From Allobosea sp. Root483D1 (lineage in GTDB: Bacteria; Pseudomonadota; Alphaproteobacteria; Rhizobiales; Beijerinckiaceae): 64,000 nt of DNA. The stretch spans positions 148,002-212,001 of the forward strand of contig NZ_LMJW01000018.1 of NCBI RefSeq assembly GCF_001429505.1, given 5' to 3'. A program made the translations under genes and the position numbers. Of the stretch, positions 1 through 64,000 are shown piece after piece. Each line of letters begins with the position of its first letter. The stretch's first letter is position 1. The notes under the pieces are model-generated. The model saw only the letters and a program-made list of their open reading frames with translations. It was not told the origin of the DNA and ran no database searches.

Positions 1-1125
1 GCGCTGGCGAAGCTCGTCGTCGCTGCCGGCGTGCCGGCGGTGATCCATGTCTTCACCGACGGGCGCGATACGCCGCCGCGCTCGGCGGCCGGGTATGTCG
101 CTGCGCTGGAGGCCGCGCTGCCGCCTGAGGTCAAGGTCGCGACGGTCTGTGGCCGCTATTACGCGATGGATCGCGACAATCGCTGGGAGCGGGTCGAGCT
201 CGCCTGGAAGGCGCTGGCGCTCGGCGAGGGCGAGCGGATGCCGACCGCGGGCTCGGCGATCGAAGCGGCCTATGCTGCCAATGTCAGCGACGAGTTCATC
301 AAGCCGGCGGCGATCGGCGACTACAGCGGCATGGCCGATGGCGACGGGCTGCTCAGCTTCAATTTCCGCGCCGATCGCATCCGCGAAATCCTGGCGCCGC
401 TGCTCTTCGCCGAATTCAGCGGCTTTCCGCGCCCGCGCATGCCGAAGCTCGTCGGCGCGGTCGGGATGACCTCCTACAGCTCGCAGCTCGATCCGATCAT
501 GCCGGCGCTGTTCGCGCCGCAGAGCCTCGCCAACGGGCTCGGCGAGACCGTGTCGAACGCCGGCTTGAAGCAGCTCCGCTTCGCCGAGACCGAGAAGTAT
601 CCGCACGTCACCTATTTCTTCAACGGCGGACGCGAGGAGCCTTTCGAAGGCGAGGAGCGCAGCATGACGCCCTCGCCGAAGGTCGCGACCTATGATCTCC
701 AGCCGGAGATGTCGGCGCCGGAGCTGACCGCGAAGGTCGTCGCTGCCGTCGAGAGCGGGCAACACGATCTCTTCGTGCTGAACTTCGCCAACCCCGACAT
801 GGTCGGCCATACCGGCGTGCTCTCGGCGGCGATCAAGGCGGTCGAGACGATCGATACGAGCCTCGGTCAGATCGCCGACGCCATCCTTGCCAAGGGCGGG
901 GCGCTGCTGGTCACCGCCGATCACGGCAATGCCGAGCTGATGGTCGATCCCGTCACCGGCAATCCGCATACGGCACACACCACCTTTCCCGTGCCAGCGA
1001 TGCTGATCGGCGGGCAGGCGACAGGCCTGGCCGAAGGGCGCCTGGCCGATGTCGCGCCGACGCTGCTTGCGCTGCTCGGGCTGGCGCAGCCGGCCGAGAT
1101 GACCGGCCGGTCGCTGCTGCGCTGA
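1..1125 (+). CDS. gpmI: 2,3-bisphosphoglycerate-independent phosphoglycerate mutase, 5'-truncated by window edge
   Basis: Cofactor-independent phosphoglycerate mutase interconverts 3- and 2-phosphoglycerate in the cytosol (glycolysis and gluconeogenesis), using two Mn ions and a phosphoserine. The reading frame is open from base 1, and 374 residues are visible of a family usually about 510 long, so the N-terminus with the catalytic Ser lies outside. Visible family motifs are VFTDGRDTPP near the left edge, FNFRADRIREI, PDMVGHTG, and the metal-binding TADHGNAE near the C-terminus. The gene ends in TGA, followed by a short gap before a small hypothetical gene on the same strand. Nothing looks degraded. 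Assignment is firm; only the start is unseen. Confidence 0.96.
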   Translation, partial: ALAKLVVAAGVPAVIHVFTDGRDTPPRSAAGYVAALEAALPPEVKVATVCGRYYAMDRDNRWERVELAWKALALGEGERMPTAGSAIEAAYAANVSDEFIKPAAIGDYSGMADGDGLLSFNFRADRIREILAPLLFAEFSGFPRPRMPKLVGAVGMTSYSSQLDPIMPALFAPQSLANGLGETVSNAGLKQLRFAETEKYPHVTYFFNGGREEPFEGEERSMTPSPKVATYDLQPEMSAPELTAKVVAAVESGQHDLFVLNFANPDMVGHTGVLSAAIKAVETIDTSLGQIADAILAKGGALLVTADHGNAELMVDPVTGNPHTAHTTFPVPAMLIGGQATGLAEGRLADVAPTLLALLGLAQPAEMTGRSLLR

Positions 1126-1196
1126 AGGCGGTTATCTGCTGCGGAGTTGGAACCGCCAGCATGACCGTCGGGTTGTTCGGCAGGGAGGACTGCCCA

Positions 1197-1412
1197 ATGC
1201 CGAACAAACACACCAACCGCTTGACCGATACGCCCGCCGCCTTCGTGACTGCTTCGCGCCCCGGTCAATCCGGGGCGCCTGAGCAGCGGCGGGCCGGGCC
1301 GAATCCACGCTCTGCCCACCCGACCGGGCCGCATGCCCCCTATGAGCCGGATGATCCCGAGGGCCTGGCCGCGGGCAAGCATGAGCGCAGCCAATCGAAG
1401 GACGGGCACTGA
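1197..1412 (+). CDS. small proline- and charge-rich hypothetical protein (71 aa)
   Basis: I do not recognise this protein. The ATG at 1197 is preceded by a strong Shine-Dalgarno (AGGGAGGA, 1182-1189, spacer 7), better than the in-frame ATG at 1161, and this is the main reason to call it real. The product begins MPNKHTNRLTD, is rich in Pro, Arg, Ser and Gly, and ends in a charged tail (KHERSQSKDGH). It has no signal peptide, membrane segment or Cys, and looks disordered. The stop codon lies inside the 12-base palindrome CTGACGCGTCAG. It is either a genuine small basic protein or a chance ORF in GC-rich DNA. Confidence 0.42.
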   Translation: MPNKHTNRLTDTPAAFVTASRPGQSGAPEQRRAGPNPRSAHPTGPHAPYEPDDPEGLAAGKHERSQSKDGH

Positions 1413-1420
1413 CGCGTCAG

Positions 1421-1752
1421 GCTCGCGGAAGGCGCTTCCCGGATATTGGCGGCCCTTTGTCCGCTTCAACCCCGCTGTGACTGTAAATCGGCAGAATGTC
1501 TCGCGAGATAACCTGTTTTCGGCGTCGCTCAATTCGGTCAAAACACTGACCCGGGGTATAGCTTCTCATCATTTAAACAAGCGTTAGGTTGAATAATGAG
1601 TCGATGTCTATCGCTTTTCGGATTGAAGCGGATAAGTTGTCGTCTTGATCTGTCACGCAAGGGAAAGTAGTGACGCGGCGATGGCCCTGCAGGGGGCTGT
1701 GCGTTCGACCGGGTTTTGGTCTTCGTGGATGCCAAGGGCGAGCGGACCAGGG
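1421..1752. other. intergenic region upstream of the TetR gene
   Basis: About 330 bases hold no convincing gene. The stretch from about 1480 to 1660 is more AT-rich than its surroundings (ATTTAAACAAGCGTTAGG around 1570), as expected for a promoter region of the TetR gene. I could not assign a clear -35/-10 pair or a symmetric operator. The TetR frame stays open back to 1645, so part of this could be coding if an earlier start is used. Confidence 0.35.
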
Positions 1753-2382
1753 ATGAAAGCGCGCGATGCGAGACGGCCGGCGAGCGCCGGAGTTGTGGAG
1801 AGAGAAAAGCCTGGTTCGGTCAGACGCGAGATTCTCGACGCCGCAGCCGACATCATCGTGCGTCAGGGCTACGATGCCTGCACCATGCGGGCGGTGGCGG
1901 CGCTGGTCGATATGAAGGCGGGCAGCCTCTACTACCACTTCAAGTCGAAGGACGAGATCGTCGAGCAGATCCTGAACCAGGGGATCGAGACGCTCTATAG
2001 CCGCGTGGCGGAGGCCATCCGCGGTATGCCGAGGGAGGCTCCGTTCGCGCGGAGGCTTTCGGCGGCCGTCGAGGTCCACGTCACCAGCCTGGTCGGCAAG
2101 GACCAGAGGTACATGCACGTCTACGAGCATCTGCCGCTGGTGATCCGGCGACGCAGCCGCAAGATGCGTGAGAAATACTCCCAGCTTTGGCATGACCTGT
2201 TCGCCGAGGGTGTCGCCAGCGGAGAGGCGGCGCACGGGCACGATCTGAGCCTGCTGGTGCCGTATTTCCTCGGCGGGTTGAACCGGGTGCCCGAGTGGAG
2301 CCGTGCCAGCGGCGCCAGCAGCGAGCAGATCGCCGGGCTCGCCGTCGCGACGCTGCTCGACGGAATCGCAGCGAAGCGGTAG
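1753..2382 (+). CDS. TetR/AcrR family transcriptional regulator
   Basis: This is a 209-residue one-component DNA-binding regulator. The N-terminal TetR helix-turn-helix is clear: REILDAAADIIVRQGYD, then TMRAVAALVDMKAGSLYYHF and KSKDEIVEQIL (about residues 20-66). The remaining helical part is the variable ligand-binding and dimerisation domain, so the ligand cannot be named. The ATG at 1753 gives a typical TetR length; the frame is open upstream to 1645 with other ATGs at 1681 and 1729. A GNAT acetyltransferase gene follows after 22 bases on the same strand and is probably co-transcribed. Autoregulation is usual for the family, but I did not find a convincing operator. Confidence 0.88.
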   Translation: MKARDARRPASAGVVEREKPGSVRREILDAAADIIVRQGYDACTMRAVAALVDMKAGSLYYHFKSKDEIVEQILNQGIETLYSRVAEAIRGMPREAPFARRLSAAVEVHVTSLVGKDQRYMHVYEHLPLVIRRRSRKMREKYSQLWHDLFAEGVASGEAAHGHDLSLLVPYFLGGLNRVPEWSRASGASSEQIAGLAVATLLDGIAAKR

Positions 2383-2404
2383 CAGGTGGCGTGAGGCCGC
2401 GACG

Positions 2405-3055
2405 ATGCGGCCGCTCGTTGCCGCCAGCCTTGTGGAAGCCATGTCCGGGACCTTCGCTATCAGCCTGAACGGCACCACCGACCTGCCGGCCGGCAAGATC
2501 GCCGCGGTCGTGACCTCGCTCGAAATGGTCGCGCCGCCGCCCCGCCGGGCCGATCCGCCGGGCGTCGAGGGCTTCGCGCTGGAAGAGATCGGCCGTGCGG
2601 ACGTGGCGCGCTATCTTGCGGTCTATCGCCTGCTCGGCGAGCGCTGGATGTGGTTCAGCCGGCTGGTCAAGCCGGTCGAGGAATTGCAGGCGATTCTCTC
2701 CGACCCCGCCGTCGAGTTCTTCGCGGTCCGTTTCGCAGGACGCGATGTCGGCCTGCTCGAGCTGGATTTCAGGGAGCCGAACGAGGGCGAGCTCGCCTTT
2801 TTCGGCCTGGACGAGAGCGTCGTCGGCAAGGGCGCCGGGCGCTGGCTGATGAATCGGGCGCTGGAGCGCGCCTGGTCGCGCCCGATCGGCCGCTTCTGGG
2901 TGCATACCTGCACGCTCGACCATCAGGGTGCGGTCGAGTTCTACCAGCGTTCGGGCTTCACGGCGTTCAAGCGCGGGGTCGAGGTGGCCGACGATCCGCG
3001 CCTCGGCGGGGCGATGCCACACCGCGCCGTCCCGCATCATCCGGTAATCGAATAA
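2405..3055 (+). CDS. GNAT family N-acetyltransferase
   Basis: Acetyl-CoA-dependent N-acetyltransferase fold of about 216 residues; substrate unknown. The acetyl-CoA binding segment (motif A) is recognisable as LDESVVGKGAGRWLMNRALE, preceded by a strand with ELAFFGL, and followed by a motif-B-like HQGAVEFYQRSGF that is typical of the family. The N-terminal about 60 residues are poorly conserved, so the start is uncertain: ATG 2405 is chosen for its distance from the TetR stop, and ATG 2441 is an equally plausible alternative. It lies directly downstream of the TetR gene and is probably in its operon. Confidence 0.82.
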   Translation: MRPLVAASLVEAMSGTFAISLNGTTDLPAGKIAAVVTSLEMVAPPPRRADPPGVEGFALEEIGRADVARYLAVYRLLGERWMWFSRLVKPVEELQAILSDPAVEFFAVRFAGRDVGLLELDFREPNEGELAFFGLDESVVGKGAGRWLMNRALERAWSRPIGRFWVHTCTLDHQGAVEFYQRSGFTAFKRGVEVADDPRLGGAMPHRAVPHHPVIE

Positions 3056-3078
3056 GGCCTGACTTATATCAGTGCCAG

Positions 3079-3094
3079 TGACGCTAACGCGTCA
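3079..3094 (+). terminator. short TGACGC/GCGTCA hairpin after the GNAT gene
   Basis: Inverted repeat TGACGC-TAAC-GCGTCA, 24 bases after the GNAT stop codon, with no T-tract. It could be a weak terminator or mRNA-end stabiliser. The same arms recur at 1409-1420 and 26561-26581, each time at a gene end. Confidence 0.35.
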
Positions 3095-3135
3095 GGCCGC
3101 TGATCCAACGCGGATTTATCAAATCTGGCCAAAGG

Positions 3136-3188
3136 CTTGATATTCCGCATGCGGAATATCAAGAGGCATTTTCAATGCCTCTTGATAT
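3136..3188. repeat. two overlapping, mutually exclusive stem-loops at the 3' end of fliJ
   Basis: A perfect 28-base palindrome occupies 3136-3163 (half-site CTTGATATTCCGCA). The sequence then folds a second way: 3156-3170 pairs with 3174-3188 (arm core CAAGAGGCATT) around a three-base loop, TTC. The two structures share bases 3156-3163 (ATATCAAG), so only one can form at a time in RNA. The second reaches the fliJ stop codon. No T-tract follows in either direction. Confidence 0.6.
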
Positions 3189-3592
3189 CAGGCGCGCGAG
3201 CGCAGGCCGATCGAGTCCATCATCGCCTGGTCGCGGGCGGCCTCGGCGGCGCGTTCGGTGGCGCGCTCACGGTCGTCGAGGATCTCGACCTTCTTCATGT
3301 CCTCGAAGGCCTCCTGCAACTCGCCTTTCGCCTCGTCGAGCTGGCCCTGCAGATTGTCGGCGGACTGGCGCAGATTGTCGCGACGGCCGAGCGCCGCCTT
3401 GGCATAGGTCGGATAGGCGAAATGGGCCGGGTCGGAAATGCCGGCGCGCGCCTCTTCGTTATGGATCTCGCGATCGAGATCTCCAGCCATCCGGTTGAAT
3501 TCCGCGATCATCATCTCAATCTGGCTCACCCGGCGGCGCTTCTCGTCCACCTGGAAGCGTTTGAGACGCAAAAGGGTCTCTCGCGACTTCAT
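3188..3592 (-). CDS. fliJ: flagellar export protein FliJ
   Basis: A 134-residue, almost wholly helical protein matching the short, charged, coiled-coil FliJ family, the general chaperone and central stalk of the flagellar type III export ATPase. It begins MKSRETLLRLKRFQVDEKRR, typical of alphaproteobacterial FliJ, and is followed by heptad-like segments such as EMMIAEFNRMAGDLDREI and QLDEAKGELQEAFEDMKK. FliJ inserts into the FliI hexamer, so the usual partner gene is adjacent. Here fliI lies 2.2 kb away on the same strand, with two opposite-strand genes in between. The stop codon overlaps the stem-loop region 3136-3188. The antisense frame over it (3137-3610) is a shadow. Confidence 0.9.
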   Translation of the reverse strand: MKSRETLLRLKRFQVDEKRRRVSQIEMMIAEFNRMAGDLDREIHNEEARAGISDPAHFAYPTYAKAALGRRDNLRQSADNLQGQLDEAKGELQEAFEDMKKVEILDDRERATERAAEAARDQAMMDSIGLRSRA

Positions 3593-3919
3593 GTCGTGCC
3601 CAACTCCTGATTACGCATCGAGCCCGTTCCGGTCTGCTTTCATCGCAAGCCGACCATAAAACGGTCTCCAACTTTAGTTCAGAGACGGATTCGCCGATCG
3701 GGTTGGTTCAACCTGACCGGATCCGACTCTGGTGGCGCGCCGACCCCTCGGCTTGCCACCGGAACACTTCCGCGAGACGAAAATCACAATGGCGCAAGGA
3801 GGTTGATCGTTCCTTACCAGGATCGCTCGCTTTCGATGCATGCAACGGGTGCGTCCCGGGCTCTCCCGGTCGGGCACAGCTCGCGCTAGCTTGGGGCGAA
3901 TCAATAATAAGGGGCGTGC
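3593..3919. other. divergent intergenic region between fliJ and the MFS gene
   Basis: These 327 bases must carry the fliJ promoter (leftward) and the MFS promoter (rightward). It is locally less GC-rich around 3640-3690. I see no sigma-54 GG/GC element, no clear CtrA box and no coding potential on either strand beyond shadow frames. Just before the MFS start is a good ribosome binding site (AAGGGG, 3909-3914). Confidence 0.4.
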
Positions 3920-5146
3920 GTGCCAGCGCGCCGGACAGAATCCTTGCCCGTCTCGCGCCGTCTCCCCGAATACAGCCTGCTGCTGAGCGGGCTCGCCCTG
4001 ACGCGGATCATCGGCTGGGGCTCGATTTATTATTCGCCCTCGGTTCTGGCGCGCTATCTCGAACGCGACATCGGGCTCGGCCCGATCGTGGTCTTCGGCG
4101 GGATCACGATCCTGCTGGTGATCGGAGCGGCGATCGCTCCTCTGCTCGGGCGCCACCTCGACCGGCGCGGCACGCGCCATGCGATGGTGCTGGGCGCGGT
4201 GATCTCGGCGCTGGGGCTGGCACTGCTGGCGCTGGCGCAGGGGCCGGTCAGCTATCTTGCGACCTGGTTCGTGATCGGCATCGGCCATGCGATGCAGCTC
4301 GCCAACACCGGCAACGTCACGGTGGCGCAGCTGATGGGCGAGCGCACCCGCCGGGTGATCGGACTGATGATGCTGGTGACGGGTCTTGCCTCCAGCGTGT
4401 TCTGGCCGCTGACAGCCTGGCTCAGCGCCGATTATGGCTGGCGCGCCTGCCTGATGGTCTTCGCGGCGATCCAGCTCGTGATCGTGCTGCCGATCCATCT
4501 CGCCATCCCGGCCTATCGCGCCAAGCCGTTGGCCGAACCCGGCCCGTCGGCCATGCCGGCCGAGGAGCAGGGCAGGGTGCCGCCCGGCGAGCGGCGGGCG
4601 ATATTCTGGCTGCTGGCGTTGAGCTTCTCGGCGAGTGGCCTCGTCTCCTGGGGGCTGCCGCTGCACATCATCGGACTGATGCAAGGGGCGGGCATCGCCG
4701 GTGTGAGCGCGGTTGCGATCGCTTCGCTGAGCGGCCCGGCGACCCTGGTGGCGCGAGCGGTCGATGCGGTTGCGGGCGAGCGTCTTCCGGTCGAGCGTGT
4801 GGCCTTGGCCGGACTCGCGCTCGGACCGGCGTCCTGCCTGCTGATGGCGCTTGCGCCAGGGTCGAGCGCTATCGCGATCGCCTTCGTCATGCTGTTCAGC
4901 GCGGCCATGGGCGTGATCGCGGTCGCGCGCGCGACCCTGCCGCTGGCGCTGTTCGGCCGCCACGGCTTCGGCGCGATGCTCGGCCGCCTGACCGTGCCGC
5001 AGAACCTGACCTTCGCGGCGGCGCCGTTGCTCTTTGCATTGATGGTTGAGCGGCTGGGCGCATCGGGCACGCTGGTGGTGTCGGCGGTGATCCAGAGCAT
5101 GGCCCTGCTCGCCATGATCGTGCTGGTGCGGCGACTGCGCACCTGA
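3920..5146 (+). CDS. major facilitator superfamily (MFS) transporter
   Basis: A 408-residue inner-membrane secondary transporter with about 12 hydrophobic segments. The loop between helices 2 and 3 carries the MFS signature as LLGRHLDRRGTRHAMVLGA (near residue 75), and the N-terminus has the conserved TRIIGWGSIYYSPSVL. The GTG start at 3920 is supported by AAGGGG five bases upstream. The substrate is unknown. It sits between fliJ and fliI but on the opposite strand, so it is unlikely to belong to the flagellar operon. A thioredoxin-like gene follows 113 bases downstream. Confidence 0.88.
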   Translation: MPARRTESLPVSRRLPEYSLLLSGLALTRIIGWGSIYYSPSVLARYLERDIGLGPIVVFGGITILLVIGAAIAPLLGRHLDRRGTRHAMVLGAVISALGLALLALAQGPVSYLATWFVIGIGHAMQLANTGNVTVAQLMGERTRRVIGLMMLVTGLASSVFWPLTAWLSADYGWRACLMVFAAIQLVIVLPIHLAIPAYRAKPLAEPGPSAMPAEEQGRVPPGERRAIFWLLALSFSASGLVSWGLPLHIIGLMQGAGIAGVSAVAIASLSGPATLVARAVDAVAGERLPVERVALAGLALGPASCLLMALAPGSSAIAIAFVMLFSAAMGVIAVARATLPLALFGRHGFGAMLGRLTVPQNLTFAAAPLLFALMVERLGASGTLVVSAVIQSMALLAMIVLVRRLRT

Positions 5147-5259
5147 TCTCGTCTCGGAAACGACAAGGTCGGCTGCGCCACTGACGCGATCGTGCATAGG
5201 GCTGCGACCCGGGCCGACCTATCACGCCGCCGTCCCGATGAAAGCGAGCCCAAGAGCTG

Positions 5260-5838
5260 ATGCCGTCCTGTTCAATGACCCGCCGCCTCGCCTTGCAGGC
5301 CTCGCTCGGACTGCTCGCAGCACCGGCGGTGGCGGAGGCGCGGCTGCCGCAGTTCCGGACGGCGCGCTACCAGTTCATCGAATTCGATCCGGTCGAGCCG
5401 ATGGCGCCGCTCGCCCTGCAGGGACTGGACGGCAAGCCAGCCATCGCCAAGCCGGTGCCGGGCAAGGTCTGCCTCATCTATCTCTGGGCGACATGGTGCC
5501 CGGTCTGCCGAATCACCTTGCCGCGCTTCGAGCGCCAACTCGCGGACTTCCGGGCCCGGGACGTCGAGATCGCGTCGATCAGCACCGACGAGCGCGATCT
5601 CGCGCATGTCAGGGCCTATCTCGGGCGCCTCGGGGTCAAGCGCTTGCCGGCCTTCTACGACCGAGGCGGGAAGGCCCTGGCGGCTGCAGGGACCGGGCAG
5701 CCGCTGTCGGCTGCAGAGGGGCTGCCCGTGATCTACGTCACTGACCGGCGTGGCGGCGTGCGCGGCTATATGCTCGGCGAGGCGGACTGGGCGTCGCCGC
5801 AGGCGACAGCGCTGCTCGATCATGTCGGGCGGCTGTGA
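5260..5838 (+). CDS. exported TlpA-like thioredoxin-fold protein
   Basis: A 192-residue protein with an N-terminal signal (MTRRLALQASLGLLAAPAVA), followed by a thioredoxin domain with the redox motif WATWCPVCRITLP around residue 80 and a cis-Pro segment GLPVIYVTDRRG near residue 155. This is the TlpA/ResE/CcmG class of periplasmic disulfide reductases used in cytochrome c or copper-site maturation, or general thiol control; the specific client cannot be told. The start may be ATG 5260 or ATG 5275, and the latter places the Arg-Arg pair directly in a Tat-like n-region. It is convergent with fliI, three bases apart. Confidence 0.85.
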   Translation: MPSCSMTRRLALQASLGLLAAPAVAEARLPQFRTARYQFIEFDPVEPMAPLALQGLDGKPAIAKPVPGKVCLIYLWATWCPVCRITLPRFERQLADFRARDVEIASISTDERDLAHVRAYLGRLGVKRLPAFYDRGGKALAAAGTGQPLSAAEGLPVIYVTDRRGGVRGYMLGEADWASPQATALLDHVGRL

Positions 5839-5841
5839 GGC

Positions 5842-7182
5842 TCACATCCCCATGATTCGGGCGAGCCGGGAATAGCCGTCGGCGAGGCCGGTCGCCTCGT
5901 CCTTGGCCTGCTTCAGGAAGGCTTCGAGCTCCGGATTGAGCCGGATCGCCTCGTCGACCTCGGCTGAGGCACCCTGGCGATAGGCGCCGAGCCGAATCAG
6001 TTCCTCCATGTCGGCATAGGTCGCGAGCGAGGCGCGGGCCTTTTGCACCACCGGATAATAAAGCGGGTCGCAGGAGCGCGGCATGGTGCGCGACACCGAT
6101 TTGAGGATATTGACCGCCGGATAGCGGCCGCGCTCGGCGATGGAACGCTCCATGACGATATGGCCGTCGAGAATGCCACGCACCGCGTCGGCGACCGGCT
6201 CATCATGGTCGCCGCCGTCGACCAGCACGGTGAAGAGGCCGGTGATCGCGCCGTCGCCGGTCCCCGGGCCAGCGCGTTCGAGCAGGCGCGGCAATTCGGC
6301 GAAGACGGTCGGAGTATACCCTTTGGTCGTAGGCGGTTCGCCGGCGGCAAGGCCGATCTCGCGCATCGCCATGGCGAATCGCGTGACCGAATCCATCAGG
6401 CACATCACCTGCAGGCCCTGGTCGCGGAAGAATTCGGCCAGGCTCAGCGTGGTCAGCGCCGCCTGCTTGCGCATCAGCGCCGGCTCGTCCGAAGTCGCGA
6501 CCACGACGATCGAGCGGGCGAGGCCGTCCGGCCCGAGATCGTCCTGCAGGAACTCCTGGACCTCGCGGCCGCGCTCGCCGACGAGGCCGATGATGTTGAC
6601 GTCCGCTCGCGCATAGCGCGCCAGCATCGACAAAAGCACCGATTTACCAACGCCGGAGCCGGCGAAGATGCCCATGCGCTGGCCAAGGCAGCAGGTCAGG
6701 AAGGTATTAAGGGCGCGCACGCCGAGATCGAGTGGCGGGCCGACGCGCCGGCGGGAATGGGCCGGGGGCGGGTCGTTGCGGAAGGGGATGGTGCGCTCGC
6801 CCTGCGGCAGCGGCGGGCCGCCGTCGACCGGGCGGCCGAGGGCGTCGACGACACGGCCGAGCCAGGCCATGGTCGGGCGCAGGCCCGCCACGGTGCGGTC
6901 GACATAAGCCGGGCAGCCGCGGCGGACGCCGTCGAGCCCGCCATAGGGCATGACCAGCGCCTTCTCGCCGGAAAAGCCGATGACCTCGCAGGGGACGCGG
7001 ATGCCGGGAGCGATCTCGATGCCGACCCGCCCGCCGAGGCTCATCGCCGCGATCGGGCCGGAGACTTCGACCAGCAGGCCGCGCACGGCGGTGACGCGGC
7101 CATAAACGGAGGTGGCCTCGAGCTCGCCGATGATCGTGGCGAGTGTGGATAACCGGTCCTGTCCGGGCGAAGCGCCGCTCAT
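5842..7182 (-). CDS. fliI: flagellum-specific export ATPase FliI
   Basis: A 446-residue F1-beta-like ATPase that energises the flagellar type III export gate at the cytoplasmic face. Walker A is [14 protein letters not shown] near residue 170, the Walker B region is [20 protein letters not shown], and the C-terminal part has the type III ATPase sequence [19 protein letters not shown]. Length matches the family. It is transcribed divergently from ctrA across a 342-base regulatory region. The usual downstream partner fliJ is not next; an opposite-strand TlpA gene begins the interruption. Confidence 0.96.
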
Positions 7183-7524
7183 CGTCCCTGCCGTTTACCT
7201 TCCATTAAGCGGAGTGATTAACACTACGTTTCGAAGCTGCGTCGTGGAACCGAACGATTTTCGCCCGTTTCCCCGATTCGAGCTTCCGCGAAAGGCGCTT
7301 TCGCGGCTGAAGTCCAAACGATCCGTGTCAAATTCGACTCACCTCGACAAGGATCGTCAATCTTCTGCCAAGAAGCGCTTGCGCCCGGGAATCAGGGTTT
7401 GTTAACCATTTCCCCGTAGCGTGTCGCGTGGCGTTTCATCAGGCAAGCGTTCGTCCCCAGGACTACGAGGGTCTTGGGTGGTTCAACGGGATCGCTGGCC
7501 TCGGGGCGAAATTGGGGACGTGAC
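7183..7524. promoter_or_regulatory. fliI-ctrA divergent control region with GANTC sites and CtrA-box-like sequences
   Basis: The 342 bases between the divergent fliI and ctrA starts carry three GANTC sites, the target of the cell-cycle methylase CcrM: GATTC at 7275-7279, GACTC at 7336-7340 and GAATC at 7389-7393. Two CtrA-like motifs are visible: TTTA-N7-TTAA at 7194-7208, close to fliI, and the half-site TTAACCAT at 7402-7409, upstream of ctrA. A further TTAA pair at 7205-7221 has N9 spacing, off consensus. A perfect 9-base stem (CCGCGAAAG) around GCG lies at 7286-7306. Methylation-dependent and CtrA autoregulated transcription of ctrA is known in Caulobacter; applying it here is inference. 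Confidence 0.65.
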
Positions 7525-8226
7525 ATGCGGGTTCTGCTGATCGAAGACGATAGCGCGACCGCTCAAAGCATCGAGCTGATGCTCAAGTCCGAGAGCTTCA
7601 ACGTCTATACGACCGATCTGGGCGAAGAGGGCGTCGATCTCGGCAAGCTCTACGACTACGACATCATCCTGCTCGACCTGAACCTGCCGGACATGTCGGG
7701 CTACGAGGTGCTGCGCAGCCTGCGCGTCGCCAAGGTCAAGACGCCGATCCTGATTCTCTCCGGCCTCGCCGGCATCGAGGACAAGGTGAAGGGCCTCGGC
7801 TTCGGCGCCGACGACTACCTGACCAAGCCGTTCCACAAGGACGAGCTCGTCGCCCGCATCCACGCCATCGTGCGCCGCTCGAAGGGCCATGCCCAGTCGG
7901 TGATCACGACCGGCGACCTCGTCGTCAACCTCGACACCAAGACCGTCGAGGTCGATGCCCAGCGCGTGCATCTGACCGGCAAGGAATACCAGATGCTGGA
8001 GCTGCTCTCGCTGCGCAAGGGCACGACTCTGACCAAGGAAATGTTCCTGAACCACCTTTACGGCGGCATGGACGAGCCCGAGCTGAAGATCATCGACGTC
8101 TTCATCTGCAAGCTGCGCAAGAAGCTCGCCAACGCTTCGGATGGCAAGAACTACATCGAGACGGTCTGGGGCCGCGGCTATGTGCTGCGCGAGCCGACCG
8201 AGGTCGAGCAACGCATCCCGGCCTGA
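7525..8226 (+). CDS. ctrA: cell cycle response regulator CtrA
   Basis: Essential OmpR-class response regulator that controls replication, division and flagellar genes in alphaproteobacteria. The 233 residues comprise a receiver domain (acidic pocket EDD at 7-9, phospho-acceptor Asp51 in LLDLNLPDM, Lys in [11 protein letters not shown]) and a winged-helix DNA-binding domain beginning near residue 125, with [17 protein letters not shown] and the recognition region [11 protein letters not shown]. The start at 7525 gives the canonical [10 protein letters not shown]; the frame is open to 7474. The C-terminus lacks the paired Ala residues used for ClpXP recognition in Caulobacter and ends QRIPA. 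A rho-independent terminator follows. Confidence 0.98.
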
Positions 8227-8306
8227 TCTGCGTCATCACGGCGTCATCATCGACGCCCAACAGTTAGATCGCCTGATCGTCGGATGTACACGACAGGTGA
8301 ACGGGG

Positions 8307-8330
8307 ACCCCGCCGCGAGGCGGGGTTTTT
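8307..8330 (+). terminator. rho-independent terminator of ctrA
   Basis: Eight-base stem ACCCCGCC, loop GCGA, arm GGCGGGGT, then a run of five Ts and more Ts after a G. It lies 80 bases after the ctrA stop and before the convergent cheR stop, so it probably serves ctrA. Confidence 0.9.
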
Positions 8331-8378
8331 GTTTGTCGGCGGGAACGAGCCTGGAGAATGTCGTCGGGCGCTGGCTGA

Positions 8379-9275
8379 TCAGGTCCGCGCGATCTTCCGT
8401 GAGGAGAACGCGGCGCCGAGCTCGGACGCGGCGGGGAAGGGCGGTCGCCGGGTCTGCGCGATCGAGGCGGCGTCGCGGTAGATGCCGCGATGTTGTGGAT
8501 CGGGGACCAGGGTCGTGGTGATGCCGATCACGGTCTCGGCGGCACCGAGGATGAAGGCGCCATTCCTGGCGAGCCGCTCGGCGAGCGCGGCCATGACCCG
8601 GGCCTTGGTCGGAACGTCGAAATAGATCAGCACGTTGCGGCAGAAGATGACGTCGAATTGGCCGAGCTGGTGATTCGGCTCGAGCAGGTTGTGCTGCCTG
8701 AGTGCGACCATGTCGCGGATGCGCTCGGAGAGGCGCCATTTGTCGCCCTCCTGCCGGAAATGCTTGAGCAGGAGCTGGATCGGCAGGCCGCGCTGGATCT
8801 CGAACTGGCTGTAGAGTCCCTGGCGCGCCCGGTCGAGCACTTCGGTGGAGATGTCGGTGCCGAGGATCTCGATCGTCCAGCCGGCGAAGCGGTCGGCGGT
8901 CTCGTCGAGCAGCATGGCGAGCGAATAGGCTTCCTGGCCGGTCGAGACCGCCGCGCACCAGATGCGCAGCGTCCGGCTCTCGGCATTGGCGGCGAGCTTT
9001 TCCGGAAGGACGACGTCGCGGAACAGGTCGAAAGGCGTGCGGTCGCGGAAGAAAAGGGTCTCGTTGGTGGTCATCGCCTCGATGACGGCGGCTTCGAGCT
9101 CCGACGCCGGGCTGGTGCGCAGCTGGACGACCAGAGCCGGTATGCTGGCGATGCCGCGGCGGCGGCAGAGCATGCCGAGGCGGCTCTCGACGAGATAGCG
9201 CTTCTCGGTACTGAGGAAGAGGCCGGAGCGGCGCTGCAGCAGCACGCGCAGGAAGTCGAAATCGAGCTCGGTCAT
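8379..9275 (-). CDS. cheR: chemotaxis protein methyltransferase CheR
   Basis: SAM-dependent O-methyltransferase that methylates glutamates on chemoreceptors during adaptation. The 298 residues show the CheR N-terminal helical domain (LLQRRSGLFLSTEKRYLVESRL), the conserved TTNETLFFRD, the SAM-binding segment IWCAAVSTGQEAYSLAM and the later DVIFCRNVLIYFD motif. Length is typical. It is the last gene of the chpT-cheA-cheW-cheY-cheB-cheR transcript, and its ATG overlaps the cheB stop by four bases (translational coupling). No C-terminal tether-binding extension or TPR is present. Confidence 0.95.
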   Translation of the reverse strand: MTELDFDFLRVLLQRRSGLFLSTEKRYLVESRLGMLCRRRGIASIPALVVQLRTSPASELEAAVIEAMTTNETLFFRDRTPFDLFRDVVLPEKLAANAESRTLRIWCAAVSTGQEAYSLAMLLDETADRFAGWTIEILGTDISTEVLDRARQGLYSQFEIQRGLPIQLLLKHFRQEGDKWRLSERIRDMVALRQHNLLEPNHQLGQFDVIFCRNVLIYFDVPTKARVMAALAERLARNGAFILGAAETVIGITTTLVPDPQHRGIYRDAASIAQTRRPPFPAASELGAAFSSRKIART

Positions 9276-10390
9276 GCGGGACGACTCCCGCCGACCAGCG
9301 TGCGAATCGCCGGGCCGATGCCGCCGAGCGGCAGCACCGCGCTCGCCTGCCTGGCACGCACCACCGAGCCCGGCATGCCCCAGACAGTGCTCGAGGCCTC
9401 GTCCTGGGCGATGACGGCGGCGCCGGCGCGACGCAGGGCGGTCGCTCCATCGGTGCCGTCGCTGCCCATGCCGGTCATGATCAGGCCAAGTGCGGCCGGG
9501 CCGAGATGGCGGGCTGCCTCGGCGAACAGGATATCGACCGCCGGGCGGCAGAAATGCACCGGCGGGCCGTCGCTGATGCTGGCGACGATATGGCCGAGCT
9601 TGCGCTCGATGCCGAGATGGCGCCCGCCCGGCGCAACATAGATCGTGCCGCGAGCGAGCCGCTCGCCGTCATGCGGCTCGCGCGTCGGCACGCCGAGCTG
9701 CAGCGCGATCTGGTCGGCGAAGGAGGCGGTGAACAGCGGCGGCATGTGCTGGACGATCAGCGTGGTCAGGTTGGCGAGGGCCTCGCCGAGGTCGGCGAGG
9801 ACGCGTGCGACGGCGCGCGGCCCGCCGGTCGAGGCGCCGATGACGAGATAGCGCGGCATCACCGAGACCAGCGGGCGCAGGTCGGCGACCCCGTTCGGCA
9901 TCGCGATGGCGGCGCTTCCGTCGGGCGCCGACTCGCCATCGCGGAGGCGGGACTGTGCGATGCTGCCGAGCTTGCCGAGGAGCTCGCTGCGGAAATCCAG
10001 CGAAAGCGTCAGGCCGCTGCGGCTGTCGGGCTTGGGCAGGACGTCGACGGCGCCCATGCTCATGCATTGCAGCGCCAGCCGCGCATTGCGCTCGGTGAGC
10101 GTGGTCGTCAGCAGCACCGCCGTCCGCGGGCTCTCCTTGACGATCCGGGGCAGGGCCTCGACTCCGTCGAGCACGGGCATGTCGAGGTCGAGCACCATGA
10201 TGTCGGGATGGTGGCGCCCGGCATGCTCGATGGCGGCTTCGCCGTCACCGGCGACGCCGACGACCTGGAAGCGGCCGCTCTCGCCGAGCCAGCGCGCGAA
10301 CAATCCCCGCACCACGACGGAATCGTCGGCGATCACCACGGTGCTCGGGCGCGCGCCTGGCCGGTTCGCGAAATGCGGCACGGCGATCAT
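9272..10390 (-). CDS. cheB: chemotaxis response regulator / protein-glutamate methylesterase CheB
   Basis: The 372-residue CheB removes methyl groups from receptors when phosphorylated by CheA. The N-terminal receiver domain has VIADDSVVVRGL and the acceptor Asp in MVLDLDMPVLDGVEALP; a linker is followed by the catalytic domain with the Ser motif VIGASTGGPRAV, the His in LIVQHMPPLFT and the Asp region GLIMTGMGSDGTDGA, completing the Ser-His-Asp triad. It is preceded by cheY (47 bases) and overlaps cheR by four. Assignment is firm. Confidence 0.96.
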   Translation of the reverse strand: MIAVPHFANRPGARPSTVVIADDSVVVRGLFARWLGESGRFQVVGVAGDGEAAIEHAGRHHPDIMVLDLDMPVLDGVEALPRIVKESPRTAVLLTTTLTERNARLALQCMSMGAVDVLPKPDSRSGLTLSLDFRSELLGKLGSIAQSRLRDGESAPDGSAAIAMPNGVADLRPLVSVMPRYLVIGASTGGPRAVARVLADLGEALANLTTLIVQHMPPLFTASFADQIALQLGVPTREPHDGERLARGTIYVAPGGRHLGIERKLGHIVASISDGPPVHFCRPAVDILFAEAARHLGPAALGLIMTGMGSDGTDGATALRRAGAAVIAQDEASSTVWGMPGSVVRARQASAVLPLGGIGPAIRTLVGGSRPA

Positions 10391-10437
10391 GGCGATCGAG
10401 CAACTGGGGAGCGGGACTGGCGCATGGGATTAGAGCT

Positions 10438-10803
10438 TCAGAGCAGGCCGACCTGGTGGAACTTCGAAGCGACGATCTCCTTGTCGAACGGCTTCATGAT
10501 GTATTCGTCGGCGCCGGCATGCATGGCGCGGGCGATGTGCGCGATGTCGTTCTCGGTGGTGCAGAACACGACCTTGGGCCGCTTTCCGCCGGGCATCTGG
10601 CGCAGGTTCCGCAGGAAGTCGTAGCCGTCCATGATCGGCATGTTCCAGTCGAGCAGGATCGCGTCCGGCATCTCGCCCTTGCAGGCGTCGATGGCGCGCG
10701 CGCCGTCCTCGGCCTCGGCGATGCGGAACTGCAGCCCTTCCAGGATACGGCGGGCGACCTTGCGGATGACCGCGGAGTCGTCGACGACGAGGCAATATTT
10801 CAT
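10438..10803 (-). CDS. cheY: chemotaxis response regulator CheY
   Basis: A single-domain receiver of 121 residues that carries the CheA phosphate to the flagellar motor switch. All five signature positions are present: Asp8 and Asp9 (LVVDDS), acceptor Asp52 (ILLDWNMPIMDG), Thr83 (FCTTEND) and Lys104 (IMKPF). It lies 24 bases downstream of cheW and 47 upstream of cheB. Since it is the only stand-alone CheY in the window and REC domains also occur in CheB and CheA, it may act on the motor or as a phosphate sink; the former fits its operon place. Confidence 0.93.
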   Translation of the reverse strand: MKYCLVVDDSAVIRKVARRILEGLQFRIAEAEDGARAIDACKGEMPDAILLDWNMPIMDGYDFLRNLRQMPGGKRPKVVFCTTENDIAHIARAMHAGADEYIMKPFDKEIVASKFHQVGLL

Positions 10804-10827
10804 GACATGGCTCCAGGCGGCGGATCG

Positions 10828-11331
10828 TCAGGCGGCGATCGGCAATTCGATATTGAGGACGGCATCGACATCGATCACGACGAGAAGGCGATCGTCGAGG
10901 CGGTGGACGCCCTTGGCGATGGCCGCCCAGGCGCGATCGAGATGGATCGGCACGGGCTCGAAAGTCGTGCGGCTGAGGCGCATCACTTCGCCGACCGCGT
11001 CGACGATCAGGGCGAAGGCCTCGCCGCCCTGGTCGAGCCCGACAGCGGTGAGCTCATGCTCCTCGGCGCCGGTCGGTATAGCGTAGGTCTCGGCGTGGCG
11101 CATGCGCCGGCGCATGCAGATCGCGGTCACGACGCGTCCGCGCAGATTGATCAGGCCGACGATCTCTCGCGGGGCCAGCGGCACCGGCGTGATGCGCGTG
11201 GCGATGAACACGTCCTGCACGCGCCCGATCGGCAGGCCGAGCAATTGCCCGCCGACCGTCACGGTGACGTAGTCGAGCGAGTCCTCGAAGGCCGAAAGAC
11301 CGGATGTGCCCTCGTCATTCGGCTCGATCAT
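10828..11331 (-). CDS. cheW: chemotaxis coupling protein CheW
   Basis: A 167-residue SH3-like adaptor that links chemoreceptors to CheA. Family features are YVTVTVGGQLLGLPIGRVQD at the start of the domain, the conserved REIVGLINLRGRVVTAI, and the C-terminal half with DAVGEVMRL. Its ATG overlaps the cheA stop by four bases. It has a short hydrophilic N-terminal extension (MIEPNDEGTSG). Confidence 0.94.
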   Translation of the reverse strand: MIEPNDEGTSGLSAFEDSLDYVTVTVGGQLLGLPIGRVQDVFIATRITPVPLAPREIVGLINLRGRVVTAICMRRRMRHAETYAIPTGAEEHELTAVGLDQGGEAFALIVDAVGEVMRLSRTTFEPVPIHLDRAWAAIAKGVHRLDDRLLVVIDVDAVLNIELPIAA

Positions 11332-13949
11332 GCGGCTCGCCTCAATCTGGGACGGGTTTCGGCCAGCTCCGCGATCAGCGCGCGCCGATCGAACTTGGCG
11401 ACGACCTCGTCGAACTGCGCCTGGGCCGCGGCGATGTGCAGCTCGGGCGTCGGCAGGCTGGTGAGGCCGATGATGCGCAAGCCCGCATGCCGGCTCTCGG
11501 TCCGCAGCCGCACGGCGAGGGCGAAAGCCGCCTCGGCGTCGCGGTCGAGATCGACGACGATGGCGCTCAGCTCGGCGCTGCCCGAGGCGAGACCAGCGGC
11601 CATCGCCGGATCCGCAGCGTGGATGATCTGCAGTCCCGCGGCCTTCAGCACGGGAGCAAGCATCTCGCGCAGGAATTCGGAGGGCTCAATCAGCAGGACG
11701 CGCGGGCCGCCAACGTCGCCGCGACGCTGGTGCAGCCAATTCGGGTTGGCCTTCGGCAGGTAGTGCGCGAGGTCGAGGATCTCGGTGGCGCGGCCCCGGA
11801 TGATCGCCGAGCCGAGCAGCCCATGCTCGGGCATCGCCAGCATCTCGATGTCGAGCACCTCGTCGACGATGTCGACGATGGCGTCGACCGCCAGCGCCAT
11901 GCTGAAGTCGCCTTCCGAAAAGATCACCAGCGGCTGCAGGCCAGTCGGCCGGAGCGCGCAGCCCTCGACCGGGACGACCGGCATGAGCCGCCCGCGGTAG
12001 TTGAGCAGCGTGCGCCCGCCGCCATTCTCGAACAGCCCGGCTTCGACCTCCTCGAGCCGGGTGACCAGGGAGAGCGGCACGGCCTGCACCGCGTCCTTGC
12101 CCGTCCGGAAGACCAGCATCGTGGTGCGCTCGATGGGAGAGCCGACATCGACGGGTTCATCCGCGGCGACGTCGTCCTGTCCCGCCGCTACACCGACGAG
12201 ACGCGCAACGCCGTTGGGATCGACGATCAGCACCACCGCGCCGTCGCCGAGGATGGTGTTGCCCGAGAAGAGCGGGATGTGACGCAGGCGCGTCGACATC
12301 GGCTTCACCACGATCTCCTCGGTGTGGAACACCGATTCGACGAGGATGCCGAACTGGCGCTCGCCGATCTGGGTCACCACGATGAAGCCGTCGTCGGCAA
12401 CCGGTGCGTCGGCCGACCTGGCCATCACTCCGGCCAGCGCGATGATCGGCAGCAGCCGCTCGCGCAGGCGCAGCACGGGCGCATTGTTGATGCGCTCGAT
12501 GCGGTGCTCGCCTGCGGCCTTGACGCGCACGAGTTCGCGCACGACCACCTGGGGAATGGCGAAGCGCTGGCCACCGGTCGCGACGATGAGGGCCGAGACG
12601 ATCGCCAGCGTCAGCGGGATCTTGATCGTGATCGTGGTGCCGGTGCCGGCGATGCTGGCGATGTCGATCATGCCGCCGATCGCGTCGACGTTGACCTTGA
12701 CCACATCCATGCCGACGCCGCGGCCCGAGACCGCGGTGACGGTGTCGGAGGTCGAGAAGCCGGGGTGGAGGACGAAGCGCAGGAGCTGGGACTCGCTCAT
12801 CCGCTCGGCTTCGGCCTCGCTTGCCAGCCCCCGCTGAATCGCCTTGCGGCGAATGCGGGCGACATCCATGCCGCGGCCGTCATCCGAGATCGCGATCGTG
12901 ACCGAGCCGCCTTCGTGATAGGCTGAGACCCGGATCGTGCCGATTTCAGACTTGCCTACCGCGGCGCGCTCCTGCGGCTCCTCGATCGCATGGTCGGCGC
13001 AATTGCGCACCATGTGGATGAGGGGGTCCTTGATCAGGTCGAGCAGCTGGCGGTCGAGCTCGGTCTCGGCCCCTTCCAGCACCAGTTCGATCTTCTTTCC
13101 GAGATCGGTGGAGAGATCGCGGACGATGCGCGGCAGCTTCGACCAGGCGTTGCCGATCGGCTGCATGCGCGTCTTCATCACGCCGTCCTGCAGCTCGGCG
13201 GTGATGAGGGACAGCCGCTGCAGCGGTGCCTTCAGGCCGACATCCTCCTGCCGGCGGGAGATCTCGAGCAGCTGGTTGCGGGTCAGCACCAGCTCCGAGA
13301 CCATGGTCATCAGGTGCTCGAGCGTGTCGACATTGACGCGCAGCGTCGCCGGGCCGGCGGCCCTCGCGTCCTTGCTGGCCTCGCCATGAGCCATGCCGGG
13401 CTGGTCGAGCGGGCTCGGCGCGGCGCGGAAGACCAGGTCCATCTCGTCGGCGACGGCGCTCGCGCCCGCCTCGGTCGACCGCGTCTCGGCTGTGCGGGCG
13501 AGATAGGCGGCGACTGGATCGAGCGAGGCTTGCGGCTGCCGTGCGGCCAGCTCGTGCTTCGCCCGTTCCGCCAGGCCGCGCAATTCGTCGATCAGCTGGG
13601 CGTCGTGGCCCGGCGGCTCCTGCCCCTTCTCGGCGAGCTCGGCCATGATCTCCTTGATCCGGTCGATCGTTTCCAGGATCGCGGTGACCGCGGTCGAGGA
13701 GACGCTCGCGCCGTCCCGGAACTGGCCGATGACGGATTCAGCCGCATGCGTCAGCGCCTCGAGCCGTGGCAGGCCGATGAAGCCGCAGGTGCCTTTGACC
13801 GTGTGGACGAGCCGGAAGATGTTACGCAGGATATCGCCGTTATTGGGCTCCTGCTCGAAGCGGACGAGCTCTCGATCGACCATGTCGAGATGCTCGCCGG
13901 TCTCTCCCAGAAACTCTTGCAGCAACTCGTCCATGCAAGGACCGCTCAC
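11328..13949 (-). CDS. cheA: chemotaxis histidine kinase CheA with tandem CheW-like domains and a C-terminal receiver-like domain
   Basis: An 873-residue kinase, longer than E. coli CheA (about 650). Order: Hpt domain with phospho-His49 (RLVHTVKGTCGF), linker, dimerisation helices, HATPase with N-box MVRNCADHAIEEPQE, G1 SDDGRGMD and G2 GRGVGMDVV, then a CheW-like domain (LRLRERLLPIIALAGV), a second CheW-like stretch (about residues 600-735, with LLNYRGRLMPVVPVEG), and a terminal receiver-like domain from about 750 (PRVLLIEPSEFLREML). That receiver has Glu-Pro instead of the usual acidic pair, though an Asp (VVDLDRD) and a Lys (VAKFDRRAL) remain, so phosphorylation is doubtful. It starts 110 bases after chpT. 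Confidence 0.95.
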   Translation of the reverse strand: MSGPCMDELLQEFLGETGEHLDMVDRELVRFEQEPNNGDILRNIFRLVHTVKGTCGFIGLPRLEALTHAAESVIGQFRDGASVSSTAVTAILETIDRIKEIMAELAEKGQEPPGHDAQLIDELRGLAERAKHELAARQPQASLDPVAAYLARTAETRSTEAGASAVADEMDLVFRAAPSPLDQPGMAHGEASKDARAAGPATLRVNVDTLEHLMTMVSELVLTRNQLLEISRRQEDVGLKAPLQRLSLITAELQDGVMKTRMQPIGNAWSKLPRIVRDLSTDLGKKIELVLEGAETELDRQLLDLIKDPLIHMVRNCADHAIEEPQERAAVGKSEIGTIRVSAYHEGGSVTIAISDDGRGMDVARIRRKAIQRGLASEAEAERMSESQLLRFVLHPGFSTSDTVTAVSGRGVGMDVVKVNVDAIGGMIDIASIAGTGTTITIKIPLTLAIVSALIVATGGQRFAIPQVVVRELVRVKAAGEHRIERINNAPVLRLRERLLPIIALAGVMARSADAPVADDGFIVVTQIGERQFGILVESVFHTEEIVVKPMSTRLRHIPLFSGNTILGDGAVVLIVDPNGVARLVGVAAGQDDVAADEPVDVGSPIERTTMLVFRTGKDAVQAVPLSLVTRLEEVEAGLFENGGGRTLLNYRGRLMPVVPVEGCALRPTGLQPLVIFSEGDFSMALAVDAIVDIVDEVLDIEMLAMPEHGLLGSAIIRGRATEILDLAHYLPKANPNWLHQRRGDVGGPRVLLIEPSEFLREMLAPVLKAAGLQIIHAADPAMAAGLASGSAELSAIVVDLDRDAEAAFALAVRLRTESRHAGLRIIGLTSLPTPELHIAAAQAQFDEVVAKFDRRALIAELAETRPRLRRAA

Positions 13950-14059
13950 TCACGTCACCGATGCTGCCGCGGATATTGCGGTGCAAGGGTTTATGATCTG
14001 TTGAGAGCGAGCGGAAACCGTGCGGAATAGCGATCCGTCTGGAGCGTTCTTCCGGTGCT

Positions 14060-14698
14060 TCAGGCCGCTTCCGCGCTGATGCTGACCGTGTCGCCCTCGA
14101 TCGTGAAGGCGATCTTCATTCCAGCGGCGCGGGCGACCATGCCGGTGTAGAGCGGTTGGACCGCGTGGGCGTCGATGGCGCCGGTCTCGGAGCGGCCGGC
14201 GATCAGGTCCTCGACATGGGCGGGGATGCGCGCATGCGAGCCGGTCGCGGTGATGGCGAAGCTGCCCTGCTCGCCGATGACGGTGCAACGGGAGGTGATC
14301 TTGCCGCCGCGCGGGATCGCCTGCGTCGCCAGCACGAGCAGGTTGAGCACCAGCTTGACCTGGTTCTTGGGCAGGAGGGCGCGCGGCGCCTCCCAGTCGA
14401 GCGAGAGCTTCTCGTCGTTGAGGAAGCCGTTGGCGACGGAGCCGGCGTCGCCGAGATCGATCATCGCGCCGGCCGAGCCGGCCGCGCCGAAGGCGAGCCG
14501 CGCGAATTGCAGCCGGGCCGAGGCGTTGCGGGCGCTCTTCTTGATCAGGTCGAGCGCAAAATCCTTCATCGAGGGATCGTCTTCCTCGAGGACTTCGAGC
14601 GCGTTGACGATGGCGCCGACCGGGCTGATCACGTCATGGCAGACGCGGCTGCAGAGAAGCGCGGCCAGATCGAGCGGCTCGAGTGAGATGGCGGTCAT
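14060..14698 (-). CDS. chpT: histidine phosphotransferase ChpT
   Basis: ChpT passes phosphate from the hybrid kinase CckA to CtrA and CpdR. The 212 residues match the family: an N-terminal dimerisation four-helix part with the phospho-His21 (LLCSRVCHDVISPVGAIVNA) and a degenerate ATPase-like C-terminal domain without nucleotide-binding boxes. It is the first gene of the leftward che transcript, followed by cheA after 110 bases. An upstream TTAACCAT (14783-14790) resembles a CtrA half-site, which would place the phosphotransferase under its own output. Family assignment is strong. Confidence 0.93.
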   Translation of the reverse strand: MTAISLEPLDLAALLCSRVCHDVISPVGAIVNALEVLEEDDPSMKDFALDLIKKSARNASARLQFARLAFGAAGSAGAMIDLGDAGSVANGFLNDEKLSLDWEAPRALLPKNQVKLVLNLLVLATQAIPRGGKITSRCTVIGEQGSFAITATGSHARIPAHVEDLIAGRSETGAIDAHAVQPLYTGMVARAAGMKIAFTIEGDTVSISAEAA

Positions 14699-14782
14699 GA
14701 TCCGGTCCTGCGGTCAAGAGAATCAGGGCGGCACGCACCCCGCGTCGATGGCGCAGAATGCGCCAGGCTGGTTTGCAGCTGG

Positions 14783-14790
14783 TTAACCAT
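14783..14790. promoter_or_regulatory. CtrA half-site-like 8-mer upstream of chpT
   Basis: TTAACCAT, within the palindrome GGTTAACC, lies 85 bases upstream of the chpT start. The identical 8-mer stands upstream of ctrA at 7402-7409. In GC-rich DNA such an AT-rich word is uncommon. No second TTAA at N7 spacing is present, so binding is only a possibility. Confidence 0.35.
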
Positions 14791-14972
14791 AGCTGTGGCC
14801 CTCCGCCTGTGGCGGGCGCCCGCTTTCGCCATGCCCGGGCAAGATGGCTGCCAGAAGGCGAGCCGGCTTTTACTTTGACGTCTCATACACTAGCTAACGG
14901 AATGATATCGCCGGAGGCGCCGCCCGGCATGGATGGATTCTGGCATTCGGCGCCGGCGAGACTGGTTCGACG

Positions 14973-15815
14973 ATGACCATCGCTCATGACGATCCACGCC
15001 TGACTGACCGGGACGGGCTCGCCCGCGCGCTCGGCGAGGCGGCGCGGCGCACCGCTGCGGTCCTGCTGGCGAAGCGGTCGGCGCGCGACGTCAGGATCAA
15101 GGCCGATGGCTCTCCGGTCTGCTCCGCCGACCTCGCCGCCGATTTCGCCGCAAAGCAGGCATTGGCCGAGCTGCTGCCGGGTTTTCCGGTGATCAGCGAG
15201 GAGAGCGTCGGCGAGGTCGCGCCGGCTGCCGTCTTCATCCTGCTCGACCCGCTCGACGGCACGCGCGAGTTCCTCGCGTCCGGCGACAGCTACTGCGTCG
15301 CCATTGCTGTCATCCTGGACGGCCGCCCGCTCGCCGGGGCGATCGCCGCGCCTGCCATCGGCCGGCTGTGGTATGGCGGCGAGCGGAGTTTCGCGCAGGC
15401 GCTTGACGCCGAGGCGAGGCCGCTGGGTGCTGCGCGGCAGGCCCATGTCAGGACCGAGCCGGCGGACGGACCGCTGATGCTGGTCAGCCGCTTCCATGGC
15501 GACACGGTCAGCGCCGGCGTCGCGGCCGCGGTCGCGAAGGGCGATGGCGCGCCGGTGTCGTCGGCGGTGAAATTCGGGCTGATCGCCTCGGGCGAAGCCG
15601 ATCTGCATGTCCGCGGCGGCCCGACCATGGAATGGGACATCGCCGCGGGCGATGCGATCCTCGGCGCTGCCGGCGGCGTGATCCTCACCCTTGACGGCGA
15701 GAAGCCTGTCTATGGCAATGTCGAGCGGGATTTCCGCAACCCGCCCTTCGTCGCGGCGAGTTGCGAGCGGCTGGCCCGGCTCGCGATCGAGAAGGCGGCG
15801 ACCTGTCGTTGTTGA
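14973..15815 (+). CDS. cysQ: 3'(2'),5'-bisphosphate nucleotidase (CysQ-type inositol monophosphatase family)
   Basis: Mg-dependent phosphatase that hydrolyses 3'-phosphoadenosine 5'-phosphate (PAP), the by-product of sulfate assimilation and sulfonation. The 280 residues contain the superfamily metal-site motifs: PVISEES near residue 75, ILLDPLDGTREFL near 92, and MEWDIAAGDAILGAAGG near 220. The Thr-Arg after DPLDG and the overall length suit CysQ better than SuhB. It stands alone on the + strand between chpT and a repeat element. The start ATG has only a weak ribosome binding site. Confidence 0.9.
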   Translation: MTIAHDDPRLTDRDGLARALGEAARRTAAVLLAKRSARDVRIKADGSPVCSADLAADFAAKQALAELLPGFPVISEESVGEVAPAAVFILLDPLDGTREFLASGDSYCVAIAVILDGRPLAGAIAAPAIGRLWYGGERSFAQALDAEARPLGAARQAHVRTEPADGPLMLVSRFHGDTVSAGVAAAVAKGDGAPVSSAVKFGLIASGEADLHVRGGPTMEWDIAAGDAILGAAGGVILTLDGEKPVYGNVERDFRNPPFVAASCERLARLAIEKAATCRC

Positions 15816-15821
15816 GCGGGC

Positions 15822-15937
15822 CTAGAGCAGGATGCGAAAAAGTGGGAACCGGTTTTTCGCAGAAATCCTGCTCTAAACTCCTAAAATCGATCACGTTTTA
15901 TGATTTTGGATCGGTTCGATCCAAAATCGTCGTGATC
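15822..15937. repeat. Rhizobiales-type intergenic palindromic element (two nested hairpins)
   Basis: A compound palindrome just after cysQ. The first part, 15823-15875, has the outer arms TAGAGCAGGAT/ATCCTGCTCTA enclosing GCGAAAAAGTGGGAACCGG-type sequence with its own inverted arms. The second part, 15889-15937, has outer arms GATCACG/CGTGATC and an inner hairpin GATTTTGGATC/GATCCAAAATC. I recognise this as a widely dispersed intergenic repeat of Hyphomicrobiales. Its right end reaches the stop codon of the leftward YHS gene, so it may serve as a bidirectional mRNA end. Confidence 0.85.
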
Positions 15938-16455
15938 TAGCGCGCGATCACGGCCGCCACGGCGGGCCAGCGTTCCTGGGCCTTCGTCCGCAAGGCCGCC
16001 TCAGTGACGAAGCGCTGGCGGTTTTCGTCGCTGCGGAAGAAATACAGCCGCGAGCCGATGACCGCGAAGCGGCGCGGATCGGCATCGACCACGCGCCCGT
16101 CCGCCACGCCGCTGGCATCGAAGCCGCCGAAGCGCGGGGTGTAGACCTGCGGCGCCTCGCGGAAGGCGTCGCGATTGGCGGCGCTGGCGAAGCGCCAGAC
16201 CGTCCCTCCATGGATCAGCTCGTAGGCGGGCAGCCCCGGCACCGCGGCATCGTTCAGGAAATAGGCGACGGGATCGAAACCGGAGAGGGCAAGGCCGGTG
16301 CGGTTGTCGCGCTGCATGGCCTCGCCGAGATTGGGCAGGTCCGGCAGGCCAGGCGGGAGGGCGGAAGCCCGGCCCGTCGTCGCGGACACAAGAAGCGCAC
16401 AGCCCGTCACGATGCCGGCGAGCAGCGACCCGGCATGCCTTGCTGCGGCCTTCAT
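15937..16455 (-). CDS. exported YHS domain-containing protein
   Basis: A 172-residue protein with an N-terminal signal peptide (KAAARHAGSLLAGIVTGCAL, then VSATTGRASA), followed by a YHS domain: GLALSGFDPVAYFLND, GGTVWRFASAANRDAFRE, and a second copy-like part, SRLYFFRSDENRQRF. YHS domains are small, probably metal-binding modules found next to copper or heavy-metal proteins; the function of this exported form is unknown. The ATG at 16455 is chosen because it starts the signal peptide directly, although the frame is open to 16767. It is divergent from the DUF1134 gene. Confidence 0.82.
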   Translation of the reverse strand: MKAAARHAGSLLAGIVTGCALLVSATTGRASALPPGLPDLPNLGEAMQRDNRTGLALSGFDPVAYFLNDAAVPGLPAYELIHGGTVWRFASAANRDAFREAPQVYTPRFGGFDASGVADGRVVDADPRRFAVIGSRLYFFRSDENRQRFVTEAALRTKAQERWPAVAAVIAR

Positions 16456-16513
16456 CACCCACCAATCCTTGGTTCGTGTCGCGTCACGGCGCGTTCTGCG
16501 CCGCGGTTCACCG

Positions 16514-16540
16514 CTTGGATACACATACGGCGTATCCAAG
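16514..16540. promoter_or_regulatory. operator-like inverted repeat between the YHS and DUF1134 genes
   Basis: Perfect 9-base arms CTTGGATAC and GTATCCAAG separated by nine bases (16523-16531). It lies 59 bases upstream of the YHS start and 98 upstream of the DUF1134 start in a 183-base divergent region, so a dimeric regulator could control either or both. The regulator is unknown. No T-tract, so not a terminator. Confidence 0.5.
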
Positions 16541-16638
16541 AGGTTACCGTGGTCGCGAGGATTCGCACGACCCGCCGTCGACGCCATCCCGGCAGGAGGC
16601 CGAATGCCCATGCCCGGCGCTTGCCTGGAGACGATGAG

Positions 16639-17211
16639 ATGAACCATACCCGCCGCGCCCTGCTTGCCAGCGCCATGCTGCTCGGAGCAGGCTTTGCCGT
16701 TGGTCCCGCCGCGGCCCAGCAGAACGATCGCTCCTTCTCGCAGAACGAACTGGTCTCCTCCGGCCACCAGTTCTTCGGCAATGTCTCGCGCGGCCTCGCG
16801 TTGACGATCGAGGAGGCCGTGCGCCGCTGGGGCGAGCCGAACGGCTATGTGCTCGGTCAGGAGGCGTCCGGCGCTTTCGTCGGCGGTCTGCGCTATGGCG
16901 AAGGCACGCTGTTCACCCGCAATGCCGGCGACCGCAAGGTGTACTGGCAGGGGCCGTCGGTCGGCTTCGATTTCGGCGGCGAGGGCGCCCGCACGATGAT
17001 GCTGGTCTACAACCTGCCGAGTGTACGCGCGCTCTACCAGCGCTTCGCCGGGGTCGACGGCTCGGTCTATTTCGTCGGCGGCTTCGGCTTCACCGCGCTG
17101 GCGGCGGAGGGCGTCACGATCGTGCCGATCCGCACCGGTGTCGGCTGGCGGCTCGGCGTCAACCTCGGCTACCTGAAATTCACGCCCGAGGCGACCTGGA
17201 ACCCGTTCTGA
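16639..17211 (+). CDS. DUF1134 (EipA-type) periplasmic envelope integrity protein
   Basis: A 190-residue exported protein: signal peptide MNHTRRALLASAMLLGAGFA with cleavage after AAA, then the DUF1134 domain with GNVSRGLALTIEEAVRRWGE, GFDFGGEGARTMMLVYNL and GGFGFTALAAEGVTIVPIRT. The Brucella member EipA is a periplasmic lipocalin/SYLF-like protein needed for envelope stress resistance and is under CtrA control. The start at 16639 follows GGAGACGATGAG and gives the signal peptide directly; the longer upstream frame to 16210 overlaps the divergent gene and is rejected. I did not see a full CtrA box here. Confidence 0.88.
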   Translation: MNHTRRALLASAMLLGAGFAVGPAAAQQNDRSFSQNELVSSGHQFFGNVSRGLALTIEEAVRRWGEPNGYVLGQEASGAFVGGLRYGEGTLFTRNAGDRKVYWQGPSVGFDFGGEGARTMMLVYNLPSVRALYQRFAGVDGSVYFVGGFGFTALAAEGVTIVPIRTGVGWRLGVNLGYLKFTPEATWNPF

Positions 17212-17298
17212 CCTGACAATTGCCGGCTGCTGGCCTTATCTATCCAGGCATGGCAGCCTAAAGGCCAGGCTGATCGCAGAAACCGGAGCCGCCCCGCC

Positions 17299-18546
17299 TT
17301 GATCGAAGCCGTCATGCTCGTTGCGCTCGGCTTCCTGTGCGCCAGCCTGCTCGCCCTTGCGGCGTTGCCGGCGCTGAGCCGCCGGGCCGACCGGCTGGCG
17401 CGGCGGCGGGCCGAGGCCGCATTCCCGCTGTCGCTCGCCGAGATCGCCGCCGACCGCGACCATCTGCGCGCCGAGCTGGCGATCCGCGAGCGGACCCTGG
17501 AGCAGAAGGCCGAGAGCGGCTTTGCCGCCAAGGCCGGCGCGATGAGCGAGATCGGCCGGCGCGACATGACGATCGGCCGCCTGGAAACCGATCTGGCCGA
17601 GCACAGGCGGCGGGTCGAGACGCTCGAGGCGGAGCTGGGGGAGAGGACGCAGGAGCTGGCGCAGACGCGCGAAGCGCTGGCCAGTGAAGGCGCCGGGCAC
17701 CAGACGACGCAGGCGACCTTGTCGAGCCGCGTCGGCGATCTCGCCGCCGTGGAGGCGCAGCTCGCCGAGACGCGCCAGGCCCTCAGCGGCACATCGGCCG
17801 ACCTCGCGGCCCGCAACCACGAGCTCGGCGAACTCAGGGCCTTGCACGACAGCACCGGAGCGACGCTCGCCGAGCGCGACCAGGCGCTCTCGGCGCTGAC
17901 CAGTGAACATGACCGCCAGCGTCTCGCTTTGGTCGAGGCCGGCACGCTCAGCCTCAAGCTGGAGGGCGAGCGCGGCGATTTCTCGGCGCGGCTCACCACC
18001 GCGGAGACGGCGCTGGCCGAGGCGCGCACGAGCCTCTCGGCCATGAAACTGGACCGCGACAGCGAGAGATTGCGGGCCGACGCCCTCATGACACGGGCGA
18101 ACGAGGCCGAGGCGACGCTGCGCTCAGCCGATGCGAACGCCGTCAAGCTCGGCGCGGAGATCGCAAAACAGGAGGCGGCCATGATGCAGGCGTCCGCCGG
18201 CCACGCTGAGACGCTGGCCAGGATCAAGGCGCTGGAGGGCAAGATCGAGGCCGCCGCCGCGACGGAGGCCCGCTTGAAAGAGCAGGTTGCGAGCGAGGCG
18301 ACGGCTCATCGCACGGCACTGCGCGAGCGCGACGAGATGGTCGAGGCGCTGCATGCCGAGCTGGGCACCCTGCAGGGCGCCCGCGACCAGGCACGCGCCG
18401 ACCGGGCCGGGCTCAAGCGCGAACTTGCGACGCTGCGCAAGCAGAACGGCGGCAAGGCCGCTGGGGAAGCGGCGCTGCGCCAGGAGATCGTCCGGCTGGC
18501 CGATGCGCTGCTGGTGGCGTCGGAAAGCCGTGAGGCGGCGGAATAG
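17299..18546 (+). CDS. membrane-anchored coiled-coil protein of unknown function
   Basis: A 415-residue protein of unknown function. The N-terminus is one membrane segment (MIEAVMLVALGFLCASLLAL), followed by a basic stretch (RRADRLARRRAEAAFPLS) that would face the cytoplasm, then some 350 residues of nearly continuous heptad-rich, Ala/Glu/Arg/Leu helix (for example RLETDLAEHRRRVETLEAEL). It contains no enzymatic motif. The compositional bias makes any remote similarity to SMC or tropomyosin meaningless. Such proteins may act as envelope or cell-division scaffolds, but there is no direct evidence here. The gene is monocistronic or leads into the sugar kinase, 93 bases downstream. Confidence 0.75.
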   Translation: MIEAVMLVALGFLCASLLALAALPALSRRADRLARRRAEAAFPLSLAEIAADRDHLRAELAIRERTLEQKAESGFAAKAGAMSEIGRRDMTIGRLETDLAEHRRRVETLEAELGERTQELAQTREALASEGAGHQTTQATLSSRVGDLAAVEAQLAETRQALSGTSADLAARNHELGELRALHDSTGATLAERDQALSALTSEHDRQRLALVEAGTLSLKLEGERGDFSARLTTAETALAEARTSLSAMKLDRDSERLRADALMTRANEAEATLRSADANAVKLGAEIAKQEAAMMQASAGHAETLARIKALEGKIEAAAATEARLKEQVASEATAHRTALRERDEMVEALHAELGTLQGARDQARADRAGLKRELATLRKQNGGKAAGEAALRQEIVRLADALLVASESREAAE

Positions 18547-18639
18547 GCACCTGCCGGCCAAAGCCTTTTCACAGCGACCTGCAATGCTCTAGTGAGAAAA
18601 CCGATCGCGCCTGCGGTCGTTCTTCTCGGTTTGGGATTC

Positions 18640-19572
18640 ATGACGGATATCGTTTGCATCGGCGAACCGCTCGGCGAGTTCAACGCGACGCGCGGCGAAG
18701 CCGGCGCCTATCGCTTCGGCCTTGGTGGTGACACCTCCAATTGTGCGATCGCGGCGGCGCGGCAGGGCGCGAAGGTCGCCTATGTCGGCGCGCTCGGCGA
18801 TGACGAGCCGGGCCGCTCCTTCCGGACGGCGTGGGCTGAGGAGGGCGTCGACGACAGGCATGTCTCGACCCACCCGTCGGCGCCGACGGGGCTCTATTTC
18901 GTCTCCCACGGCCCTCAGGGCCATGTCTTCTCCTATCTGCGCGCCGGTTCGGCCGCGAGCCTCTATGGCCCGTCACAGCTGCCGAAGGATGTCATCGCCT
19001 CCGCCAAAGTGATCCAGGCGTCCGGCATCAGCCAGGCGATTTCGGCGAGCGCCTGCGATGCGGTGTTCGAGGCCTTCGCGTTAGCCCGCGAGAGCGGCGT
19101 GCTCACCGCCTACGACACCAATCTCCGGCTCAAGCTCTGGCCACTGACGCGGGCACGGGCGATCGTCCATGCCGCCTGCGAGATGGCCGACATCGTCCTG
19201 CCGGGCGACGGCGACGCCAAGCTGCTGACCGGGCTGGAGCAGCCGGACGCGATCGTCGACTTCTATCTCAAGCTTGGCGCCAAGGTCGTGGCGCTGACGC
19301 TTGGCCATGAGGGCTCGCTGGTGGCGACGCCGGACCGGCGCCAGCGCTTCGTGCCGATCAAGGTCGATGCGATCGACGCGACCGGCGCCGGCGACTGCTA
19401 TGACGGCGCCTTCCTCGCCGAATATATCCGCACGGGCGACGCCTTCACCGCCGGCGCCTATGCCAATGTCGCGGCGGCGTTGTCGACGCAGGGCTATGGC
19501 GCGGTGGCGCCGCTGCCGCGTCGGGCGCAGGTCGAGGCGCGGATCGCGCAAGAAGCGGCGAGCCGGGCATGA
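18640..19572 (+). CDS. PfkB family carbohydrate kinase (2-keto-3-deoxygluconate kinase-like)
   Basis: Ribokinase-family sugar kinase of 310 residues. The N-terminal signature CIGEPLGEFNATRGE with GGDTSNCAIAAARQGAKVAYVG and the C-terminal PfkB motif DATGAGDCYDGAFLAEYI (catalytic Asp within GAGD) are clear. The N-terminus most resembles 2-keto-3-deoxygluconate kinases, but substrate cannot be proven from sequence. ATG 18640 is preferred over the ORF start at 18592 because it begins exactly at the first strand. It overlaps the HAD gene by four bases, so the two are co-translated and may act in one pathway. Confidence 0.87.
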   Translation: MTDIVCIGEPLGEFNATRGEAGAYRFGLGGDTSNCAIAAARQGAKVAYVGALGDDEPGRSFRTAWAEEGVDDRHVSTHPSAPTGLYFVSHGPQGHVFSYLRAGSAASLYGPSQLPKDVIASAKVIQASGISQAISASACDAVFEAFALARESGVLTAYDTNLRLKLWPLTRARAIVHAACEMADIVLPGDGDAKLLTGLEQPDAIVDFYLKLGAKVVALTLGHEGSLVATPDRRQRFVPIKVDAIDATGAGDCYDGAFLAEYIRTGDAFTAGAYANVAAALSTQGYGAVAPLPRRAQVEARIAQEAASRA

Positions 19573-20429
19573 GCGTTCCTGTCCTGATGGAAGCGGGCGC
19601 GCTGCTCGCCCGCTATGATGTGCTGATCAGCGATGTCTGGGGTGTCGTCCATGACGGCGTGCTGGCGCTCGATCCGGCCTGCGAGGCCTTGATGCGCTAT
19701 CGCGAGGGCGGTGGCACCGTGGTGCTGCTCTCGAACGCCCCGGGGCCTTCGGAACAGATCGCTGGCGTGCTCGACGGCAAGCGCGTGCCGCGCGCTGCCT
19801 GGGACCGGCTGGTGACTTCCGGCGATGTTACGCGCGCGCTGATCGCCGAGACGCATCTGCGCAAGGCCTATCATATCGGCTGGCATGACGACCGCGCGGT
19901 GTTCGAGGGCTTTGACGTCGAACTCGTCGGCGAGGACGAGGCCGAGTTCGTCGTCGCGACGGAACTCAACGACTATCGCCGAGAGCAGCCGGAGCAGTAC
20001 CGGCCGCTGCTGTCGCGCTTCGCCGCACGCGGGTTGCCCTTCATCTGCGGCAATCCCGACCTCGTCGTCCATGTCGGCCATGATCTCCTGCCCTGCGCCG
20101 GAGCGCTGGCGACGATCTACGAGGAGCTCGGCGGCCACGTCGCCTGGGCCGGCAAGCCCCACCGGCCGGCCTATGATCTTGCGCTTGCCGCCGCCCGCGA
20201 GGCGCGGGGCGGACGCGATGTCGATCCGGCCCGTGTGCTCGTCATCGGCGATGCGGTGCGCACCGATCTCGCCGGCGCCAGGATGATGGGCTTCGACAGC
20301 CTGTTCATCGCCGGCGGCATCCATCGCGACGAGACGATCCGCGATGGCGCGGTCGTGCCCGACGGGCTCGCCCGGGTGCTGGCGGCGCATAGGCCGCTGC
20401 CGGTCGCGGCGATGGCGGCGCTGGGCTGA
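19569..20429 (+). CDS. HAD superfamily class IIA hydrolase (TIGR01459-like)
   Basis: A 286-residue phosphatase-like protein of the NagD/class IIA HAD group. Motif I appears as ISDVWGVVHDG, where the second residue pair of the usual DxDG is displaced (DVWG), characteristic of the TIGR01459 subfamily; motif II is LLSNAPGPSE, and motif III/IV are AGKPHRPAY and VLVIGDAVRTDLAGA. The substrate is unknown. Translational coupling (ATGA) to the PfkB kinase suggests a linked sugar-phosphate role. It ends in a TGATCA shared with the convergent membrane protein gene, with no spacer. Confidence 0.87.
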   Translation: MSVPVLMEAGALLARYDVLISDVWGVVHDGVLALDPACEALMRYREGGGTVVLLSNAPGPSEQIAGVLDGKRVPRAAWDRLVTSGDVTRALIAETHLRKAYHIGWHDDRAVFEGFDVELVGEDEAEFVVATELNDYRREQPEQYRPLLSRFAARGLPFICGNPDLVVHVGHDLLPCAGALATIYEELGGHVAWAGKPHRPAYDLALAAAREARGGRDVDPARVLVIGDAVRTDLAGARMMGFDSLFIAGGIHRDETIRDGAVVPDGLARVLAAHRPLPVAAMAALG

Positions 20430-22808
20430 TCAGACCGGTGGCGGGTTCGTCTTGCGGATCCGCTCGCCGATCGCATGATAGAGCCCGTCGAGCGGGCGGA
20501 AGACGAAGCGGACCGTCGAGCGGCCGGGCGGCACCCTGACGGCGCGGAAAATGACGTTGGCGCGCAGCAGCTCGGCCGGCTTGCCGTCGACCTCGACCTG
20601 CCACCAGGGCTGCCAGACATCGTTCAGCACAAGGAAGCCGCCGCGCGGCGCATCGGCCTCGAGCAGCACCTCGGTCGTGCCGTAATTGCGGATGCGGACG
20701 CTTCCCGCCTGCGCCGGGCCGGTCGGCAGAGGTGGCGGCGGCCTGTCGAGCAGGACGGTGCGGCGCGGGTCGAAGCCCGCGGGCCATTGCCCACTCTTCA
20801 GGATGGCGCCGAAATCGGCAGCTTGCGCTTCGGTGACGAGGAGCACGCGCGGCAGGGCACGCGGGTTCTCGTAGACATAGGCCTCCTTCGTCCGCGCGAT
20901 CTGGACGAGATCGCCGGGCTTCAATCGCTTGTCGATCTCCTCGACCGGGACGCCGGTTGCGATGAAGCGCAGGCCGAGCATGTCGGCGAGCAGCGATCGG
21001 TAGGACGGCATCAGCGCCGAGAACGTGCGCTGGTCGGGCAGGGCGACATGGTCGCCGGCGCCGGTCGCCTGGCTGTAGAGGCCGAGCCGGAGCGGGTTGT
21101 AGCCGAGCGTGTTGTCGAGGCCGTGGACGAGGCTGGCATTGGGCCAGTGGAAATCTATGCCGGCGAGCTCGATGCGGTCGCGCCGGTCGGGGCCGGCGGT
21201 GCGGGCTGTTTCCCGCTTCAGCAGCGCGATGGTCTCGTTGCCGCTGTCGGCGCGCAGCACCTCGTACATCCCAGCCGGCAATGCGGTCGACTCGCTCGGG
21301 CCGTTATTGACCCCGAGGTCGACGACCATGGCGGTGGCGAGGATGATGGTCGCGGCCATGCCGGTGCCCTGCAAGGCGAGACCGCGCGCTGCGACCAGCG
21401 CCCCCGCCACCAGCGTCAGGCAGAGCACGGCCGTGACCAGCGGCACGAAGGCGACATGGAGCCGGCCGATGGTCCAGGCCAGCCAGATCGCGGCGGCGAA
21501 CCCCGCCAGCAGCAGCAGGATTTCGAGCGCGATCTGCCAGCGGCGCGGGCGCGGCGCGGTATCGGTCAGGACGAGATGGGTGAGATAGCCGCCGAGGATC
21601 GACAGCAGCGCGCCGAGGATGAAGAACGCGTCGGCTGGGCGGCGATAGAAGTCGATGCCGGGCAGATGGAAGAGCAGGGCAAAGCCCGGCGTATAGCGGC
21701 CGAGCGCAAAGACCAGGACGAGCAGCGCAGCTACGCTCAGGGCGATGATCTCGCGCCGGAGCAGGGCGCCGCGGACGATTCCGACACCGACGACGAGCAG
21801 GATCGGCAGCAGGCCGAGATAGAGCTCGCCCATATTGCGGGCGAGATAGAGGTCGAGTGGGCCGAAGCGTTTCTCCCAGGCCGGGCTGGGCGGGCCCCAG
21901 AAGTTCTCCAGCGGCCCCGACGCGCCATAGAGATTGGCGATCAGCCCGGTCAGCAGCGAGCCCGGATGCAGCGAGCCCTTGCCGGCTCCGGCGAGATCGA
22001 TGACCGGCCGGTTCGATTCTTCCGCAAGGACGGCGGTGAGCAGGATCGGAACCGTCGCGACCAGCGTGGCACCGAGCACACCAAGCAGCAGCGGCATGAT
22101 GCTCGCGCGCAGCGCCGCTAGCGGCTTGTCGGCCATGGCGATGGCGGCGAGCACCAGCCCGGCGAGGACATAGACGCCGAGCAGCGCGACCTGGTCGCGC
22201 CCCAGCACCATGAAGCCGGCGGCGATCCCGGCCGCGAAACCGTAGCGCCAGGAGCCGCGCTCCAACGCGCGGGAGAGCAGCAGCAACGTCACCGCGAAAT
22301 AGGCAAGGCTCAGCACCTGCCCGACATGCTGGATGCGCCAAGCGGCGGCGGCGCCGAAGGCGAAGGAGAGGGCGCAGACGACGGCGCCGGCCGGATGCCA
22401 GCCGCGGTCGCGGAAGAGCAGGACGAGGCAGAGCGCGCCGACGAGCAACGAGCCGAGCAGGGCGCCGTCGCTCCAGCGGAAGTCCGGCGTCGGGTTGAGC
22501 AGGGCGATGAGGAAGAAGGGCGGTGAGAAGATCAGCGATTGCGGGTCGGCGACCTGCGGCGATCCCGCGAAGACGAAGGGCGTCCAGAACGGCGAGAGGC
22601 CCTTGTGCAGCGCGCTGGCGAGGAACTGCAGCTGCGGGTGGAAATGCGCCTTGGCGTCCCAGGGGATGGTCAGCGCGCCGGAAAGCCAGGGCCAGGACAG
22701 AGCGAGCCAGCCGGCGCAGACCAGCAGCATCACCCTGGCGGTCGGCCAGGGCGCAGGCGTCGGCGTGATGTCTGGGCGGTCCCGGTCTGGCATCGAAGCA
22801 TCGGACAT
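20430..22808 (-). CDS. large YfhO-like polytopic membrane protein
   Basis: A 792-residue inner-membrane protein with about a dozen hydrophobic segments in its first 520 residues and a soluble, probably periplasmic C-terminal domain. The start, with GALTIPWDAKAHFHPQLQFLA and FSPPFFLIALLNPTPDF, matches YfhO/GT-C type proteins that in Gram-positives attach sugars to lipoteichoic acids; the acidic motif (WDAKAHFHP) is in the position of the GT-C first-loop Asp. The C-terminus has LVLNDVWQPWWQVEVDGKP, as in YfhO relatives. Its acceptor is unknown. It is alone on its strand between a HAD gene and ribA. Confidence 0.78.
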   Translation of the reverse strand: MSDASMPDRDRPDITPTPAPWPTARVMLLVCAGWLALSWPWLSGALTIPWDAKAHFHPQLQFLASALHKGLSPFWTPFVFAGSPQVADPQSLIFSPPFFLIALLNPTPDFRWSDGALLGSLLVGALCLVLLFRDRGWHPAGAVVCALSFAFGAAAAWRIQHVGQVLSLAYFAVTLLLLSRALERGSWRYGFAAGIAAGFMVLGRDQVALLGVYVLAGLVLAAIAMADKPLAALRASIMPLLLGVLGATLVATVPILLTAVLAEESNRPVIDLAGAGKGSLHPGSLLTGLIANLYGASGPLENFWGPPSPAWEKRFGPLDLYLARNMGELYLGLLPILLVVGVGIVRGALLRREIIALSVAALLVLVFALGRYTPGFALLFHLPGIDFYRRPADAFFILGALLSILGGYLTHLVLTDTAPRPRRWQIALEILLLLAGFAAAIWLAWTIGRLHVAFVPLVTAVLCLTLVAGALVAARGLALQGTGMAATIILATAMVVDLGVNNGPSESTALPAGMYEVLRADSGNETIALLKRETARTAGPDRRDRIELAGIDFHWPNASLVHGLDNTLGYNPLRLGLYSQATGAGDHVALPDQRTFSALMPSYRSLLADMLGLRFIATGVPVEEIDKRLKPGDLVQIARTKEAYVYENPRALPRVLLVTEAQAADFGAILKSGQWPAGFDPRRTVLLDRPPPPLPTGPAQAGSVRIRNYGTTEVLLEADAPRGGFLVLNDVWQPWWQVEVDGKPAELLRANVIFRAVRVPPGRSTVRFVFRPLDGLYHAIGERIRKTNPPPV

Positions 22809-22839
22809 GGGGACTTCCTGCCCCAGGTCCGGAGCCCGA

Positions 22840-23967
22840 TCAATCCTTCGGCGCGGCGCGCGCCATCAATGCGTCCATGTCGATGAAATGGCCGGCGCGA
22901 TCGCGCTTGGAGGCGAGATAGCGGACATTGTGGATGTTGGGGCGGCCGAGCACGCGCTGCGTCGCGGCGACTTCGAGGCCGGCAGCCTTGATCGCCCCGA
23001 TCTTCAGCGGGTTGTTGGTCAGCGCCGTGACGCTGGAGACGCCGAGCTGCTTCAGCATGGCGGCGGCGAAGTCGAAATGACGCTGGTCGAGATCGAAGCC
23101 GAGCACCTCGTCGGCGTCGTAGGTGTCCCAGCCCTGGCTCTGCAGCTTGTAGGCGCGCATCTTGTTGGAGATGCCGTTGCCGCGGCCTTCCTGGTCGAGA
23201 TAGAGCAGGATGCCGCCCTCGTTCTCGGCCATCCACTGCACGGTCTCGCGCAGCTGATCGCCGCAATCGCATTTCAGCGAGCCGAACAGGTCGCCGGTCA
23301 GGCAGGCCGAGTGCAACCGCACCGGCACTGCCGTCGAGAGATCCGGCTTGCCGACGATGATCGCGACCTGGTCACGCAGACCCTCGCCACCACGGAAGAC
23401 GACGAATTCGGTGTCAGGCGCGCCCTCCAACGGAACCGGCGCGCGGCCGACGATGGCAAGGCGCGCGACCTGGGCGGCCCGATAGCCGTTGACGGCTTCG
23501 ATGGTGACCTCGATCAGCGGCTCGCCGGCGACTTGCGCCGCCGAGACCGGGACGAGGATCACTGCCGGCAGCACCAGCGAAAGACGCGCCAGTTCAAGCG
23601 CGGCGTTGTCGAGGGTACCTGCCGGACCGACGGGAGCGTCGACGCGGGCATCGAGCTTCAAGGCCAGCGTCTCGACGCGGGCGAGGTCGATCGCGGGCAT
23701 GGCGAGGATGCCGGTCTCTGCGCGCCCCTTGGCGCCGAGGCGGCGCAGGCGCGCAGCGCTGAGAACGAGGCGAGCATTACCGGCGGACAGGGAGTCGAGG
23801 CGGGCAGCGAGATCGGCCTCCGCCAGCTCGGCCGACAAGGCCAGCGCCAGTTCCTCGCCCTGGCGCAGCAGCACGGGGCGGGCGGCGCGGAACTCGGCGA
23901 GAGCGCGGTCGACGGTGACCAGATCGGTTTCACCCGGCCGGCCGAAAAGCTTACGCGACTGAAGCAT
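22840..23967 (-). CDS. ribA: GTP cyclohydrolase II with N-terminal extension
   Basis: GTP cyclohydrolase II opens GTP to the pyrimidine precursor of riboflavin. The catalytic C-terminal domain is complete: the Zn-binding Cys set in HSACLTGDLFGSLKCDCGDQ, DQEGRGNGISNKMRAY, and the NNPLKI substrate segment. At 375 residues it is almost twice E. coli RibA (about 196). The N-terminal about 170 residues look like a degenerate partner domain rather than RibB, because the 3,4-DHBP synthase acidic motifs are absent. ATG 23967 is preferred; the frame is open to 24132. No FMN riboswitch is recognisable upstream. Confidence 0.92.
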   Translation of the reverse strand: MLQSRKLFGRPGETDLVTVDRALAEFRAARPVLLRQGEELALALSAELAEADLAARLDSLSAGNARLVLSAARLRRLGAKGRAETGILAMPAIDLARVETLALKLDARVDAPVGPAGTLDNAALELARLSLVLPAVILVPVSAAQVAGEPLIEVTIEAVNGYRAAQVARLAIVGRAPVPLEGAPDTEFVVFRGGEGLRDQVAIIVGKPDLSTAVPVRLHSACLTGDLFGSLKCDCGDQLRETVQWMAENEGGILLYLDQEGRGNGISNKMRAYKLQSQGWDTYDADEVLGFDLDQRHFDFAAAMLKQLGVSSVTALTNNPLKIGAIKAAGLEVAATQRVLGRPNIHNVRYLASKRDRAGHFIDMDALMARAAPKD

Positions 23968-24223
23968 CGGAAGGTCCGTCAGATTGCGCCCGGGGGCGCG
24001 GAGGAATTTGAACTTGTTACGCGCGTCTCGCTCGGACGGATGCACCCGGCGCGATACGGCGCTTCTACAACGTTTCCGCTTCTGCGTGGTTCCAAGTTCT
24101 ACGACACCGCAATCGGACTGATCGGCGACCAATTGCAGACTGGGCTATAAAAGCGCGAGATTGAACACCAGATGAATAGTCCCGGCAGGGGCAGAATATG
24201 GCGATCGGGAGCGTCGAAGGGAA

Positions 24224-24805
24224 ATGACGCAGCGACATGACGAGGTGACGACCGGCGCGGGGCGCGCCATCTACAGCCCCGTGGCGCGCGCACTGCACTG
24301 GATCACGGCCGCGGCGGTGTTCGTGATGGTGCCGGTCGGGCTCGCCATGACCTATCGCGGCAACACGCTCGACATCTGGGATGGGGTGACCGACGCACTC
24401 TATTCCTCGCACAAGCTGACTGGCTTCCTACTCCTCTGGCTCGGCGTCGGCCGGCTGATCTACCGGCTGGTGCATGGCGCGCCGCCCGACGAGCCGACGC
24501 TGGAATGGTGGCAGAAGGCCGGCTCGCACATCGTGCACTGGGCGCTTTACGGCTTGCTGCTGATCGTGCCGCTGCTCGGCTGGGTCGGGATCTCGCTGTT
24601 CCCGTCGCTGACGATCTTCAACCTGTTCGACCTGCCGGCGCTGGCCGCGCCCGATGAAGAGGCTGCCAAGCGCGTGCTCTTCGTCCATGGCTGGCTCGCC
24701 ATCCTGCTAGCGCTTTTGGCCTGCGGGCACATCGGCGCTGCGCTGTTCCATTATTTGGTCGGCAGGGATGGTGTGCTGCGCCGGATGCTGCCCGGGCTGA
24801 AATAG
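24224..24805 (+). CDS. cytochrome b561 family membrane protein
   Basis: A 193-residue di-heme b-type cytochrome of the inner membrane with four predicted helices. Heme-ligand candidates are His in YSPVARALHWITAAAV, SSHKLTGFLL, HIVHWALYGLLL and VLFVHGWLAILLAL. Family members oxidise quinol and pass electrons to superoxide or periplasmic acceptors. The last helix is followed by a short basic tail. It stands alone on its strand; the Nudix gene converges on it with a three-base gap. Confidence 0.92.
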   Translation: MTQRHDEVTTGAGRAIYSPVARALHWITAAAVFVMVPVGLAMTYRGNTLDIWDGVTDALYSSHKLTGFLLLWLGVGRLIYRLVHGAPPDEPTLEWWQKAGSHIVHWALYGLLLIVPLLGWVGISLFPSLTIFNLFDLPALAAPDEEAAKRVLFVHGWLAILLALLACGHIGAALFHYLVGRDGVLRRMLPGLK

Positions 24806-24808
24806 GCT

Positions 24809-25330
24809 TCACCATTCGGTGGGCGGCGCCGTCCCCCCGACGATCTCCGCCAGCCGGCGCCTTGTGCCCGGCGTCGTCTTCTCCGGCAGGGCCGAGAGCG
24901 GGAAGAAGCGCGCCTCGGCAATCTCGCGATCGGGCTGCTTCGGCCCGCTCTGCGTGAAGGTGCGCACGATGAAGACGGCGACATGGTCACGGTCGGAGAC
25001 ATGGCGATTGAGGAAGACGCCGTGGAGCACGGCCGGCCCGGTCAGCGCGATGTTGGCCTCCTCGCGCAATTCCTTGGCGAGTGCATCGACAAGCGTCTCG
25101 CTGGGCTCGACGCCGCCGCCGGGCATGTGCCAGCCGGGGGTGTAGGTGTGGCGCACCAGTAGGATATCGCCAGCCTCGCTCAGAACGGCGGCGCGCACGC
25201 CCAGGGTCATGCCGCGGCGCAGGCGGAAATAGAGGTGCAGGGCCCGCCCGGCCAGCCGCCGCAGCGAACGCGGCACCCGTTCGATCCCCGATGCGCCGGA
25301 GCGCGGGCCTGATCCGTCCTCACTGCTCAC
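24809..25330 (-). CDS. Nudix hydrolase
   Basis: A 173-residue Nudix hydrolase. The Nudix box is complete: GGGVEPSETLVDALAKELRE followed by E and an aliphatic residue. The N-terminal about 35 residues (SEDGSGPRSGASGIERVP and a basic LRRLAGRALHLYFRLRRG) are an extension before the domain start at TLGVRAAVL. The family hydrolyses nucleoside diphosphates linked to another moiety X; the substrate is not evident. Confidence 0.87.
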   Translation of the reverse strand: MSSEDGSGPRSGASGIERVPRSLRRLAGRALHLYFRLRRGMTLGVRAAVLSEAGDILLVRHTYTPGWHMPGGGVEPSETLVDALAKELREEANIALTGPAVLHGVFLNRHVSDRDHVAVFIVRTFTQSGPKQPDREIAEARFFPLSALPEKTTPGTRRRLAEIVGGTAPPTEW

Positions 25331-25361
25331 GATTTGGGCAGATCCTGATGCCGGGCTAATT

Positions 25362-25376
25362 GTCTATGCAATAGAC
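25362..25376. promoter_or_regulatory. short dyad upstream of the micro-ORF
   Basis: Perfect inverted repeat GTCTAT-GCA-ATAGAC in the region between the leftward Nudix gene (start 25330) and the rightward small gene at 25470. This 330-base region is AT-richer than the surroundings (TATAACACAAAC near 25405). It could be an operator for either gene or part of the leader. Confidence 0.35.
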
Positions 25377-25469
25377 GCATAACAGAACTCTGTTTGCCCT
25401 CTCGATATAACACAAACGCGCCTTAAATAGGGATCACAACGCTCACGCAGTCACCGCTGGGGAATTATC

Positions 25470-25586
25470 ATGCTTCTCGCCTTCATCACCGCCCGTCTGA
25501 ACGCCAAGCCCCGCTTCGTCTGGAAGCCAGCTGTCACCCTGACCGATCCGCGCATCGTCTCGGAGCTGATGGGCTCGGCCAACTGA
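25470..25586 (+). CDS. 38-residue small protein
   Basis: A 38-codon frame starting at ATG 25470 with a convincing ribosome binding site (GGGGAA, spacer 6-7) and an AT-rich promoter-like region behind it. The predicted peptide begins MLLAFITARLNAKPRFVWKP and ends ELMGSAN; it is amphipathic, with an initial hydrophobic segment too short for a membrane span. I do not recognise the family. The strong start signals, codon use like the neighbours, and isolation in otherwise empty DNA favour a real gene. A translated leader is an alternative, but no attenuator hairpin follows. Confidence 0.55.
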   Translation: MLLAFITARLNAKPRFVWKPAVTLTDPRIVSELMGSAN

Positions 25587-25660
25587 GCCTTTCAGGCTGC
25601 GTCATCTTCGCCCGCCGCCGCCGTCGCGCTTGACGGGGCGCGGGCGTTGAAGGCAAGCGC

Positions 25661-26566
25661 TTGAGCGTGTTCACGCTCGCGCATCTCTCCGACCCGCATC
25701 TCGGGCCGCTGACCAAATTCTCGCTACGCGAGCTGATCGGCAAGCGCGCGACCGGATATGTCAACTGGCGCCGCAAGCGCCGCCATGCCCATGACATGGA
25801 AATCCTTGGGCTGATCGTCGCCGACATCCTGGCGCAGAAGCCCGACCATATCGCCTGCACCGGCGATGTCTCCCATATCGGCCTGCCGACCGAGTTCAAG
25901 ACGGCGCTCTCCTTTCTCGACACGCTCGGCCCGCGCGACGCCGTCAGCTTCGTGCCCGGCAATCACGATTGCTATGCGCGCTCATCACTGTCGGCGCTGG
26001 CGCGCGAGCTGGCGCCCTGGTGCGCCAGCGACGGCGGCGAGGCGGGCTATCCCTGGTATCGCAAGCGCGGCTCTGTCGCGCTGATCGGGATGAATACCGG
26101 CATCCCGACCATGCCGCTGATGGCGACCGGTCGCGTCGGTTCAGCGCAGATCGCCGAAACTGAAAAGCTGCTGGCGCGGGCCAAGGCCGACGGGCTGATC
26201 CGCGTCGTGCTGATCCACCACCCGCCTTATGTCGGCGGTGCGCGGCGCACACGTGAGCTGGTCGACGCCGATGCCTTCGAGGCGATGCTGCGCCGGGCGG
26301 GGGCCGACCTCGTCCTGCACGGTCACAATCATCGCTTCTCGCTGGCCTGGCGGCCGGGGCTCGACCATGACGTACCGATCGTCGGCGTGCCCTCAGCCTC
26401 GATCGGCCTGCGCGGCGGCCATGGCGAGCTCGCCTGCTGGCATCTCCTGCGCATCGAGGGGCCACCGACGGCCCCTCGCATCAGCCTGGAGCGCCGTGCC
26501 TTCGATCTCGACGGCACGGTCAAGCTGCTGCAGCTGATACCGCTCACGGGCGGCGGGATGGTCTGA
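25661..26566 (+). CDS. calcineurin-like metallophosphoesterase
   Basis: A 301-residue metallophosphoesterase with the full motif series: LAHLSDPHLG (metal Asp/His), ACTGDVSHIG, VPGNHDCY, LIHHPPY and VLHGHNHRFS. It belongs to the class of cAMP-phosphodiesterase/CpdA-like and UDP-diacylglucosamine-like enzymes, and the substrate is not evident. The start is TTG 25661 or GTG 25667; both precede FTLAHLSDPH. No signal peptide. The stop codon is within the symmetric hairpin 26561-26581 shared with the convergent SDR gene. Confidence 0.87.
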   Translation: MSVFTLAHLSDPHLGPLTKFSLRELIGKRATGYVNWRRKRRHAHDMEILGLIVADILAQKPDHIACTGDVSHIGLPTEFKTALSFLDTLGPRDAVSFVPGNHDCYARSSLSALARELAPWCASDGGEAGYPWYRKRGSVALIGMNTGIPTMPLMATGRVGSAQIAETEKLLARAKADGLIRVVLIHHPPYVGGARRTRELVDADAFEAMLRRAGADLVLHGHNHRFSLAWRPGLDHDVPIVGVPSASIGLRGGHGELACWHLLRIEGPPTAPRISLERRAFDLDGTVKLLQLIPLTGGGMV

Positions 26567-26581
26567 CGCGTAGCGTCAGAC
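26561..26581. terminator. symmetric hairpin carrying both convergent stop codons
   Basis: Nine-base arms GTCTGACGC and GCGTCAGAC around GTA. The metallophosphoesterase TGA (26564-26566) lies in the left arm, and the SDR stop (26576-26578 on the other strand) in the mirror position of the right arm. No T-tract, so termination might be rho-dependent or the hairpin may only protect 3' ends. Confidence 0.6.
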
Positions 26582-27322
26582 GCAGCGGCCGCCGTCGACC
26601 GCCAGCACCGAGCCGGTCACCATTTCGGATTCATCCGAGCACAGGAACAACGCCGCATTGGCGATGTCCTGCGGCGTCGAGAAACGGCCCCAGGGGATGG
26701 TCGCGGTGAAGGCCTTGCGCTTCTCCGGCGTGTCTTCACCCATGAAGGTCGCGAGCAGCGGCGTCTCGCCGGCGACCGGGGCGATGGCGTTGACGCGGAT
26801 CCGGTCGGGTGCGAGCTCCACCGCCATCGACTTCGAGAGCAGGTTCGCGGCGCCCTTGGAGCCATTGTACCAGGTCAGGCCCGGGCGGGGGCGGACGCCG
26901 GCGGTCGAGCCGATATTGAGGATGACGCCGCCGCCATGCTCGCGGAAATGTGGCACCGTCGCCTTGGCCATCAGGTAGATCGACTTGACGTTGACGTCGA
27001 AGACGCGGTCGAACTCGGCCTCGCTGACATCGAGCATCGGCTGGTTGCGATGGCTGATGCCGGCATTGTTGACGACGATGTCGAGGCGGCCGAAGCGCGC
27101 GATCACCTTCGCCACGGCGCTGTCGACGCTCTTGCCCTTGCCGACGTCGCAGGCGACCGCGAAGGCTTTGCGGCCGATCGCCTTCGCCGCTTCCTTCGCC
27201 TTGTCGCCGTTGATGTCGAGTACGGCGACGCGGGCGCCCTCGCGCACGAAGGTCTCGGCGATGCCGAAGCCGAACCCTTGCGCCGCGCCGGTGATCAGCG
27301 CGGTCTTGCCCTTAAGTCTCAT
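26576..27322 (-). CDS. SDR family NAD(P)-dependent oxidoreductase
   Basis: A classical short-chain dehydrogenase of 248 residues. The Rossmann glycine motif is TGAAQGFGFGIA, followed by LDING (an Asp after the second strand, suggesting NAD preference), NNAGIS, the catalytic Ser in LNIGSTAG, and the YxxxK pair in WYNGSKGAANLL. The C-terminus has the usual GSVLAVDGG. The substrate is unknown. It stands alone with a clear ATG at 27322. It shares its 3' hairpin with the metallophosphoesterase gene. Confidence 0.9.
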   Translation of the reverse strand: MRLKGKTALITGAAQGFGFGIAETFVREGARVAVLDINGDKAKEAAKAIGRKAFAVACDVGKGKSVDSAVAKVIARFGRLDIVVNNAGISHRNQPMLDVSEAEFDRVFDVNVKSIYLMAKATVPHFREHGGGVILNIGSTAGVRPRPGLTWYNGSKGAANLLSKSMAVELAPDRIRVNAIAPVAGETPLLATFMGEDTPEKRKAFTATIPWGRFSTPQDIANAALFLCSDESEMVTGSVLAVDGGRCV

Positions 27323-27429
27323 GGTGTTCCCTCGGAAAGCGTTTTGCCTGGCGACTTTGGGCCGATTTCACAGGCGGGATAAATACGCTTTCGCGATTGG
27401 CCGGATAGCGGAATTGTATGGGCGGCAGC

Positions 27430-27537
27430 GTCATTCTCGGGCGGAGCGAAGCGCAGACCCGAGAATCTCAGGACGGGAAGGCGCCGACCAAAACCTCTTC
27501 CGGTCCGAGATGTTCGGGTCAAGCCCGAGCATGACGG
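27430..27537. repeat. intergenic repeat, GTCATTCTCGGG family
   Basis: A 108-base element between SDR and uup. Near-matching outer arms are GTCATTCTCGGGC and GCCCGAGCATGAC, and it contains CGGAGCGAAGCGCAGACCCGAGAATCTCAG-type sequence. The right end has the TCAAG loop hairpin seen at 29825-29914 and 41474-41568. Non-coding. Confidence 0.8.
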
Positions 27538-27542
27538 CTGGG

Positions 27543-29351
27543 CTAAGCTTCGATCTCCTCGCGCAGCATCTCAAGCTCGAGCCAGCGCTCCTCGGTCTGC
27601 GCGATCTCGCGCGTGACCTCGTCGAGCCTTGCCGTCGCCTTGGCGAAGAGCTTGGGATCGCGCGTGTAGAGATCGCCGGCCAGCGCCGCATTGAGCTTGC
27701 CGGCTTCGGCCTGCAGTTTTTCCACCTGCTGCGGCAGGGTCTTCAGCGCGTGCTGTTCGTTGAAGGAGAGCTTGCGCCTGGAGCTGGCCGCGCCGGCCGC
27801 CGAGGCGGCCTTCGGCGCTTCTGCCGCCACCTTCACCGGAATGGCCCGCGCCTTGGCGCCGACGCCGCGACCGCGCTGGGCCAGCATGTCGGAATAGCCG
27901 CCGGCGAACTCGGTCCAGACGCCATCGCCATCCGAGATCAGGGTCGAGGAGACGACCCGGTCGAGGAAGTCGCGATCATGGCTGACGAGCAGGACGGTGC
28001 CGGCATAGTCGGCGAGCAGCTCCTGCAACAGGTCGAGCGTCTCGATGTCGAGATCGTTGGTCGGTTCGTCCAGCACCAGCAGGTTCGACGGCTTGGCGAG
28101 GGCGCGGGCCAGCATCAGCCGGCCACGTTCGCCGCCGGAGAGGGCGCCGACGGCGGTGCCGCGCTGGATCGGCTGGAACAGGAAGTCCTTCATGTAGCTG
28201 ATGACATGGCGTGGCGTGCCGCCGACCATGACCTGGTCGGAGCCGCCGCCTGTGAGCGCATCGCCGAGCGGCGTCGCCGGATCGAGGCTCTCACGGCGCT
28301 GGTCGAGCGTCACCATTTCGAGGGTGGCGCCGAGCTTGACCTTGCCTGAGTCGGGCTTGAGCGCGCCGGTCAACAGGTTGATCAGCGTCGTCTTGCCGGC
28401 GCCGTTGGGACCGACGATGCCGATGCAGTCGCCGCGGGCGACGCGCAGCGAGAAGTCCTTGACCACCGGCCGGCCGTCATAGGCCTTGGCGATGTCGACG
28501 GCCTCGATCACCAGCTTGCCCGAGGCCTGCGCCTCGCTCGCTTCGAGCCGGACCGAGCCGACGGCCTGGCGGGCGGTGCGGCGCTGCTCGCGCAGGCCGT
28601 GCAGTTCGCCGAGCCGGCGCTGGTTGCGGGTGCGGCGGGCACTGACGCCATAGCGCAGCCAGTCCTCCTCGCGGGCGATCTTGCGGTCGAGCTTGTGGCG
28701 GTCGAGTTCCTCCTGCGCCAGGACCTCGTCGCGCCAGGCCTCGAACTCGCCAAAGCCGCGCTCGACACGGCGGGTCACGCCGCGGTCGAGCCAGATCGTG
28801 GCGCGCGAGAGCGAGCTGAGGAAGCGGCGGTCATGGCTGATCAGCACCATGGCCGAGCGCAGCGATTTCAGCTCCTGCTCGAGCCATTCGATCACCGGCA
28901 GGTCGAGATGGTTGGTCGGCTCGTCGAGCAGCAGGATATCGGGCTCGGGCGCGAGCACGCGGGCGAGTGCGGTGCGGCGCGATTCGCCGCCGGACATGGT
29001 GGCGGGGTCTTCCTCGCCGGTCAGGCCCAGTTCCTCGATCAGGTATTGCGCGCGATAGGCGTCGTCGCCGGGTCCGAGCCCGGCCTCGACATAGGACAGC
29101 GAGGTCTTGTAGCCGGAGAAATCGGGCTCCTGCGGCAGATAGCGGATGGTCGCGCCCGGCTGGACGAAGCGCTCGGCGCTGTCGGGCTCGACGATGCCTG
29201 CCACGATCTTGAGCAAAGTCGATTTGCCGGAGCCGTTGCGGCCGACCAGGCAGACCCGCTCGCCGGCGGATACTGCGATCTCAGCGCCTTCCAGCAAGGG
29301 TTGGCCGCCGAAGGTGAGCGCGACGTCGCGAAGGTGGAGCAAAGGAGCCAT
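27543..29351 (-). CDS. uup: ABC-F family ATPase, Uup type
   Basis: A soluble 602-residue protein with two ABC domains and no membrane part. Domain 1 has Walker A VGRNGSGKSTLLKI, the signature MSGGESRRTALAR and DEPTNHLDLP; domain 2 has VGPNGAGKTTLINLL, LSGGERGRLMLAR and DEPTNDLDIE. A coiled-coil linker lies between, and a C-terminal about 85-residue helical arm (from RRKLSFNEQHALKTLPQQVE) marks the Uup subgroup, which acts on ribosomes or branched DNA. ATG 29351 is chosen; the upstream in-frame start at 29417 lacks a ribosome site. It faces a palindrome-rich divergent promoter region. Confidence 0.92.
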   Translation of the reverse strand: MAPLLHLRDVALTFGGQPLLEGAEIAVSAGERVCLVGRNGSGKSTLLKIVAGIVEPDSAERFVQPGATIRYLPQEPDFSGYKTSLSYVEAGLGPGDDAYRAQYLIEELGLTGEEDPATMSGGESRRTALARVLAPEPDILLLDEPTNHLDLPVIEWLEQELKSLRSAMVLISHDRRFLSSLSRATIWLDRGVTRRVERGFGEFEAWRDEVLAQEELDRHKLDRKIAREEDWLRYGVSARRTRNQRRLGELHGLREQRRTARQAVGSVRLEASEAQASGKLVIEAVDIAKAYDGRPVVKDFSLRVARGDCIGIVGPNGAGKTTLINLLTGALKPDSGKVKLGATLEMVTLDQRRESLDPATPLGDALTGGGSDQVMVGGTPRHVISYMKDFLFQPIQRGTAVGALSGGERGRLMLARALAKPSNLLVLDEPTNDLDIETLDLLQELLADYAGTVLLVSHDRDFLDRVVSSTLISDGDGVWTEFAGGYSDMLAQRGRGVGAKARAIPVKVAAEAPKAASAAGAASSRRKLSFNEQHALKTLPQQVEKLQAEAGKLNAALAGDLYTRDPKLFAKATARLDEVTREIAQTEERWLELEMLREEIEA

Positions 29352-29425
29352 GGCGCGGGGGATAGACTGCGGCGGCGCGCCTGTCACCCTTCCGGGTCTT
29401 GCGACGCGGTTCAGCATGATCCACT

Positions 29426-29455
29426 ATGAGATACGATTTGTATCTCATATGAGAT
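29426..29455. promoter_or_regulatory. overlapping ATGAGAT palindromes (candidate operator)
   Basis: Three alternating copies of ATGAGAT/ATCTCAT: a perfect dyad ATGAGATAC-GATTT-GTATCTCAT at 29426-29448, followed by the perfect palindrome ATCTCATATGAGAT at 29442-29455. It is in the 111-base divergent region between uup and the small basic protein and abuts the latter's start codon at 29463. Such spacing fits a dimeric regulator bound cooperatively at two sites. The regulator is unknown. Confidence 0.6.
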
Positions 29456-29462
29456 TAAGTCC

Positions 29463-29819
29463 ATGAGACAGCCGACCCTGCGCAAGCCAAGACCCGCCTG
29501 CATTGGGGATAATGGCGGCCCGCCCTTGGAAGAGAAGAAGCGCAAGCCGGCGGCTGAGAAGGGTGAGATCGGCCATTCTTTCGACTGGCGCTTCGCCCAT
29601 CGCAAGGCCTGGAGGAAGCCGCGCGAGATCGCGCTCAGGCGGCAGGAACGGGCCGAGGCGCTCGGCTTGACCTATGAGGAATATACGCTCGAAGTGCTGG
29701 AGCGCGGCTATTTCCCGCAGGTCGAGCATGTCGAGACGATCGTCGCCAACCGGCCCCAGCGTCGGCGCGACGGTGGCGTGGTCGGGCAGTCGCTGAAGGG
29801 GATGCGGCTGAAGAAGTAG
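29463..29819 (+). CDS. small basic hypothetical protein with a DNGGPP motif
   Basis: A 118-residue, strongly basic protein I cannot place in a named family. Near the N-terminus is CIGDNGGPPLEEKKRK, a motif I have seen at the ends of various small Rhizobiales proteins. The middle is rich in Arg and Lys, and EALGLTYEEYTLEVLERGYF is helical. There are no Cys pairs, signal peptide or membrane segment; it could bind nucleic acid. The start ATG 29463 lies eight bases after the palindromes at 29426-29455, so expression is probably strongly regulated, perhaps by a repressor. A repeat element follows directly. Confidence 0.65.
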   Translation: MRQPTLRKPRPACIGDNGGPPLEEKKRKPAAEKGEIGHSFDWRFAHRKAWRKPREIALRRQERAEALGLTYEEYTLEVLERGYFPQVEHVETIVANRPQRRRDGGVVGQSLKGMRLKK

Positions 29820-29824
29820 AGGGC

Positions 29825-29914
29825 GTCATTCCCGGACGGAGCAAAGCGCAGATCCGAGAATCTCAGGACCAGCTAGCTGGTTTCCGTCATGGTCGGGTCA
29901 AGCCCGACCATGAC
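29825..29914. repeat. intergenic repeat, GTCATTCCCGG family, with perfect TCAAG-loop hairpin
   Basis: Element between the small basic gene and the acyltransferase. Its right part is a perfect 12-base stem GTCATGGTCGGG / CCCGACCATGAC (29886-29914) around TCAAG. The left part resembles 27430-27537 (GGAGCAAAGCGCAGATCCGAG). Non-coding. Confidence 0.8.
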
Positions 29915-29920
29915 GGGGTG

Positions 29921-30967
29921 CTAAGCCCGCAGCGCCCGCCGCAGCACCCTGGTCATCGGCCGCTCGAACCAGTGGTAGACCGCCAGCGCCGCGAGCACCG
30001 CGGCCACTAGCGCCAGGACGATAAAGAGGCCGGTTGCACTTGGAGCGAGCCGGGCGAAGACCTCGCGCAGCGCCCGCATGGCGAAAGGGTGGACGAGGTA
30101 GAGCGCATAGGAGGCATCGCCCAGAACCGCCAGCGAACGTACCAGCGCCGATGGAGCGGTGACGTTGCGCCCGCAGGCCGCAGCGGTGACGAGGAGGAGC
30201 GCGGCGGGCCCGCGCAGGGCGACGGCGCCCCAGGAGGTCTGGGCCCAGCCGTCGCCGGAGGCGATCACGAAGAGGGCAATGCCGACAGTCGCCATCAGCC
30301 AGCGCAGGCGGCCGTCGAGCCTGAGGCCGTTCTGGCGCAGCAGGCCGACCGCCATGCCGGCGGCGAATTCGAGCACGATCGGCTGGCCCCAGAAGCCGAA
30401 GGGCAGGGGCAGCGGCCCGGCGAGGGCCTGCGCTCCGACCAGCCCGGCGAGAGCGACGCAGACAAGCGGCACGACCAGTCGTCCGGGCGCCAGCAGGGCT
30501 GCGCCGAACAGGGCGTAGAACAGCATCTCGTAGTTCAGCGTCCAGCCGAGCGAGTAGACCGGCTGGAGCTCGCCCGCCGCGTTTGACATCGGCCAGAACA
30601 GATAGGAGGCGGCGATCTGCTGGAGGCTCGGCGCGCCGGAATTGAGCAGCGCGGGCGAGGCGAGCAGCACGGCGAGGAAGAGCGTGGTCGCAGCCCAGTA
30701 GAGCGGCACGATCCGCGCGATGCGCCGGGCGATGAATAGCCGTGCCCCGCCTTGCCGGTCGAACAGCCCGGCCGAGGAATGCACCATGATGAAGCCGGAG
30801 ATGACGAAGAACAGGTCGACGCCGGCGGTCCAGGGCAGGGCATGCGAGGGCGTGAAGCTGGTGCCGGCCCTTGCCGCGAGGAAGCCGGCATCGGCCTGGA
30901 CGTGATGGACCGCGACCATCAGCGCCGCAAGCGCGCGCAGGACCTGGATGCCGTAGAGCTGGGGCAA
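29921..30967 (-). CDS. acyltransferase 3 family membrane protein
   Basis: A 348-residue polytopic inner-membrane O-acyltransferase (OafA/YrhL class) with about ten hydrophobic segments. Family marks are the early active-site-like His in VAVHHVQADAG, DLFFVISGFIMVHSSAG, and RRIARIVPLYW. Members acetylate or otherwise acylate sugars of surface polysaccharides, and the acceptor here is unknown. There is no fused SGNH domain. The stop is six bases from a repeat; glk lies 45 bases upstream in the same direction, so it may be at the tail of the hyi-glk transcript. Confidence 0.86.
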   Translation of the reverse strand: MPQLYGIQVLRALAALMVAVHHVQADAGFLAARAGTSFTPSHALPWTAGVDLFFVISGFIMVHSSAGLFDRQGGARLFIARRIARIVPLYWAATTLFLAVLLASPALLNSGAPSLQQIAASYLFWPMSNAAGELQPVYSLGWTLNYEMLFYALFGAALLAPGRLVVPLVCVALAGLVGAQALAGPLPLPFGFWGQPIVLEFAAGMAVGLLRQNGLRLDGRLRWLMATVGIALFVIASGDGWAQTSWGAVALRGPAALLLVTAAACGRNVTAPSALVRSLAVLGDASYALYLVHPFAMRALREVFARLAPSATGLFIVLALVAAVLAALAVYHWFERPMTRVLRRALRA

Positions 30968-31012
30968 GGCGGGGATCGTCTGTGAACGGGGGCAGGTTGA
31001 GCGCTGGAGCGC

Positions 31013-32017
31013 TCAGGCAAACCACAAGCGCGCGGGATCGTCGAGGCCGAAGCGGCCGGGGGTAGCGGCGATCGCTGCCAGGCCCTGTTCGGCGGGATCA
31101 TCGGCGGTGATGACGTCGAGCGAAAAGCGGGCGGCGAGATCCTCGACCGGCGGCTTGCCGGCGAAGACAGCGTGGATCGTCGCCTTATCGGCGAGCGGCA
31201 GGATGCGCGGCGCGATGCCGCCGGCGAGATAGACGCCGCCGGTCGCCTTGAAGCCGAGCGCGAGATCGCCGGCGACGCGGGCCAGCAGCCGCCAGAAGCA
31301 GACCACCGCCATCAGTGCCGCGGGATTGCCGTCGAGCGCCAGCGCGGAGACGTCGGCGGCGCTGACATCCGGTTCGGCGACGTCCGATTGGCGCATCACC
31401 GCGCGATGGAAGCGGATGAGGCCGCTGCCGCTGAGCAGTTCCTCGACGGTGACGCGCGGCAAGCCCTCGGCCAGCGCCGGCCAGAGCTTCACCTCGGTCG
31501 GGTCCTCCGGTCCGATGCCGATATGGCCGGATTCGGTCGGCACCAGCATGCCGGTGTCACCGCGTCGCAAAAGGGCAGCGGCACCGAAGCCGGTGCCGGG
31601 GCCGAGCACGAGGCGCGGACCTTCAGGTTCCGGCTGACCATGGACGAGATTGACCAGGTCACGGTCCCTGAGCACCGCGAGCGAGGCGGCGAGCGCCTCG
31701 AAATCGTTGACCAGCAGCCCCTGCTCGAAACCGAGCGCGCGGCCGAGTGCCGGGCCGTCGAAATGCCAGCTGGCATTGGTGAGCTGCGCCTTGCGGCCAT
31801 CGAGCGGGCCGGCGACGGCGAGGATGGCCGAGCGCGGCTTCACCGTCAGTGTCGACAGCACCGAGCCGAGCGCCGCCTCGGGCGACGGATGCGCGCCGGT
31901 GCTGATCCGGGCCAGCGGTTCATGCAGGGCGCCGGGCGTCGGCACCAGCGAAAGCCGGCAATTGGTGCCGCCGATATCGGCGACGAGGACCGGATGGGGG
32001 AACCTTGAGCCGCTCAC
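31013..32017 (-). CDS. glk: glucokinase
   Basis: ROK-independent bacterial glucokinase (Glk family) of 334 residues that phosphorylates glucose at C6 with ATP. Motifs: the phosphate-1 segment LVADIGGTNCRLSLV, VAGPLDG, the catalytic Asp in VNDFEALAASL, GPGTGFGAA, and ESGHIGIGP. The GTG at 32017 is chosen because it overlaps the hyi stop (GTGA) and gives the usual length; the frame continues upstream only into the hyi shadow. Translational coupling with hyi suggests a shared transcript, although the two enzymes are not in the same standard pathway. Confidence 0.92.
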   Translation of the reverse strand: MSGSRFPHPVLVADIGGTNCRLSLVPTPGALHEPLARISTGAHPSPEAALGSVLSTLTVKPRSAILAVAGPLDGRKAQLTNASWHFDGPALGRALGFEQGLLVNDFEALAASLAVLRDRDLVNLVHGQPEPEGPRLVLGPGTGFGAAALLRRGDTGMLVPTESGHIGIGPEDPTEVKLWPALAEGLPRVTVEELLSGSGLIRFHRAVMRQSDVAEPDVSAADVSALALDGNPAALMAVVCFWRLLARVAGDLALGFKATGGVYLAGGIAPRILPLADKATIHAVFAGKPPVEDLAARFSLDVITADDPAEQGLAAIAATPGRFGLDDPARLWFA

Positions 32018-32793
32018 GCGTGCTTCTTCCAGGGCAAGAACCAGCCGAGGCCTTCGAGCGTGCCGGCACGCGGACGATACTCGCAGCCGACGAAGCCGGG
32101 ATAGCCGAGCGAATCGAGCTGGGCGAAGAGAGCCGGATAATCGGGCCGGGTGCCGTCGGGCTCGCGCCGTCCCTCGGCATTGGCGATCTGGACATGGCCG
32201 ATCAGCGGATAGAGCGCCTCCAGGCGCGCGCCGACGTCGCCGTGGATCAGCTCGCAATGATACATGTCGAACTGCAGCTTGACGTTCGGCCGGCCGGATT
32301 CGCGGACGTACGTCGCCGCCTGGTCGAAATCGTTGAGGAAATAGCCCGGCATGTCCTTGCCGTTGATCGGCTCGAGCAAGAGGTCGACGCCATGCTCGCC
32401 GAGCTTGTCGGCGGCATAGGCGAGCGAGGCGCGATAAGCCTTCTGCGCCGCCGGATCGTTGGGGTCGGTGAGGCCGGCCATCATGTGCACGCGCTTGACG
32501 CCGGTCTCGTGGACATAGGCCAGCGCCGTCTCGACGCCTGTGCGGAACTCCTCTTCGCGGCCGGGCAGCGCCGCCATGCCGCGCTCGCCCTTGGCCCAGT
32601 CGCCGGGTGGCAGGTTGAACAGCGCCTGCTCAAGCTCGCCGCCGGCGAGCGCCAGGCCGACCTTCTCCGGCGGATGTTCATAGGGGAACAGGAACTCCAC
32701 CGCCTCGAAGCCGGCCTCGGAGGCCGCCTTGAAACGGTCGAGGAAATCCCACTCGTTGAACATCATCGAGAGATTGGCGGCAAAACGCGGCAT
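32014..32793 (-). CDS. hyi: hydroxypyruvate isomerase (Hyi/OtnI family TIM barrel)
   Basis: A 259-residue TIM-barrel isomerase that interconverts hydroxypyruvate and tartronate semialdehyde, or in the OtnI subgroup 2-oxo-tetronate forms. The N-terminal FAANLSMMFNEWDFLDRF, the metal/catalytic Glu in LLLEPINGKDMPGYFL, the QFDMYH segment and the late GFVGCEYRPR are all family features. ATG 32793 is the first. No partner enzyme (gcl, glxR) lies nearby, and glk is coupled behind it. Confidence 0.88.
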   Translation of the reverse strand: MPRFAANLSMMFNEWDFLDRFKAASEAGFEAVEFLFPYEHPPEKVGLALAGGELEQALFNLPPGDWAKGERGMAALPGREEEFRTGVETALAYVHETGVKRVHMMAGLTDPNDPAAQKAYRASLAYAADKLGEHGVDLLLEPINGKDMPGYFLNDFDQAATYVRESGRPNVKLQFDMYHCELIHGDVGARLEALYPLIGHVQIANAEGRREPDGTRPDYPALFAQLDSLGYPGFVGCEYRPRAGTLEGLGWFLPWKKHA

Positions 32794-32887
32794 GAAAGGT
32801 CTCGTCAGTCAGATTGCGGGCGCAAGCTAGCCCGTTCGGGCCGGCACGTCATCGGTAACCTGCAGGATGTGGGACAGTTCCGCTTGA

Positions 32888-33640
32888 TCAGCCGCCGAGC
32901 AGGCGGGGGAGCGACGAGGCCAGCAGCGCGATGCCCGACAGGGTCAGCAGGCTGAGCACGATGCGGTGGAAGGCCTGCTCGCTGATACCGATATAGAGCC
33001 GGCCACCGAGCAGCGAGGGGATCAGCATCGCCGGCGCGACGATGGCGAAGGCCGGCCACATCTCGCGCGTGACGTTTCCTGCCAGCACATAGCCGAGCAT
33101 GGTCACGGCGAGCATGGTCAGGTTGAAGTTCTGGACGATGGAGCGCTGCGCGTCCTTGTCCATCCGGCGCAATGAGCACCACAGCGTCGGCAGCACGCCG
33201 GAGAAACCGCCGAAGCCGCCCATGATGCCGCCGCCGAGGCCGATCGCGCCGTCCGCCAGGCGCCCGCCGCTGCGGATCGGCGGCAGATGCGGCGCGAACA
33301 GCATGATCGGGCACCACACCGCCAGCAGGATGCCGAGCCCGGCCTTGAACACGTTGGGCTCAATCAACGGCAGGAGCAGGACGCCGACCGGGATGCCGGC
33401 GAGGCCGCCGAGCAGGAAAGGCCAGAGCCGGGCGAAGTCGAAGCCGCGGCGTACGGTCAGTGCCGCGATGGTCTGGCCGGTCAGGCCGCCGAATACCGCC
33501 ATGACGGCGGCGAGCTTCGGGTCGAGCGTCCAGGCCCAGACCGACATGGCGACAAGGCTGAAGGCGAAGCCGGACAGCCCCTGCACGAAGCCGGCGAGAG
33601 CGGCGCCGAGAGCCAGGGTCAGGATTGTGGAGGTATCCAT
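32888..33640 (-). CDS. TauE/SafE family sulfite or anion exporter
   Basis: A 250-residue membrane protein with about eight hydrophobic helices in two inverted halves, each beginning with a Gly-rich turn: GFVQGLSGFAFSLVAMSVW and GLGGGIMGGFGGFSGVLPTL. This is the TauE/SafE (DUF81) fold, which exports sulfite, sulfoacetate and similar anions; substrate unknown. ATG 33640 is chosen, since it begins directly ahead of the first helix. Transcribed in the same direction as hyi but separated by 94 bases. Confidence 0.9.
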   Translation of the reverse strand: MDTSTILTLALGAALAGFVQGLSGFAFSLVAMSVWAWTLDPKLAAVMAVFGGLTGQTIAALTVRRGFDFARLWPFLLGGLAGIPVGVLLLPLIEPNVFKAGLGILLAVWCPIMLFAPHLPPIRSGGRLADGAIGLGGGIMGGFGGFSGVLPTLWCSLRRMDKDAQRSIVQNFNLTMLAVTMLGYVLAGNVTREMWPAFAIVAPAMLIPSLLGGRLYIGISEQAFHRIVLSLLTLSGIALLASSLPRLLGG

Positions 33641-33703
33641 GGATCGGGCTTCCGAGCCTGCTGACCTGTTTGGCCGTGCGTTACCATCGTCGTCAACGCG
33701 AGA

Positions 33704-33804
33704 GTCGTCCCGGGCGGAGCGAAGCGTAGACCCGGGACCCATTCCGGAACGGTTCAGGAATGGATCCCGGATCGGCGCCGCTATCGCGGCTTGTCCGGGA
33801 CGAC
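33704..33804. repeat. intergenic repeat, GTCGTCCCGGGC family
   Basis: Element with arms GTCGTCCCGGGC and GTCCGGGACGAC plus inner GGACCCATTCC/GGAATGGATCC-like pairs. Similar elements occur at 38455-38565 and, shortened, at 58971-59028. It fills most of the gap between the exported protein gene and the TauE gene. Confidence 0.78.
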
Positions 33805-33825
33805 CAGTCGGAGATTGGTGATGGG

Positions 33826-34821
33826 TTACTTCTTCGCTTCCGGCTTGGCCGGCGGATTCGGGTCCTTCGAGAAGCTGCGGAAGACCATGTCGGGCGAGGA
33901 GGTGTTGTGACGCGAATGGGTGGCGCGGCCCATCCAGACATCGGTCGCCTTGCCGCCGGTGAAGGGCATCAGCGCCTCCTCGCGCCAGCCCTTGGCGCCG
34001 GGTTCGCGGATGGCGATGCGGGCGACGTCGTTGTTGAACTCGGTGACGTACATCGAGCGCAGCGCGGCGAAGGCCTTGCCGCCGGCGACCGGCTTATCGA
34101 GCACGGCGTCGAGCACCATGCGGTTCTCATCGACGCTGTCGAGCTTCAGCGTGCCCGAGCTGCCATCCTTGAAAGCGAGATTGAAGGAGAGCGTCTTTGG
34201 ATCGAAGGCGATCTCCTTGATATTCACCACCGGCCGGGCGCCGTCCTGCTCAACCGGGCCGAACAGGAAGGAGGAGCCGTAGGCCGCGGCCGAAAGTTGC
34301 TGCGGCGGCAGCGGGCGGACACGCCAGTAGCCATCCTGCGGATAGACGACCAGCACCTCGTAGGAGCCGGTCTTGCCGAGCTTCCAGAGCTGGACGAGAT
34401 GCAGGCCCTTCTCGACGCGGTCGCCGACCCGGAAGGTCGTCTCGGCCGGGCGCCAGAAGCTCTCGAAGGTGTAGCCGACGAGCCAGTACTCGATGCTCTC
34501 GTAGAAGGTGATGCGCTGCGGCGGCACCGGCGCCTTGAAGACGGGATCGCCGGTCATGTCGCAATCGGTCCAGTCGGCGTCCCAGTTGTCGCGCAGCAGG
34601 CCGGCGATATAGGCCGGATGCGCGGCCTCGATGCGGAAGCGACGGACCTCCGGCGAGATCGCCTTGATGGTGACGTTGTCCTTCTCGGCGCAGGCGACCT
34701 GCTCCGACTCGTTCTTGACCTCGACGGCGACGTCGCCGGCGGCATGGGCTGCCATGGCGGAGGCAAGGAGAGCAAATGGAACCAGGAAGGTGCGCAGCCG
34801 CGCGGACAGGGTCGTCATCAT
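33826..34821 (-). CDS. exported protein of unknown function in the opgH cluster
   Basis: A 331-residue protein with a signal peptide (LSARLRTFLVPFALLASAMA, cleavage near AAHA). I do not recognise the domain. The mature part is mainly beta-rich (TIKAISPEVRRFRIEAAHPA, FRVGDRVEKGLHLVQLWK, GYWRVRPLPPQQLSAAAYGS), with one Cys pair candidate at CAEKD and WTDCDM, and ends in a Pro/Lys tail. No OpgG-like similarity is evident. The start is ATG 34821 (or 34818), four bases from the upstream methyltransferase stop, so it is in the opgH-FkbM operon and probably acts in the periplasm on the same polymer. Confidence 0.78.
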   Translation of the reverse strand: MMTTLSARLRTFLVPFALLASAMAAHAAGDVAVEVKNESEQVACAEKDNVTIKAISPEVRRFRIEAAHPAYIAGLLRDNWDADWTDCDMTGDPVFKAPVPPQRITFYESIEYWLVGYTFESFWRPAETTFRVGDRVEKGLHLVQLWKLGKTGSYEVLVVYPQDGYWRVRPLPPQQLSAAAYGSSFLFGPVEQDGARPVVNIKEIAFDPKTLSFNLAFKDGSSGTLKLDSVDENRMVLDAVLDKPVAGGKAFAALRSMYVTEFNNDVARIAIREPGAKGWREEALMPFTGGKATDVWMGRATHSRHNTSSPDMVFRSFSKDPNPPAKPEAKK

Positions 34822-34825
34822 CGGA

Positions 34826-35584
34826 TCAGCCTTGCAAAAGGGCGTAGACATCGCCTGAGTTCGCATCATGTGGCAGTTCGCGGATATAGCCGGCCATCGC
34901 CGCGGCGGGAACAGCTTCGGCGAAGGCGAGCGTCTGGCTCTCGCCCAGTGCGACATTGAAGCGGTAGGGGCCGAGCGCCGCGAGCCTGGCGAGACAGGCT
35001 TGCGCGACATCGCGCTGGATCGTGGTGAACTCGAAGGAGAGGGCGGGCGGCGTCTGGCTGAGCCCGGCGAGCACATGTGCCTCGAAGCCCTCGACATCGA
35101 TCTTGACGAAGGCGGGCAGGCCGTATTCGCCGATCAGTGCATCGAGCGTGGTGCAAGGCACGGTGAGCTCGCGATCCCAGATCTGCTCGCCCCAGCCTTC
35201 CTGGCCGTGAGCCGCATCGACGAACTCGGCCGAGAGGGTCGAGACGGTCGGGTTGGCGCTGTTGATCCGGAGCGTTGCCGTGCCCTCGCTGTCGCCGCAG
35301 GCGGCCTCGACCAGCGTCACCTTGGGATCGCGGCCGTGGATAAGGCGCAGCGCCCTTGCCGGGCCGGGCTGAGGTTCGAGCGCAACGACGCGGGCCCCTA
35401 ACCGGCGGAAGGAGGAGATGCGGTCGCCGACATGGGCGCCAATGTCGAAGGCGAGGTCGCCCGGCCGCAGGAAGCGCGCATAGAGCGAGTCCATGGCGAC
35501 CTTGCGGACATGGTCGCCATGGTAGACGCGCAGCGAGCGCGCCAGGCTCTTTGCGGTGCCCTGGGGGTACGCGACCGGCTTCAT
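34826..35584 (-). CDS. FkbM family SAM-dependent methyltransferase
   Basis: A 252-residue class I methyltransferase. SAM-binding motif I is FDIGAHVGDRISSFRRLGAR, followed by VVALEPQP, and the FkbM signature VKIDVEGFEAHVLAGL. Members methylate sugars or polyketides; the enzyme here probably modifies a glucan or related saccharide. It is coupled to opgH (ATGA overlap with its stop) and precedes the exported protein by four bases. It has no signal peptide, so it acts in the cytoplasm. Confidence 0.87.
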   Translation of the reverse strand: MKPVAYPQGTAKSLARSLRVYHGDHVRKVAMDSLYARFLRPGDLAFDIGAHVGDRISSFRRLGARVVALEPQPGPARALRLIHGRDPKVTLVEAACGDSEGTATLRINSANPTVSTLSAEFVDAAHGQEGWGEQIWDRELTVPCTTLDALIGEYGLPAFVKIDVEGFEAHVLAGLSQTPPALSFEFTTIQRDVAQACLARLAALGPYRFNVALGESQTLAFAEAVPAAAMAGYIRELPHDANSGDVYALLQG

Positions 35585-37404
35585 CGGGTGTCGCCGCCCT
35601 GGATCGCGACGATCTCGGCCGGCGGGTCGAAATCCTCGGGGATGCCGCAGAGACCCGAGCGGACGAACAGGGCGCCCAGCGCCGGCGCTGCGGTCAGCAT
35701 CGCGAAGGGGATGGCGAGGAGATAGCCGGCAGTCAGCGGCAGCGACCAGACCAGCACGGCCGGCGACAGTACGGCGAGCGTGCCGAAGATGTAGATTCCA
35801 AACAGCAGATGCGGCCAGAGGCCGGCGAAGGCGGTGGCGAAGGAGAGGGCATGGGCATCGCGGGCCTGGCCGTTCCAGCCGATCTTCGCCTTGCCGAAGG
35901 CGAGGCCGATCATGAACAGCGTGGTCCGGAAGGTCGAGACCGCGCCCTGCAGGAAGGCGAAGACGACCTCGATCAGCGAGGAGACGACGAAGCGCAAGGT
36001 GCCGCCATAGCGCTTCGTGCCATCCTTGGTCAGCAGGATGTCGGCGAAGCCGGCGAGCTTGGGCGACAGGTACATCGCGAAGAACAGCACATAGAGGAAG
36101 GCGGCGAAGCCGGCGGGGTAATCGGCGATTGCGCGATCCTCCAGCACCTTCAACGGCAGGAGCGCGATCATCAGCGTCCAGGCCGGGAGGCCGATGAACA
36201 TCAGGATCGCCCAGGCGAGCTGGAAGCGGCTCATCGCCTTGAGGTCGGGAATGTCCATGATCTTCAGATACTGCAGATTGCCGAGGCACCAGCGCAGGTC
36301 GCGCCGGGCGAATTCGAGCATGGTCGGCGGGTTCTCCTCCCAGCTGCCCGCCTCGACCGGGAGCACGCGGACCTCGTAGCCGGCGCGGCGCATCAGGGTC
36401 GCCTCGACCTGGTCGTGGCTCATGATGGGACCGCCGAGCGGCGGCCCGCCCGGCACGGTCGGCAGATGGCAATGGTCGCGGAAGGGCGCGATCCGCACCA
36501 TGGCGTTGTGGCCCCAGAACGGACCGCAATCGCCGATCCACCAGGCCGAGCCCATGGTGTAGGGCCGCATGCCGTGGCGCATGCCGAACTGGAAGATGCG
36601 GGCGAAGGCCGATTTGCTCGGCATGCCGACGACGAGGCTCTGCAGGATGCCGAGCTTCGGATAGGCCTGCATCATCCGGGCGAGGGCGAGGATGGCTCGC
36701 CCCGACATCACGGAGTCGGCGTCGAGCGGCAGCATCAGCTCATAGCGATCGCCCCAGCGCTCGCAGAAATCGCGGACATTGCCGGCCTTGTAGCCGGCAT
36801 TGTCGCTGCGGCGGCGATAGACGACGGTGCAGTCCTCGCCCGCATCGCGGGAGAGCTCGGCCGCAAGCGCTTCCTCGCGAGCCGCGACCTCCGAGTCATT
36901 TGTGTCGGAGAGCACGAAATAATCGAACCAGCCGCCCTCGCCGGTGGCGTTGACACTTTCCTTGACGATACGCAGCCGCGCGAAGGCGCGGGCCGGGTCC
37001 TCGTTGCGCAGCGTCATCAGCACGGCGGTGCGGATTGTGAGCGGCGTCTTTGCCTCGCCGGCGGCTGCGAAGGGCGCGACCTGATCGAGTCCGTCCTCCG
37101 TGCCGTGCAGGAGCCAGAGCCCGATCACGGCGTTCCAGAAGCCGAGCACGGTCCAGGGTGCGCCGAACAGGAAGGCGATGAAGATCGCGATATCGGCAAG
37201 GCTCCAGCCGCCGGCCGAGAGCACGCGCGCCAGGCCGTAAAGCAGGCCCGCGAGGGTTACGAGATTCAGGGCCGCGACGAGCCAGCGCCGCGCCAGCAAG
37301 GTGGAGAAGGACTGCAGCCCCGCCGGCGTCAGCCTGGTGTCCTCTTGCGCCGCCGCCTGGAACGTGGTCGGAGCGGGACGCTGGTTCATGGCGGTTTCCG
37401 TCAT
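35581..37404 (-). CDS. opgH: OpgH/MdoH family glucan glucosyltransferase
   Basis: A 607-residue inner-membrane processive GT2 that polymerises UDP-glucose to the beta-glucan backbone of osmoregulated periplasmic glucans and exports it. Visible features are an N-terminal pair of membrane segments, the metal/nucleotide Asp in LPLDADSVMSG, the conserved MGSAWWIGDCGPFWGHNAMV, IMSHDQVEATLMRRAG, and the RRDLRWCLGNLQ motif, then several C-terminal helices. E. coli OpgH is longer (847). No opgG partner is adjacent; instead an FkbM methyltransferase and a novel exported protein follow. ATG 37404 (or 37389) is likely. Confidence 0.9.
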   Translation of the reverse strand: MTETAMNQRPAPTTFQAAAQEDTRLTPAGLQSFSTLLARRWLVAALNLVTLAGLLYGLARVLSAGGWSLADIAIFIAFLFGAPWTVLGFWNAVIGLWLLHGTEDGLDQVAPFAAAGEAKTPLTIRTAVLMTLRNEDPARAFARLRIVKESVNATGEGGWFDYFVLSDTNDSEVAAREEALAAELSRDAGEDCTVVYRRRSDNAGYKAGNVRDFCERWGDRYELMLPLDADSVMSGRAILALARMMQAYPKLGILQSLVVGMPSKSAFARIFQFGMRHGMRPYTMGSAWWIGDCGPFWGHNAMVRIAPFRDHCHLPTVPGGPPLGGPIMSHDQVEATLMRRAGYEVRVLPVEAGSWEENPPTMLEFARRDLRWCLGNLQYLKIMDIPDLKAMSRFQLAWAILMFIGLPAWTLMIALLPLKVLEDRAIADYPAGFAAFLYVLFFAMYLSPKLAGFADILLTKDGTKRYGGTLRFVVSSLIEVVFAFLQGAVSTFRTTLFMIGLAFGKAKIGWNGQARDAHALSFATAFAGLWPHLLFGIYIFGTLAVLSPAVLVWSLPLTAGYLLAIPFAMLTAAPALGALFVRSGLCGIPEDFDPPAEIVAIQGGDTR

Positions 37405-37445
37405 GGGCTCATCAGGCTGGCGGGGAACGGCGCGGAGGGCGATGC

Positions 37446-38444
37446 GTGGTAAAGCCGGCAATTGCAAACGAAGCAAGCGGAGAGACGCAGGCGACCGCGC
37501 TCTGGTATGCCGCCGCGCGTGAATGCGTCCTGAACACGGAAGAGCTGCCGCTGCCCGGGCCGGGCGAGTGCCTTGTGCGCACGCTCTGGAGCGGCATCAG
37601 CCGCGGCACCGAGCGGCTGGTCTTCGAGGGCCGGGTTCCCGAGAGCGAATATGAGCGCATGCGAGCCCCCCTCCAGCAGGGCGCGTTCCCGTTTCCGGTG
37701 AAATACGGCTACTGCGCCGTCGGCATGGTGGATGCGGGCCCGGCCGAGCTGCTCGGCAGGACTGTGTTCTGCCTGCATCCGCATCAGGACCACTTCGTCG
37801 TGCCGACGGACCGCGTGGCCATGGTGCCGGAAGGCCTTCCGGCCAGGCGTGCCGTGCTCGCCGCGAACATGGAAACCGCGCTCAATGCGCATTGGGATGC
37901 CGGCTCCGGCCCGGCCGACCGGATCGTCGTGGTCGGCGGCGGCGTGCTCGGCCTGCTCGTTGCGTATATCGCGGCAAGGCTGCCGGGCGCCGAGGTGACG
38001 CTGGTCGATCTCGACGAGAGCCGAGCCGGGCTTGCGGAGGCGCTGGGCTGCCGGTTCGCGCTGCCGACGCACTGCCCGCAGGATGCCGACCTTGTCTTCC
38101 ATGCCAGCGCCAGCGCTGCCGGTCTCGCCACGGCGATCGGCGCAGCCGGGTTCGAAGCACGGATCGTCGAGTTGAGCTGGTATGGCGAGGGCAGCGTAGC
38201 GGCGCCGCTCGGTGGCGCCTTCCATGCCCGGCGCCTGCAACTCGTCTCCTCGCAGGTCGGGCAGGTCTCGCCGTCGCGGCGGGCGCGCTTCGATTATGCG
38301 CGACGGGCCAATGCGGCGCTGGCGCTGCTGGCTGACGCGCGGCTCGATGCGCTGATCACGGACGAGATCGCGTTCAGGGATGCGCCTGCGCGATTGCCCG
38401 CGCTGTTCGCCGGCGCAGGGCTGACGGCGGTCCTGCGCTATTGA
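37446..38444 (+). CDS. non-zinc MDR superfamily dehydrogenase
   Basis: A 332-residue medium-chain dehydrogenase/reductase. The N-terminus carries LWSGISRGTERLVFEG in place of the catalytic-Cys segment of zinc enzymes, and KYGYCAVG replaces GHE, so neither zinc site is present. The nucleotide-binding part has VVVGGGVLGLLVAY and TLVDLDESR (an acidic residue, thus NAD). It resembles the family called zinc-binding alcohol dehydrogenase in annotation only. GTG 37446 is chosen because of GGAGGG six bases upstream. It heads the cluster with the PTPS-like, GT4 and methyltransferase genes and is divergent from opgH (41-base gap). Confidence 0.84.
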   Translation: MVKPAIANEASGETQATALWYAAARECVLNTEELPLPGPGECLVRTLWSGISRGTERLVFEGRVPESEYERMRAPLQQGAFPFPVKYGYCAVGMVDAGPAELLGRTVFCLHPHQDHFVVPTDRVAMVPEGLPARRAVLAANMETALNAHWDAGSGPADRIVVVGGGVLGLLVAYIAARLPGAEVTLVDLDESRAGLAEALGCRFALPTHCPQDADLVFHASASAAGLATAIGAAGFEARIVELSWYGEGSVAAPLGGAFHARRLQLVSSQVGQVSPSRRARFDYARRANAALALLADARLDALITDEIAFRDAPARLPALFAGAGLTAVLRY

Positions 38445-38454
38445 TCTTTTCCCG

Positions 38455-38565
38455 GGTCATCCCGGACAAGCGGCAAAGCCGCGCCGATCCGGGATCCATT
38501 CCGGAGCCTTCCCGATTGGGGTTCCGGAATGGGTCCCGGGTCTCCCTTCGGTCGCCCGGGACGAC
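38455..38565. repeat. intergenic repeat inside the MDR/PTPS cluster
   Basis: Repeat of the TCATCCCGGACAAGCGGC type: arms GTCATCCCGGAC and GCCCGGGACGAC with an inner GGATCCATTCC/GGAATGGGTCC pair. It occupies 111 of the 188 bases between the MDR and PTPS-like genes; the PTPS-like gene then has its own strong ribosome binding site. Confidence 0.8.
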
Positions 38566-38632
38566 ACGCGTCGTGGAGGGTAGGCAGAAGCGCGGCAGGG
38601 GCTTAAGCAAGCTGCGCTGAAGGAGACCGCCC

Positions 38633-39034
38633 ATGTTTTCCGTCGAAGTCCGCGATCGCATCATGATCGGCCATTCGCTGCCTGATCCGTTCTTCGGCCC
38701 GGCGCAGGCGATGCACGGCGCGACCTTCGTCGTCGACGTCGCCTTCTTCCGTGAGAATCTCACCCGTCAGAACGTCGTGGTCGATATCGGCGCGGCGCTC
38801 TCCGTGCTGAACCAGACGCTGAAGCCGCTGAACTACCAGAATCTGGATGCCCTGCCGCAGTTCGCGGGCGTGCTGACCACCACCGAATTCCTCTGCAAAT
38901 ACATCTTCGACGCGATGGCGGCCGCGGCGCGCTCCGGCAAGCTCGGGGCGGACGCCGCCGATCTCGCCAAGATCCGTGTGACGCTGCACGAGACCGACCT
39001 GGCCAGGGCAAGCTATGAGGGCGCGCTCGCGTGA
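38633..39034 (+). CDS. 6-pyruvoyltetrahydropterin synthase-like protein with substituted active site
   Basis: A 133-residue T-fold protein of the PTPS/QueD family; in QueD and PTPS these enzymes act on dihydroneopterin triphosphate. By eye against E. coli QueD: His14 and His28 match two zinc ligands, but the third is Ala30 (MHGATF instead of HGH), and the catalytic Cys position is Ala24. LNYQNLD replaces LDHxxLN, so Asp70 and His71 are Asn67 and Tyr68. Glu120, which holds the pterin ring, is kept (TLHETD). Ribosome binding site AAGGAG is seven bases upstream. It overlaps the GT4 start (GTGA). Chemistry is therefore unlikely to be standard; it may bind a pterin. Confidence 0.84.
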   Translation: MFSVEVRDRIMIGHSLPDPFFGPAQAMHGATFVVDVAFFRENLTRQNVVVDIGAALSVLNQTLKPLNYQNLDALPQFAGVLTTTEFLCKYIFDAMAAAARSGKLGADAADLAKIRVTLHETDLARASYEGALA

Positions 39035-40083
39035 GCGAGATCGTCTTCGCCATTCCCGGCGACCTCTCGCTGCCGACCGGCGGCTATGCTTACGACCGGC
39101 GGCTCCTGGCGGAATGGCACGAGATGGGCGTCGCGGCGCGCCATCTGCCGCTCCCGGGTGGTTTCCCGACACCGAACGAGGTCGATCTCGCCGAAACCGG
39201 CCGGGCGATCCTGTCGCAGCCCTATGACAGCGTGCTGCTGATCGACGGCCTCGCCTATGGCGCCTTCCCTGAGAGCATCGCGGCCGGGCTGGCCGGGCGC
39301 GTCGTCGCGCTGGTACATCATCCGCTCGGATTGGAAACGGGCCTGCCGCCGGTGCAGGCGGCGGAGTTCGTCAGGCGCGAGACGGCGGCCTTGCGTTATG
39401 CGGCTGCTGTCATCGCCTCCAGCGAGACGACCAAGCGCCTGCTCGTCGCCGATTTCGCCGTGCCGGCGGAACGCATCACGGTTGCCGAGCCGGGTGTCGA
39501 CCCGGCGGAGCGGGCAACCGGTTCCGGAGGCAGCGAGAGCGTCGAATTGCTCGCCGTCGGCTCGCTCGTGCCGCGCAAGGGCTATGACGTTCTGATCGCG
39601 GCGCTGGCGGGGCTGGCTGACAAGCCATGGCGCCTGACCATCGTCGGCGCTGATGATCGCGCACCTGCGACCACAGCTGCTTTGAAGACCCAGATTGCCG
39701 CCGCCGGGCTGTCCGAGCGGATCAGGCTCACGGGTGCGCTTCGGCAGGGCGAACTCGACGCGGCCTATGTCAGGGCCGATCTCTTCGTCATGCCGTCGTT
39801 GTTCGAGGGCTACGGCATGGTGCTGACCGAGGCGCTGGCGCGCGGCCTGCCGATCCTGTGCACCACGGGCGGAGCCGCTGCCGAGACGGCTCCCGACGAG
39901 GCTGCATTGAAGGTCCCGCCGGGCGATGTCGCGGCACTGCGTGCCGGGCTGGCACGGTTGTTGGATGATCGGGACGAGCGTCGGCGCCGCGCCGACGCGG
40001 CCTGGCATGCAGCCGGCGCATTGCCGCGCTGGCGGCGGACTGCGACGATCGTCGCTGAAGTTTGTGCGAAGGTATCCCCATGA
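39031..40083 (+). CDS. GT4 family glycosyltransferase
   Basis: A 350-residue GT-B glycosyltransferase (group 1) that transfers an activated sugar with retention. The C-terminal nucleotide-sugar domain has LLAVGSLVPRKGYDVLIAAL and the EX7E motif in FEGYGMVLTEALARGLPIL. The N-terminal domain begins with a FAIPGDLSLPTGGYAYDRRLL Rossmann-like segment that includes a Gly-rich acceptor loop. Cytosolic; no membrane segment. The GTG start overlaps the PTPS-like stop, and its own TGA overlaps the methyltransferase ATG, so all three are co-translated. The acceptor may be the product of the preceding gene. Confidence 0.88.
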   Translation: MSEIVFAIPGDLSLPTGGYAYDRRLLAEWHEMGVAARHLPLPGGFPTPNEVDLAETGRAILSQPYDSVLLIDGLAYGAFPESIAAGLAGRVVALVHHPLGLETGLPPVQAAEFVRRETAALRYAAAVIASSETTKRLLVADFAVPAERITVAEPGVDPAERATGSGGSESVELLAVGSLVPRKGYDVLIAALAGLADKPWRLTIVGADDRAPATTAALKTQIAAAGLSERIRLTGALRQGELDAAYVRADLFVMPSLFEGYGMVLTEALARGLPILCTTGGAAAETAPDEAALKVPPGDVAALRAGLARLLDDRDERRRRADAAWHAAGALPRWRRTATIVAEVCAKVSP

Positions 40084-40919
40084 GCGGCTTTTCTCCCGAC
40101 TGGCTGGCTTTGCGCGAACCGGCCGACCATGCCGCGCGCAATCCGCAGGTGCTCGCTGCAGTCGGCTCGACCTTTGCCGGACGGCAATCGCTTTCGGTCG
40201 TCGATCTCGGATGTGGTGCCGGCTCGAACCTGCGTGGCAGCTACAGCGCGCTGCCCGTGCGCCAGCACTGGACGCTCGTCGATGCCGATTCGCGCCTCTT
40301 GTCCGTCGCCCGGCGCAAGCTCACCGAATGGGCCGACGAGGCGCAGGAGCAGGGCGAGGAGATCGTCTTGCACAAGGACGACAAGACGCTGACGGTCGAT
40401 TTCCGCCAGGCCGACCTGACCAAGGAGCTCGAATGGGTGCTCGGCTGGCAGCCGGATCTGGTCACGGCCGCGGCGCTGTTCGATCTCGCCTCGGCACGCT
40501 GGCTCGAACGTTTCGTCGCCTCGCTCGTCAGCATGCGGCTGCCGCTCTACACCGTGCTGACCTATGACGGGCGCGAGAGCTGGGAGCCGACACACCCGGA
40601 AGACCAGCGCATGCTCACGGCCTTCCATCATCACCAGCGCACGGACAAGGGCTTCGGCCCGGCGGCCGGCCCCGATGCCACCGAGGCGCTGGCCCAAGCC
40701 TTCCGCAAGGCAGGCACGGCGGTCACGGTCGGTGAAAGCCCGTGGCAGCTCGAAGCGAGCCAGCCCGACCTGATCCGCGAGCTAGCGGCGGGTATCGCTG
40801 CCGCCGTTGGCGAGACCGGGCATGTCGCATCGGAGGCGATCGCCGCCTGGCTGGAGGCCAAGCGCGGCGCGGTCTCGGTACGCATCGGCCATCAGGACCT
40901 GTGGGCACGGCCGGTGTGA
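40080..40919 (+). CDS. class I SAM-dependent methyltransferase
   Basis: A 279-residue methyltransferase with SAM motif I VVDLGCGAGSNLRG, an acidic residue after the next strand (TLVDADSRLL), and a downstream PDLVTAAALFDLAS segment. The rest is typical of the small-molecule group. ATG 40080 overlaps the GT4 stop (ATGA). Substrate unknown; the operon order suggests it methylates the same compound that is glycosylated. Confidence 0.86.
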   Translation: MSGFSPDWLALREPADHAARNPQVLAAVGSTFAGRQSLSVVDLGCGAGSNLRGSYSALPVRQHWTLVDADSRLLSVARRKLTEWADEAQEQGEEIVLHKDDKTLTVDFRQADLTKELEWVLGWQPDLVTAAALFDLASARWLERFVASLVSMRLPLYTVLTYDGRESWEPTHPEDQRMLTAFHHHQRTDKGFGPAAGPDATEALAQAFRKAGTAVTVGESPWQLEASQPDLIRELAAGIAAAVGETGHVASEAIAAWLEAKRGAVSVRIGHQDLWARPV

Positions 40920-40965
40920 GGCCATTGCCAATCATGCCGAATTCGGCCATGCCGCGAACCCGACC

Positions 40966-41466
40966 ATGACCTCGCTTCCCCTCACCATTCGCCAGGAACT
41001 GCCGGGCGACGCAGCGGCGATCGAACGCCTGCACGAGCGCGCCTTCGGACCGGGCCGCTTCGCGCGGACGGCTTTTCGTCTACGTGAGGGCGCGCCGCCC
41101 GATCCGGCACTCTCCTTCGCCAGCCATGTCGGCACCTTTCTGGTCGGCGCGGTCCGGGTGACGCCCATCCTCGCCGGTGGCGCGCCGGCGTTGATGCTCG
41201 GCCCGCTGACCGTCGATCCAGCCTTCGACGGGCGGGGCATCGGGGCGGCGCTGATGAACGCGGCGATCGAGGCGGCGCGCGAGCACGGCCATGATCTGAT
41301 CCTGCTGGTGGGGGATGCGCCCTATTACGCCCGCTTCGGCTTCAAGCCGGTGAAGCCGGGCCAGCTCGTGCTGCCCGGCCCGGCCGATCCGGGGCGGTTC
41401 CTGGCGCTGGAGCTGAAGGACGGCGTGCTGGCACAGCGCAGCGGCGCGGTGGCGGCGCTGCGCTGA
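40966..41466 (+). CDS. GNAT family N-acetyltransferase (YhbS-like)
   Basis: A 166-residue acetyltransferase. Motif A is LTVDPAFDGRGIGAALMNAA (acetyl-CoA pyrophosphate loop), preceded by LGPL, and motif B-like ILLVGDAPYYARFGFKPV follows. This pattern matches the YhbS family. ATG 40966 is taken because the domain starts right after it; the ribosome site is weak. The gene follows the methyltransferase by 46 bases and may be the last gene of that transcript or separate. Substrate unknown. Confidence 0.86.
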   Translation: MTSLPLTIRQELPGDAAAIERLHERAFGPGRFARTAFRLREGAPPDPALSFASHVGTFLVGAVRVTPILAGGAPALMLGPLTVDPAFDGRGIGAALMNAAIEAAREHGHDLILLVGDAPYYARFGFKPVKPGQLVLPGPADPGRFLALELKDGVLAQRSGAVAALR

Positions 41467-41473
41467 TCAAGGC

Positions 41474-41568
41474 GTCATTCTCGGGCTTGACCCGAAAATC
41501 TCCTGACCAGAAGGCGCAGACCAGAGCCACATTCAGCCTGAGATGCTCGGGTCAAGCCCGAGCATGAC
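41474..41568. repeat. intergenic repeat, GTCATTCTCGGG family
   Basis: Right arm hairpin ATGCTCGGG-TCAAG-CCCGAGCAT is perfect, as in 27430-27537. The left end starts GTCATTCTCGGG, here followed by CTTGACCCG. It separates the GNAT gene from the convergent envelope cluster. Confidence 0.8.
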
Positions 41569-41576
41569 GGTGGTGG

Positions 41577-43664
41577 TCACGCCTCGCGCTTGAACCGCCG
41601 CCCGCTCTCGCCGATCCAGCCGGCGACCAGCGCACCGAACAGGATGGCGAGCCCGATCAGCCCAACGAAGAGCGGTGAGATCGAGACGCCGCGGACGATG
41701 CCGGAATCGCTGATGCGCAGGCCGACCCAGTCGGCGCCGGCGAACTGCCGCCCGGAGCGGACCGGCACGATGCGCGGGATGCTGACGCCCGAGCCGTTCT
41801 CCTGGCCGATCCGCCGCGAGGAGCCGCCGGTCGCCTCGGCGAGCGCCTGGAGCTTGCCGGGGTCGCTGACCACTTCCATCAGCTCGCGCGGATTCTCCGG
41901 GCCGACGCTGGCGAAGGCGGTGAGGTTCTCGGTGGTGATCTTGTGCAAGCCGAACTCGCTCGCGGCGGTGCGGGCGACGAAGAGCCCGGGGCGGCCAGCC
42001 TCGAAGGGCACGGTGCGGACCGAGCCGTCGGGCGCGGTGATGATAGCCGGCGCGGGGCTGTCGCCGAGCGTCTGGCGCTCGATCTCGATGTTGCGGCCAC
42101 GGGCGCTGGCGCGCAGCGCCTCCTCTTCGAGGTCAGGCTCCTTCATCAGCCAGTGGCCGAGGCGGCGCAGCAGGTCGAGATGCGGGCCGCCATCGCGAAA
42201 GCCGCGGGCCCAGAGCCAGGCATGGTCGGAGAGGAAGAGCGCGACGCGGCCCTTCTGCTCGCGCGCCAGCAACAGGAGCGGGCGCTCACCGGGCCCGGTC
42301 ATCACGGCCGAGCCTGAGCGGGTGCGGGCGCCGACCATGCGAAGCCATTCGCCCCAGCGCGGCGGCTCGACCTCGGAGCCCGGCAGATCGCGGGTGACCG
42401 GATGGCGCTTGCCCGGCTCGCTGACGCGAGCGCGAAAGGCCTCGTCGAAGACGCTGCCATCGGGCTGCGCCGGCAGGATCTGGCCGAGCGGGGTGCGTGC
42501 CAGCGACTGGGCGCCGGAATATTCCGGCCCGGCAGCGATCAGCAGCGCGCCGCCGTCACGGACATAGCGGACGATGTTGTCGAAATAGACCAGCGGCAGG
42601 ATCGACTGGTTGGCGTAGCGGTCGAAGATGATCAGGTCGAAATCCTTGATCTTGACCTGGAACAGCTCGCGCGTCGGGAAGGCGATCAGCGAGAGCTCGT
42701 TGATCGGCGTGCCGTCCTGCTTCTCCGGCGGGCGCAGGATGGTGAAATGGACGAGGTCGACATTGGCGTCGGCCTTGAGCAGGTTGCGCCAGGTGCGTTC
42801 GCCCGGATGCGGCTCGCCGGAGACCAGCAGCACGCGCAATTTGTCCCTGACGCCTTCGATGGTGATGACGGCGCGGTTGTTGGCGAGCGTCAGTTCGTCG
42901 GCGAGCGGGGCAGCCTCGATCTCGATCACGTTGGGACCGCCGCGATCGATGCGCACCGGCACCTGGATCGTCTCGCCGGTGATCGCCTCGCGCCGGGCGA
43001 CGATCTCGCCGTCGCGGCGCACCGTGATCGCGGCACGGCCCGGCCCGCCCTTGTCGACGACGCGCAGGCGGACATTCTGTTCCTTGCCGACGATGCCGAA
43101 GCGCGGCGAATCGACCAGCACGATGCGCCGGTCGATCTCGCGCTCGCGGCCGGTGGTCAGCACATGCAGCGGCGCGCGCAGGCCGAGCGCCTCGGCCGTG
43201 GCGGGTGCGTCATGGGCGAGTCCGTCGGTCAGCAGGATTGCCCCGGCGACACGCTCGGACGGGACATCGGCGAGGCCGGAGGCGAGCGCCTCGAACAGGC
43301 GGGTGCCGTCGCCGGCGCCCTGCTGGTCGGTGACCTCGATGGTGCGCGTCTCGACGCCGGAAATGCCGCGCAATTGCCGCTCGACCTCGGCCTGAGCGGC
43401 CTGAGTCTGCTGCGTACGATCGGCGAGGCGGTTCGAGGCGGACTTGTCGACGACGACGGCAACGACGTCCTTGACCGGCTCGCGATCCTCGAAGACGAGC
43501 GAGGGGTCGGCAAGGGCGATGGCGAGCACGCCGAGCGCAAGCGCCCGCAGGATCGCACTGCGCCCGGCCAGCACCAGCGCCATGCCGGCGGCGACCGCAG
43601 CCAGAACGGCGAGGCCGATCAGCAGCGGCAGCGGGACAAGCGGGGCGAAGGTCAGGCTCCACAT
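41577..43664 (-). CDS. large membrane protein of the MoxR/Bat-like cluster with glutamine-amidotransferase-like fold
   Basis: A 695-residue protein with two membrane helices at the N-terminus (PLPLLIGLAVLAAVAAGMAL, LALGVLAIALAD) and one near the C-terminus (SPLFVGLIGLAILFGAL). Between is a large periplasmic region starting with a von Willebrand-like segment, VVAVVVDKSASNRLADR, with a MIDAS-like DxSxS pattern, and a DUF4159/amidotransferase-like segment DLIIFDRYANQSILPLVYFD and GGALLIAAGPEYSG. No function is known for this exact protein. It is the last gene of the moxR-DUF58-DUF4159-this gene array, 18 bases after the DUF4159 gene, consistent with an envelope complex. Confidence 0.8.
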   Translation of the reverse strand: MWSLTFAPLVPLPLLIGLAVLAAVAAGMALVLAGRSAILRALALGVLAIALADPSLVFEDREPVKDVVAVVVDKSASNRLADRTQQTQAAQAEVERQLRGISGVETRTIEVTDQQGAGDGTRLFEALASGLADVPSERVAGAILLTDGLAHDAPATAEALGLRAPLHVLTTGREREIDRRIVLVDSPRFGIVGKEQNVRLRVVDKGGPGRAAITVRRDGEIVARREAITGETIQVPVRIDRGGPNVIEIEAAPLADELTLANNRAVITIEGVRDKLRVLLVSGEPHPGERTWRNLLKADANVDLVHFTILRPPEKQDGTPINELSLIAFPTRELFQVKIKDFDLIIFDRYANQSILPLVYFDNIVRYVRDGGALLIAAGPEYSGAQSLARTPLGQILPAQPDGSVFDEAFRARVSEPGKRHPVTRDLPGSEVEPPRWGEWLRMVGARTRSGSAVMTGPGERPLLLLAREQKGRVALFLSDHAWLWARGFRDGGPHLDLLRRLGHWLMKEPDLEEEALRASARGRNIEIERQTLGDSPAPAIITAPDGSVRTVPFEAGRPGLFVARTAASEFGLHKITTENLTAFASVGPENPRELMEVVSDPGKLQALAEATGGSSRRIGQENGSGVSIPRIVPVRSGRQFAGADWVGLRISDSGIVRGVSISPLFVGLIGLAILFGALVAGWIGESGRRFKREA

Positions 43665-43682
43665 CGGGCGGTATTTCCTTCG

Positions 43683-46511
43683 CTACTGACCGAGGCGTTC
43701 GAGCAGGGCCGGAACATGGACCTGGTCGGCCTTGTAGTTGCCGGTCAGCGCATACATCACGAGGTTGACGCCGGCGCGCAGCGCCATTTCGCGCTGGCGC
43801 GGATCGGAGCCGGACATCGGTACGAGCGCCTCGCCGCGCCGCCCGACGGCCCAGGCGGCGGCAAGGTCGTTCGAGGTGATCACGATCGGCGAGACATTGT
43901 CGCCGGCACGCGCGGGCCGGCGGCCATCCTCGCTGGCGGGCGGCAAGACCTCGACCCAGGTCGTGCCGCTGTCATAGCGGCCGACGAAGCCGTCGAGGAT
44001 GTAGAAGGTCTTGGTCAGGACGTGGTCGCGCGGGATGGGCTCCAGCTCGGGAATGTCGAGCGTCTGCAGCATGCGGCGGAGCTGATCGCCTTCCGGCGTG
44101 GTGCCGCCGCCGGGCCGGGTGCTCATCGCGTCGCGGGTGTCGAAGATCACCAGCCCGCCGCCCTTCATATAGGCTTCGACCTTGCGCAGCGTCTCGGCGG
44201 AAGGGATCGGCCGGCCGGCGACCACCGGCCAGTAGAGGATCGGGTAGAGAGCGAGCTCGTCGCGGGCGATGTCGACGCCGGCCGCTTCGCCCGGCTCCAA
44301 TGCGGTACGGGCGCCGAGCACGATGTTGAGCCCGGCCATCCCGGCCTTGGACATGTCGTCGACCCCTCTGTCGCCGGTGACGACATAGGCGAGACGGGTC
44401 GCGCTCGCGGCGGTGACGAGATCGTGCGGTACCGGTGGGCGTTGCTCGGCCGGCGGGGCAGGGGGCGCGGGCGGCTGTTGCGCCTGCGCCGCATCCGGGA
44501 TGGGCAGGGCCGCGAGAGCGAACGCCAGGAGCAGCGCTGCCGGTGCCGCACGGCGGAAGCGGGCGAGGTTCATCCGGCCTCCGAGCCAGAGTGTCGCCAG
44601 CGTGTCGGCGACGAGGAGGAGCAGCGCCAGTACCAGAAGCTGCGGGCGGATATCGCGGGCGACGGGCTGGTCGATCGGCAGTATCGGGGCGCCGAGCGCG
44701 GCAAGGTCGAGCGCCGCCAGCGTGTCGGCCGGAGCCAGCGTGTTGACCGCCATGGCGCCATCGGTCGGGCCGTAGATGCCCGGCGGATGAGCGAGCGTGG
44801 CGCGGCCGGTGAAGTTGCGCGCCACCGGCTGGGCGGTCGCCGGCGGCGAGCGGAAGGCGCCTTGGCCGTCGAGCACGCGCGTCGGCGAGAGGGTCTCGAC
44901 CCTGACCTCGCCGCCTTGTCCCTCGGTCGCGCTGGTGCCGGACATGGCGACGACCTTGCGCAGCATTTCGACGAAGAGGCCGGAGAGCGGCAGGTTCGAC
45001 CAGGTGGTGTCGGCGGTGACATGGACCATGGCGAGCACGCCGTCGCCGCGGCGCTCGCCGGTGACAACCGGCGTGCCATCCTCCAGCGCCGCCCAGGTCT
45101 TGCGGGCAAGGTCGGGCTCGGGCTCGGCCAGGATCTGACGGGTGACGCGGACATCCTCGGCCAGGGATGAACCGAAGAAGGGACTTTCGCGGGTGAAGGG
45201 GGCGAGCTTGCGCGGCGTCTCCCAGGAGAGGCCGCCGCCGAGCGTACGGCCGCCGCGGCGCAGGCGCACCGGCGTCAGCTCGTCGGAGGAGGCGGCGAGC
45301 CGCGCCCCGGCGAAGCGCAGCAGCACGCCGCCGCGCTCGACGAAGGCCGAGACCTTCGCCGCGGTGTCGCCGTCGAGCGCGCCGATATCGGCGAGGATCA
45401 GCACGGAAAGGTTTTGCGCCAGGAGCTCGCCGACGGGGTCGGTCGAGCCGGCGCGCGGCTCGCGGATCTCGGCGAAGGGCGAGAGCGCGCGCGAGACGTA
45501 ATAGGTCGGCGAGAGCAGCGGCTGGGCGGTGTCGGCGGTGGCACCGGAGACGATGCCGACGCGGCGGCGCTTGGCGCGATCGTCTAGCAGAGCGACGGCG
45601 CCGGCGCTGCGCTCTCCGGTGATCTCGAGGCGGGAGACGGCGTTGCGGACCTCGATCGGCAGGGTCAGCCGCGCGGTGGTTTCAAGCTCGTTGCCGCCGA
45701 AGACGAAAGGCGCATCGCCGAGCGGCAGGCCCTTGAGGTCGAGGGCGCGAACCTGCCCGCTCGCCGCGGCGTTTACCGTCGGGCGCAGCACCTTGACGGT
45801 CAGCGCGCCGGCGAGGTTCTCGGGCGTGGTGAGGGCGCGCTGGTCGGCCGGGCCCGCATGGATCGACAGCCGGCCCGCGCCGGCCTCCTGCTTCAGCCGG
45901 GCGAGGAAATCAGCATCGCCGCCACCAATGCCGAGCCCGTCGGCGACCCAGACCGTCTCGGCCTGGGGCTGGGCGCGCCAGAAGGCTTCGAGCCGCTGGA
46001 GATGGGCGCTGCGATCGGGCGCATGCGGCTGGAGGCTGAGCGCGCGCAGGCGCTCGAGCGCGCCCTGTGGTTCTGCCAAGGCGATCTCGGCCGGGGCTTC
46101 GGCGAGGCCGACGACCGCGACCGGCCGGCCTTCGCGCCCGGCGGCCATGATGCGGCTTTCGGCGATGGCCTGGCGTTCCAGCCAGTCGGTCGCGGCGCCG
46201 AAGCCGTTGTCGACCAGCAGCAGCAGCGGGCCGCGCAGGGCGGCCGCGTCGCGCACCGGGTTCCAGACCGGGCCGGCGACGGCGAGGATCGCCAGCGCCG
46301 CAACCGCCATGCGCAGCGCCAGCAGCCACCAGGGCGTATGAGCCGGCGTCTCACGCTGCGGGATCAGATCGCGCATGATCTTCAGCGGCGGGAAATCGAT
46401 CCGCTTCGGCCGCGGCGGCGTCACCCGCAGGATCAGCCAGAGCACGGGCAGGACGGCCAGCGCGATCAGGGCCAGCGGCGCGGAGAAGGCGATCGGGAGG
46501 GAGCTCAGCAT
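43683..46511 (-). CDS. BatA-like N-terminal / DUF4159 membrane protein
   Basis: A 942-residue protein. Two N-terminal helices with LPVLWLILRVTPPRPKRIDFPPL form a BatA-type N-terminal domain; a VWA-like stretch follows, another membrane helix (LLVLALLLLVADTLATLWL, near residue 640), and the DUF4159 domain at the C-terminus (ATRLAYVVTGDRGVDDMSKAG, GGGLVIFDTRDAMS). Such proteins occur in operons with MoxR and DUF58 in Rhizobiales; function is unknown. It follows the DUF58 gene after a 213-base gap that holds a repeat, and is 18 bases from the next gene. Confidence 0.85.
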   Translation of the reverse strand: MLSSLPIAFSAPLALIALAVLPVLWLILRVTPPRPKRIDFPPLKIMRDLIPQRETPAHTPWWLLALRMAVAALAILAVAGPVWNPVRDAAALRGPLLLLVDNGFGAATDWLERQAIAESRIMAAGREGRPVAVVGLAEAPAEIALAEPQGALERLRALSLQPHAPDRSAHLQRLEAFWRAQPQAETVWVADGLGIGGGDADFLARLKQEAGAGRLSIHAGPADQRALTTPENLAGALTVKVLRPTVNAAASGQVRALDLKGLPLGDAPFVFGGNELETTARLTLPIEVRNAVSRLEITGERSAGAVALLDDRAKRRRVGIVSGATADTAQPLLSPTYYVSRALSPFAEIREPRAGSTDPVGELLAQNLSVLILADIGALDGDTAAKVSAFVERGGVLLRFAGARLAASSDELTPVRLRRGGRTLGGGLSWETPRKLAPFTRESPFFGSSLAEDVRVTRQILAEPEPDLARKTWAALEDGTPVVTGERRGDGVLAMVHVTADTTWSNLPLSGLFVEMLRKVVAMSGTSATEGQGGEVRVETLSPTRVLDGQGAFRSPPATAQPVARNFTGRATLAHPPGIYGPTDGAMAVNTLAPADTLAALDLAALGAPILPIDQPVARDIRPQLLVLALLLLVADTLATLWLGGRMNLARFRRAAPAALLLAFALAALPIPDAAQAQQPPAPPAPPAEQRPPVPHDLVTAASATRLAYVVTGDRGVDDMSKAGMAGLNIVLGARTALEPGEAAGVDIARDELALYPILYWPVVAGRPIPSAETLRKVEAYMKGGGLVIFDTRDAMSTRPGGGTTPEGDQLRRMLQTLDIPELEPIPRDHVLTKTFYILDGFVGRYDSGTTWVEVLPPASEDGRRPARAGDNVSPIVITSNDLAAAWAVGRRGEALVPMSGSDPRQREMALRAGVNLVMYALTGNYKADQVHVPALLERLGQ

Positions 46512-46547
46512 CGGCTCACATCCTTTCGCGGGGACGGTGCGCGATAT

Positions 46548-46687
46548 CCCCTCTCCCCTTGCGGGAGAGGGCTAGGGGTCGCGCGACGCTGATCGCTGGC
46601 GCGGCGTGACCTTCTCGGAAACGTTCCAGACCTGAGCGACCCCTCATCCGACCCTTCGGGCCACCTTCTCCCGCAAGGGGAGAAGGG
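46548..46687. repeat. intergenic repeat, CCCCTCTCCC family
   Basis: Arms CCCTCTCCCCTTGCGGGAGAGGG on the left form a hairpin by themselves (CTCTCCC/GGGAGAG). The right end has CCTTCTCCCGCAAGGGGAGAAGG, a second hairpin, with the linker CCCTCATCCGACCCTTCGGG in between. A related element is at 52646-52797. It splits the DUF58 and DUF4159 genes. Confidence 0.82.
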
Positions 46688-46724
46688 AAGAGCGGCATGC
46701 GCAATGCTCAGGACCGACATCGGA

Positions 46725-47639
46725 CTAGCTCCCAACGCCGCGCGAGGCGGCGATCAGGCTGGCGATGCGCAGGACTCCCTCGCTGGCGGGGCGGTCGGTC
46801 CGGTGCAGGGTCAGCGTCCAGCCGGCATGGCGGCAGGCCTCGCGGATGGCGTCGCGATGGGCCTGCAGCCGCGCGCGATAATCCTCGCCCCATTTCCCGG
46901 CATCGCCGACCCGCAGCGAGAGACCATCCTCCAGGTCGAACAGTTCGGCCTGCCCGGAGAAGGGGAAGGTCTCCTCGATCGGGTCAGCGATGAGAAGGAT
47001 ATGGCCCTTGGCGCCGCTGCTCGCCAGCGTGGCGATGCGCTTGGCCAGGGCCGCGGCCGGCGTCAGCCCGTCGGTGATCAGGATCGCGTCGGCGAGGCGC
47101 GGCAGCGGCTCCTCCGGCGGCAGGTCGGCCTCGCCATTGCGGCGATCGGCCAGGATCGCCTGCGCCAGCAATTCGACGATGCGGCGCGAGGCCATCGGCC
47201 GGGTCAGGCCGAGATGGCCGACGCGCTCGCCGCCCTCGACCAAGGCTTCCGCAAGGGCGAAGCCGGCGATCAGGGCGCGGTCGACCTTGCTGGTCAGCGC
47301 CAGCGAGGAGGCAAATCCCATCGAGGCCGAGCGGTCGATCCAGAGCCAGATCGCGTGCGAGGCCTCCCATTCGCGCTCTCTAACGAAAAGATGGCCGTCG
47401 CGGGCCGAGCGGCGCCAGTCGATGCGCGAGGCAGCCTCGCCGGTGACCAGCGGCCGGTACTGCCAGAAGGTCTCGCCGGGGCCGGAGCGCCTGCGGCCAT
47501 GGATGCCGTGCACGCTGGCCGAGACACGCCGCGCCTCCAGCACCAGCCGGGGCAGGCGCGCGGCGAGATCGAGCGAAGCCTTGAGGACCGGCTGGCCCGG
47601 CTGGCGCTCGGATTGGCCGAGGACGCGCGTGCGCAGCAT
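46725..47639 (-). CDS. DUF58 domain-containing protein
   Basis: A 304-residue cytosolic protein with the DUF58 core: the family box REWEASHAIWLWIDRSASM plus an upstream Gln/Tyr-rich start, WQYRPLVTGEAASRIDWRRSA. The DxSxS-like IDRSASM is a VWA MIDAS-type motif. DUF58 proteins are nearly always paired with MoxR AAA ATPases. ATG 47639 is chosen because GAGGAA lies six bases upstream and the gene starts 10 bases after the moxR stop. Function unproven; a metal-chelation or envelope maturation chaperone is the usual guess. Confidence 0.88.
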   Translation of the reverse strand: MLRTRVLGQSERQPGQPVLKASLDLAARLPRLVLEARRVSASVHGIHGRRRSGPGETFWQYRPLVTGEAASRIDWRRSARDGHLFVREREWEASHAIWLWIDRSASMGFASSLALTSKVDRALIAGFALAEALVEGGERVGHLGLTRPMASRRIVELLAQAILADRRNGEADLPPEEPLPRLADAILITDGLTPAAALAKRIATLASSGAKGHILLIADPIEETFPFSGQAELFDLEDGLSLRVGDAGKWGEDYRARLQAHRDAIREACRHAGWTLTLHRTDRPASEGVLRIASLIAASRGVGS

Positions 47640-47649
47640 CAGCTTTTCC

Positions 47650-48666
47650 TCAACCCAGACGCTCCACCAGCCTGGCGACGATGCCCTCGACCGTCTCGCC
47701 ATCGGCGCGGGCGGCGAAAGTCAGGGCGATACGATGCTTCAGCACCGGGGCGGCGAGCGCGGCGACGTCGTCGATCGACGGCGCGAGCCGGCCTTCGACC
47801 AGAGCGCGAGCTCGGGCGGCGAGCGTCAGCGCCTGGCTGGCGCGCGGGCCGGGGCCCCAGGCGAGCTTGTCGGTGATCGCCTTCTCGCCATCGCCGGGGC
47901 GGGCCGAGCGGACGAGATCGAGGATCGCATCGACCACGGCCTCGCCGACCGGCAGGCGGCGGACCAGGCGCTGCGTCGACATCAGGGTCTCGGCCGTCAT
48001 TGCCTGGACCGGCTTGTGCTCGGCCGAGCCGGTGGTCTCGAGCAGGATGCGGCGCTCGGCCTCGCGGTCGGGATAGCCGACATCGATCTCGAGCAGGAAG
48101 CGGTCGAGCTGGGCTTCCGGCAGCGGATAGGTGCCTTCCTGCTCGATCGGATTCTGGGTGGCCAGCACATGGAAGGGCGCCGGCAGGTCGTGGCGTTCGC
48201 CGGCGACGGTGACGTGGTGTTCCTGCATCGCCTGCAGCAGCGCCGACTGGGTGCGGGGCGAGGCGCGGTTGATCTCGTCCGCCATCAACAGCTGGGCGAA
48301 GACCGGGCCCTTGATGAAGCGGAAATGGCGCTTGCCGTCAGGGCTCTCGTCGAGCACCTCGGAGCCGAGGATGTCGGAGGGCATCAAATCGGGCGTGAAC
48401 TGGACGCGGCGGGCCGAGAGGCCGAGAACGGTGCCCATCGCCTCGACCAGCTTGGTCTTGGCGAGGCCAGGCACGCCGACCAGCAGGCCGTGGCCACCGG
48501 CGAGCAAGGTGATCAGCGAGAGATCGACCACCTTCTGCTGACCGAAGATGACCTGGCCGATCTCGGTGCGGGCAGCGCCGATGGCAGCGAGGGCCGCCTC
48601 CGCCGCCTCGACGACGCCGGTGTCGAGGTTGATCGGGGCGTTTGCATCACGGGCTTGCGCCACCAT
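47650..48666 (-). CDS. MoxR family AAA+ ATPase
   Basis: A 338-residue AAA ATPase of the MoxR subgroup, thought to remodel VWA proteins or insert metals. Walker A is GVPGLAKTKLVEAM (an atypical GxxxxAKT with Ala and Lys-Thr, as in MoxR), Walker B is LLMADEINRASPRTQSALLQ, and sensor 1 LATQNPIEQEGTYPLPEAQL, with the MoxR-specific DRFLLEIDVGYPDREAE. It is the first gene of the moxR-DUF58-DUF4159 array and divergent from the DUF1285 gene. Confidence 0.93.
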   Translation of the reverse strand: MVAQARDANAPINLDTGVVEAAEAALAAIGAARTEIGQVIFGQQKVVDLSLITLLAGGHGLLVGVPGLAKTKLVEAMGTVLGLSARRVQFTPDLMPSDILGSEVLDESPDGKRHFRFIKGPVFAQLLMADEINRASPRTQSALLQAMQEHHVTVAGERHDLPAPFHVLATQNPIEQEGTYPLPEAQLDRFLLEIDVGYPDREAERRILLETTGSAEHKPVQAMTAETLMSTQRLVRRLPVGEAVVDAILDLVRSARPGDGEKAITDKLAWGPGPRASQALTLAARARALVEGRLAPSIDDVAALAAPVLKHRIALTFAARADGETVEGIVARLVERLG

Positions 48667-48822
48667 TGCGATCTCCTTCAGCCTCGCACCCGCGCGGCCC
48701 TGCTGTCCGATTCCAAACTCTGACCCTCGCGGGGAACATGCTCAAGGGGGCGAGAGTGGCGGTGCACAACAGTCCGCTTCACGATTATGTAGAGTTCAAG
48801 GCGAGAGGACGATGCAACCGGC

Positions 48823-49434
48823 ATGCCGATGACGAAAGCGCGAGGTGACGTGACGAACGAGGCCGCTGGCGCGATGAATCGCCTGCTGAGCGCGCTCGGG
48901 AGCGGTCCTGCCCGCGGTTTGCCGCCGGTCGAGCGCTGGAATCCGCCGTTTTGCGGCGATCTCGACATGCGTATCGCTGCTGATGGCACCTGGTTCTATC
49001 TGGGCACGCCGATCGGCCGGCCGGCGCTGGTCAGGCTGTTCTCCTCGGTGCTGAAGCGCGAGGGCGATGATTACTTTCTCGTGACCCCGGTCGAGCAGGT
49101 CGGGATCAAGGTCGAGGATGCGCCGCTGCAGGCGGTCGAGATGGCCGTGGAGGGCGAAGGCGACGGGCGCAGCATCGCCTTCCGGACCCGCACCGACGAC
49201 CTTGTCACGGTTGGCCCCGACAACGCCTTGCGCTTCGAGAGGGCTGCGAACGAGGGCGTGAAGCCCTATGTGCATGTCCGGCGCGGGCTCTGGGCCCGGC
49301 TCACGCGGGCGCTGACCTATGATCTCCTGGCGCTCGGCGAGGTCAGCGAGGTCGAGGGGCTGGCGCAGTTCGGCATCGCGGCCGGCGGCGCCTTCCATGT
49401 GGTTGCGCCGGCCAGCGAGATCGAGGGACTGTGA
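48823..49434 (+). CDS. DUF1285 domain-containing protein
   Basis: A 203-residue cytosolic protein with the DUF1285 signature: NPPFCGDLDMRIAADGTWFY, GTPIGRPALVRLFSSVLKRE and DDYFLVTPVEQVGIKVEDAP. Family function is unknown. The ATG at 48823 (or the in-frame ATG at 48829) is used; AGAGGACG lies about ten bases upstream. Its stop overlaps the nudL start region (TGATG). Confidence 0.9.
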   Translation: MPMTKARGDVTNEAAGAMNRLLSALGSGPARGLPPVERWNPPFCGDLDMRIAADGTWFYLGTPIGRPALVRLFSSVLKREGDDYFLVTPVEQVGIKVEDAPLQAVEMAVEGEGDGRSIAFRTRTDDLVTVGPDNALRFERAANEGVKPYVHVRRGLWARLTRALTYDLLALGEVSEVEGLAQFGIAAGGAFHVVAPASEIEGL

Positions 49435-50105
49435 TGCAGCATCCGGCGAAGCAGCTTGCCGAGACGGCGTTCTGGAATGGCGACGATCTCGAGGCGCTGC
49501 TGCTCCGTAGCCTGCGGGCGGAGCCGCCAGCCCTTGGCGACCTGATCGCGCGACCGCGCGGCGACCATGACCTCCAGCCCGAACCGACCGACGTGCCCGA
49601 CGAGGCGAGCGCGATCGAGGCGGCGGTGCTGATCCCGATCGTGCTGCATCCGGGCGAGCCGACCGTGCTGCTGACCCAGCGCGCCGCGGCATTGCGCAGC
49701 CATTCGGCACAGATCGCCTTCCCGGGCGGGCGCATCGACACCACCGACGGCTCGCCGCTGGTCGCGGCATTGCGCGAGGCGGAGGAGGAGGTCGGGCTTG
49801 CTCCCGACAAGGTCAGGGTGGTCGGCTATCTCGACGCCTATCTCACCGGCACCGGCTATCGCGTCACGCCGGTGGTCGGGCTGGTCGACCCGCCGCTTGC
49901 GCTGACGATCAATCCGCACGAGGTCGATGAGGCCTTCGAGACGCCGCTCGCCTTCCTGCTCGACCCGGCCAATCACCAGCGCCATGGCCGTGAGTGGAAA
50001 GGCCGCCATCGCACCTACTATGCGATGCCGCATGGCGATCGCTATATCTGGGGAGCGACGGCCGGCATGATCCGCAATCTCTACGAGCGCCTGGCCGAAC
50101 GCTAA
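49434..50105 (+). CDS. nudL: CoA pyrophosphatase, Nudix family
   Basis: A 223-residue Nudix hydrolase of the CoA-specific group. It shows the UPF0035-like LLTQRAAALRSHSAQIAFPG before the Nudix box GRIDTTDGSPLVAALREAEEEVGL, giving the GX5EX7REUXEEXGU pattern. NudL splits CoA and its derivatives to 4'-phosphopantetheine. ATG 49434 overlaps the DUF1285 stop by one base (TGATG); a GTG three bases upstream is possible. It lies in an array DUF1285-nudL-DUF6111-cca. Confidence 0.88.
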   Translation: MQHPAKQLAETAFWNGDDLEALLLRSLRAEPPALGDLIARPRGDHDLQPEPTDVPDEASAIEAAVLIPIVLHPGEPTVLLTQRAAALRSHSAQIAFPGGRIDTTDGSPLVAALREAEEEVGLAPDKVRVVGYLDAYLTGTGYRVTPVVGLVDPPLALTINPHEVDEAFETPLAFLLDPANHQRHGREWKGRHRTYYAMPHGDRYIWGATAGMIRNLYERLAER

Positions 50106-50129
50106 AGACTGACGGATTGGACAGGCCTG

Positions 50130-50402
50130 ATGCTGCGTATGCTGATCGAGGAGTTCCTGCTCTTCGTCCTGCCGTTCTGTCTGTTCGCGGGGTATCTCGT
50201 GATCAGGCGGCGCAATCCGTTCGACGTCGAGCATTGGAGCCGCCATCTGTTCTGGTTGTCGGTGGCCGGGCTTGTGCTCGGTATCGGCTCCTTCGTTTAT
50301 GCCGGCCTGGTCGCGCCGCGGCATACCGGCTCGTTCGCGCCGCCCCATGTCGAGAATGGCAAGCTGATCCCCGGCGAGTTCGATGACCGGCCGAAGCGAT
50401 GA
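50130..50402 (+). CDS. DUF6111 family two-helix membrane protein
   Basis: A 90-residue protein with two membrane helices: IEEFLLFVLPFCLFAGYLVI and LFWLSVAGLVLGIGSFVYAG, separated by the Asn-Pro-Phe-containing RRRNPFDVEHWSRH loop. I believe it is the DUF6111 family, which accompanies cca in Hyphomicrobiales. Function unknown. Its TGA overlaps the cca ATG, so the two are co-translated. Confidence 0.82.
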   Translation: MLRMLIEEFLLFVLPFCLFAGYLVIRRRNPFDVEHWSRHLFWLSVAGLVLGIGSFVYAGLVAPRHTGSFAPPHVENGKLIPGEFDDRPKR

Positions 50403-51622
50403 CCGGGGTTGAGCGGCAACGGCTCGGCGCGCTGCTGGCGCGCGCCGATGTCGCCGCGCTGCTCGCCGCGCTGAACCGCGACGGGGAGGCGGCGCGCGTT
50501 GTCGGCGGCGCCGTGCGCAATGCGCTGCTCGGCGAGCCGGTGGCGGATATCGACATCGCGACGACCTGCCTGCCAGCCGAGACGATGCGGCGCGCGCGGG
50601 CCGCTGGCTTCAAGGCCGTCCCGACCGGCGTGGAGCACGGCACGGTCACGGTCGTGATCAACGGAGCGCCCTTCGAGGTCACGACACTGCGCCGCGATGT
50701 CGAGACCGATGGCCGCCACGCCGTCGTCGCCTTTGGCCGCGACTTCCGCGAGGATGCGCTCCGCCGCGACTTCACCATCAATGCGCTCGGGCTCGATGCC
50801 GCTGGCGTGCTGCACGACTATGCCGACGGGCTCGCCGATCTCGAAGCGCGGCGGGTGCGCTTCATCGGCGCGGCGAAAGACCGCATCGCCGAGGACTACC
50901 TGCGCATCCTGCGCTTCTTCCGCTTCCATGCCCGCTATGGCGTTGGCGAGCCGGACCGGACGGCGCTGGAGGCCTGCATCGCCGGGCGTGGCGGCCTGGA
51001 TGGGCTCTCGCGCGAGCGCGTCTGGGCGGAATTGCGCAAGCTGCTCGTGGCGCCCCGTGCTGCCGAAACCCTGCAGGCGATGGCGGGGGCGGGACTGCTG
51101 ATGCCGGTAATCGGCGGCGTCCCCTATCTCTCGCGCTTCGCCGCGATTGCAGACGGGCCGGGGGAGGGCGTCTACCCGGCCTTCCGGCTGGCGGCGCTCG
51201 CCGTCACGATCGCCGAGGATGCGCTCAGGCTGCGCGAGCGGCTGCGGCTGTCGAACGCGGAGTTCGAGCGGGTCGCCGGCATAGCCGCAGCGCTGGAGGC
51301 TCTGTCGGGGAGGGAAGCCCTGCCAGGGATCGCGCACTTGCGCCGCCTGGCCCATCGCATCGGGACGGATGCCGTTGCGGGCGGGCTGGTGCTTCTGGGC
51401 CAGGACGGGACATCGGCGGATATTCAGGCGCTGATCGCCGAACTGGCGCGGACACCGCCATTCCTGCCGAGCGGGAAGGATGTGCTGGCGCTCGGCGTCG
51501 GCGCCGGCCCGAAGGTCGGGCAGCTACTCGATGCGGCGCGGGCGGCCTGGATCGAGGCTGGATGCCCGGCTGGGCGGGAGGCGCAGATGGCGACAGTCCT
51601 GTCGTCATTGCGAGGAGCATGA
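50399..51622 (+). CDS. cca: CCA tRNA nucleotidyltransferase (class II)
   Basis: Template-independent CCA addition to tRNA 3' ends. The 407 residues show class II motifs: the GG loop RVVGGAVRNALLG, metal Asp pair in ADIDIATTCLP (the DxD), the conserved ERVWAELRKLL, and RRDFTINALGLD in motif B. It has no HD phosphohydrolase domain. It overlaps DUF6111 by four bases. Its last codons (SSLRGA) and stop lie inside a repeat element at 51604, so the C-terminus is repeat-derived. Confidence 0.94.
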   Translation: MTGVERQRLGALLARADVAALLAALNRDGEAARVVGGAVRNALLGEPVADIDIATTCLPAETMRRARAAGFKAVPTGVEHGTVTVVINGAPFEVTTLRRDVETDGRHAVVAFGRDFREDALRRDFTINALGLDAAGVLHDYADGLADLEARRVRFIGAAKDRIAEDYLRILRFFRFHARYGVGEPDRTALEACIAGRGGLDGLSRERVWAELRKLLVAPRAAETLQAMAGAGLLMPVIGGVPYLSRFAAIADGPGEGVYPAFRLAALAVTIAEDALRLRERLRLSNAEFERVAGIAAALEALSGREALPGIAHLRRLAHRIGTDAVAGGLVLLGQDGTSADIQALIAELARTPPFLPSGKDVLALGVGAGPKVGQLLDAARAAWIEAGCPAGREAQMATVLSSLRGA

Positions 51623-51691
51623 GCGACGAAGCATTCCAGGAGCCACGGAGCTCTACGCCTCCCTGGATTGATTCGCTGCGCTCGCAATGAC
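51604..51691. repeat. GTCATTGCGAG intergenic repeat overlapping the cca 3' end
   Basis: Perfect outer arms GTCATTGCGAG and CTCGCAATGAC, with an inner GACGAAGCATTCCAGG/CCTGGATTGATTCGC-type pair. This is the very common Alphaproteobacterial GTCATTGCGAGGAGC repeat. The cca stop codon (51620-51622) is within it. Confidence 0.85.
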
Positions 51692-51696
51692 GGTGA

Positions 51697-52608
51697 TTAC
51701 GGCCACCTGACCGTCGGCGGCATCGAGGACAGGATCGAGGCGACGTTGCCACCGGTCTTCAGGCCGAAGATCGTGCCGCGGTCGTAGAGCAGGTTGAACT
51801 CGACATAGCGGCCGCGGCGGACCTGCTGCTCATGGCGCTCGGCGTCCGTCCAGGATTTCGTCAGGTTGGCGCGCAGGATGCGCGGATAGATGTCGAGGAA
51901 GGCCTCGCCGACCGCCCTGGTGAAGGCGAGATCGGCCTCCGGGGCACCCGACCAGAGGTAGTCATAGAAGATGCCGCCGATGCCGCGCGGCTCATTGCGG
52001 TGCTTCAGATGGAAGTACTCGTCGCACCAGGTCTTGAAGCGCTCATAGTCGGCGACGCCGGCATGGGCGTCGCAGGGCATGCGCATCGCGGCATGGAAGG
52101 CGACCGCATCGGGATCCTCTTGGCGGCGCCTGCGGTCGAGGACCGGGGTCAGGTCGGCGCCGCCGCCGAACCACGGCTTCGTCGTCACGACGAAGCGGGT
52201 GTTCATGTGCACGGTCGGCGCGTGCGGGTTCCAGGGATGGGCGATCAGCGAGATGCCGGTGGCATGGAAGCGCGGGTCTTCGGCCGCGCCGGGGATCTGT
52301 GCGGCGAATTCCGGCGCGAAGCTGCCATGCACGGTCGAGACATGGACGCCGACCTTCTCGAAGACGCGGCCCGACATCAGCGACATCACGCCGCCGCCGC
52401 CGGCAGCACCGTCATGGTTGGTGCGCTGCCAGGGCGTGCGGACGAAGCGGCCGGGCTTGTCGGTCTCTGGCGGGAAGGGGCCGGTCGCCTCGTCCTCGAT
52501 TTGCTCGAAGGCGGTGCAGATGCGGTCGCGCAGGCTCTCGAACCAGGCGCTGGCGCGCGGCTTCAGGGCTTCTGCAAGGGTAAGGGCGGATGCTTGTTGC
52601 TCATTCAT
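51697..52608 (-). CDS. hemF: oxygen-dependent coproporphyrinogen III oxidase
   Basis: Aerobic coproporphyrinogen III oxidase decarboxylates two propionates to vinyls in heme synthesis. The 303 residues contain [20 protein letters not shown]-type start, the HemF motif [36 protein letters not shown] and [20 protein letters not shown]. Length is typical. ATG 52608 (followed by NEQQASAL) is used. A repeat element separates it from trmL; the GTCATTGCGAG repeat lies at its 3' end. Confidence 0.95.
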
Positions 52609-52645
52609 CGGTTTGTCTCGTTCCGTGCCGGTTTGGCGCGGGGAA

Positions 52646-52797
52646 CCCCTCTCCCGGATGGGAGAGGGGCAGGGGTGAGGGACCGCCGCTAGACACCTTG
52701 GCTGCTCGCCAACAACGGCGCAGGTCGCGTTTCGCTGGTTCGGCGGCAGGCCCTCATCCGGCCCTTCCGGGCCACCTTCTCCCATTCGGGAGAAAGA
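52646..52797. repeat. intergenic repeat, CCCCTCTCCC family
   Basis: Left hairpin CCCCTCTCCCGGATGGGAGAGGGG (stem CCCCTCTCCC/GGGAGAGGGG), right hairpin TTCTCCCATTCGGGAGAA, and the linker CCTCATCCGGCCCTTCCGGG. Matches the design of 46548-46687. Fills most of the 208 bases between hemF and trmL. Confidence 0.83.
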
Positions 52798-52816
52798 AAG
52801 AGGGCCGCTCGCCCGG

Positions 52817-53296
52817 TCATGTCCCTTCGTGTCTCTGCTCCGGATAGGCGCCAAGCTGACGCAGCGCCTCGCCCACTACCATCGCTGCTGCCATGGCGAC
52901 ATTGAGCGAGCGCAAATCGCGGCGCATCGGGATATGCACGGTTGCGTCGGCCGCAGCGTAGACCTCCGGCGGCACACCGGCTGATTCACGCCCGACCATG
53001 ACGATGTCGCCGGGCCTGAAGGCGAAATCCGTGTGGGCGCAGGCGCCATCGGTTTCGGCCAGGACGAGGCGGTGGCCGGCCTCGCGTCGCCAGGCCTCGA
53101 AGGCGCGGAAGGAATCATGACGCGCCACCGCAGCCCGCTCGATGTAGTCCATGCCGGAGCGGCGGAAATTGCGGTCGGAGACGTCAAAGGCGGCCGGCTC
53201 GACGATATCGACGGCGACGCCGAGGCAGGCCGCCAGGCGGATCATGGTGCCGGCGTTCTGCGGGATGTCGGGCTGATAGAGGGCGAGGCGCAGCAT
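52817..53296 (-). CDS. trmL: tRNA (cytidine(34)-2'-O)-methyltransferase TrmL
   Basis: A 159-residue SPOUT methyltransferase that modifies the wobble base of tRNA-Leu. Features: [34 protein letters not shown], and the knot segment [20 protein letters not shown] followed by [19 protein letters not shown]. Length and SAM-binding trefoil pattern are typical. The start ATG is the first in-frame. It is transcribed toward hemF with a repeat between. Confidence 0.93.
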
Positions 53297-53341
53297 GGGC
53301 GCGTCATCCGCGCTGCGCCTGCCGGCGTCAAGGCATGTGTC

Positions 53342-53800
53342 TCAGGGGCGGACGGCGATGGCGACGATCTCGACCTTCGCATCCAGGGGAAGGCGGGCGA
53401 CCTCGACGGTGGCGCGTGCTGGCGGGGCGGTCTTGAAATAGCTGCCATAGACCCCGTTCATCTTGCCGAAGTCGTTGAGGTCCTTCATGAAGACGGAGGT
53501 CGAGACAATATGCTCCATCGTCAGGCCATCGGCTTCGAGCACGGCCTTGAGGTTTTCGAGGGTTTGCCTGGTCTGGTCCTCGATGCCGGCGTCCTTCATG
53601 AACTGCTTGGTCTTCGGGTCGATCGCGACCTGGCCGGCGAGGAACACCATGTTCCCGATCTTGATCGCCTGCGAATAGGGACCGATCGCCTCCGGCGCGT
53701 TCGGCGTCGCGATCACCGTCTTGCCCGCAGTCTGGGCGAAGCCCTGCGTTGCCAGAAGGAGTGTGCCCGCAAAGGCGAGGGCGGCGTGAAACCTGATCAT
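53342..53800 (-). CDS. RidA family protein with signal peptide
   Basis: A 152-residue member of the RidA/YjgF (Rid) family, which hydrolyses reactive enamines and imines. It has a typical secretion signal (IRFHAALAFAGTLLLATQGF, cleavage near FAQ) not found in cytosolic RidA. The rest aligns with E. coli RidA throughout: TPNAPEAIGPYSQAIKIGN, VFLAGQVAIDPKT, and the C-terminal PPARATVEVARLP, keeping the key Arg (Arg105 of RidA) and KVEIVAIAVRP, keeping the Glu at the position of Glu120. The gene is separate from trmL (45 bases upstream). It may act in the periplasm. Confidence 0.9.
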   Translation of the reverse strand: MIRFHAALAFAGTLLLATQGFAQTAGKTVIATPNAPEAIGPYSQAIKIGNMVFLAGQVAIDPKTKQFMKDAGIEDQTRQTLENLKAVLEADGLTMEHIVSTSVFMKDLNDFGKMNGVYGSYFKTAPPARATVEVARLPLDAKVEIVAIAVRP

Positions 53801-54077
53801 CGAGCAGACCTCCGGATAGCCGCCTTCCCGCGCGGCGCGGCATCATGCTCTGCGGTGTGATGGAGCCCGGCAAGCGGGAAACCGGCGCGATTGCAACCTA
53901 AGTCGATATTCTTTCGTCGTAGGTCCCGCGCCCACTGCAAGACAGTGCGCTTGCGCCGTGCTGCAGTCTGCTGCCATGGCATGACGGGGCGGCGCTGTCA
54001 GGCTCTGGTCACCGCCCGGTGCGCGCACCATATCGGCTTCGTAGCCATTGCCTGCCCAGGAGGGCGACCCTACGTCC

Positions 54078-55943
54078 ATGTTCGCCCCGCTCTTCCGTTT
54101 CCTTGAAAGCCGCATCGACGTCTTCGCGCCGTTCGACGAGCGCGAGACGCCGCCGACCGGCGTGTTCCGCTTCATGTGGCATCACATCAAGGGCGCGAAG
54201 GGCTGGATGGCCCTGATCATGCTGACGGGCCTCGGCTTTTCCGGCATCGAGGCGGCGATGTACCTGATGGTCGGCTGGTTCGTGGACCTGCTGGCGAAGA
54301 ACTCACCGGAGCAGGTCTTCAGCGAGCATGGCTGGCTGCTGATCGGTGCGGCGGTGCTGGTCACGGTGGTCAGGCCGCTGATCTATTTCGCCAACCACGC
54401 CATCGTCGACCAGGTGGTGGTGCCGCAGATCACCAACCAGATCCGCTGGCGCAACCATGTCTACACGCTCGGCCACGCGCTCTCCTACTTCCAGAACGAT
54501 TTCGCCGGCCGGCTGTCGTCGCGGGTGATCCAGGCAGGGCAGGCGATCCGCGGCGCGACGATCGAGGTGATCGACGATCTCTGGTATGCGCTCATCTTCG
54601 TTTCGGTCGCGCTCGGCTTTTTCGGCTCGACCAGCATCTGGCTGGTTCTGCCGGTCATCGTCTGGCTGGCTGCCTATGTCGCGCTGCTGATCTATTTCGT
54701 GCCGCGGGCCAAGAAGCGCTCGGAGGCGAACTCGCTCGGCCGCTCGACGACGACAGGACGCATCGTCGACGCCTACACCAACATCCTGACGGTCAAGCTC
54801 TTCGCCCGTGCCGATGCCGAGCGCTCGGCAGTGCGCGACTCGTTGACGCGCTGGAACGCCTCCTTCCTCAACCTGTCGCGATTGATCACCGGCGTCAGCG
54901 TCATCCTGCAGGCGATGAACAGCCTGCTCGTCGTGGCGACGGCCTGGCTCAGCCTGCATCTGTGGAGCCAGGGCGAGATGACGCCCGGCGCTGTCGCCGC
55001 CGCGATCGGGCTCGTCTTGCGCCTGGTGCAGATGTCGAGCTGGCTGATCCATCTGGTGCGCGGCGTGTTCGAGAACATCGGCTCGGTGCAGGAGAGCATG
55101 GAGACGATCGCCAAGCCGCATGACCTGCCGGATGCAGCCGACGCGGTGCCGCTGCAGATCGTGCAGGGCGGCGTGCGCTTCGAGCATGTCCGCTTCAATT
55201 ACGGCAGGCCGGCGGGCCTGTTCGACGACCTCAACCTGGAGATCAAGCCGGGCGAGAAGATCGGGCTGGTCGGCCCGTCCGGCGCGGGCAAGTCGACGCT
55301 AGTCAACCTCCTGCTGCGGCTCTACCCGCTCGATTCGGGCCGCATCCTGATCGACGGGCAGGACATCGCCCATGTCACGCAGGAATCGCTGCGCAGCCAG
55401 ATCGGCATGGTGACGCAGGACAATTCGCTGCTGCACCGCTCGATCGGCGACAACATCGCCTATGGCCGTATCGGCGCGACGCAGGACGAGATCGCCGCCG
55501 CGGCCAAGCGAGCGGCAGCGCATGATTTCGTCCTCGGCCTGAGCGACCAGGACGGACGCGAGGGCTTCGACTCGCGCGTCGGCGAGCGCGGCGTGAAGCT
55601 CTCCGGCGGCCAGCGGCAGCGTATCGCGATCGCCCGCGTGCTACTCAAGGACGCACCGATCCTGATCCTCGACGAGGCGACCTCGGCGCTCGATTCGGAG
55701 GTCGAAGCCGAGATCCAGGCGCAACTTTCCACATTGATGGAAGGAAAGACTGTGATCGCGATCGCGCACCGGCTTTCCACCATCGCCGCGCTCGATCGGC
55801 TGATCGTGCTCGACCAGGGCCGGATCGTCGACATGGGCAGCCATGACGAGCTGGTGCGGCGCGGCGGGCTCTATGCGCGGCTATGGGCCCGGCAGTCCGG
55901 CGGCTTCCTGGCGCTCGCGGACGGCGAGCGGATTCCGGCCTGA
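54078..55943 (+). CDS. ABC transporter ATP-binding/permease protein (exporter type)
   Basis: A 621-residue half-size exporter: six membrane helices in about residues 40-340, followed by an ABC domain with Walker [22 protein letters not shown]-loop [12 protein letters not shown], the signature [15 protein letters not shown], Walker [15 protein letters not shown] and the H-loop AIAHRLST. The membrane part starts with a ~35-residue cytosolic stretch ([20 protein letters not shown]), typical of MsbA-like or lipid-A-type exporters of Rhizobiales; the substrate is unknown. ATG 54078 is chosen, since the AGGAGG at 54058 is 14 bases away; an upstream TTG (54048) cannot be excluded. Confidence 0.92.
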
Positions 55944-56134
55944 GCCGGCCGCACGGCGGCATTGCTGCAACGCAGTGGGCTGCGGCACGCGCGACAGTAG
56001 ACTTCGTCAAAACTGCATGCCAAAGAGCCCGCAGACGACGTGCTGTCGGAAGGTGGCACTGCGTCCGCGCCTCCGTGAAGGCGCTTGATTGTGTTTCAGC
56101 CGGCCAGCCCGGCAGCCGAGCAGGGAACTGGATC

Positions 56135-56686
56135 GTGGCGCAAGCGACCAATACGACTGGCACCGAACCCACCCGCCGCGACTTCCTGATGCTGACCACC
56201 GGCGCTTTCGCCGCCGTCGGCGCGGGCGCGCTGCTCGTGCCGCTGCTCGGCCAGCTGGCTCCCGACGCGCAGGTCGTCGCTGCCGGCGCGCCGATCGATC
56301 TCGACCTCGCCCCGATCGCGGAAGGCCAGGCGATCAAGCTGTTCTGGCGCGGCAAGCTGATCTTCGTGCGCAACCGCACGAAGAAGGAGATCGACGAGGC
56401 GCTCGCCGTCGACATCGCGACTTTGCGCGACCCGCAGACCGACCAACAGCGCACCAAGGCCGGCCATGAGCGGTTCCTCATCGTCTATGGCAACTGCACC
56501 CATCTCGGCTGCGTGCCGCTCGGCAACGCCCCCGGCGAGCCGAAAGGCGAGTTCGATGGCTGGTTCTGCCCGTGCCACGGCTCGCATTACGATTCCTCCG
56601 GCCGCATCCGCAAGGGTCCCGCGCCGCTGAACCTGCCGGTGCCGCCCTACGCGTTCACCGCGGACACCAAGATCAAGATCGGCTGA
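56135..56686 (+). CDS. petA: ubiquinol-cytochrome c reductase iron-sulfur subunit (Rieske)
   Basis: The 183-residue Rieske protein carries electrons from ubiquinol to cytochrome c1. The N-terminal twin-arginine segment [20 protein letters not shown] is a Tat anchor. The 2Fe-2S ligands are in CTHLGC and [23 protein letters not shown] 56135 ([12 protein letters not shown]) with GGGAA upstream gives the known length; the frame is open back to 55883. First of the petABC operon, followed by petB after 55 bases. Confidence 0.95.
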
Positions 56687-56741
56687 GCCTTTTTAAAGGC
56701 GAGGACGGCATCGAGCGGAATTGAGAGAGCTTGAGGCGAGC

Positions 56742-58013
56742 ATGAGCGGTCACAGCACCTACCAACCGAAGACGGGGATCGAGCGCTGGCTCGATGCGCG
56801 CCTGCCGATCGTGCGGCTGATGCACGATTCGGCGGTTTCCTATCCGGTGCCGCGCAACCTCAACTACCTCTGGACCTTCGGCGGCATCCTCGCCTTCATG
56901 CTGGTGGCGCAGATCATCACCGGCGTGGTCCTGGCGATGCACTACACGCCGAACGCGGCCATGGCGTTCAACTCCGTCGAGCACATCATGCGCGACGTGA
57001 ACTTCGGCTGGCTGCTGCGCTATCTGCACTCCAACGGCGCCTCGATGTTCTTCGTGGCGGTCTACATCCACATCTTCCGCGGCCTCTACTACGGCTCGTA
57101 CAAGGCGCCGCGCGAGGTGCTCTGGATCCTCGGCGTCATCATCTTCCTCCTGATGATGGCCACTGCCTTCATGGGCTACGTCCTGCCCTGGGGCCAGATG
57201 TCGTTCTGGGGCGCGACCGTCATCACCAACCTGTTTTCGGCGCTGCCGGTGATCGGCGAGACGATCGTCACCTTCCTGTGGGGCGGCTACTCGGTCGATA
57301 ACCCGACGCTGAACCGCTTCTTCTCGCTGCACTTCCTGCTGCCGTTCATGATCGCCGGCGTCGTCGGGCTGCACATCTGGGCGCTGCACCATGTCGGCCA
57401 GAACAACCCGACCGGCGTCGAGGTGAAGGACGTCAAGAAGGACACCGTTCCCTTCACGCCCTATGCGACCATCAAGGACCTGTTCGGCATGGTCTGCTTC
57501 ATGCTGGTCTTCGCCTGGTTCGTGTTCTACCAGCCGAACTTCATGGGGCATGCCGACAATTACATCCCGGCGAACCCGGCTTCGACGCCTGCCCACATCG
57601 TTCCGGAATGGTACTTCCTGCCGTTCTACGCGATCCTGCGCGCCATCCCCGACAAGCTCGGCGGTGTGCTCGCCATGGGCGGCGCGATCGTGATCCTCGC
57701 TTTCCTGCCCTGGCTCGACACCTCCAAGGTCAAGTCGATGACCTACCGGCCGATCGCCCGCCAGTTCTTCTGGATGTTCGTCCTGGTCTGCATCGGCCTC
57801 GGCTATCTCGGCGCCATGCCGGCGGACGAGCCCTACGTCACCATCTCGCGTATCCTGACGGTGCTGTATTTCGGCTTCTTCGCGGCACTGGCGCTGATCG
57901 GCATCTTCGAACGGCCGACGCAGCTGCCGACCTCCATTGCCGACTCGGTGCTCGGCGGCTCGGGCGCACGCCTCGGCCACGCCACCGCTTCGGAACCGCA
58001 GGCCAAGGGCTGA
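56742..58013 (+). CDS. petB: cytochrome b of the bc1 complex
   Basis: A 423-residue di-heme cytochrome b with eight helices. The Qo-site motif [19 protein letters not shown] is present, and the heme His pairs are visible in [22 protein letters not shown] and [21 protein letters not shown]. Length is normal; it is not fused to c1, unlike fbcH of Bradyrhizobium. ATG 56742 has GAGGCGAG upstream. petC follows after eight bases. Confidence 0.96.
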
Positions 58014-58021
58014 ACGAGACC

Positions 58022-58903
58022 ATGAGCAAGATGTCCCTCCGCCTGTCGCTCGCTGGTTTGGTCACGGGCCTTTCCATCGCTGCCGCCTCGCCGGTCCTGG
58101 CTGCCGAAGGCGCTCCGAAGCCGCCGGCGCAGAACTGGTCGTTCTCCGGCCCGTTCGGCAAGTTCGACCAGGCCCAGCTCCAGCGCGGCTTCAAGGTCGC
58201 GAAGGAAGTCTGCGCCAGCTGCCACGCGATGAGCCTGGTCAAGTTCCGCAACCTGTCGCAGCCGGGCGGCCCGGGCTTCACGCCCTCGCAGGTCGCGGCA
58301 CTGGCGGCGAGCTATACCAACATCAAGGACGGCCCGAACGATTCGGGCGAGATGTTCGAGCGTCCCGGTCGCGCGGCCGACGCCTTCCCGGCGCCGTTCC
58401 CGAACGAACAGGCGGCACGCGCCGCCAATGGTGGCGCCTATCCGCCGCCGATCGACATGCTCGCCAAGGCGCGCACCTATACGCGCGGCTTCCCGACCTT
58501 CATCTTCGACATCTTCACGCAGTACCAGGAGCAGGGGCCGGACTACATCACGGCGCTGCTGACCGGCTACGTGGATCCGCCGAAGGACTTCCCGCCGCTG
58601 CTGCCGGGGCAGAACTACAATTCCTATATGCCTGGCCACCTGATCGCGATGCCGAAGCCGCTGAATGACGGTCAGATCGAGTATCCGAAGGGGCCGGACG
58701 GCAAGTCGCCGGTGCCGGAGACGGTCGAGCAGTACGCCAAGGACGTCTCGGCCTTCATGGTCTGGATGGCGGAGCCGCATCTCGAGGCGCGCAAGCGCAT
58801 GGGCCTGCAGGTGATGCTCTTCCTCGCGCTGTTCGCCGGCCTGCTCTACTTCACCAAGAAGAAGATCTGGTCGCGCCTGCCCGAGCATGCCTCGAAGCAC
58901 TGA
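58022..58903 (+). CDS. petC: cytochrome c1
   Basis: A 293-residue periplasmic cytochrome c1 with signal peptide (SLRLSLAGLVTGLSIAAASP, cleavage near VLAA), the heme-binding VCASCHAMSL, a Met ligand region around YMPGHLIAMPKPL, and a C-terminal membrane anchor (MGLQVMLFLALFAGLLYF) with a basic KKKIWSRL tail. It follows petB by eight bases and ends the operon at a rho-independent terminator. Confidence 0.95.
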   Translation: MSKMSLRLSLAGLVTGLSIAAASPVLAAEGAPKPPAQNWSFSGPFGKFDQAQLQRGFKVAKEVCASCHAMSLVKFRNLSQPGGPGFTPSQVAALAASYTNIKDGPNDSGEMFERPGRAADAFPAPFPNEQAARAANGGAYPPPIDMLAKARTYTRGFPTFIFDIFTQYQEQGPDYITALLTGYVDPPKDFPPLLPGQNYNSYMPGHLIAMPKPLNDGQIEYPKGPDGKSPVPETVEQYAKDVSAFMVWMAEPHLEARKRMGLQVMLFLALFAGLLYFTKKKIWSRLPEHASKH

Positions 58904-58922
58904 GCGAGATTGAGTTGGAAAG

Positions 58923-58945
58923 GGCCCCGGCAACGGGGCCTTTTT
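58923..58945 (+). terminator. rho-independent terminator of petABC
   Basis: Seven-base GC stem GGCCCCG, loop GCAA, CGGGGCC, followed by TTTTT. Twenty bases after the petC stop. Confidence 0.93.
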
Positions 58946-58970
58946 CGTTTGTGCGTCCCTCCCAAGCTCG

Positions 58971-59028
58971 CCATCCCGGACAGGCCGCGCCAGCGCCGCC
59001 GGATCTCCCTGCGATCGCCCGGGACGAC
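58971..59028. repeat. shortened intergenic repeat, ATCCCGGACA family
   Basis: Arms CATCCCGGACAGG and GCCCGGGACGACC, shorter than the copies at 33704-33804 and 38455-38565. Lies between the petC terminator and mtnP. Confidence 0.6.
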
Positions 59029-59107
59029 CGCATTCGATTGCGAAGGCCGTCGTGTTACGGCTGTCACGAATCTCGATCCTTATCCGGGCAATCATCGGGG
59101 ACCCGAC

Positions 59108-59989
59108 ATGGCTGAAGCGGTTCTGGGCATCATCGGCGGCTCCGGCATCTACGACCTGCCGGGGCTCACGGACCTCCGCGAGGAGCGGATCGAGAGCCCC
59201 TGGGGCGAGCCGTCCGACCTGCTCCGGACCGGGCGGATGGGGGAGACCAGAATCGTCTTCCTGCCGCGCCATGGGCGTGGCCATGCGATCCCGCCCTCCG
59301 AGATCAACTACCGCGCCAATATCGACGTGCTGAAGCGGGCGGGGGTCACTGACCTCGTCTCGCTCTCGGCCTGCGGCTCCTACAAGGCCGAGCTCTATCC
59401 CGGGCTGTTCGTGCTGGTCGACCAGTTCGTCGACCGTACCGCCGGCCGTGCCAGCTCCTTCTTCGGCAAGGGCTGCGTCGCCCATGTCTCGGCGGCGCAT
59501 CCGGTCGGCCCGGCGCTGCAGGAGCGGATCGCCGCCGCGGCGAGCGCGGAAGAGTTGCCCTTCGTCAGGGGGGGCACGCTCGTCACCATGGAAGGTCCGC
59601 AATTCTCGACGCTGGCGGAGTCGCTGACCTATAAGGGCCTCGGCTACGACCTGATCGGCATGACGGCGATGCCGGAGGCCAAGCTCGCGCGCGAGGCCGA
59701 GATCACCTACGCCACCGTCGCCATGGTCACCGACTATGACTGCTGGCACGAGGAGCACGGGGCAGTCGATGTCGCCTCCGTCATCGCCGTGCTGCACGCC
59801 AATGCCGACAAGGCGCGCCGGCTGGTGGCGCGACTCGCTGCCGATTTCCCGCGCGAGCGCGAGGCCTGCCCGGCCGGTTCGCACAACGCCCTCGACTTTG
59901 CCATCGTCACCGCGCCGGAGCACCGCGATCCCAAGCTCGTGGCCAAGCTCGATGCGGTGGCGGGGCGGGTGCTGAAGGCGCAGGGCTGA
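59108..59989 (+). CDS. mtnP: S-methyl-5'-thioadenosine phosphorylase
   Basis: The 293-residue phosphorylase cleaves methylthioadenosine (and 5'-deoxyadenosine) to adenine and the pentose 1-phosphate. Start features LGIIGGSGIYDLPGL, FLPRHGRGHAIPPSEINYRA, the FVDRTAGRASSFF segment and EGPQFSTLAESLTYKGLG with Met of TAMPEAKLAREAE match the MTAP family. ATG 59108 is the first in-frame start after the repeat, with GGGGA upstream. It heads the mtnP-apt-mtnA-aldolase operon. Confidence 0.95.
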   Translation: MAEAVLGIIGGSGIYDLPGLTDLREERIESPWGEPSDLLRTGRMGETRIVFLPRHGRGHAIPPSEINYRANIDVLKRAGVTDLVSLSACGSYKAELYPGLFVLVDQFVDRTAGRASSFFGKGCVAHVSAAHPVGPALQERIAAAASAEELPFVRGGTLVTMEGPQFSTLAESLTYKGLGYDLIGMTAMPEAKLAREAEITYATVAMVTDYDCWHEEHGAVDVASVIAVLHANADKARRLVARLAADFPREREACPAGSHNALDFAIVTAPEHRDPKLVAKLDAVAGRVLKAQG

Positions 59990-60046
59990 CGCTGCGCCAG
60001 CTTTCCCGGAGCGGGCACCTCGGGTTAAGAGGAGCCGCCCCAGTCG

Positions 60047-60604
60047 ATGGACGATATGATGGACCGCAGCGCGCTCGACGACCTGAAGAATGCGATCCGG
60101 ACGATCCCCGATTATCCGGCGCCGGGCATCCAGTTCCGCGACATCACCACGTTGCTCGGCGATGCCCGCGCTTTCCGCCGCGCGGTCGACGAGCTGGTGC
60201 AACCCTTCGCCGGGCTGAAGATCGCCAAGATCGCCGGCATCGAGGCGCGCGGTTTCATTCTCGGTGGCGCCGTTGCGCACCAGCTCTCGGCGGGCTTCGT
60301 GCCGGTGCGCAAGAAGGGCAAGCTGCCGCATGAGACGGTCGGCATGCCCTATTCGCTCGAATACGGCGCCGACGAGATCGAGGTGCACAAGGATGCCGTC
60401 TCGCGCGGCGAGCGCGTCCTCCTGGTCGACGATCTCGTCGCCTCTGGCGGCACGGCGGAGGCGGCGGTGAAGCTGCTCTCCTCGCTCGGCGCGGAGGTCG
60501 TCGCCGCCTGCTTCATCATCGACCTGCCGGACTTGGGCGGGGCCGACAAGATCAGGCGGCTCGGCGTGCCGGTGCGCACGCTGGTCTCCTTCGCCGGGCA
60601 TTGA
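60047..60604 (+). CDS. apt: adenine phosphoribosyltransferase
   Basis: Salvages adenine with PRPP to AMP. The 185 residues include [20 protein letters not shown], the [12 protein letters not shown] substrate segment, [11 protein letters not shown] and the PRPP loop [17 protein letters not shown]. Adenine is the co-product of mtnP, so the placement is functional. ATG 60047 is chosen; in-frame ATGs at 60056 and 60059 are possible. Four bases before mtnA. Confidence 0.95.
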
Positions 60605-60608
60605 GACC

Positions 60609-61718
60609 ATGAAGATCGGCGGTCAGCACTACCGTACCATCTGGCTCGACGAGGACGGCTGGGGTGTCCGCGTCATCGACCAGACGCGGCTGCCTTTCCA
60701 TTTCGAAACCGTCAGGCTCTCGACCGCCGAGGAGGCGGCGCATGCGATCCGCCACATGACGGTGCGCGGCGCGCCCCTGATCGGTGCGACCGCGGCTTAT
60801 GGCGTCGCGCTGGCGCTGCGGGTCGATGCCTCAAACGCCGCTCTGGAGCAGGCGCTTACGCTGCTCGGCGCGACGCGGCCGACAGCGGTCAATCTGCACT
60901 GGGCGCTGGCGAGGATGCGCAGGCGGCTGACTGGCCTGCCGGAAGCCGAGCGGGCCGTGGCGGCCTATGCCGAGGCGGCGGCGATCTGTGATGAGGACGT
61001 CGCGCTCTGCCGTGCCATCGGCGAGCACGGGCGCAGGCTGATCCGCGAGATCGCCGCACGCAAGCCGGCGGGCGAGCCGGTCAACATCCTGACCCATTGC
61101 AATGCCGGCTGGCTCGCCACCGTGGACTGGGGCACGGCGCTGGCGCCGATCTACCTGGCGCATGATGCTGGCATTCCCGTCCATGTCTGGGTCGACGAGA
61201 CGCGGCCACGCAACCAGGGCGCGGCCTTGACGGCCTATGAGCTCGGTGGCCATGGCGTGCCGCATGCCGTGATCGTCGACAATGCCGGCGGCCATCTGAT
61301 GCAGCACGGCCTTGTCGACATGGTGATCGTCGGCACGGACCGGACGACCGCGACCGGCGACGTCGCCAACAAGATCGGCACCTATCTCAAGGCGCTGGCG
61401 GCCAGGGATAATGGCGTGCCGTTCTACGTGGCGCTGCCATCACCGACGATCGACTGGACGCTGCAGGACGGGCTGAAGGAGATCCCGATCGAGGAGCGTA
61501 GCCAGCGCGAGGTCACGCATCTGTTCGGCCAGAGCGAGGATGGCCGCACCGGCTTCTTCCAGGTCGCTGCGCCCGGCAGCCTGGCGTGCAATCCGGCCTT
61601 CGACGTCACCCCGGCGCGGCTGGTCACTGGCCTGATCACCGAGCGCGGCATCGCGCCGGCGAACGCCGAGGGACTGGCGAGGCTGTTTCCTGAGATGACG
61701 AGTGGTGAGGCGGCATGA
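60609..61718 (+). CDS. mtnA: S-methyl-5-thioribose-1-phosphate isomerase
   Basis: The 369-residue MtnA isomerises methylthioribose 1-phosphate to methylthioribulose 1-phosphate. It shows [15 protein letters not shown], the catalytic Cys in [18 protein letters not shown], and the Asp in [20 protein letters not shown], plus the family C-terminal [17 protein letters not shown]. It is ATGA-coupled to the aldolase gene and four bases after apt. Confidence 0.95.
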
Positions 61719-62359
61719 GCGAACTGAAACTGCGTGAGGAGATCGTTGCGGTCGCGCAGGCGATCGACAAGGCGGGCTTCTGCCCGTCGAAATCCGGCAA
61801 TGTCTCGGCTCGCTTCGGTAACGGGCTGCTGATCACGCCGTCGGGGCTGCCCTATGCGCAGACGAAGGCAGAGGATCTGATCCATCTGTCGCTCGATGGC
61901 GCGGTGCTCTCGGGCAAGCGCAAGCCATCGTCGGAATGGCCGTTCCATATCGAGATCTACAGGGCGCGGCCGGATGCGCAGGCGATCGTCCACACGCATT
62001 CGCCACGCGCCACGGCGCTCTCCAGTGCGCGCCGCGGCATCCCGGCCTTCCACTACATGATCGCGCTCTGCGGCGGCGCCGATGTGCGCTGCGCCGACTA
62101 CGCCACCTTCGGCTCGCCGGAACTGGCGGCGAACGCGGTTCGGGCGCTGGAGGGCCGCAAGGCGGTGCTGCTCGCCAATCACGGCGTGATCGCGCTCGGC
62201 GCGAGCCTGGCCGGGGCGCATACCATCGTCGCCGAAGTCGAGAACCTGGCCGGGCAGTATCTCGACCTGCTGGCATCCAGGCTCGAGCCGGTCATTCTCG
62301 ACGCTGCCGAGATGGAGCGCGTCTCGGCCAAGTTCGCAGGTTACGGAAAGGTCGGCTGA
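61715..62359 (+). CDS. class II aldolase/adducin family protein (FucA-like; probable 5-(methylthio)ribulose-1-phosphate aldolase)
   Basis: A 214-residue zinc aldolase of the FucA size and pattern: [20 protein letters not shown] (phosphate binding), the catalytic Glu in [13 protein letters not shown], zinc His pair VHTHSPRA, and the last His in [11 protein letters not shown]. It is translationally coupled to mtnA, so the natural substrate would be methylthioribulose 1-phosphate (and 5-deoxyribulose 1-phosphate), split to dihydroxyacetone phosphate plus (methylthio)acetaldehyde. MtnB dehydratase is a relative and an alternative, but no mtnC, mtnD, mtnW or mtnX lies near. Family firm, reaction inferred. 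Confidence 0.85.
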
Positions 62360-62412
62360 TCTTACGAGCCGATCTCACCGGTTGTTAACGGCTCTCGTTT
62401 ATTGAGGGCCGG

Positions 62413-63720
62413 ATGAAGCTCTCGCGCTATCTGCTCGACTCGCTTGACGCCCTCGGTATCGGCGTTTGCGAGTACGATGAGCAGATGAGGGCCCTGTGCT
62501 GGAACCAGACCTTCCTGCAGATCTTTCCCGAGGATGAGGGCGAGATCTACGTCGGCGAGCCCTATGCCGACAATCTGGAGCGCTTTTATAGGCTCCGCCT
62601 CTCGCCCGAGGAGATGCCGGACATCGCAAGGCACGTCGCCGAAGGCGTGACGCGCCACGAGAACCAGACGCAGCCCTTCGAATTCATCCATAATGGCCGC
62701 AAGCTGCGTGCGTCCTCCTTGCGTGCGCCAGATGGCGGGCGCGTGCGGCTGTGGCAGCCGCTCGACGTCGAGAGCCATGCCGAGGCGGCGCCTGAGCTGG
62801 TGCTGCCAGTCATGGATGCGCTGCGCTTCATTCCCGACGGCGCCACGATCCTCGACGCGAAGGAGCGCGTGATCGCGGCGAACGACGCCTTCCGGCGGCT
62901 GTATGACCTGCCGCGCGGCACACCGGTGGTCGGTCGCACGCTGGACGAGATCATCGCCTGGTGCTGGCGCGGCGCTTCGCCCACAGGGGCCTGGCGGGCG
63001 GCGATCAGCAACGGCCTGCGCTATGACGGCGTGCCTTTCGAGATCGAACTGCCCGGCCAGCGCTGGCTCAGGCTGATCGCGCGGCACAGCACGGCCGGTG
63101 TCAGCTTCTTCACCCATGCTGACATCACCGTCGCCAAGCGCCAGCAGATGGAGCTGCTGGAGGCTCAGGAGGCCTTGCGCCGTGCCAATGCGGCGCTGGC
63201 GGAGCTCGCCGAGACGGACGGGCTGACCGGCCTCGCCAATCATCGCCGCTTCGTGGCGCGCTTCGCCGATGCCGCCGCCCGGCAAGAACCGCTCTCGCTG
63301 ATGATGATCGACGCCGACCACTTCAAGACGATCAACGATCGTTTCGGCCATCTGGTCGGGGATGCCTGTCTCAAGGCCATCGCCGAGGTCATCTCGGCCC
63401 AGGTTCCGTCGCCATCGGCGCTGGTGGCCCGGATCGGCGGCGAGGAATTCGGCGTCCTGCTCGGGAACACCGCTATCGAGGCGGCTCAGGACGTTGCGAT
63501 GGCCGTCCGCCGCGCCTTGCGGCGCGTGCCGTGGCGCCTGCTTCATGACGAGCTGACAGGCGTGACCGTCTCGATCGGCCTGTGCGCGGGAGAGGGGCCG
63601 CTGGACGGCAAGAGCCTCCAGGCTCGTGCGGACGAGGCGCTCTACGCCGCCAAGCGCAATGGCCGCGACCGCATCGAGCTGGCGGTCCCCCCAGCGGCAC
63701 CGCGACGGGCCGCCAGCTGA
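62413..63720 (+). CDS. diguanylate cyclase with PAS-like sensor region (GGEEF)
   Basis: A 435-residue protein that would make c-di-GMP from two GTP. The N-terminal 260 residues hold two PAS-like repeats of the PAS_7 kind (LLDSLDALGIGVCEYDEQMRA and MDALRFIPDGATILDAKER), with a short coiled coil leading into the GGDEF domain: ETDGLTGLANHRRF, IDADHFKTINDRFGH and the active-site RIGGEEFGVLL. The inhibitory RxxD site before GGEEF is absent (SPSA). No membrane segment. ATG 62413 follows a half-site-like TTAAC at 62385. It converges with the MaoC gene with no spacer (TGATCA). Confidence 0.9.
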   Translation: MKLSRYLLDSLDALGIGVCEYDEQMRALCWNQTFLQIFPEDEGEIYVGEPYADNLERFYRLRLSPEEMPDIARHVAEGVTRHENQTQPFEFIHNGRKLRASSLRAPDGGRVRLWQPLDVESHAEAAPELVLPVMDALRFIPDGATILDAKERVIAANDAFRRLYDLPRGTPVVGRTLDEIIAWCWRGASPTGAWRAAISNGLRYDGVPFEIELPGQRWLRLIARHSTAGVSFFTHADITVAKRQQMELLEAQEALRRANAALAELAETDGLTGLANHRRFVARFADAAARQEPLSLMMIDADHFKTINDRFGHLVGDACLKAIAEVISAQVPSPSALVARIGGEEFGVLLGNTAIEAAQDVAMAVRRALRRVPWRLLHDELTGVTVSIGLCAGEGPLDGKSLQARADEALYAAKRNGRDRIELAVPPAAPRRAAS

Positions 63721-64000
63721 TCAGCGTTTGCGCTCGATGAAGACGCAGCCGTCGAAGCTGAAGACGGTCTCGCCGTTCTGGTTGACGCCGGTGTTGTGGT
63801 GGAAGAACAGGCCCCATTCCGGACGCGAGAGGCTGGGACGCTTGTCGGCGACGGTCGAGTGATAAGTGATGCGGTCGCCGGCATAGACCGGCTTCAGCCA
63901 ACGCAGGTCCTTGAAACCGGGCGAGGGGCCGAGGCGCGGGGCGGCAGCCGGCGCGAGCGTCGCCTCCTGCCGGCGGCGGTGGCTGACCATCGCCGCCATC
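63721..64000 (-). CDS. MaoC family dehydratase, 5'-truncated by window edge
   Basis: The C-terminal 93 codons of a hot-dog fold protein of the MaoC/(R)-specific enoyl-CoA hydratase family. Visible parts are WLKPVYAGDRITYHSTVADK, RPEWGLFFHHNTGVNQNGET and VFSFDGCVFIERKR, matching the C-terminal strands and helix of that family. The catalytic Asp/His region of the N-terminal half is outside the window. Its stop shares TGATCA with the convergent diguanylate cyclase. Confidence 0.87.
   Translation of the reverse strand, partial: MAAMVSHRRRQEATLAPAAAPRLGPSPGFKDLRWLKPVYAGDRITYHSTVADKRPSLSRPEWGLFFHHNTGVNQNGETVFSFDGCVFIERKR

Follow-up and report, generated by a model that had tools for sequence, protein, structure and literature searches.

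What does a cluster make that couples a PTPS-like protein to a dehydrogenase, a glycosyltransferase and a methyltransferase? Four such genes lie side by side in the window, the whole 64-kb stretch of DNA that was analysed:

37446-38444, + strand, MDR dehydrogenase, BchC-like, far under the BchC cut-off and without the catalytic-zinc ligand set
38633-39034, + strand, PTPS-IV protein with FGPAQ and HGAT motifs, a degenerate PTPS fold whose closest solved structure is SCO6650 (PDB 3d7j)
39031-40083, + strand, GT4 glycosyltransferase, overlapping the PTPS-IV gene by four bases
40080-40919, + strand, class I SAM-dependent methyltransferase, overlapping the GT4 gene by four bases, its sequence below the Pfam cut-off and its fold model confident

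All four genes are located on the + strand, and the two four-base overlaps given in the preliminary description are confirmed as GTGA at 39031-39034 (PTPS-IV/GT4) and ATGA at 40080-40083 (GT4/methyltransferase). The methyltransferase reading frame as listed begins at TTG 40062, and the ATG at 40080 is the likelier start. The MDR and PTPS-IV genes are separated by 188 bases in the window and by approximately 15 to more than 500 bases in relatives, with spacings of at least 1 kb in a few loci.

The arrangement is conserved across Hyphomicrobiales and beyond. In a set of 80 genome-contig loci, 20 further genome regions and 10 plasmid records, many of which are close relatives and hence not independent, the MDR gene is found upstream of the PTPS gene, on the same strand and with a gap below 1.6 kb, in 98 of 106 loci with enough flanking sequence. 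By the same standard of flank, the GT4 gene starts at most 0.7 kb downstream of the PTPS gene in 99 of 107 loci, and the methyltransferase gene lies at most 2.7 kb downstream in 98 of 102. These counts are far beyond chance, and chance synteny is rejected. The order MDR-PTPS-GT4-methyltransferase is found in alphaproteobacterial, other proteobacterial (gammaproteobacterial ones among them) and actinomycete loci, and supports the four genes as one conserved unit. Departures comprise some loci with a GT4 gene non-adjacent to PTPS-IV, 6 of 37 alphaproteobacterial loci outside the Bosea type in which the MDR gene is absent or distant, and solitary PTPS-IV copies on Streptomyces plasmids.

The PTPS-like protein matches PF01242 with 72.6 bits (cut-off 22.4) and is a member of the PTPS-IV subfamily, in which the catalytic Cys, one of the zinc ligands and the Asp-His pair are missing. 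It was aligned with two PTPS entries, 3i2b and 1b66, and the positions named here are assigned the roles that we take them to have in PTPS enzymes. Glu120 and His14 are kept in 36 of 36 aligned sequences. The third zinc His of the H...HGH motif is replaced by Ala in the same 36 (His28-Gly-Ala30), versus HGH in all 30 canonical alphaproteobacterial PTPS/QueD control proteins read. Asp-His at positions 67-68 was never found among the 36, position 68 never being His, and no alignment column contains more than 8 Cys. Given these losses, catalysis of the PTPS/QueD kind is not supported. PTPS-IV forms a clade apart from HGH-type PTPS/QueD with a support of 100/100 in a tree of 66 rows, whose 30 canonical rows are the best 30 of 51 PF01242 places, chosen by HGH, and whose bootstrap is unsettled. 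All 36 aligned sequences have the FGPAQ signature, the mark of PTPS-IV in the section of PMC5445326 devoted to it. The subfamily occurs in 60 of 119 genomes of the same family as the window genome, and in 27 of 398 sampled across the phylum. SCO6650 of Streptomyces coelicolor is a full-length homologue (phmmer E 3.5e-38) that keeps FGPAQ and HGAT. Its structure reportedly contains neither zinc nor the catalytic triad, and the protein is said to have no PTPS activity.

The GT4 protein matches PF00534 with 106.8 bits (cut-off 26.4), and the MDR and methyltransferase proteins match Pfam families only under the curated cut-offs. The best NCBIfam match of the MDR protein is the model TIGR01202 for BchC, the 2-desacetyl-2-hydroxyethyl bacteriochlorophyllide dehydrogenase, yet it reaches 47.4 bits against a cut-off of 291. 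The catalytic zinc ligands known from polyol dehydrogenases are missing from the enzyme: SRGTE and GYxxVG stand at what we presume to be the expected Cys and His-Glu sites. Its predicted fold is that of an MDR; polyol-type dehydrogenases are among the matches, but so are many other MDRs at similar scores, which does not single out a polyol substrate. The fold search with the methyltransferase returned generic small-molecule class I methyltransferases, with no substrate hint.

Further genes of the window enter the analysis:

18592-19572, + strand, PfkB sugar kinase, overlapping the HAD gene by four bases, 28% identical to the ribokinase of locus L149
19569-20429, + strand, HAD-IIA-type phosphatase, conserved neighbour
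20430-22808, - strand, YfhO/PMT_2-like protein, conserved RibA neighbour
22840-24132, - strand, GTP cyclohydrolase II RibA of the PRK08815/NF006456 type, likely start near 23967
24224-24805, + strand, cytochrome b561, divergent from RibA and the same neighbour in relatives
33826-34740, - strand, conserved protein with no family match, 57% identical to L108:5300-6325
34826-35572, - strand, FkbM-family methyltransferase, by family match
35581-37476, - strand, OpgH/MdoH-type membrane glucosyltransferase (NF003963, 918 bits), divergent from the MDR gene, its true start probably further inside this listed frame

RibA, cytochrome b561, the YfhO-like protein and the HAD phosphatase constitute one inverted block 13 kb upstream, and the PfkB sugar kinase may, on weak sequence grounds, belong to the gene set. 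OpgH is found near PTPS-IV in 36 of 36 Bosea-type and 25 of 28 other alphaproteobacterial loci. The preliminary description gave the distance of some 14 kb between ribA and the cluster correctly, but its exclusion of ribA from the gene set is not supported. Among Bosea-type loci, 28 of 36 have a RibA inside the sequence examined; among the other alphaproteobacterial loci, 16 of 28 do (a shorter RibA type in 9 of the 16). RibA of the PRK08815 type occurs in 55 of the 60 genomes with PTPS-IV and in 13 of the 59 without it. A folE gene, proposed earlier as a possible neighbour, is not near: the sole PF01227 match of the genome is on another contig, and the linked cyclohydrolase is of type II.

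The window RibA has the zinc Cys triad, and a Tyr of it aligns with Tyr105 of E. coli (residue number counted along the alignment), which we take to be functional in GTP cyclohydrolase II. Of 53 RibA sequences that could be read here, 52 have Tyr, among them that of the window, and that of locus L145 has Met (5 further matches were unreadable). The genome has no other complete GTP cyclohydrolase II of the riboflavin type. The second PF00925 copy has no zinc cysteines and is presumably RibBX-like, and the third is presumably URC1-like; the window RibA must therefore also serve flavin synthesis, and flavin need alone explains its presence. A RibA dedicated to the cluster pathway is thus rejected for Bosea.

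In many relatives the neighbourhood contains RibA together with a free-standing reductase of the RibD type, an FkbM methyltransferase and cytochrome b561, and in some additionally a CDP-alcohol phosphatidyltransferase and a flippase. Among the 119 genomes, 68 have PRK08815-type RibA, and 55 of these also have PTPS-IV (p 1.7e-15); of the 37 with cluster-type RibD_C, 36 do (Fisher p 3.6e-13). These p values are too small because the genomes are related. Where both partners are present, RibA lies within 5 kb of PTPS-IV in 36 of 55 genomes, and RibD_C in 29 of 36. The cluster RibD_C best matches the general ribD_Cterm model (146.5 bits, cut-off 150); its second-best NCBIfam match is the diaminopyrimidine reductase model of the early steps of archaeal riboflavin and F420 synthesis, with 120 bits, below the cut-off of 186. 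ArfB and ArfC are gene names of these archaeal steps. Cluster-type RibD_C is absent from the Bosea-type loci (0 of 36) and from this genome, and all 5 of 5 same-genus genomes have weak, RibD-like RibD_C matches only.

A creatininase-family protein, a further likeness to the archaeal steps, is found in some clusters. Four RibA-bearing loci contain it, with a Met RibA in L145 (Streptomyces fungicidicus) and a Tyr RibA in L134, L136 and L137. Its assignment as an ArfB-like FAPy deformylase beside a Met-type (FAPy-making) RibA was set aside, since three of the four loci have Tyr; the L145 copy scores 37 bits to ArfB (cut-off 180), far below that cut-off, and is nearer MftE (141 bits, cut-off 172). 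Unlike the L145 cluster, the window has no Met-type RibA, and neither creatininase nor RibD_C has a match in its 64 kb.

Probably, then, the cluster, whose range extends from soil alphaproteobacteria to Streptomyces, builds a sugar-decorated, methylated molecule from GTP with a pterin-binding protein that lacks the PTPS active site. The best explanation, which we give about an even chance, is the GTP cyclohydrolase II-fed biosynthesis of a glycosylated, methylated pyrimidine or pterin. From gene content, synteny, co-occurrence, residue losses and predicted folds, we infer its reactions, substrates and product class as follows. RibA would open GTP to 2,5-diamino-6-ribosylamino-pyrimidinone 5'-phosphate, the ribose of which would be reduced to a ribityl chain, in many non-Bosea relatives by a dedicated RibD_C enzyme and in Bosea presumably by the ordinary RibD. 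PTPS-IV, its PTPS catalysis lost, would bind the ribityl-pyrimidine precursor or a pterin derived from it, with the retained glutamate as the anchor for the 2-amino-4-oxo-pyrimidine ring. The MDR enzyme may oxidise a side-chain hydroxyl, GT4 may add a sugar, and the methyltransferase or methyltransferases a methyl group. In the ring chemistry that we prefer, oxidation at ribityl C2' would yield the 1-deoxypentulose amine that GTP cyclohydrolase I forms as its Amadori intermediate, and the 5-amino group could then close a dihydroneopterin-type ring inside PTPS-IV. This explanation draws on the conserved gene order, the co-occurrence with RibA and RibD_C, the RibD_C model scores, the residue pattern of PTPS-IV, the polyol-type fold matches of the MDR enzyme and a FolE-less genome, G037, described below. 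It is weakened by the lack of cluster-type RibD_C in Bosea, by a RibA that flavin need alone explains and that 13 PTPS-negative genomes have as well, by the missing zinc ligands of the MDR enzyme, by the creatininase beside Tyr-type RibA, by the departures from the gene order, by the possible assembly gap in G037 and by the GTP cyclohydrolase I of this genome.

The strongest of the alternatives, itself unlikely, is a membrane or envelope glycoconjugate, with the GTP-derived ring as its headgroup, which the CDP-alcohol phosphatidyltransferase would join to lipid, GT4, OpgH and YfhO-type proteins glycosylate, FkbM methylate and a flippase export. Among the non-alphaproteobacterial proteobacterial loci with enough flank, the phosphatidyltransferase is present in 7 of 7 and an LPG/flippase protein in 6 of 7. 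Annotated phosphatidyltransferases occur in L144, L145, L146, L147, L207 and L208, and flippase-type proteins in L144, L146, L207 and L208; RibA, phosphatidyltransferase and FkbM are consecutive on one strand in the Rhizobiaceae plasmids L207 and L208. OpgH and FkbM adjoin the window cluster, but OpgH is known for a separate role in periplasmic glucans and could be a bystander, and phosphatidyltransferase and flippase are unmatched in the 36 Bosea-type and 28 other alphaproteobacterial loci counted and in the window.

Doubtful as well, and ranked behind the glycoconjugate, is a pathway without a pterin, in which an intermediate of riboflavin synthesis is modified to a glycosylated pyrimidine, lumazine or flavin and PTPS-IV is a binding or carrier protein. 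It agrees with the recurrence of RibA, RibD_C and cytochrome b561, with a RibA common to the cluster and flavin synthesis here, and with the absence of lumazine and pterin enzymes among those recurring neighbours that were identified. The PTPS pocket, however, keeps the pterin-anchor Glu, favouring a 2-amino-4-oxo ring over deaminated flavin precursors. A deazaflavin or F420-like cofactor, after a published remark on archaeal PTPS-IV, would have the ribityl-pyrimidine as a common precursor but is very unlikely, since neither the annotations of the plasmid records opened nor the classified neighbours include a radical SAM gene of the CofG/CofH type. Finally, a QueD feeding queuosine has next to no probability: the protein is the sole PF01242 member of the genome and is labelled 6-carboxytetrahydropterin synthase in 9 of 10 plasmid records, as are most annotated relatives (L148 reads 6-pyruvoyl tetrahydropterin synthase), but the HGH-to-HGA change and lost residues in 36 of 36, the separate clade and a QueD model score of 29.5 bits against a cut-off of 89 reject this function.

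The GTP cyclohydrolase II-fed reading has a bolder form, a second, GTP cyclohydrolase I-independent pterin route through RibA, a ribityl reductase, the zinc-free MDR and ring closure by a re-purposed PTPS, which would give a pterin that bears sugar and methyl groups, in some lineages also a lipid anchor, and acts together with cytochrome b561 at the membrane. We hold this form to be quite improbable. Its replacing GTP cyclohydrolase I in folate synthesis is a lead only. An earlier study reportedly described a chlamydial RibA folate route. Six of the 119 genomes are without a match to FolE, and none of the six has one to FolE2; PTPS-IV is present in four of them (G022, G037, G062 and G070), which says little given its presence in 60 of 119 overall. 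G037 (99% complete, 2 contigs) has PTPS-IV, RibA, FolB and FolK and no match to FolE or FolE2, and may represent an assembly gap because G022, G062 and G070 also miss FolB and FolK. The two without PTPS-IV are G064 (86% complete), with FolB, FolK and cluster-type RibD_C, and G023, with a weak FolB match and no FolK; FolB and FolK are both missing from the FolE-bearing G032, G099 and G004. GTP cyclohydrolase I is present in the window genome, which therefore has no pterin shortage to fill.

PTPS-IV has been described as a subfamily of COG0720 with the FGPAQ signature, AGeNNT cluster-node 62 (PMC5445326), and as a protein-subfamily name it was found only there and in PMC5041015 in the literature searched. 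Both the signature and the neighbourhood of RibA (PF00925) and RibD_C (PF01872), shared with many of the relatives analysed here, are already in print in the PTPS-IV section of PMC5445326, where PF00925 is named GTP cyclohydrolase I/FolE2 (GTP cyclohydrolase II in Pfam). By contrast, that section (section 19) includes no MDR, GT4, methyltransferases, cytochrome b561 or CDP-alcohol phosphatidyltransferase and assigns no reaction. Neither a function of PTPS-IV nor the MDR-GT4-methyltransferase set is described in the literature searched. The present analysis corrects the misleading 6-carboxytetrahydropterin synthase annotation, and the fixed partner set in Alphaproteobacteria, Gammaproteobacteria and Actinomycetes makes an orphan subfamily a testable pathway. 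That pathway may lead to a small molecule that is new, be it a pterin, flavin-like or lipid-linked, and ring closure from the RibA product, if true, would be a new way of making the pterin ring in these bacteria.

Four genes of the window make up the set analysed here (L-numbers denote loci of relatives, on genome contigs or plasmid records, and G-numbers the genomes of a 119-genome family set):

37446-38444, forward strand, MDR dehydrogenase
38633-39034, forward strand, PTPS-like protein
39031-40083, forward strand, GT4
40080-40919, forward strand, methyltransferase (MT)

The reading of the window bears out these positions and both four-base overlaps, the latter as given in the preliminary description. 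The PTPS-like and GT4 proteins score above the Pfam cut-offs and the MDR and methyltransferase proteins below them by sequence; according to fold searches, the predicted structures of the latter two (mean pLDDT 88.0 and 95.3) display the folds of an MDR dehydrogenase and a class I methyltransferase, respectively. The genome (G000; 6.6 Mb, with the window on contig 18) belongs to a Bosea-like bacterium within the Hyphomicrobiales, and the nearest named locus, from Bosea, shares 98% PTPS identity.

The PTPS-like protein contains FGPAQ, a motif described as the signature of the PTPS-IV subfamily (PMC5445326, section 19), and its closest solved structure is that of the uncharacterised SCO6650 (PDB code 3d7j; E 3.5e-38, full length). 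An alignment of 36 PTPS-IV sequences drawn from alphaproteobacterial, other proteobacterial and actinomycete loci shows no variation at His14, FGPAQ, His28-Gly-Ala30 and Glu120; an alanine replaces the third zinc histidine throughout, and neither a conserved cysteine nor the Asp-His pair is found. As a control, HGH occurs in 30 canonical PF01242 proteins of alpha genomes, these being the best-scoring 30 of 51 places, extracted in a way that favoured HGH where present. The 36 sequences form a single clade against these controls with a support of 100/100, in a tree whose bootstrap had not settled. The label 6-carboxytetrahydropterin synthase, carried by PTPS-IV in nine of ten plasmid records, is thus very unlikely to be right, given the loss of catalytic and zinc residues and the separate clade. 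No second PF01242 protein is present in the G000 genome. PTPS-IV was detected in 60 of the 119 family genomes (E <= 0.001; best E of the weakest genome, 1.2e-38) and in 27 of 398 genomes over the phylum (E <= 1e-20).

Searches with the window proteins (tblastn) recovered the order MDR-PTPS-GT4-MT in most of 80 named genome loci, with genes for OpgH (membrane glucosyltransferase) and FkbM (methyltransferase) upstream on the opposite strand.

Gene order around PTPS-IV in five sets of loci, counting only those with enough flank (MDR upstream; GT4 downstream; methyltransferase next)
Bosea-type: 39/39; 38/38; 38/38
Other alpha: 31/37; 38/39; 35/35
Further alpha: 12/12; 9/12; 10/12
Non-alpha: 8/8; 8/8; 7/7
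Plasmid records: 8/10; 6/10; 8/10

Since these 80 loci were chosen as the top PTPS matches and are for the most part close kin, the weight falls on Thiodictyon, Streptomyces fungicidicus, Microbacterium and the eight non-alpha loci (L134-L141; same phylum, other class), which are taken to be Gammaproteobacteria like Thiodictyon (L147). An adjacent GT4 is missing from five alpha loci (L127-L129, L143 and L149). The exceptions to the order also include lone PTPS-IV copies on two Streptomyces linear plasmids (L150 and L151, 10001-10400), which stand without MDR, GT4 or methyltransferase among MEKHLA-domain, cupin, MBL-fold and sigma-70 genes; this is a second, different context. For a GNAT acetyltransferase gene that follows the methyltransferase in the window (40966-41466), matches were limited to the nearest loci, L032-L040, and a distant copy in L096; this gene therefore lies outside the conserved set. 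Plasmids of Methylosinus, Agrobacterium, Palleronia, Neorhizobium, Streptomyces, Microbacterium and others (L142-L149, L207 and L208) carry the whole cluster or parts of it, an indication of horizontal spread. Between MDR and PTPS lies an intergenic element (38445-38632) with a counterpart at about 33694-33804; their 51-base arms (33732-33782 and 38477-38527) are 80% complementary, and the exact motif CCCGGGACGAC occurs at 33704 (-), 38555 (+) and 59018 (+).

The wider neighbourhood in relatives includes cytochrome b561, a stand-alone RibD_C reductase, RibA, a YfhO-like protein and a HAD phosphatase. Of four Rhizobiaceae plasmid records, L207 and L208 have the genes for RibA, a CDP-alcohol phosphatidyltransferase and FkbM in a row on the strand opposite the four genes, the other side of which carries RibD_C and cytochrome b561; L144 has the same arrangement minus FkbM, and all five are absent nearby in L148. 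Non-alpha loci with enough flank contain the phosphatidyltransferase (7/7), RibD_C (7/7), a flippase (6/7), creatininase (4/7) and RibA (3/7). The earlier exclusion of ribA from the cluster is not supported. In the window, RibA (22840-24132), cytochrome b561, the YfhO-like protein and HAD constitute a single inverted block in the order found directly after the methyltransferase in L045. As no RibA was found within the stretches examined of the loci most similar to the window (L032-L040), the separation of this block from the four genes looks specific to this Bosea subgroup. In nine loci (L069, L076, L078, L086, L098, L100, L105, L108 and L111) the RibA match near PTPS-IV is a shorter type (213-255 aa), which suggests that the cyclohydrolase has been replaced there. 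A ChvA-type glucan exporter is also encoded near PTPS-IV in L108.

Across the family, RibD_C of the cluster type (at least 188 bits) occurs in 37 of 119 genomes, 36 of them among the 60 with PTPS-IV, and RibA of the window's PRK08815 type (at least 323 bits) in 68, 55 of them with PTPS-IV (Fisher p 3.6e-13 and 1.7e-15, values that ignore kinship among the genomes). Where both partners are present, RibD_C lies within 5 kb of PTPS-IV in 29/36 genomes and RibA in 36/55; cluster-type RibD_C was not found in the Bosea genomes and loci. A dedicated role for RibA is countered by its occurrence in 13 PTPS-negative genomes. The other two PF00925 proteins of G000 are a presumably RibBX-like protein (contig 20, about 80.0-81.4 kb; L197), in which the cyclohydrolase half has lost the zinc cysteines, and a cyclohydrolase II homologue with cysteines retained, which we take to be URC1-like (contig 1, about 298-299 kb; L190). 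Judged by these homologies, the window RibA must also serve riboflavin synthesis, which likewise counts against a dedicated role.

A methionine at the position of E. coli RibA Tyr105 leads to a formylated product. Of the 53 RibA sequences that could be read at this position, 52 have tyrosine, the window's among them; the window RibA should consequently yield the ordinary deformylated diaminopyrimidine. In the pathway that we propose, the ribose of this product would be reduced, Glu120 of PTPS-IV would bind the 2-amino-4-oxo ring, and the MDR enzyme would oxidise the intermediate, with ring closure followed by glycosylation and methylation. The MDR protein lacks the catalytic zinc ligands in the alignment, which weakens a plain polyol-dehydrogenase analogy. 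As a matter of structure, a ribitylamino-pyrimidine oxidised at C2' has the carbon skeleton of the GTP cyclohydrolase I intermediate; such an oxidation in the cell is hypothetical. A possible hint comes from G037 (99% completeness), which has FolB, FolK and PTPS-IV, with RibA 3 kb from the latter, and no match to FolE or FolE2; three further FolE-less PTPS-IV genomes also lack FolB and FolK, so that this case makes no pattern. The proposal of a glycosylated and methylated pterin-like product is plausible in outline, as a decorated GTP-derived small molecule; its pterin nature is conjectural.

The association of PTPS-IV with RibA and RibD_C has already been published, with PF00925 labelled GTP cyclohydrolase I (PMC5445326), and a passage of PMC5041015 mentions unpublished work tying PTPS-IV to archaeal F420. 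In the open-licence literature, a search that is weak evidence of absence, we found neither an assigned function for bacterial PTPS-IV nor a description of its MDR, GT4 and methyltransferase partners. The cluster is an uncharacterised, recurrent biosynthetic set built around a known orphan subfamily, and it merits experimental work.
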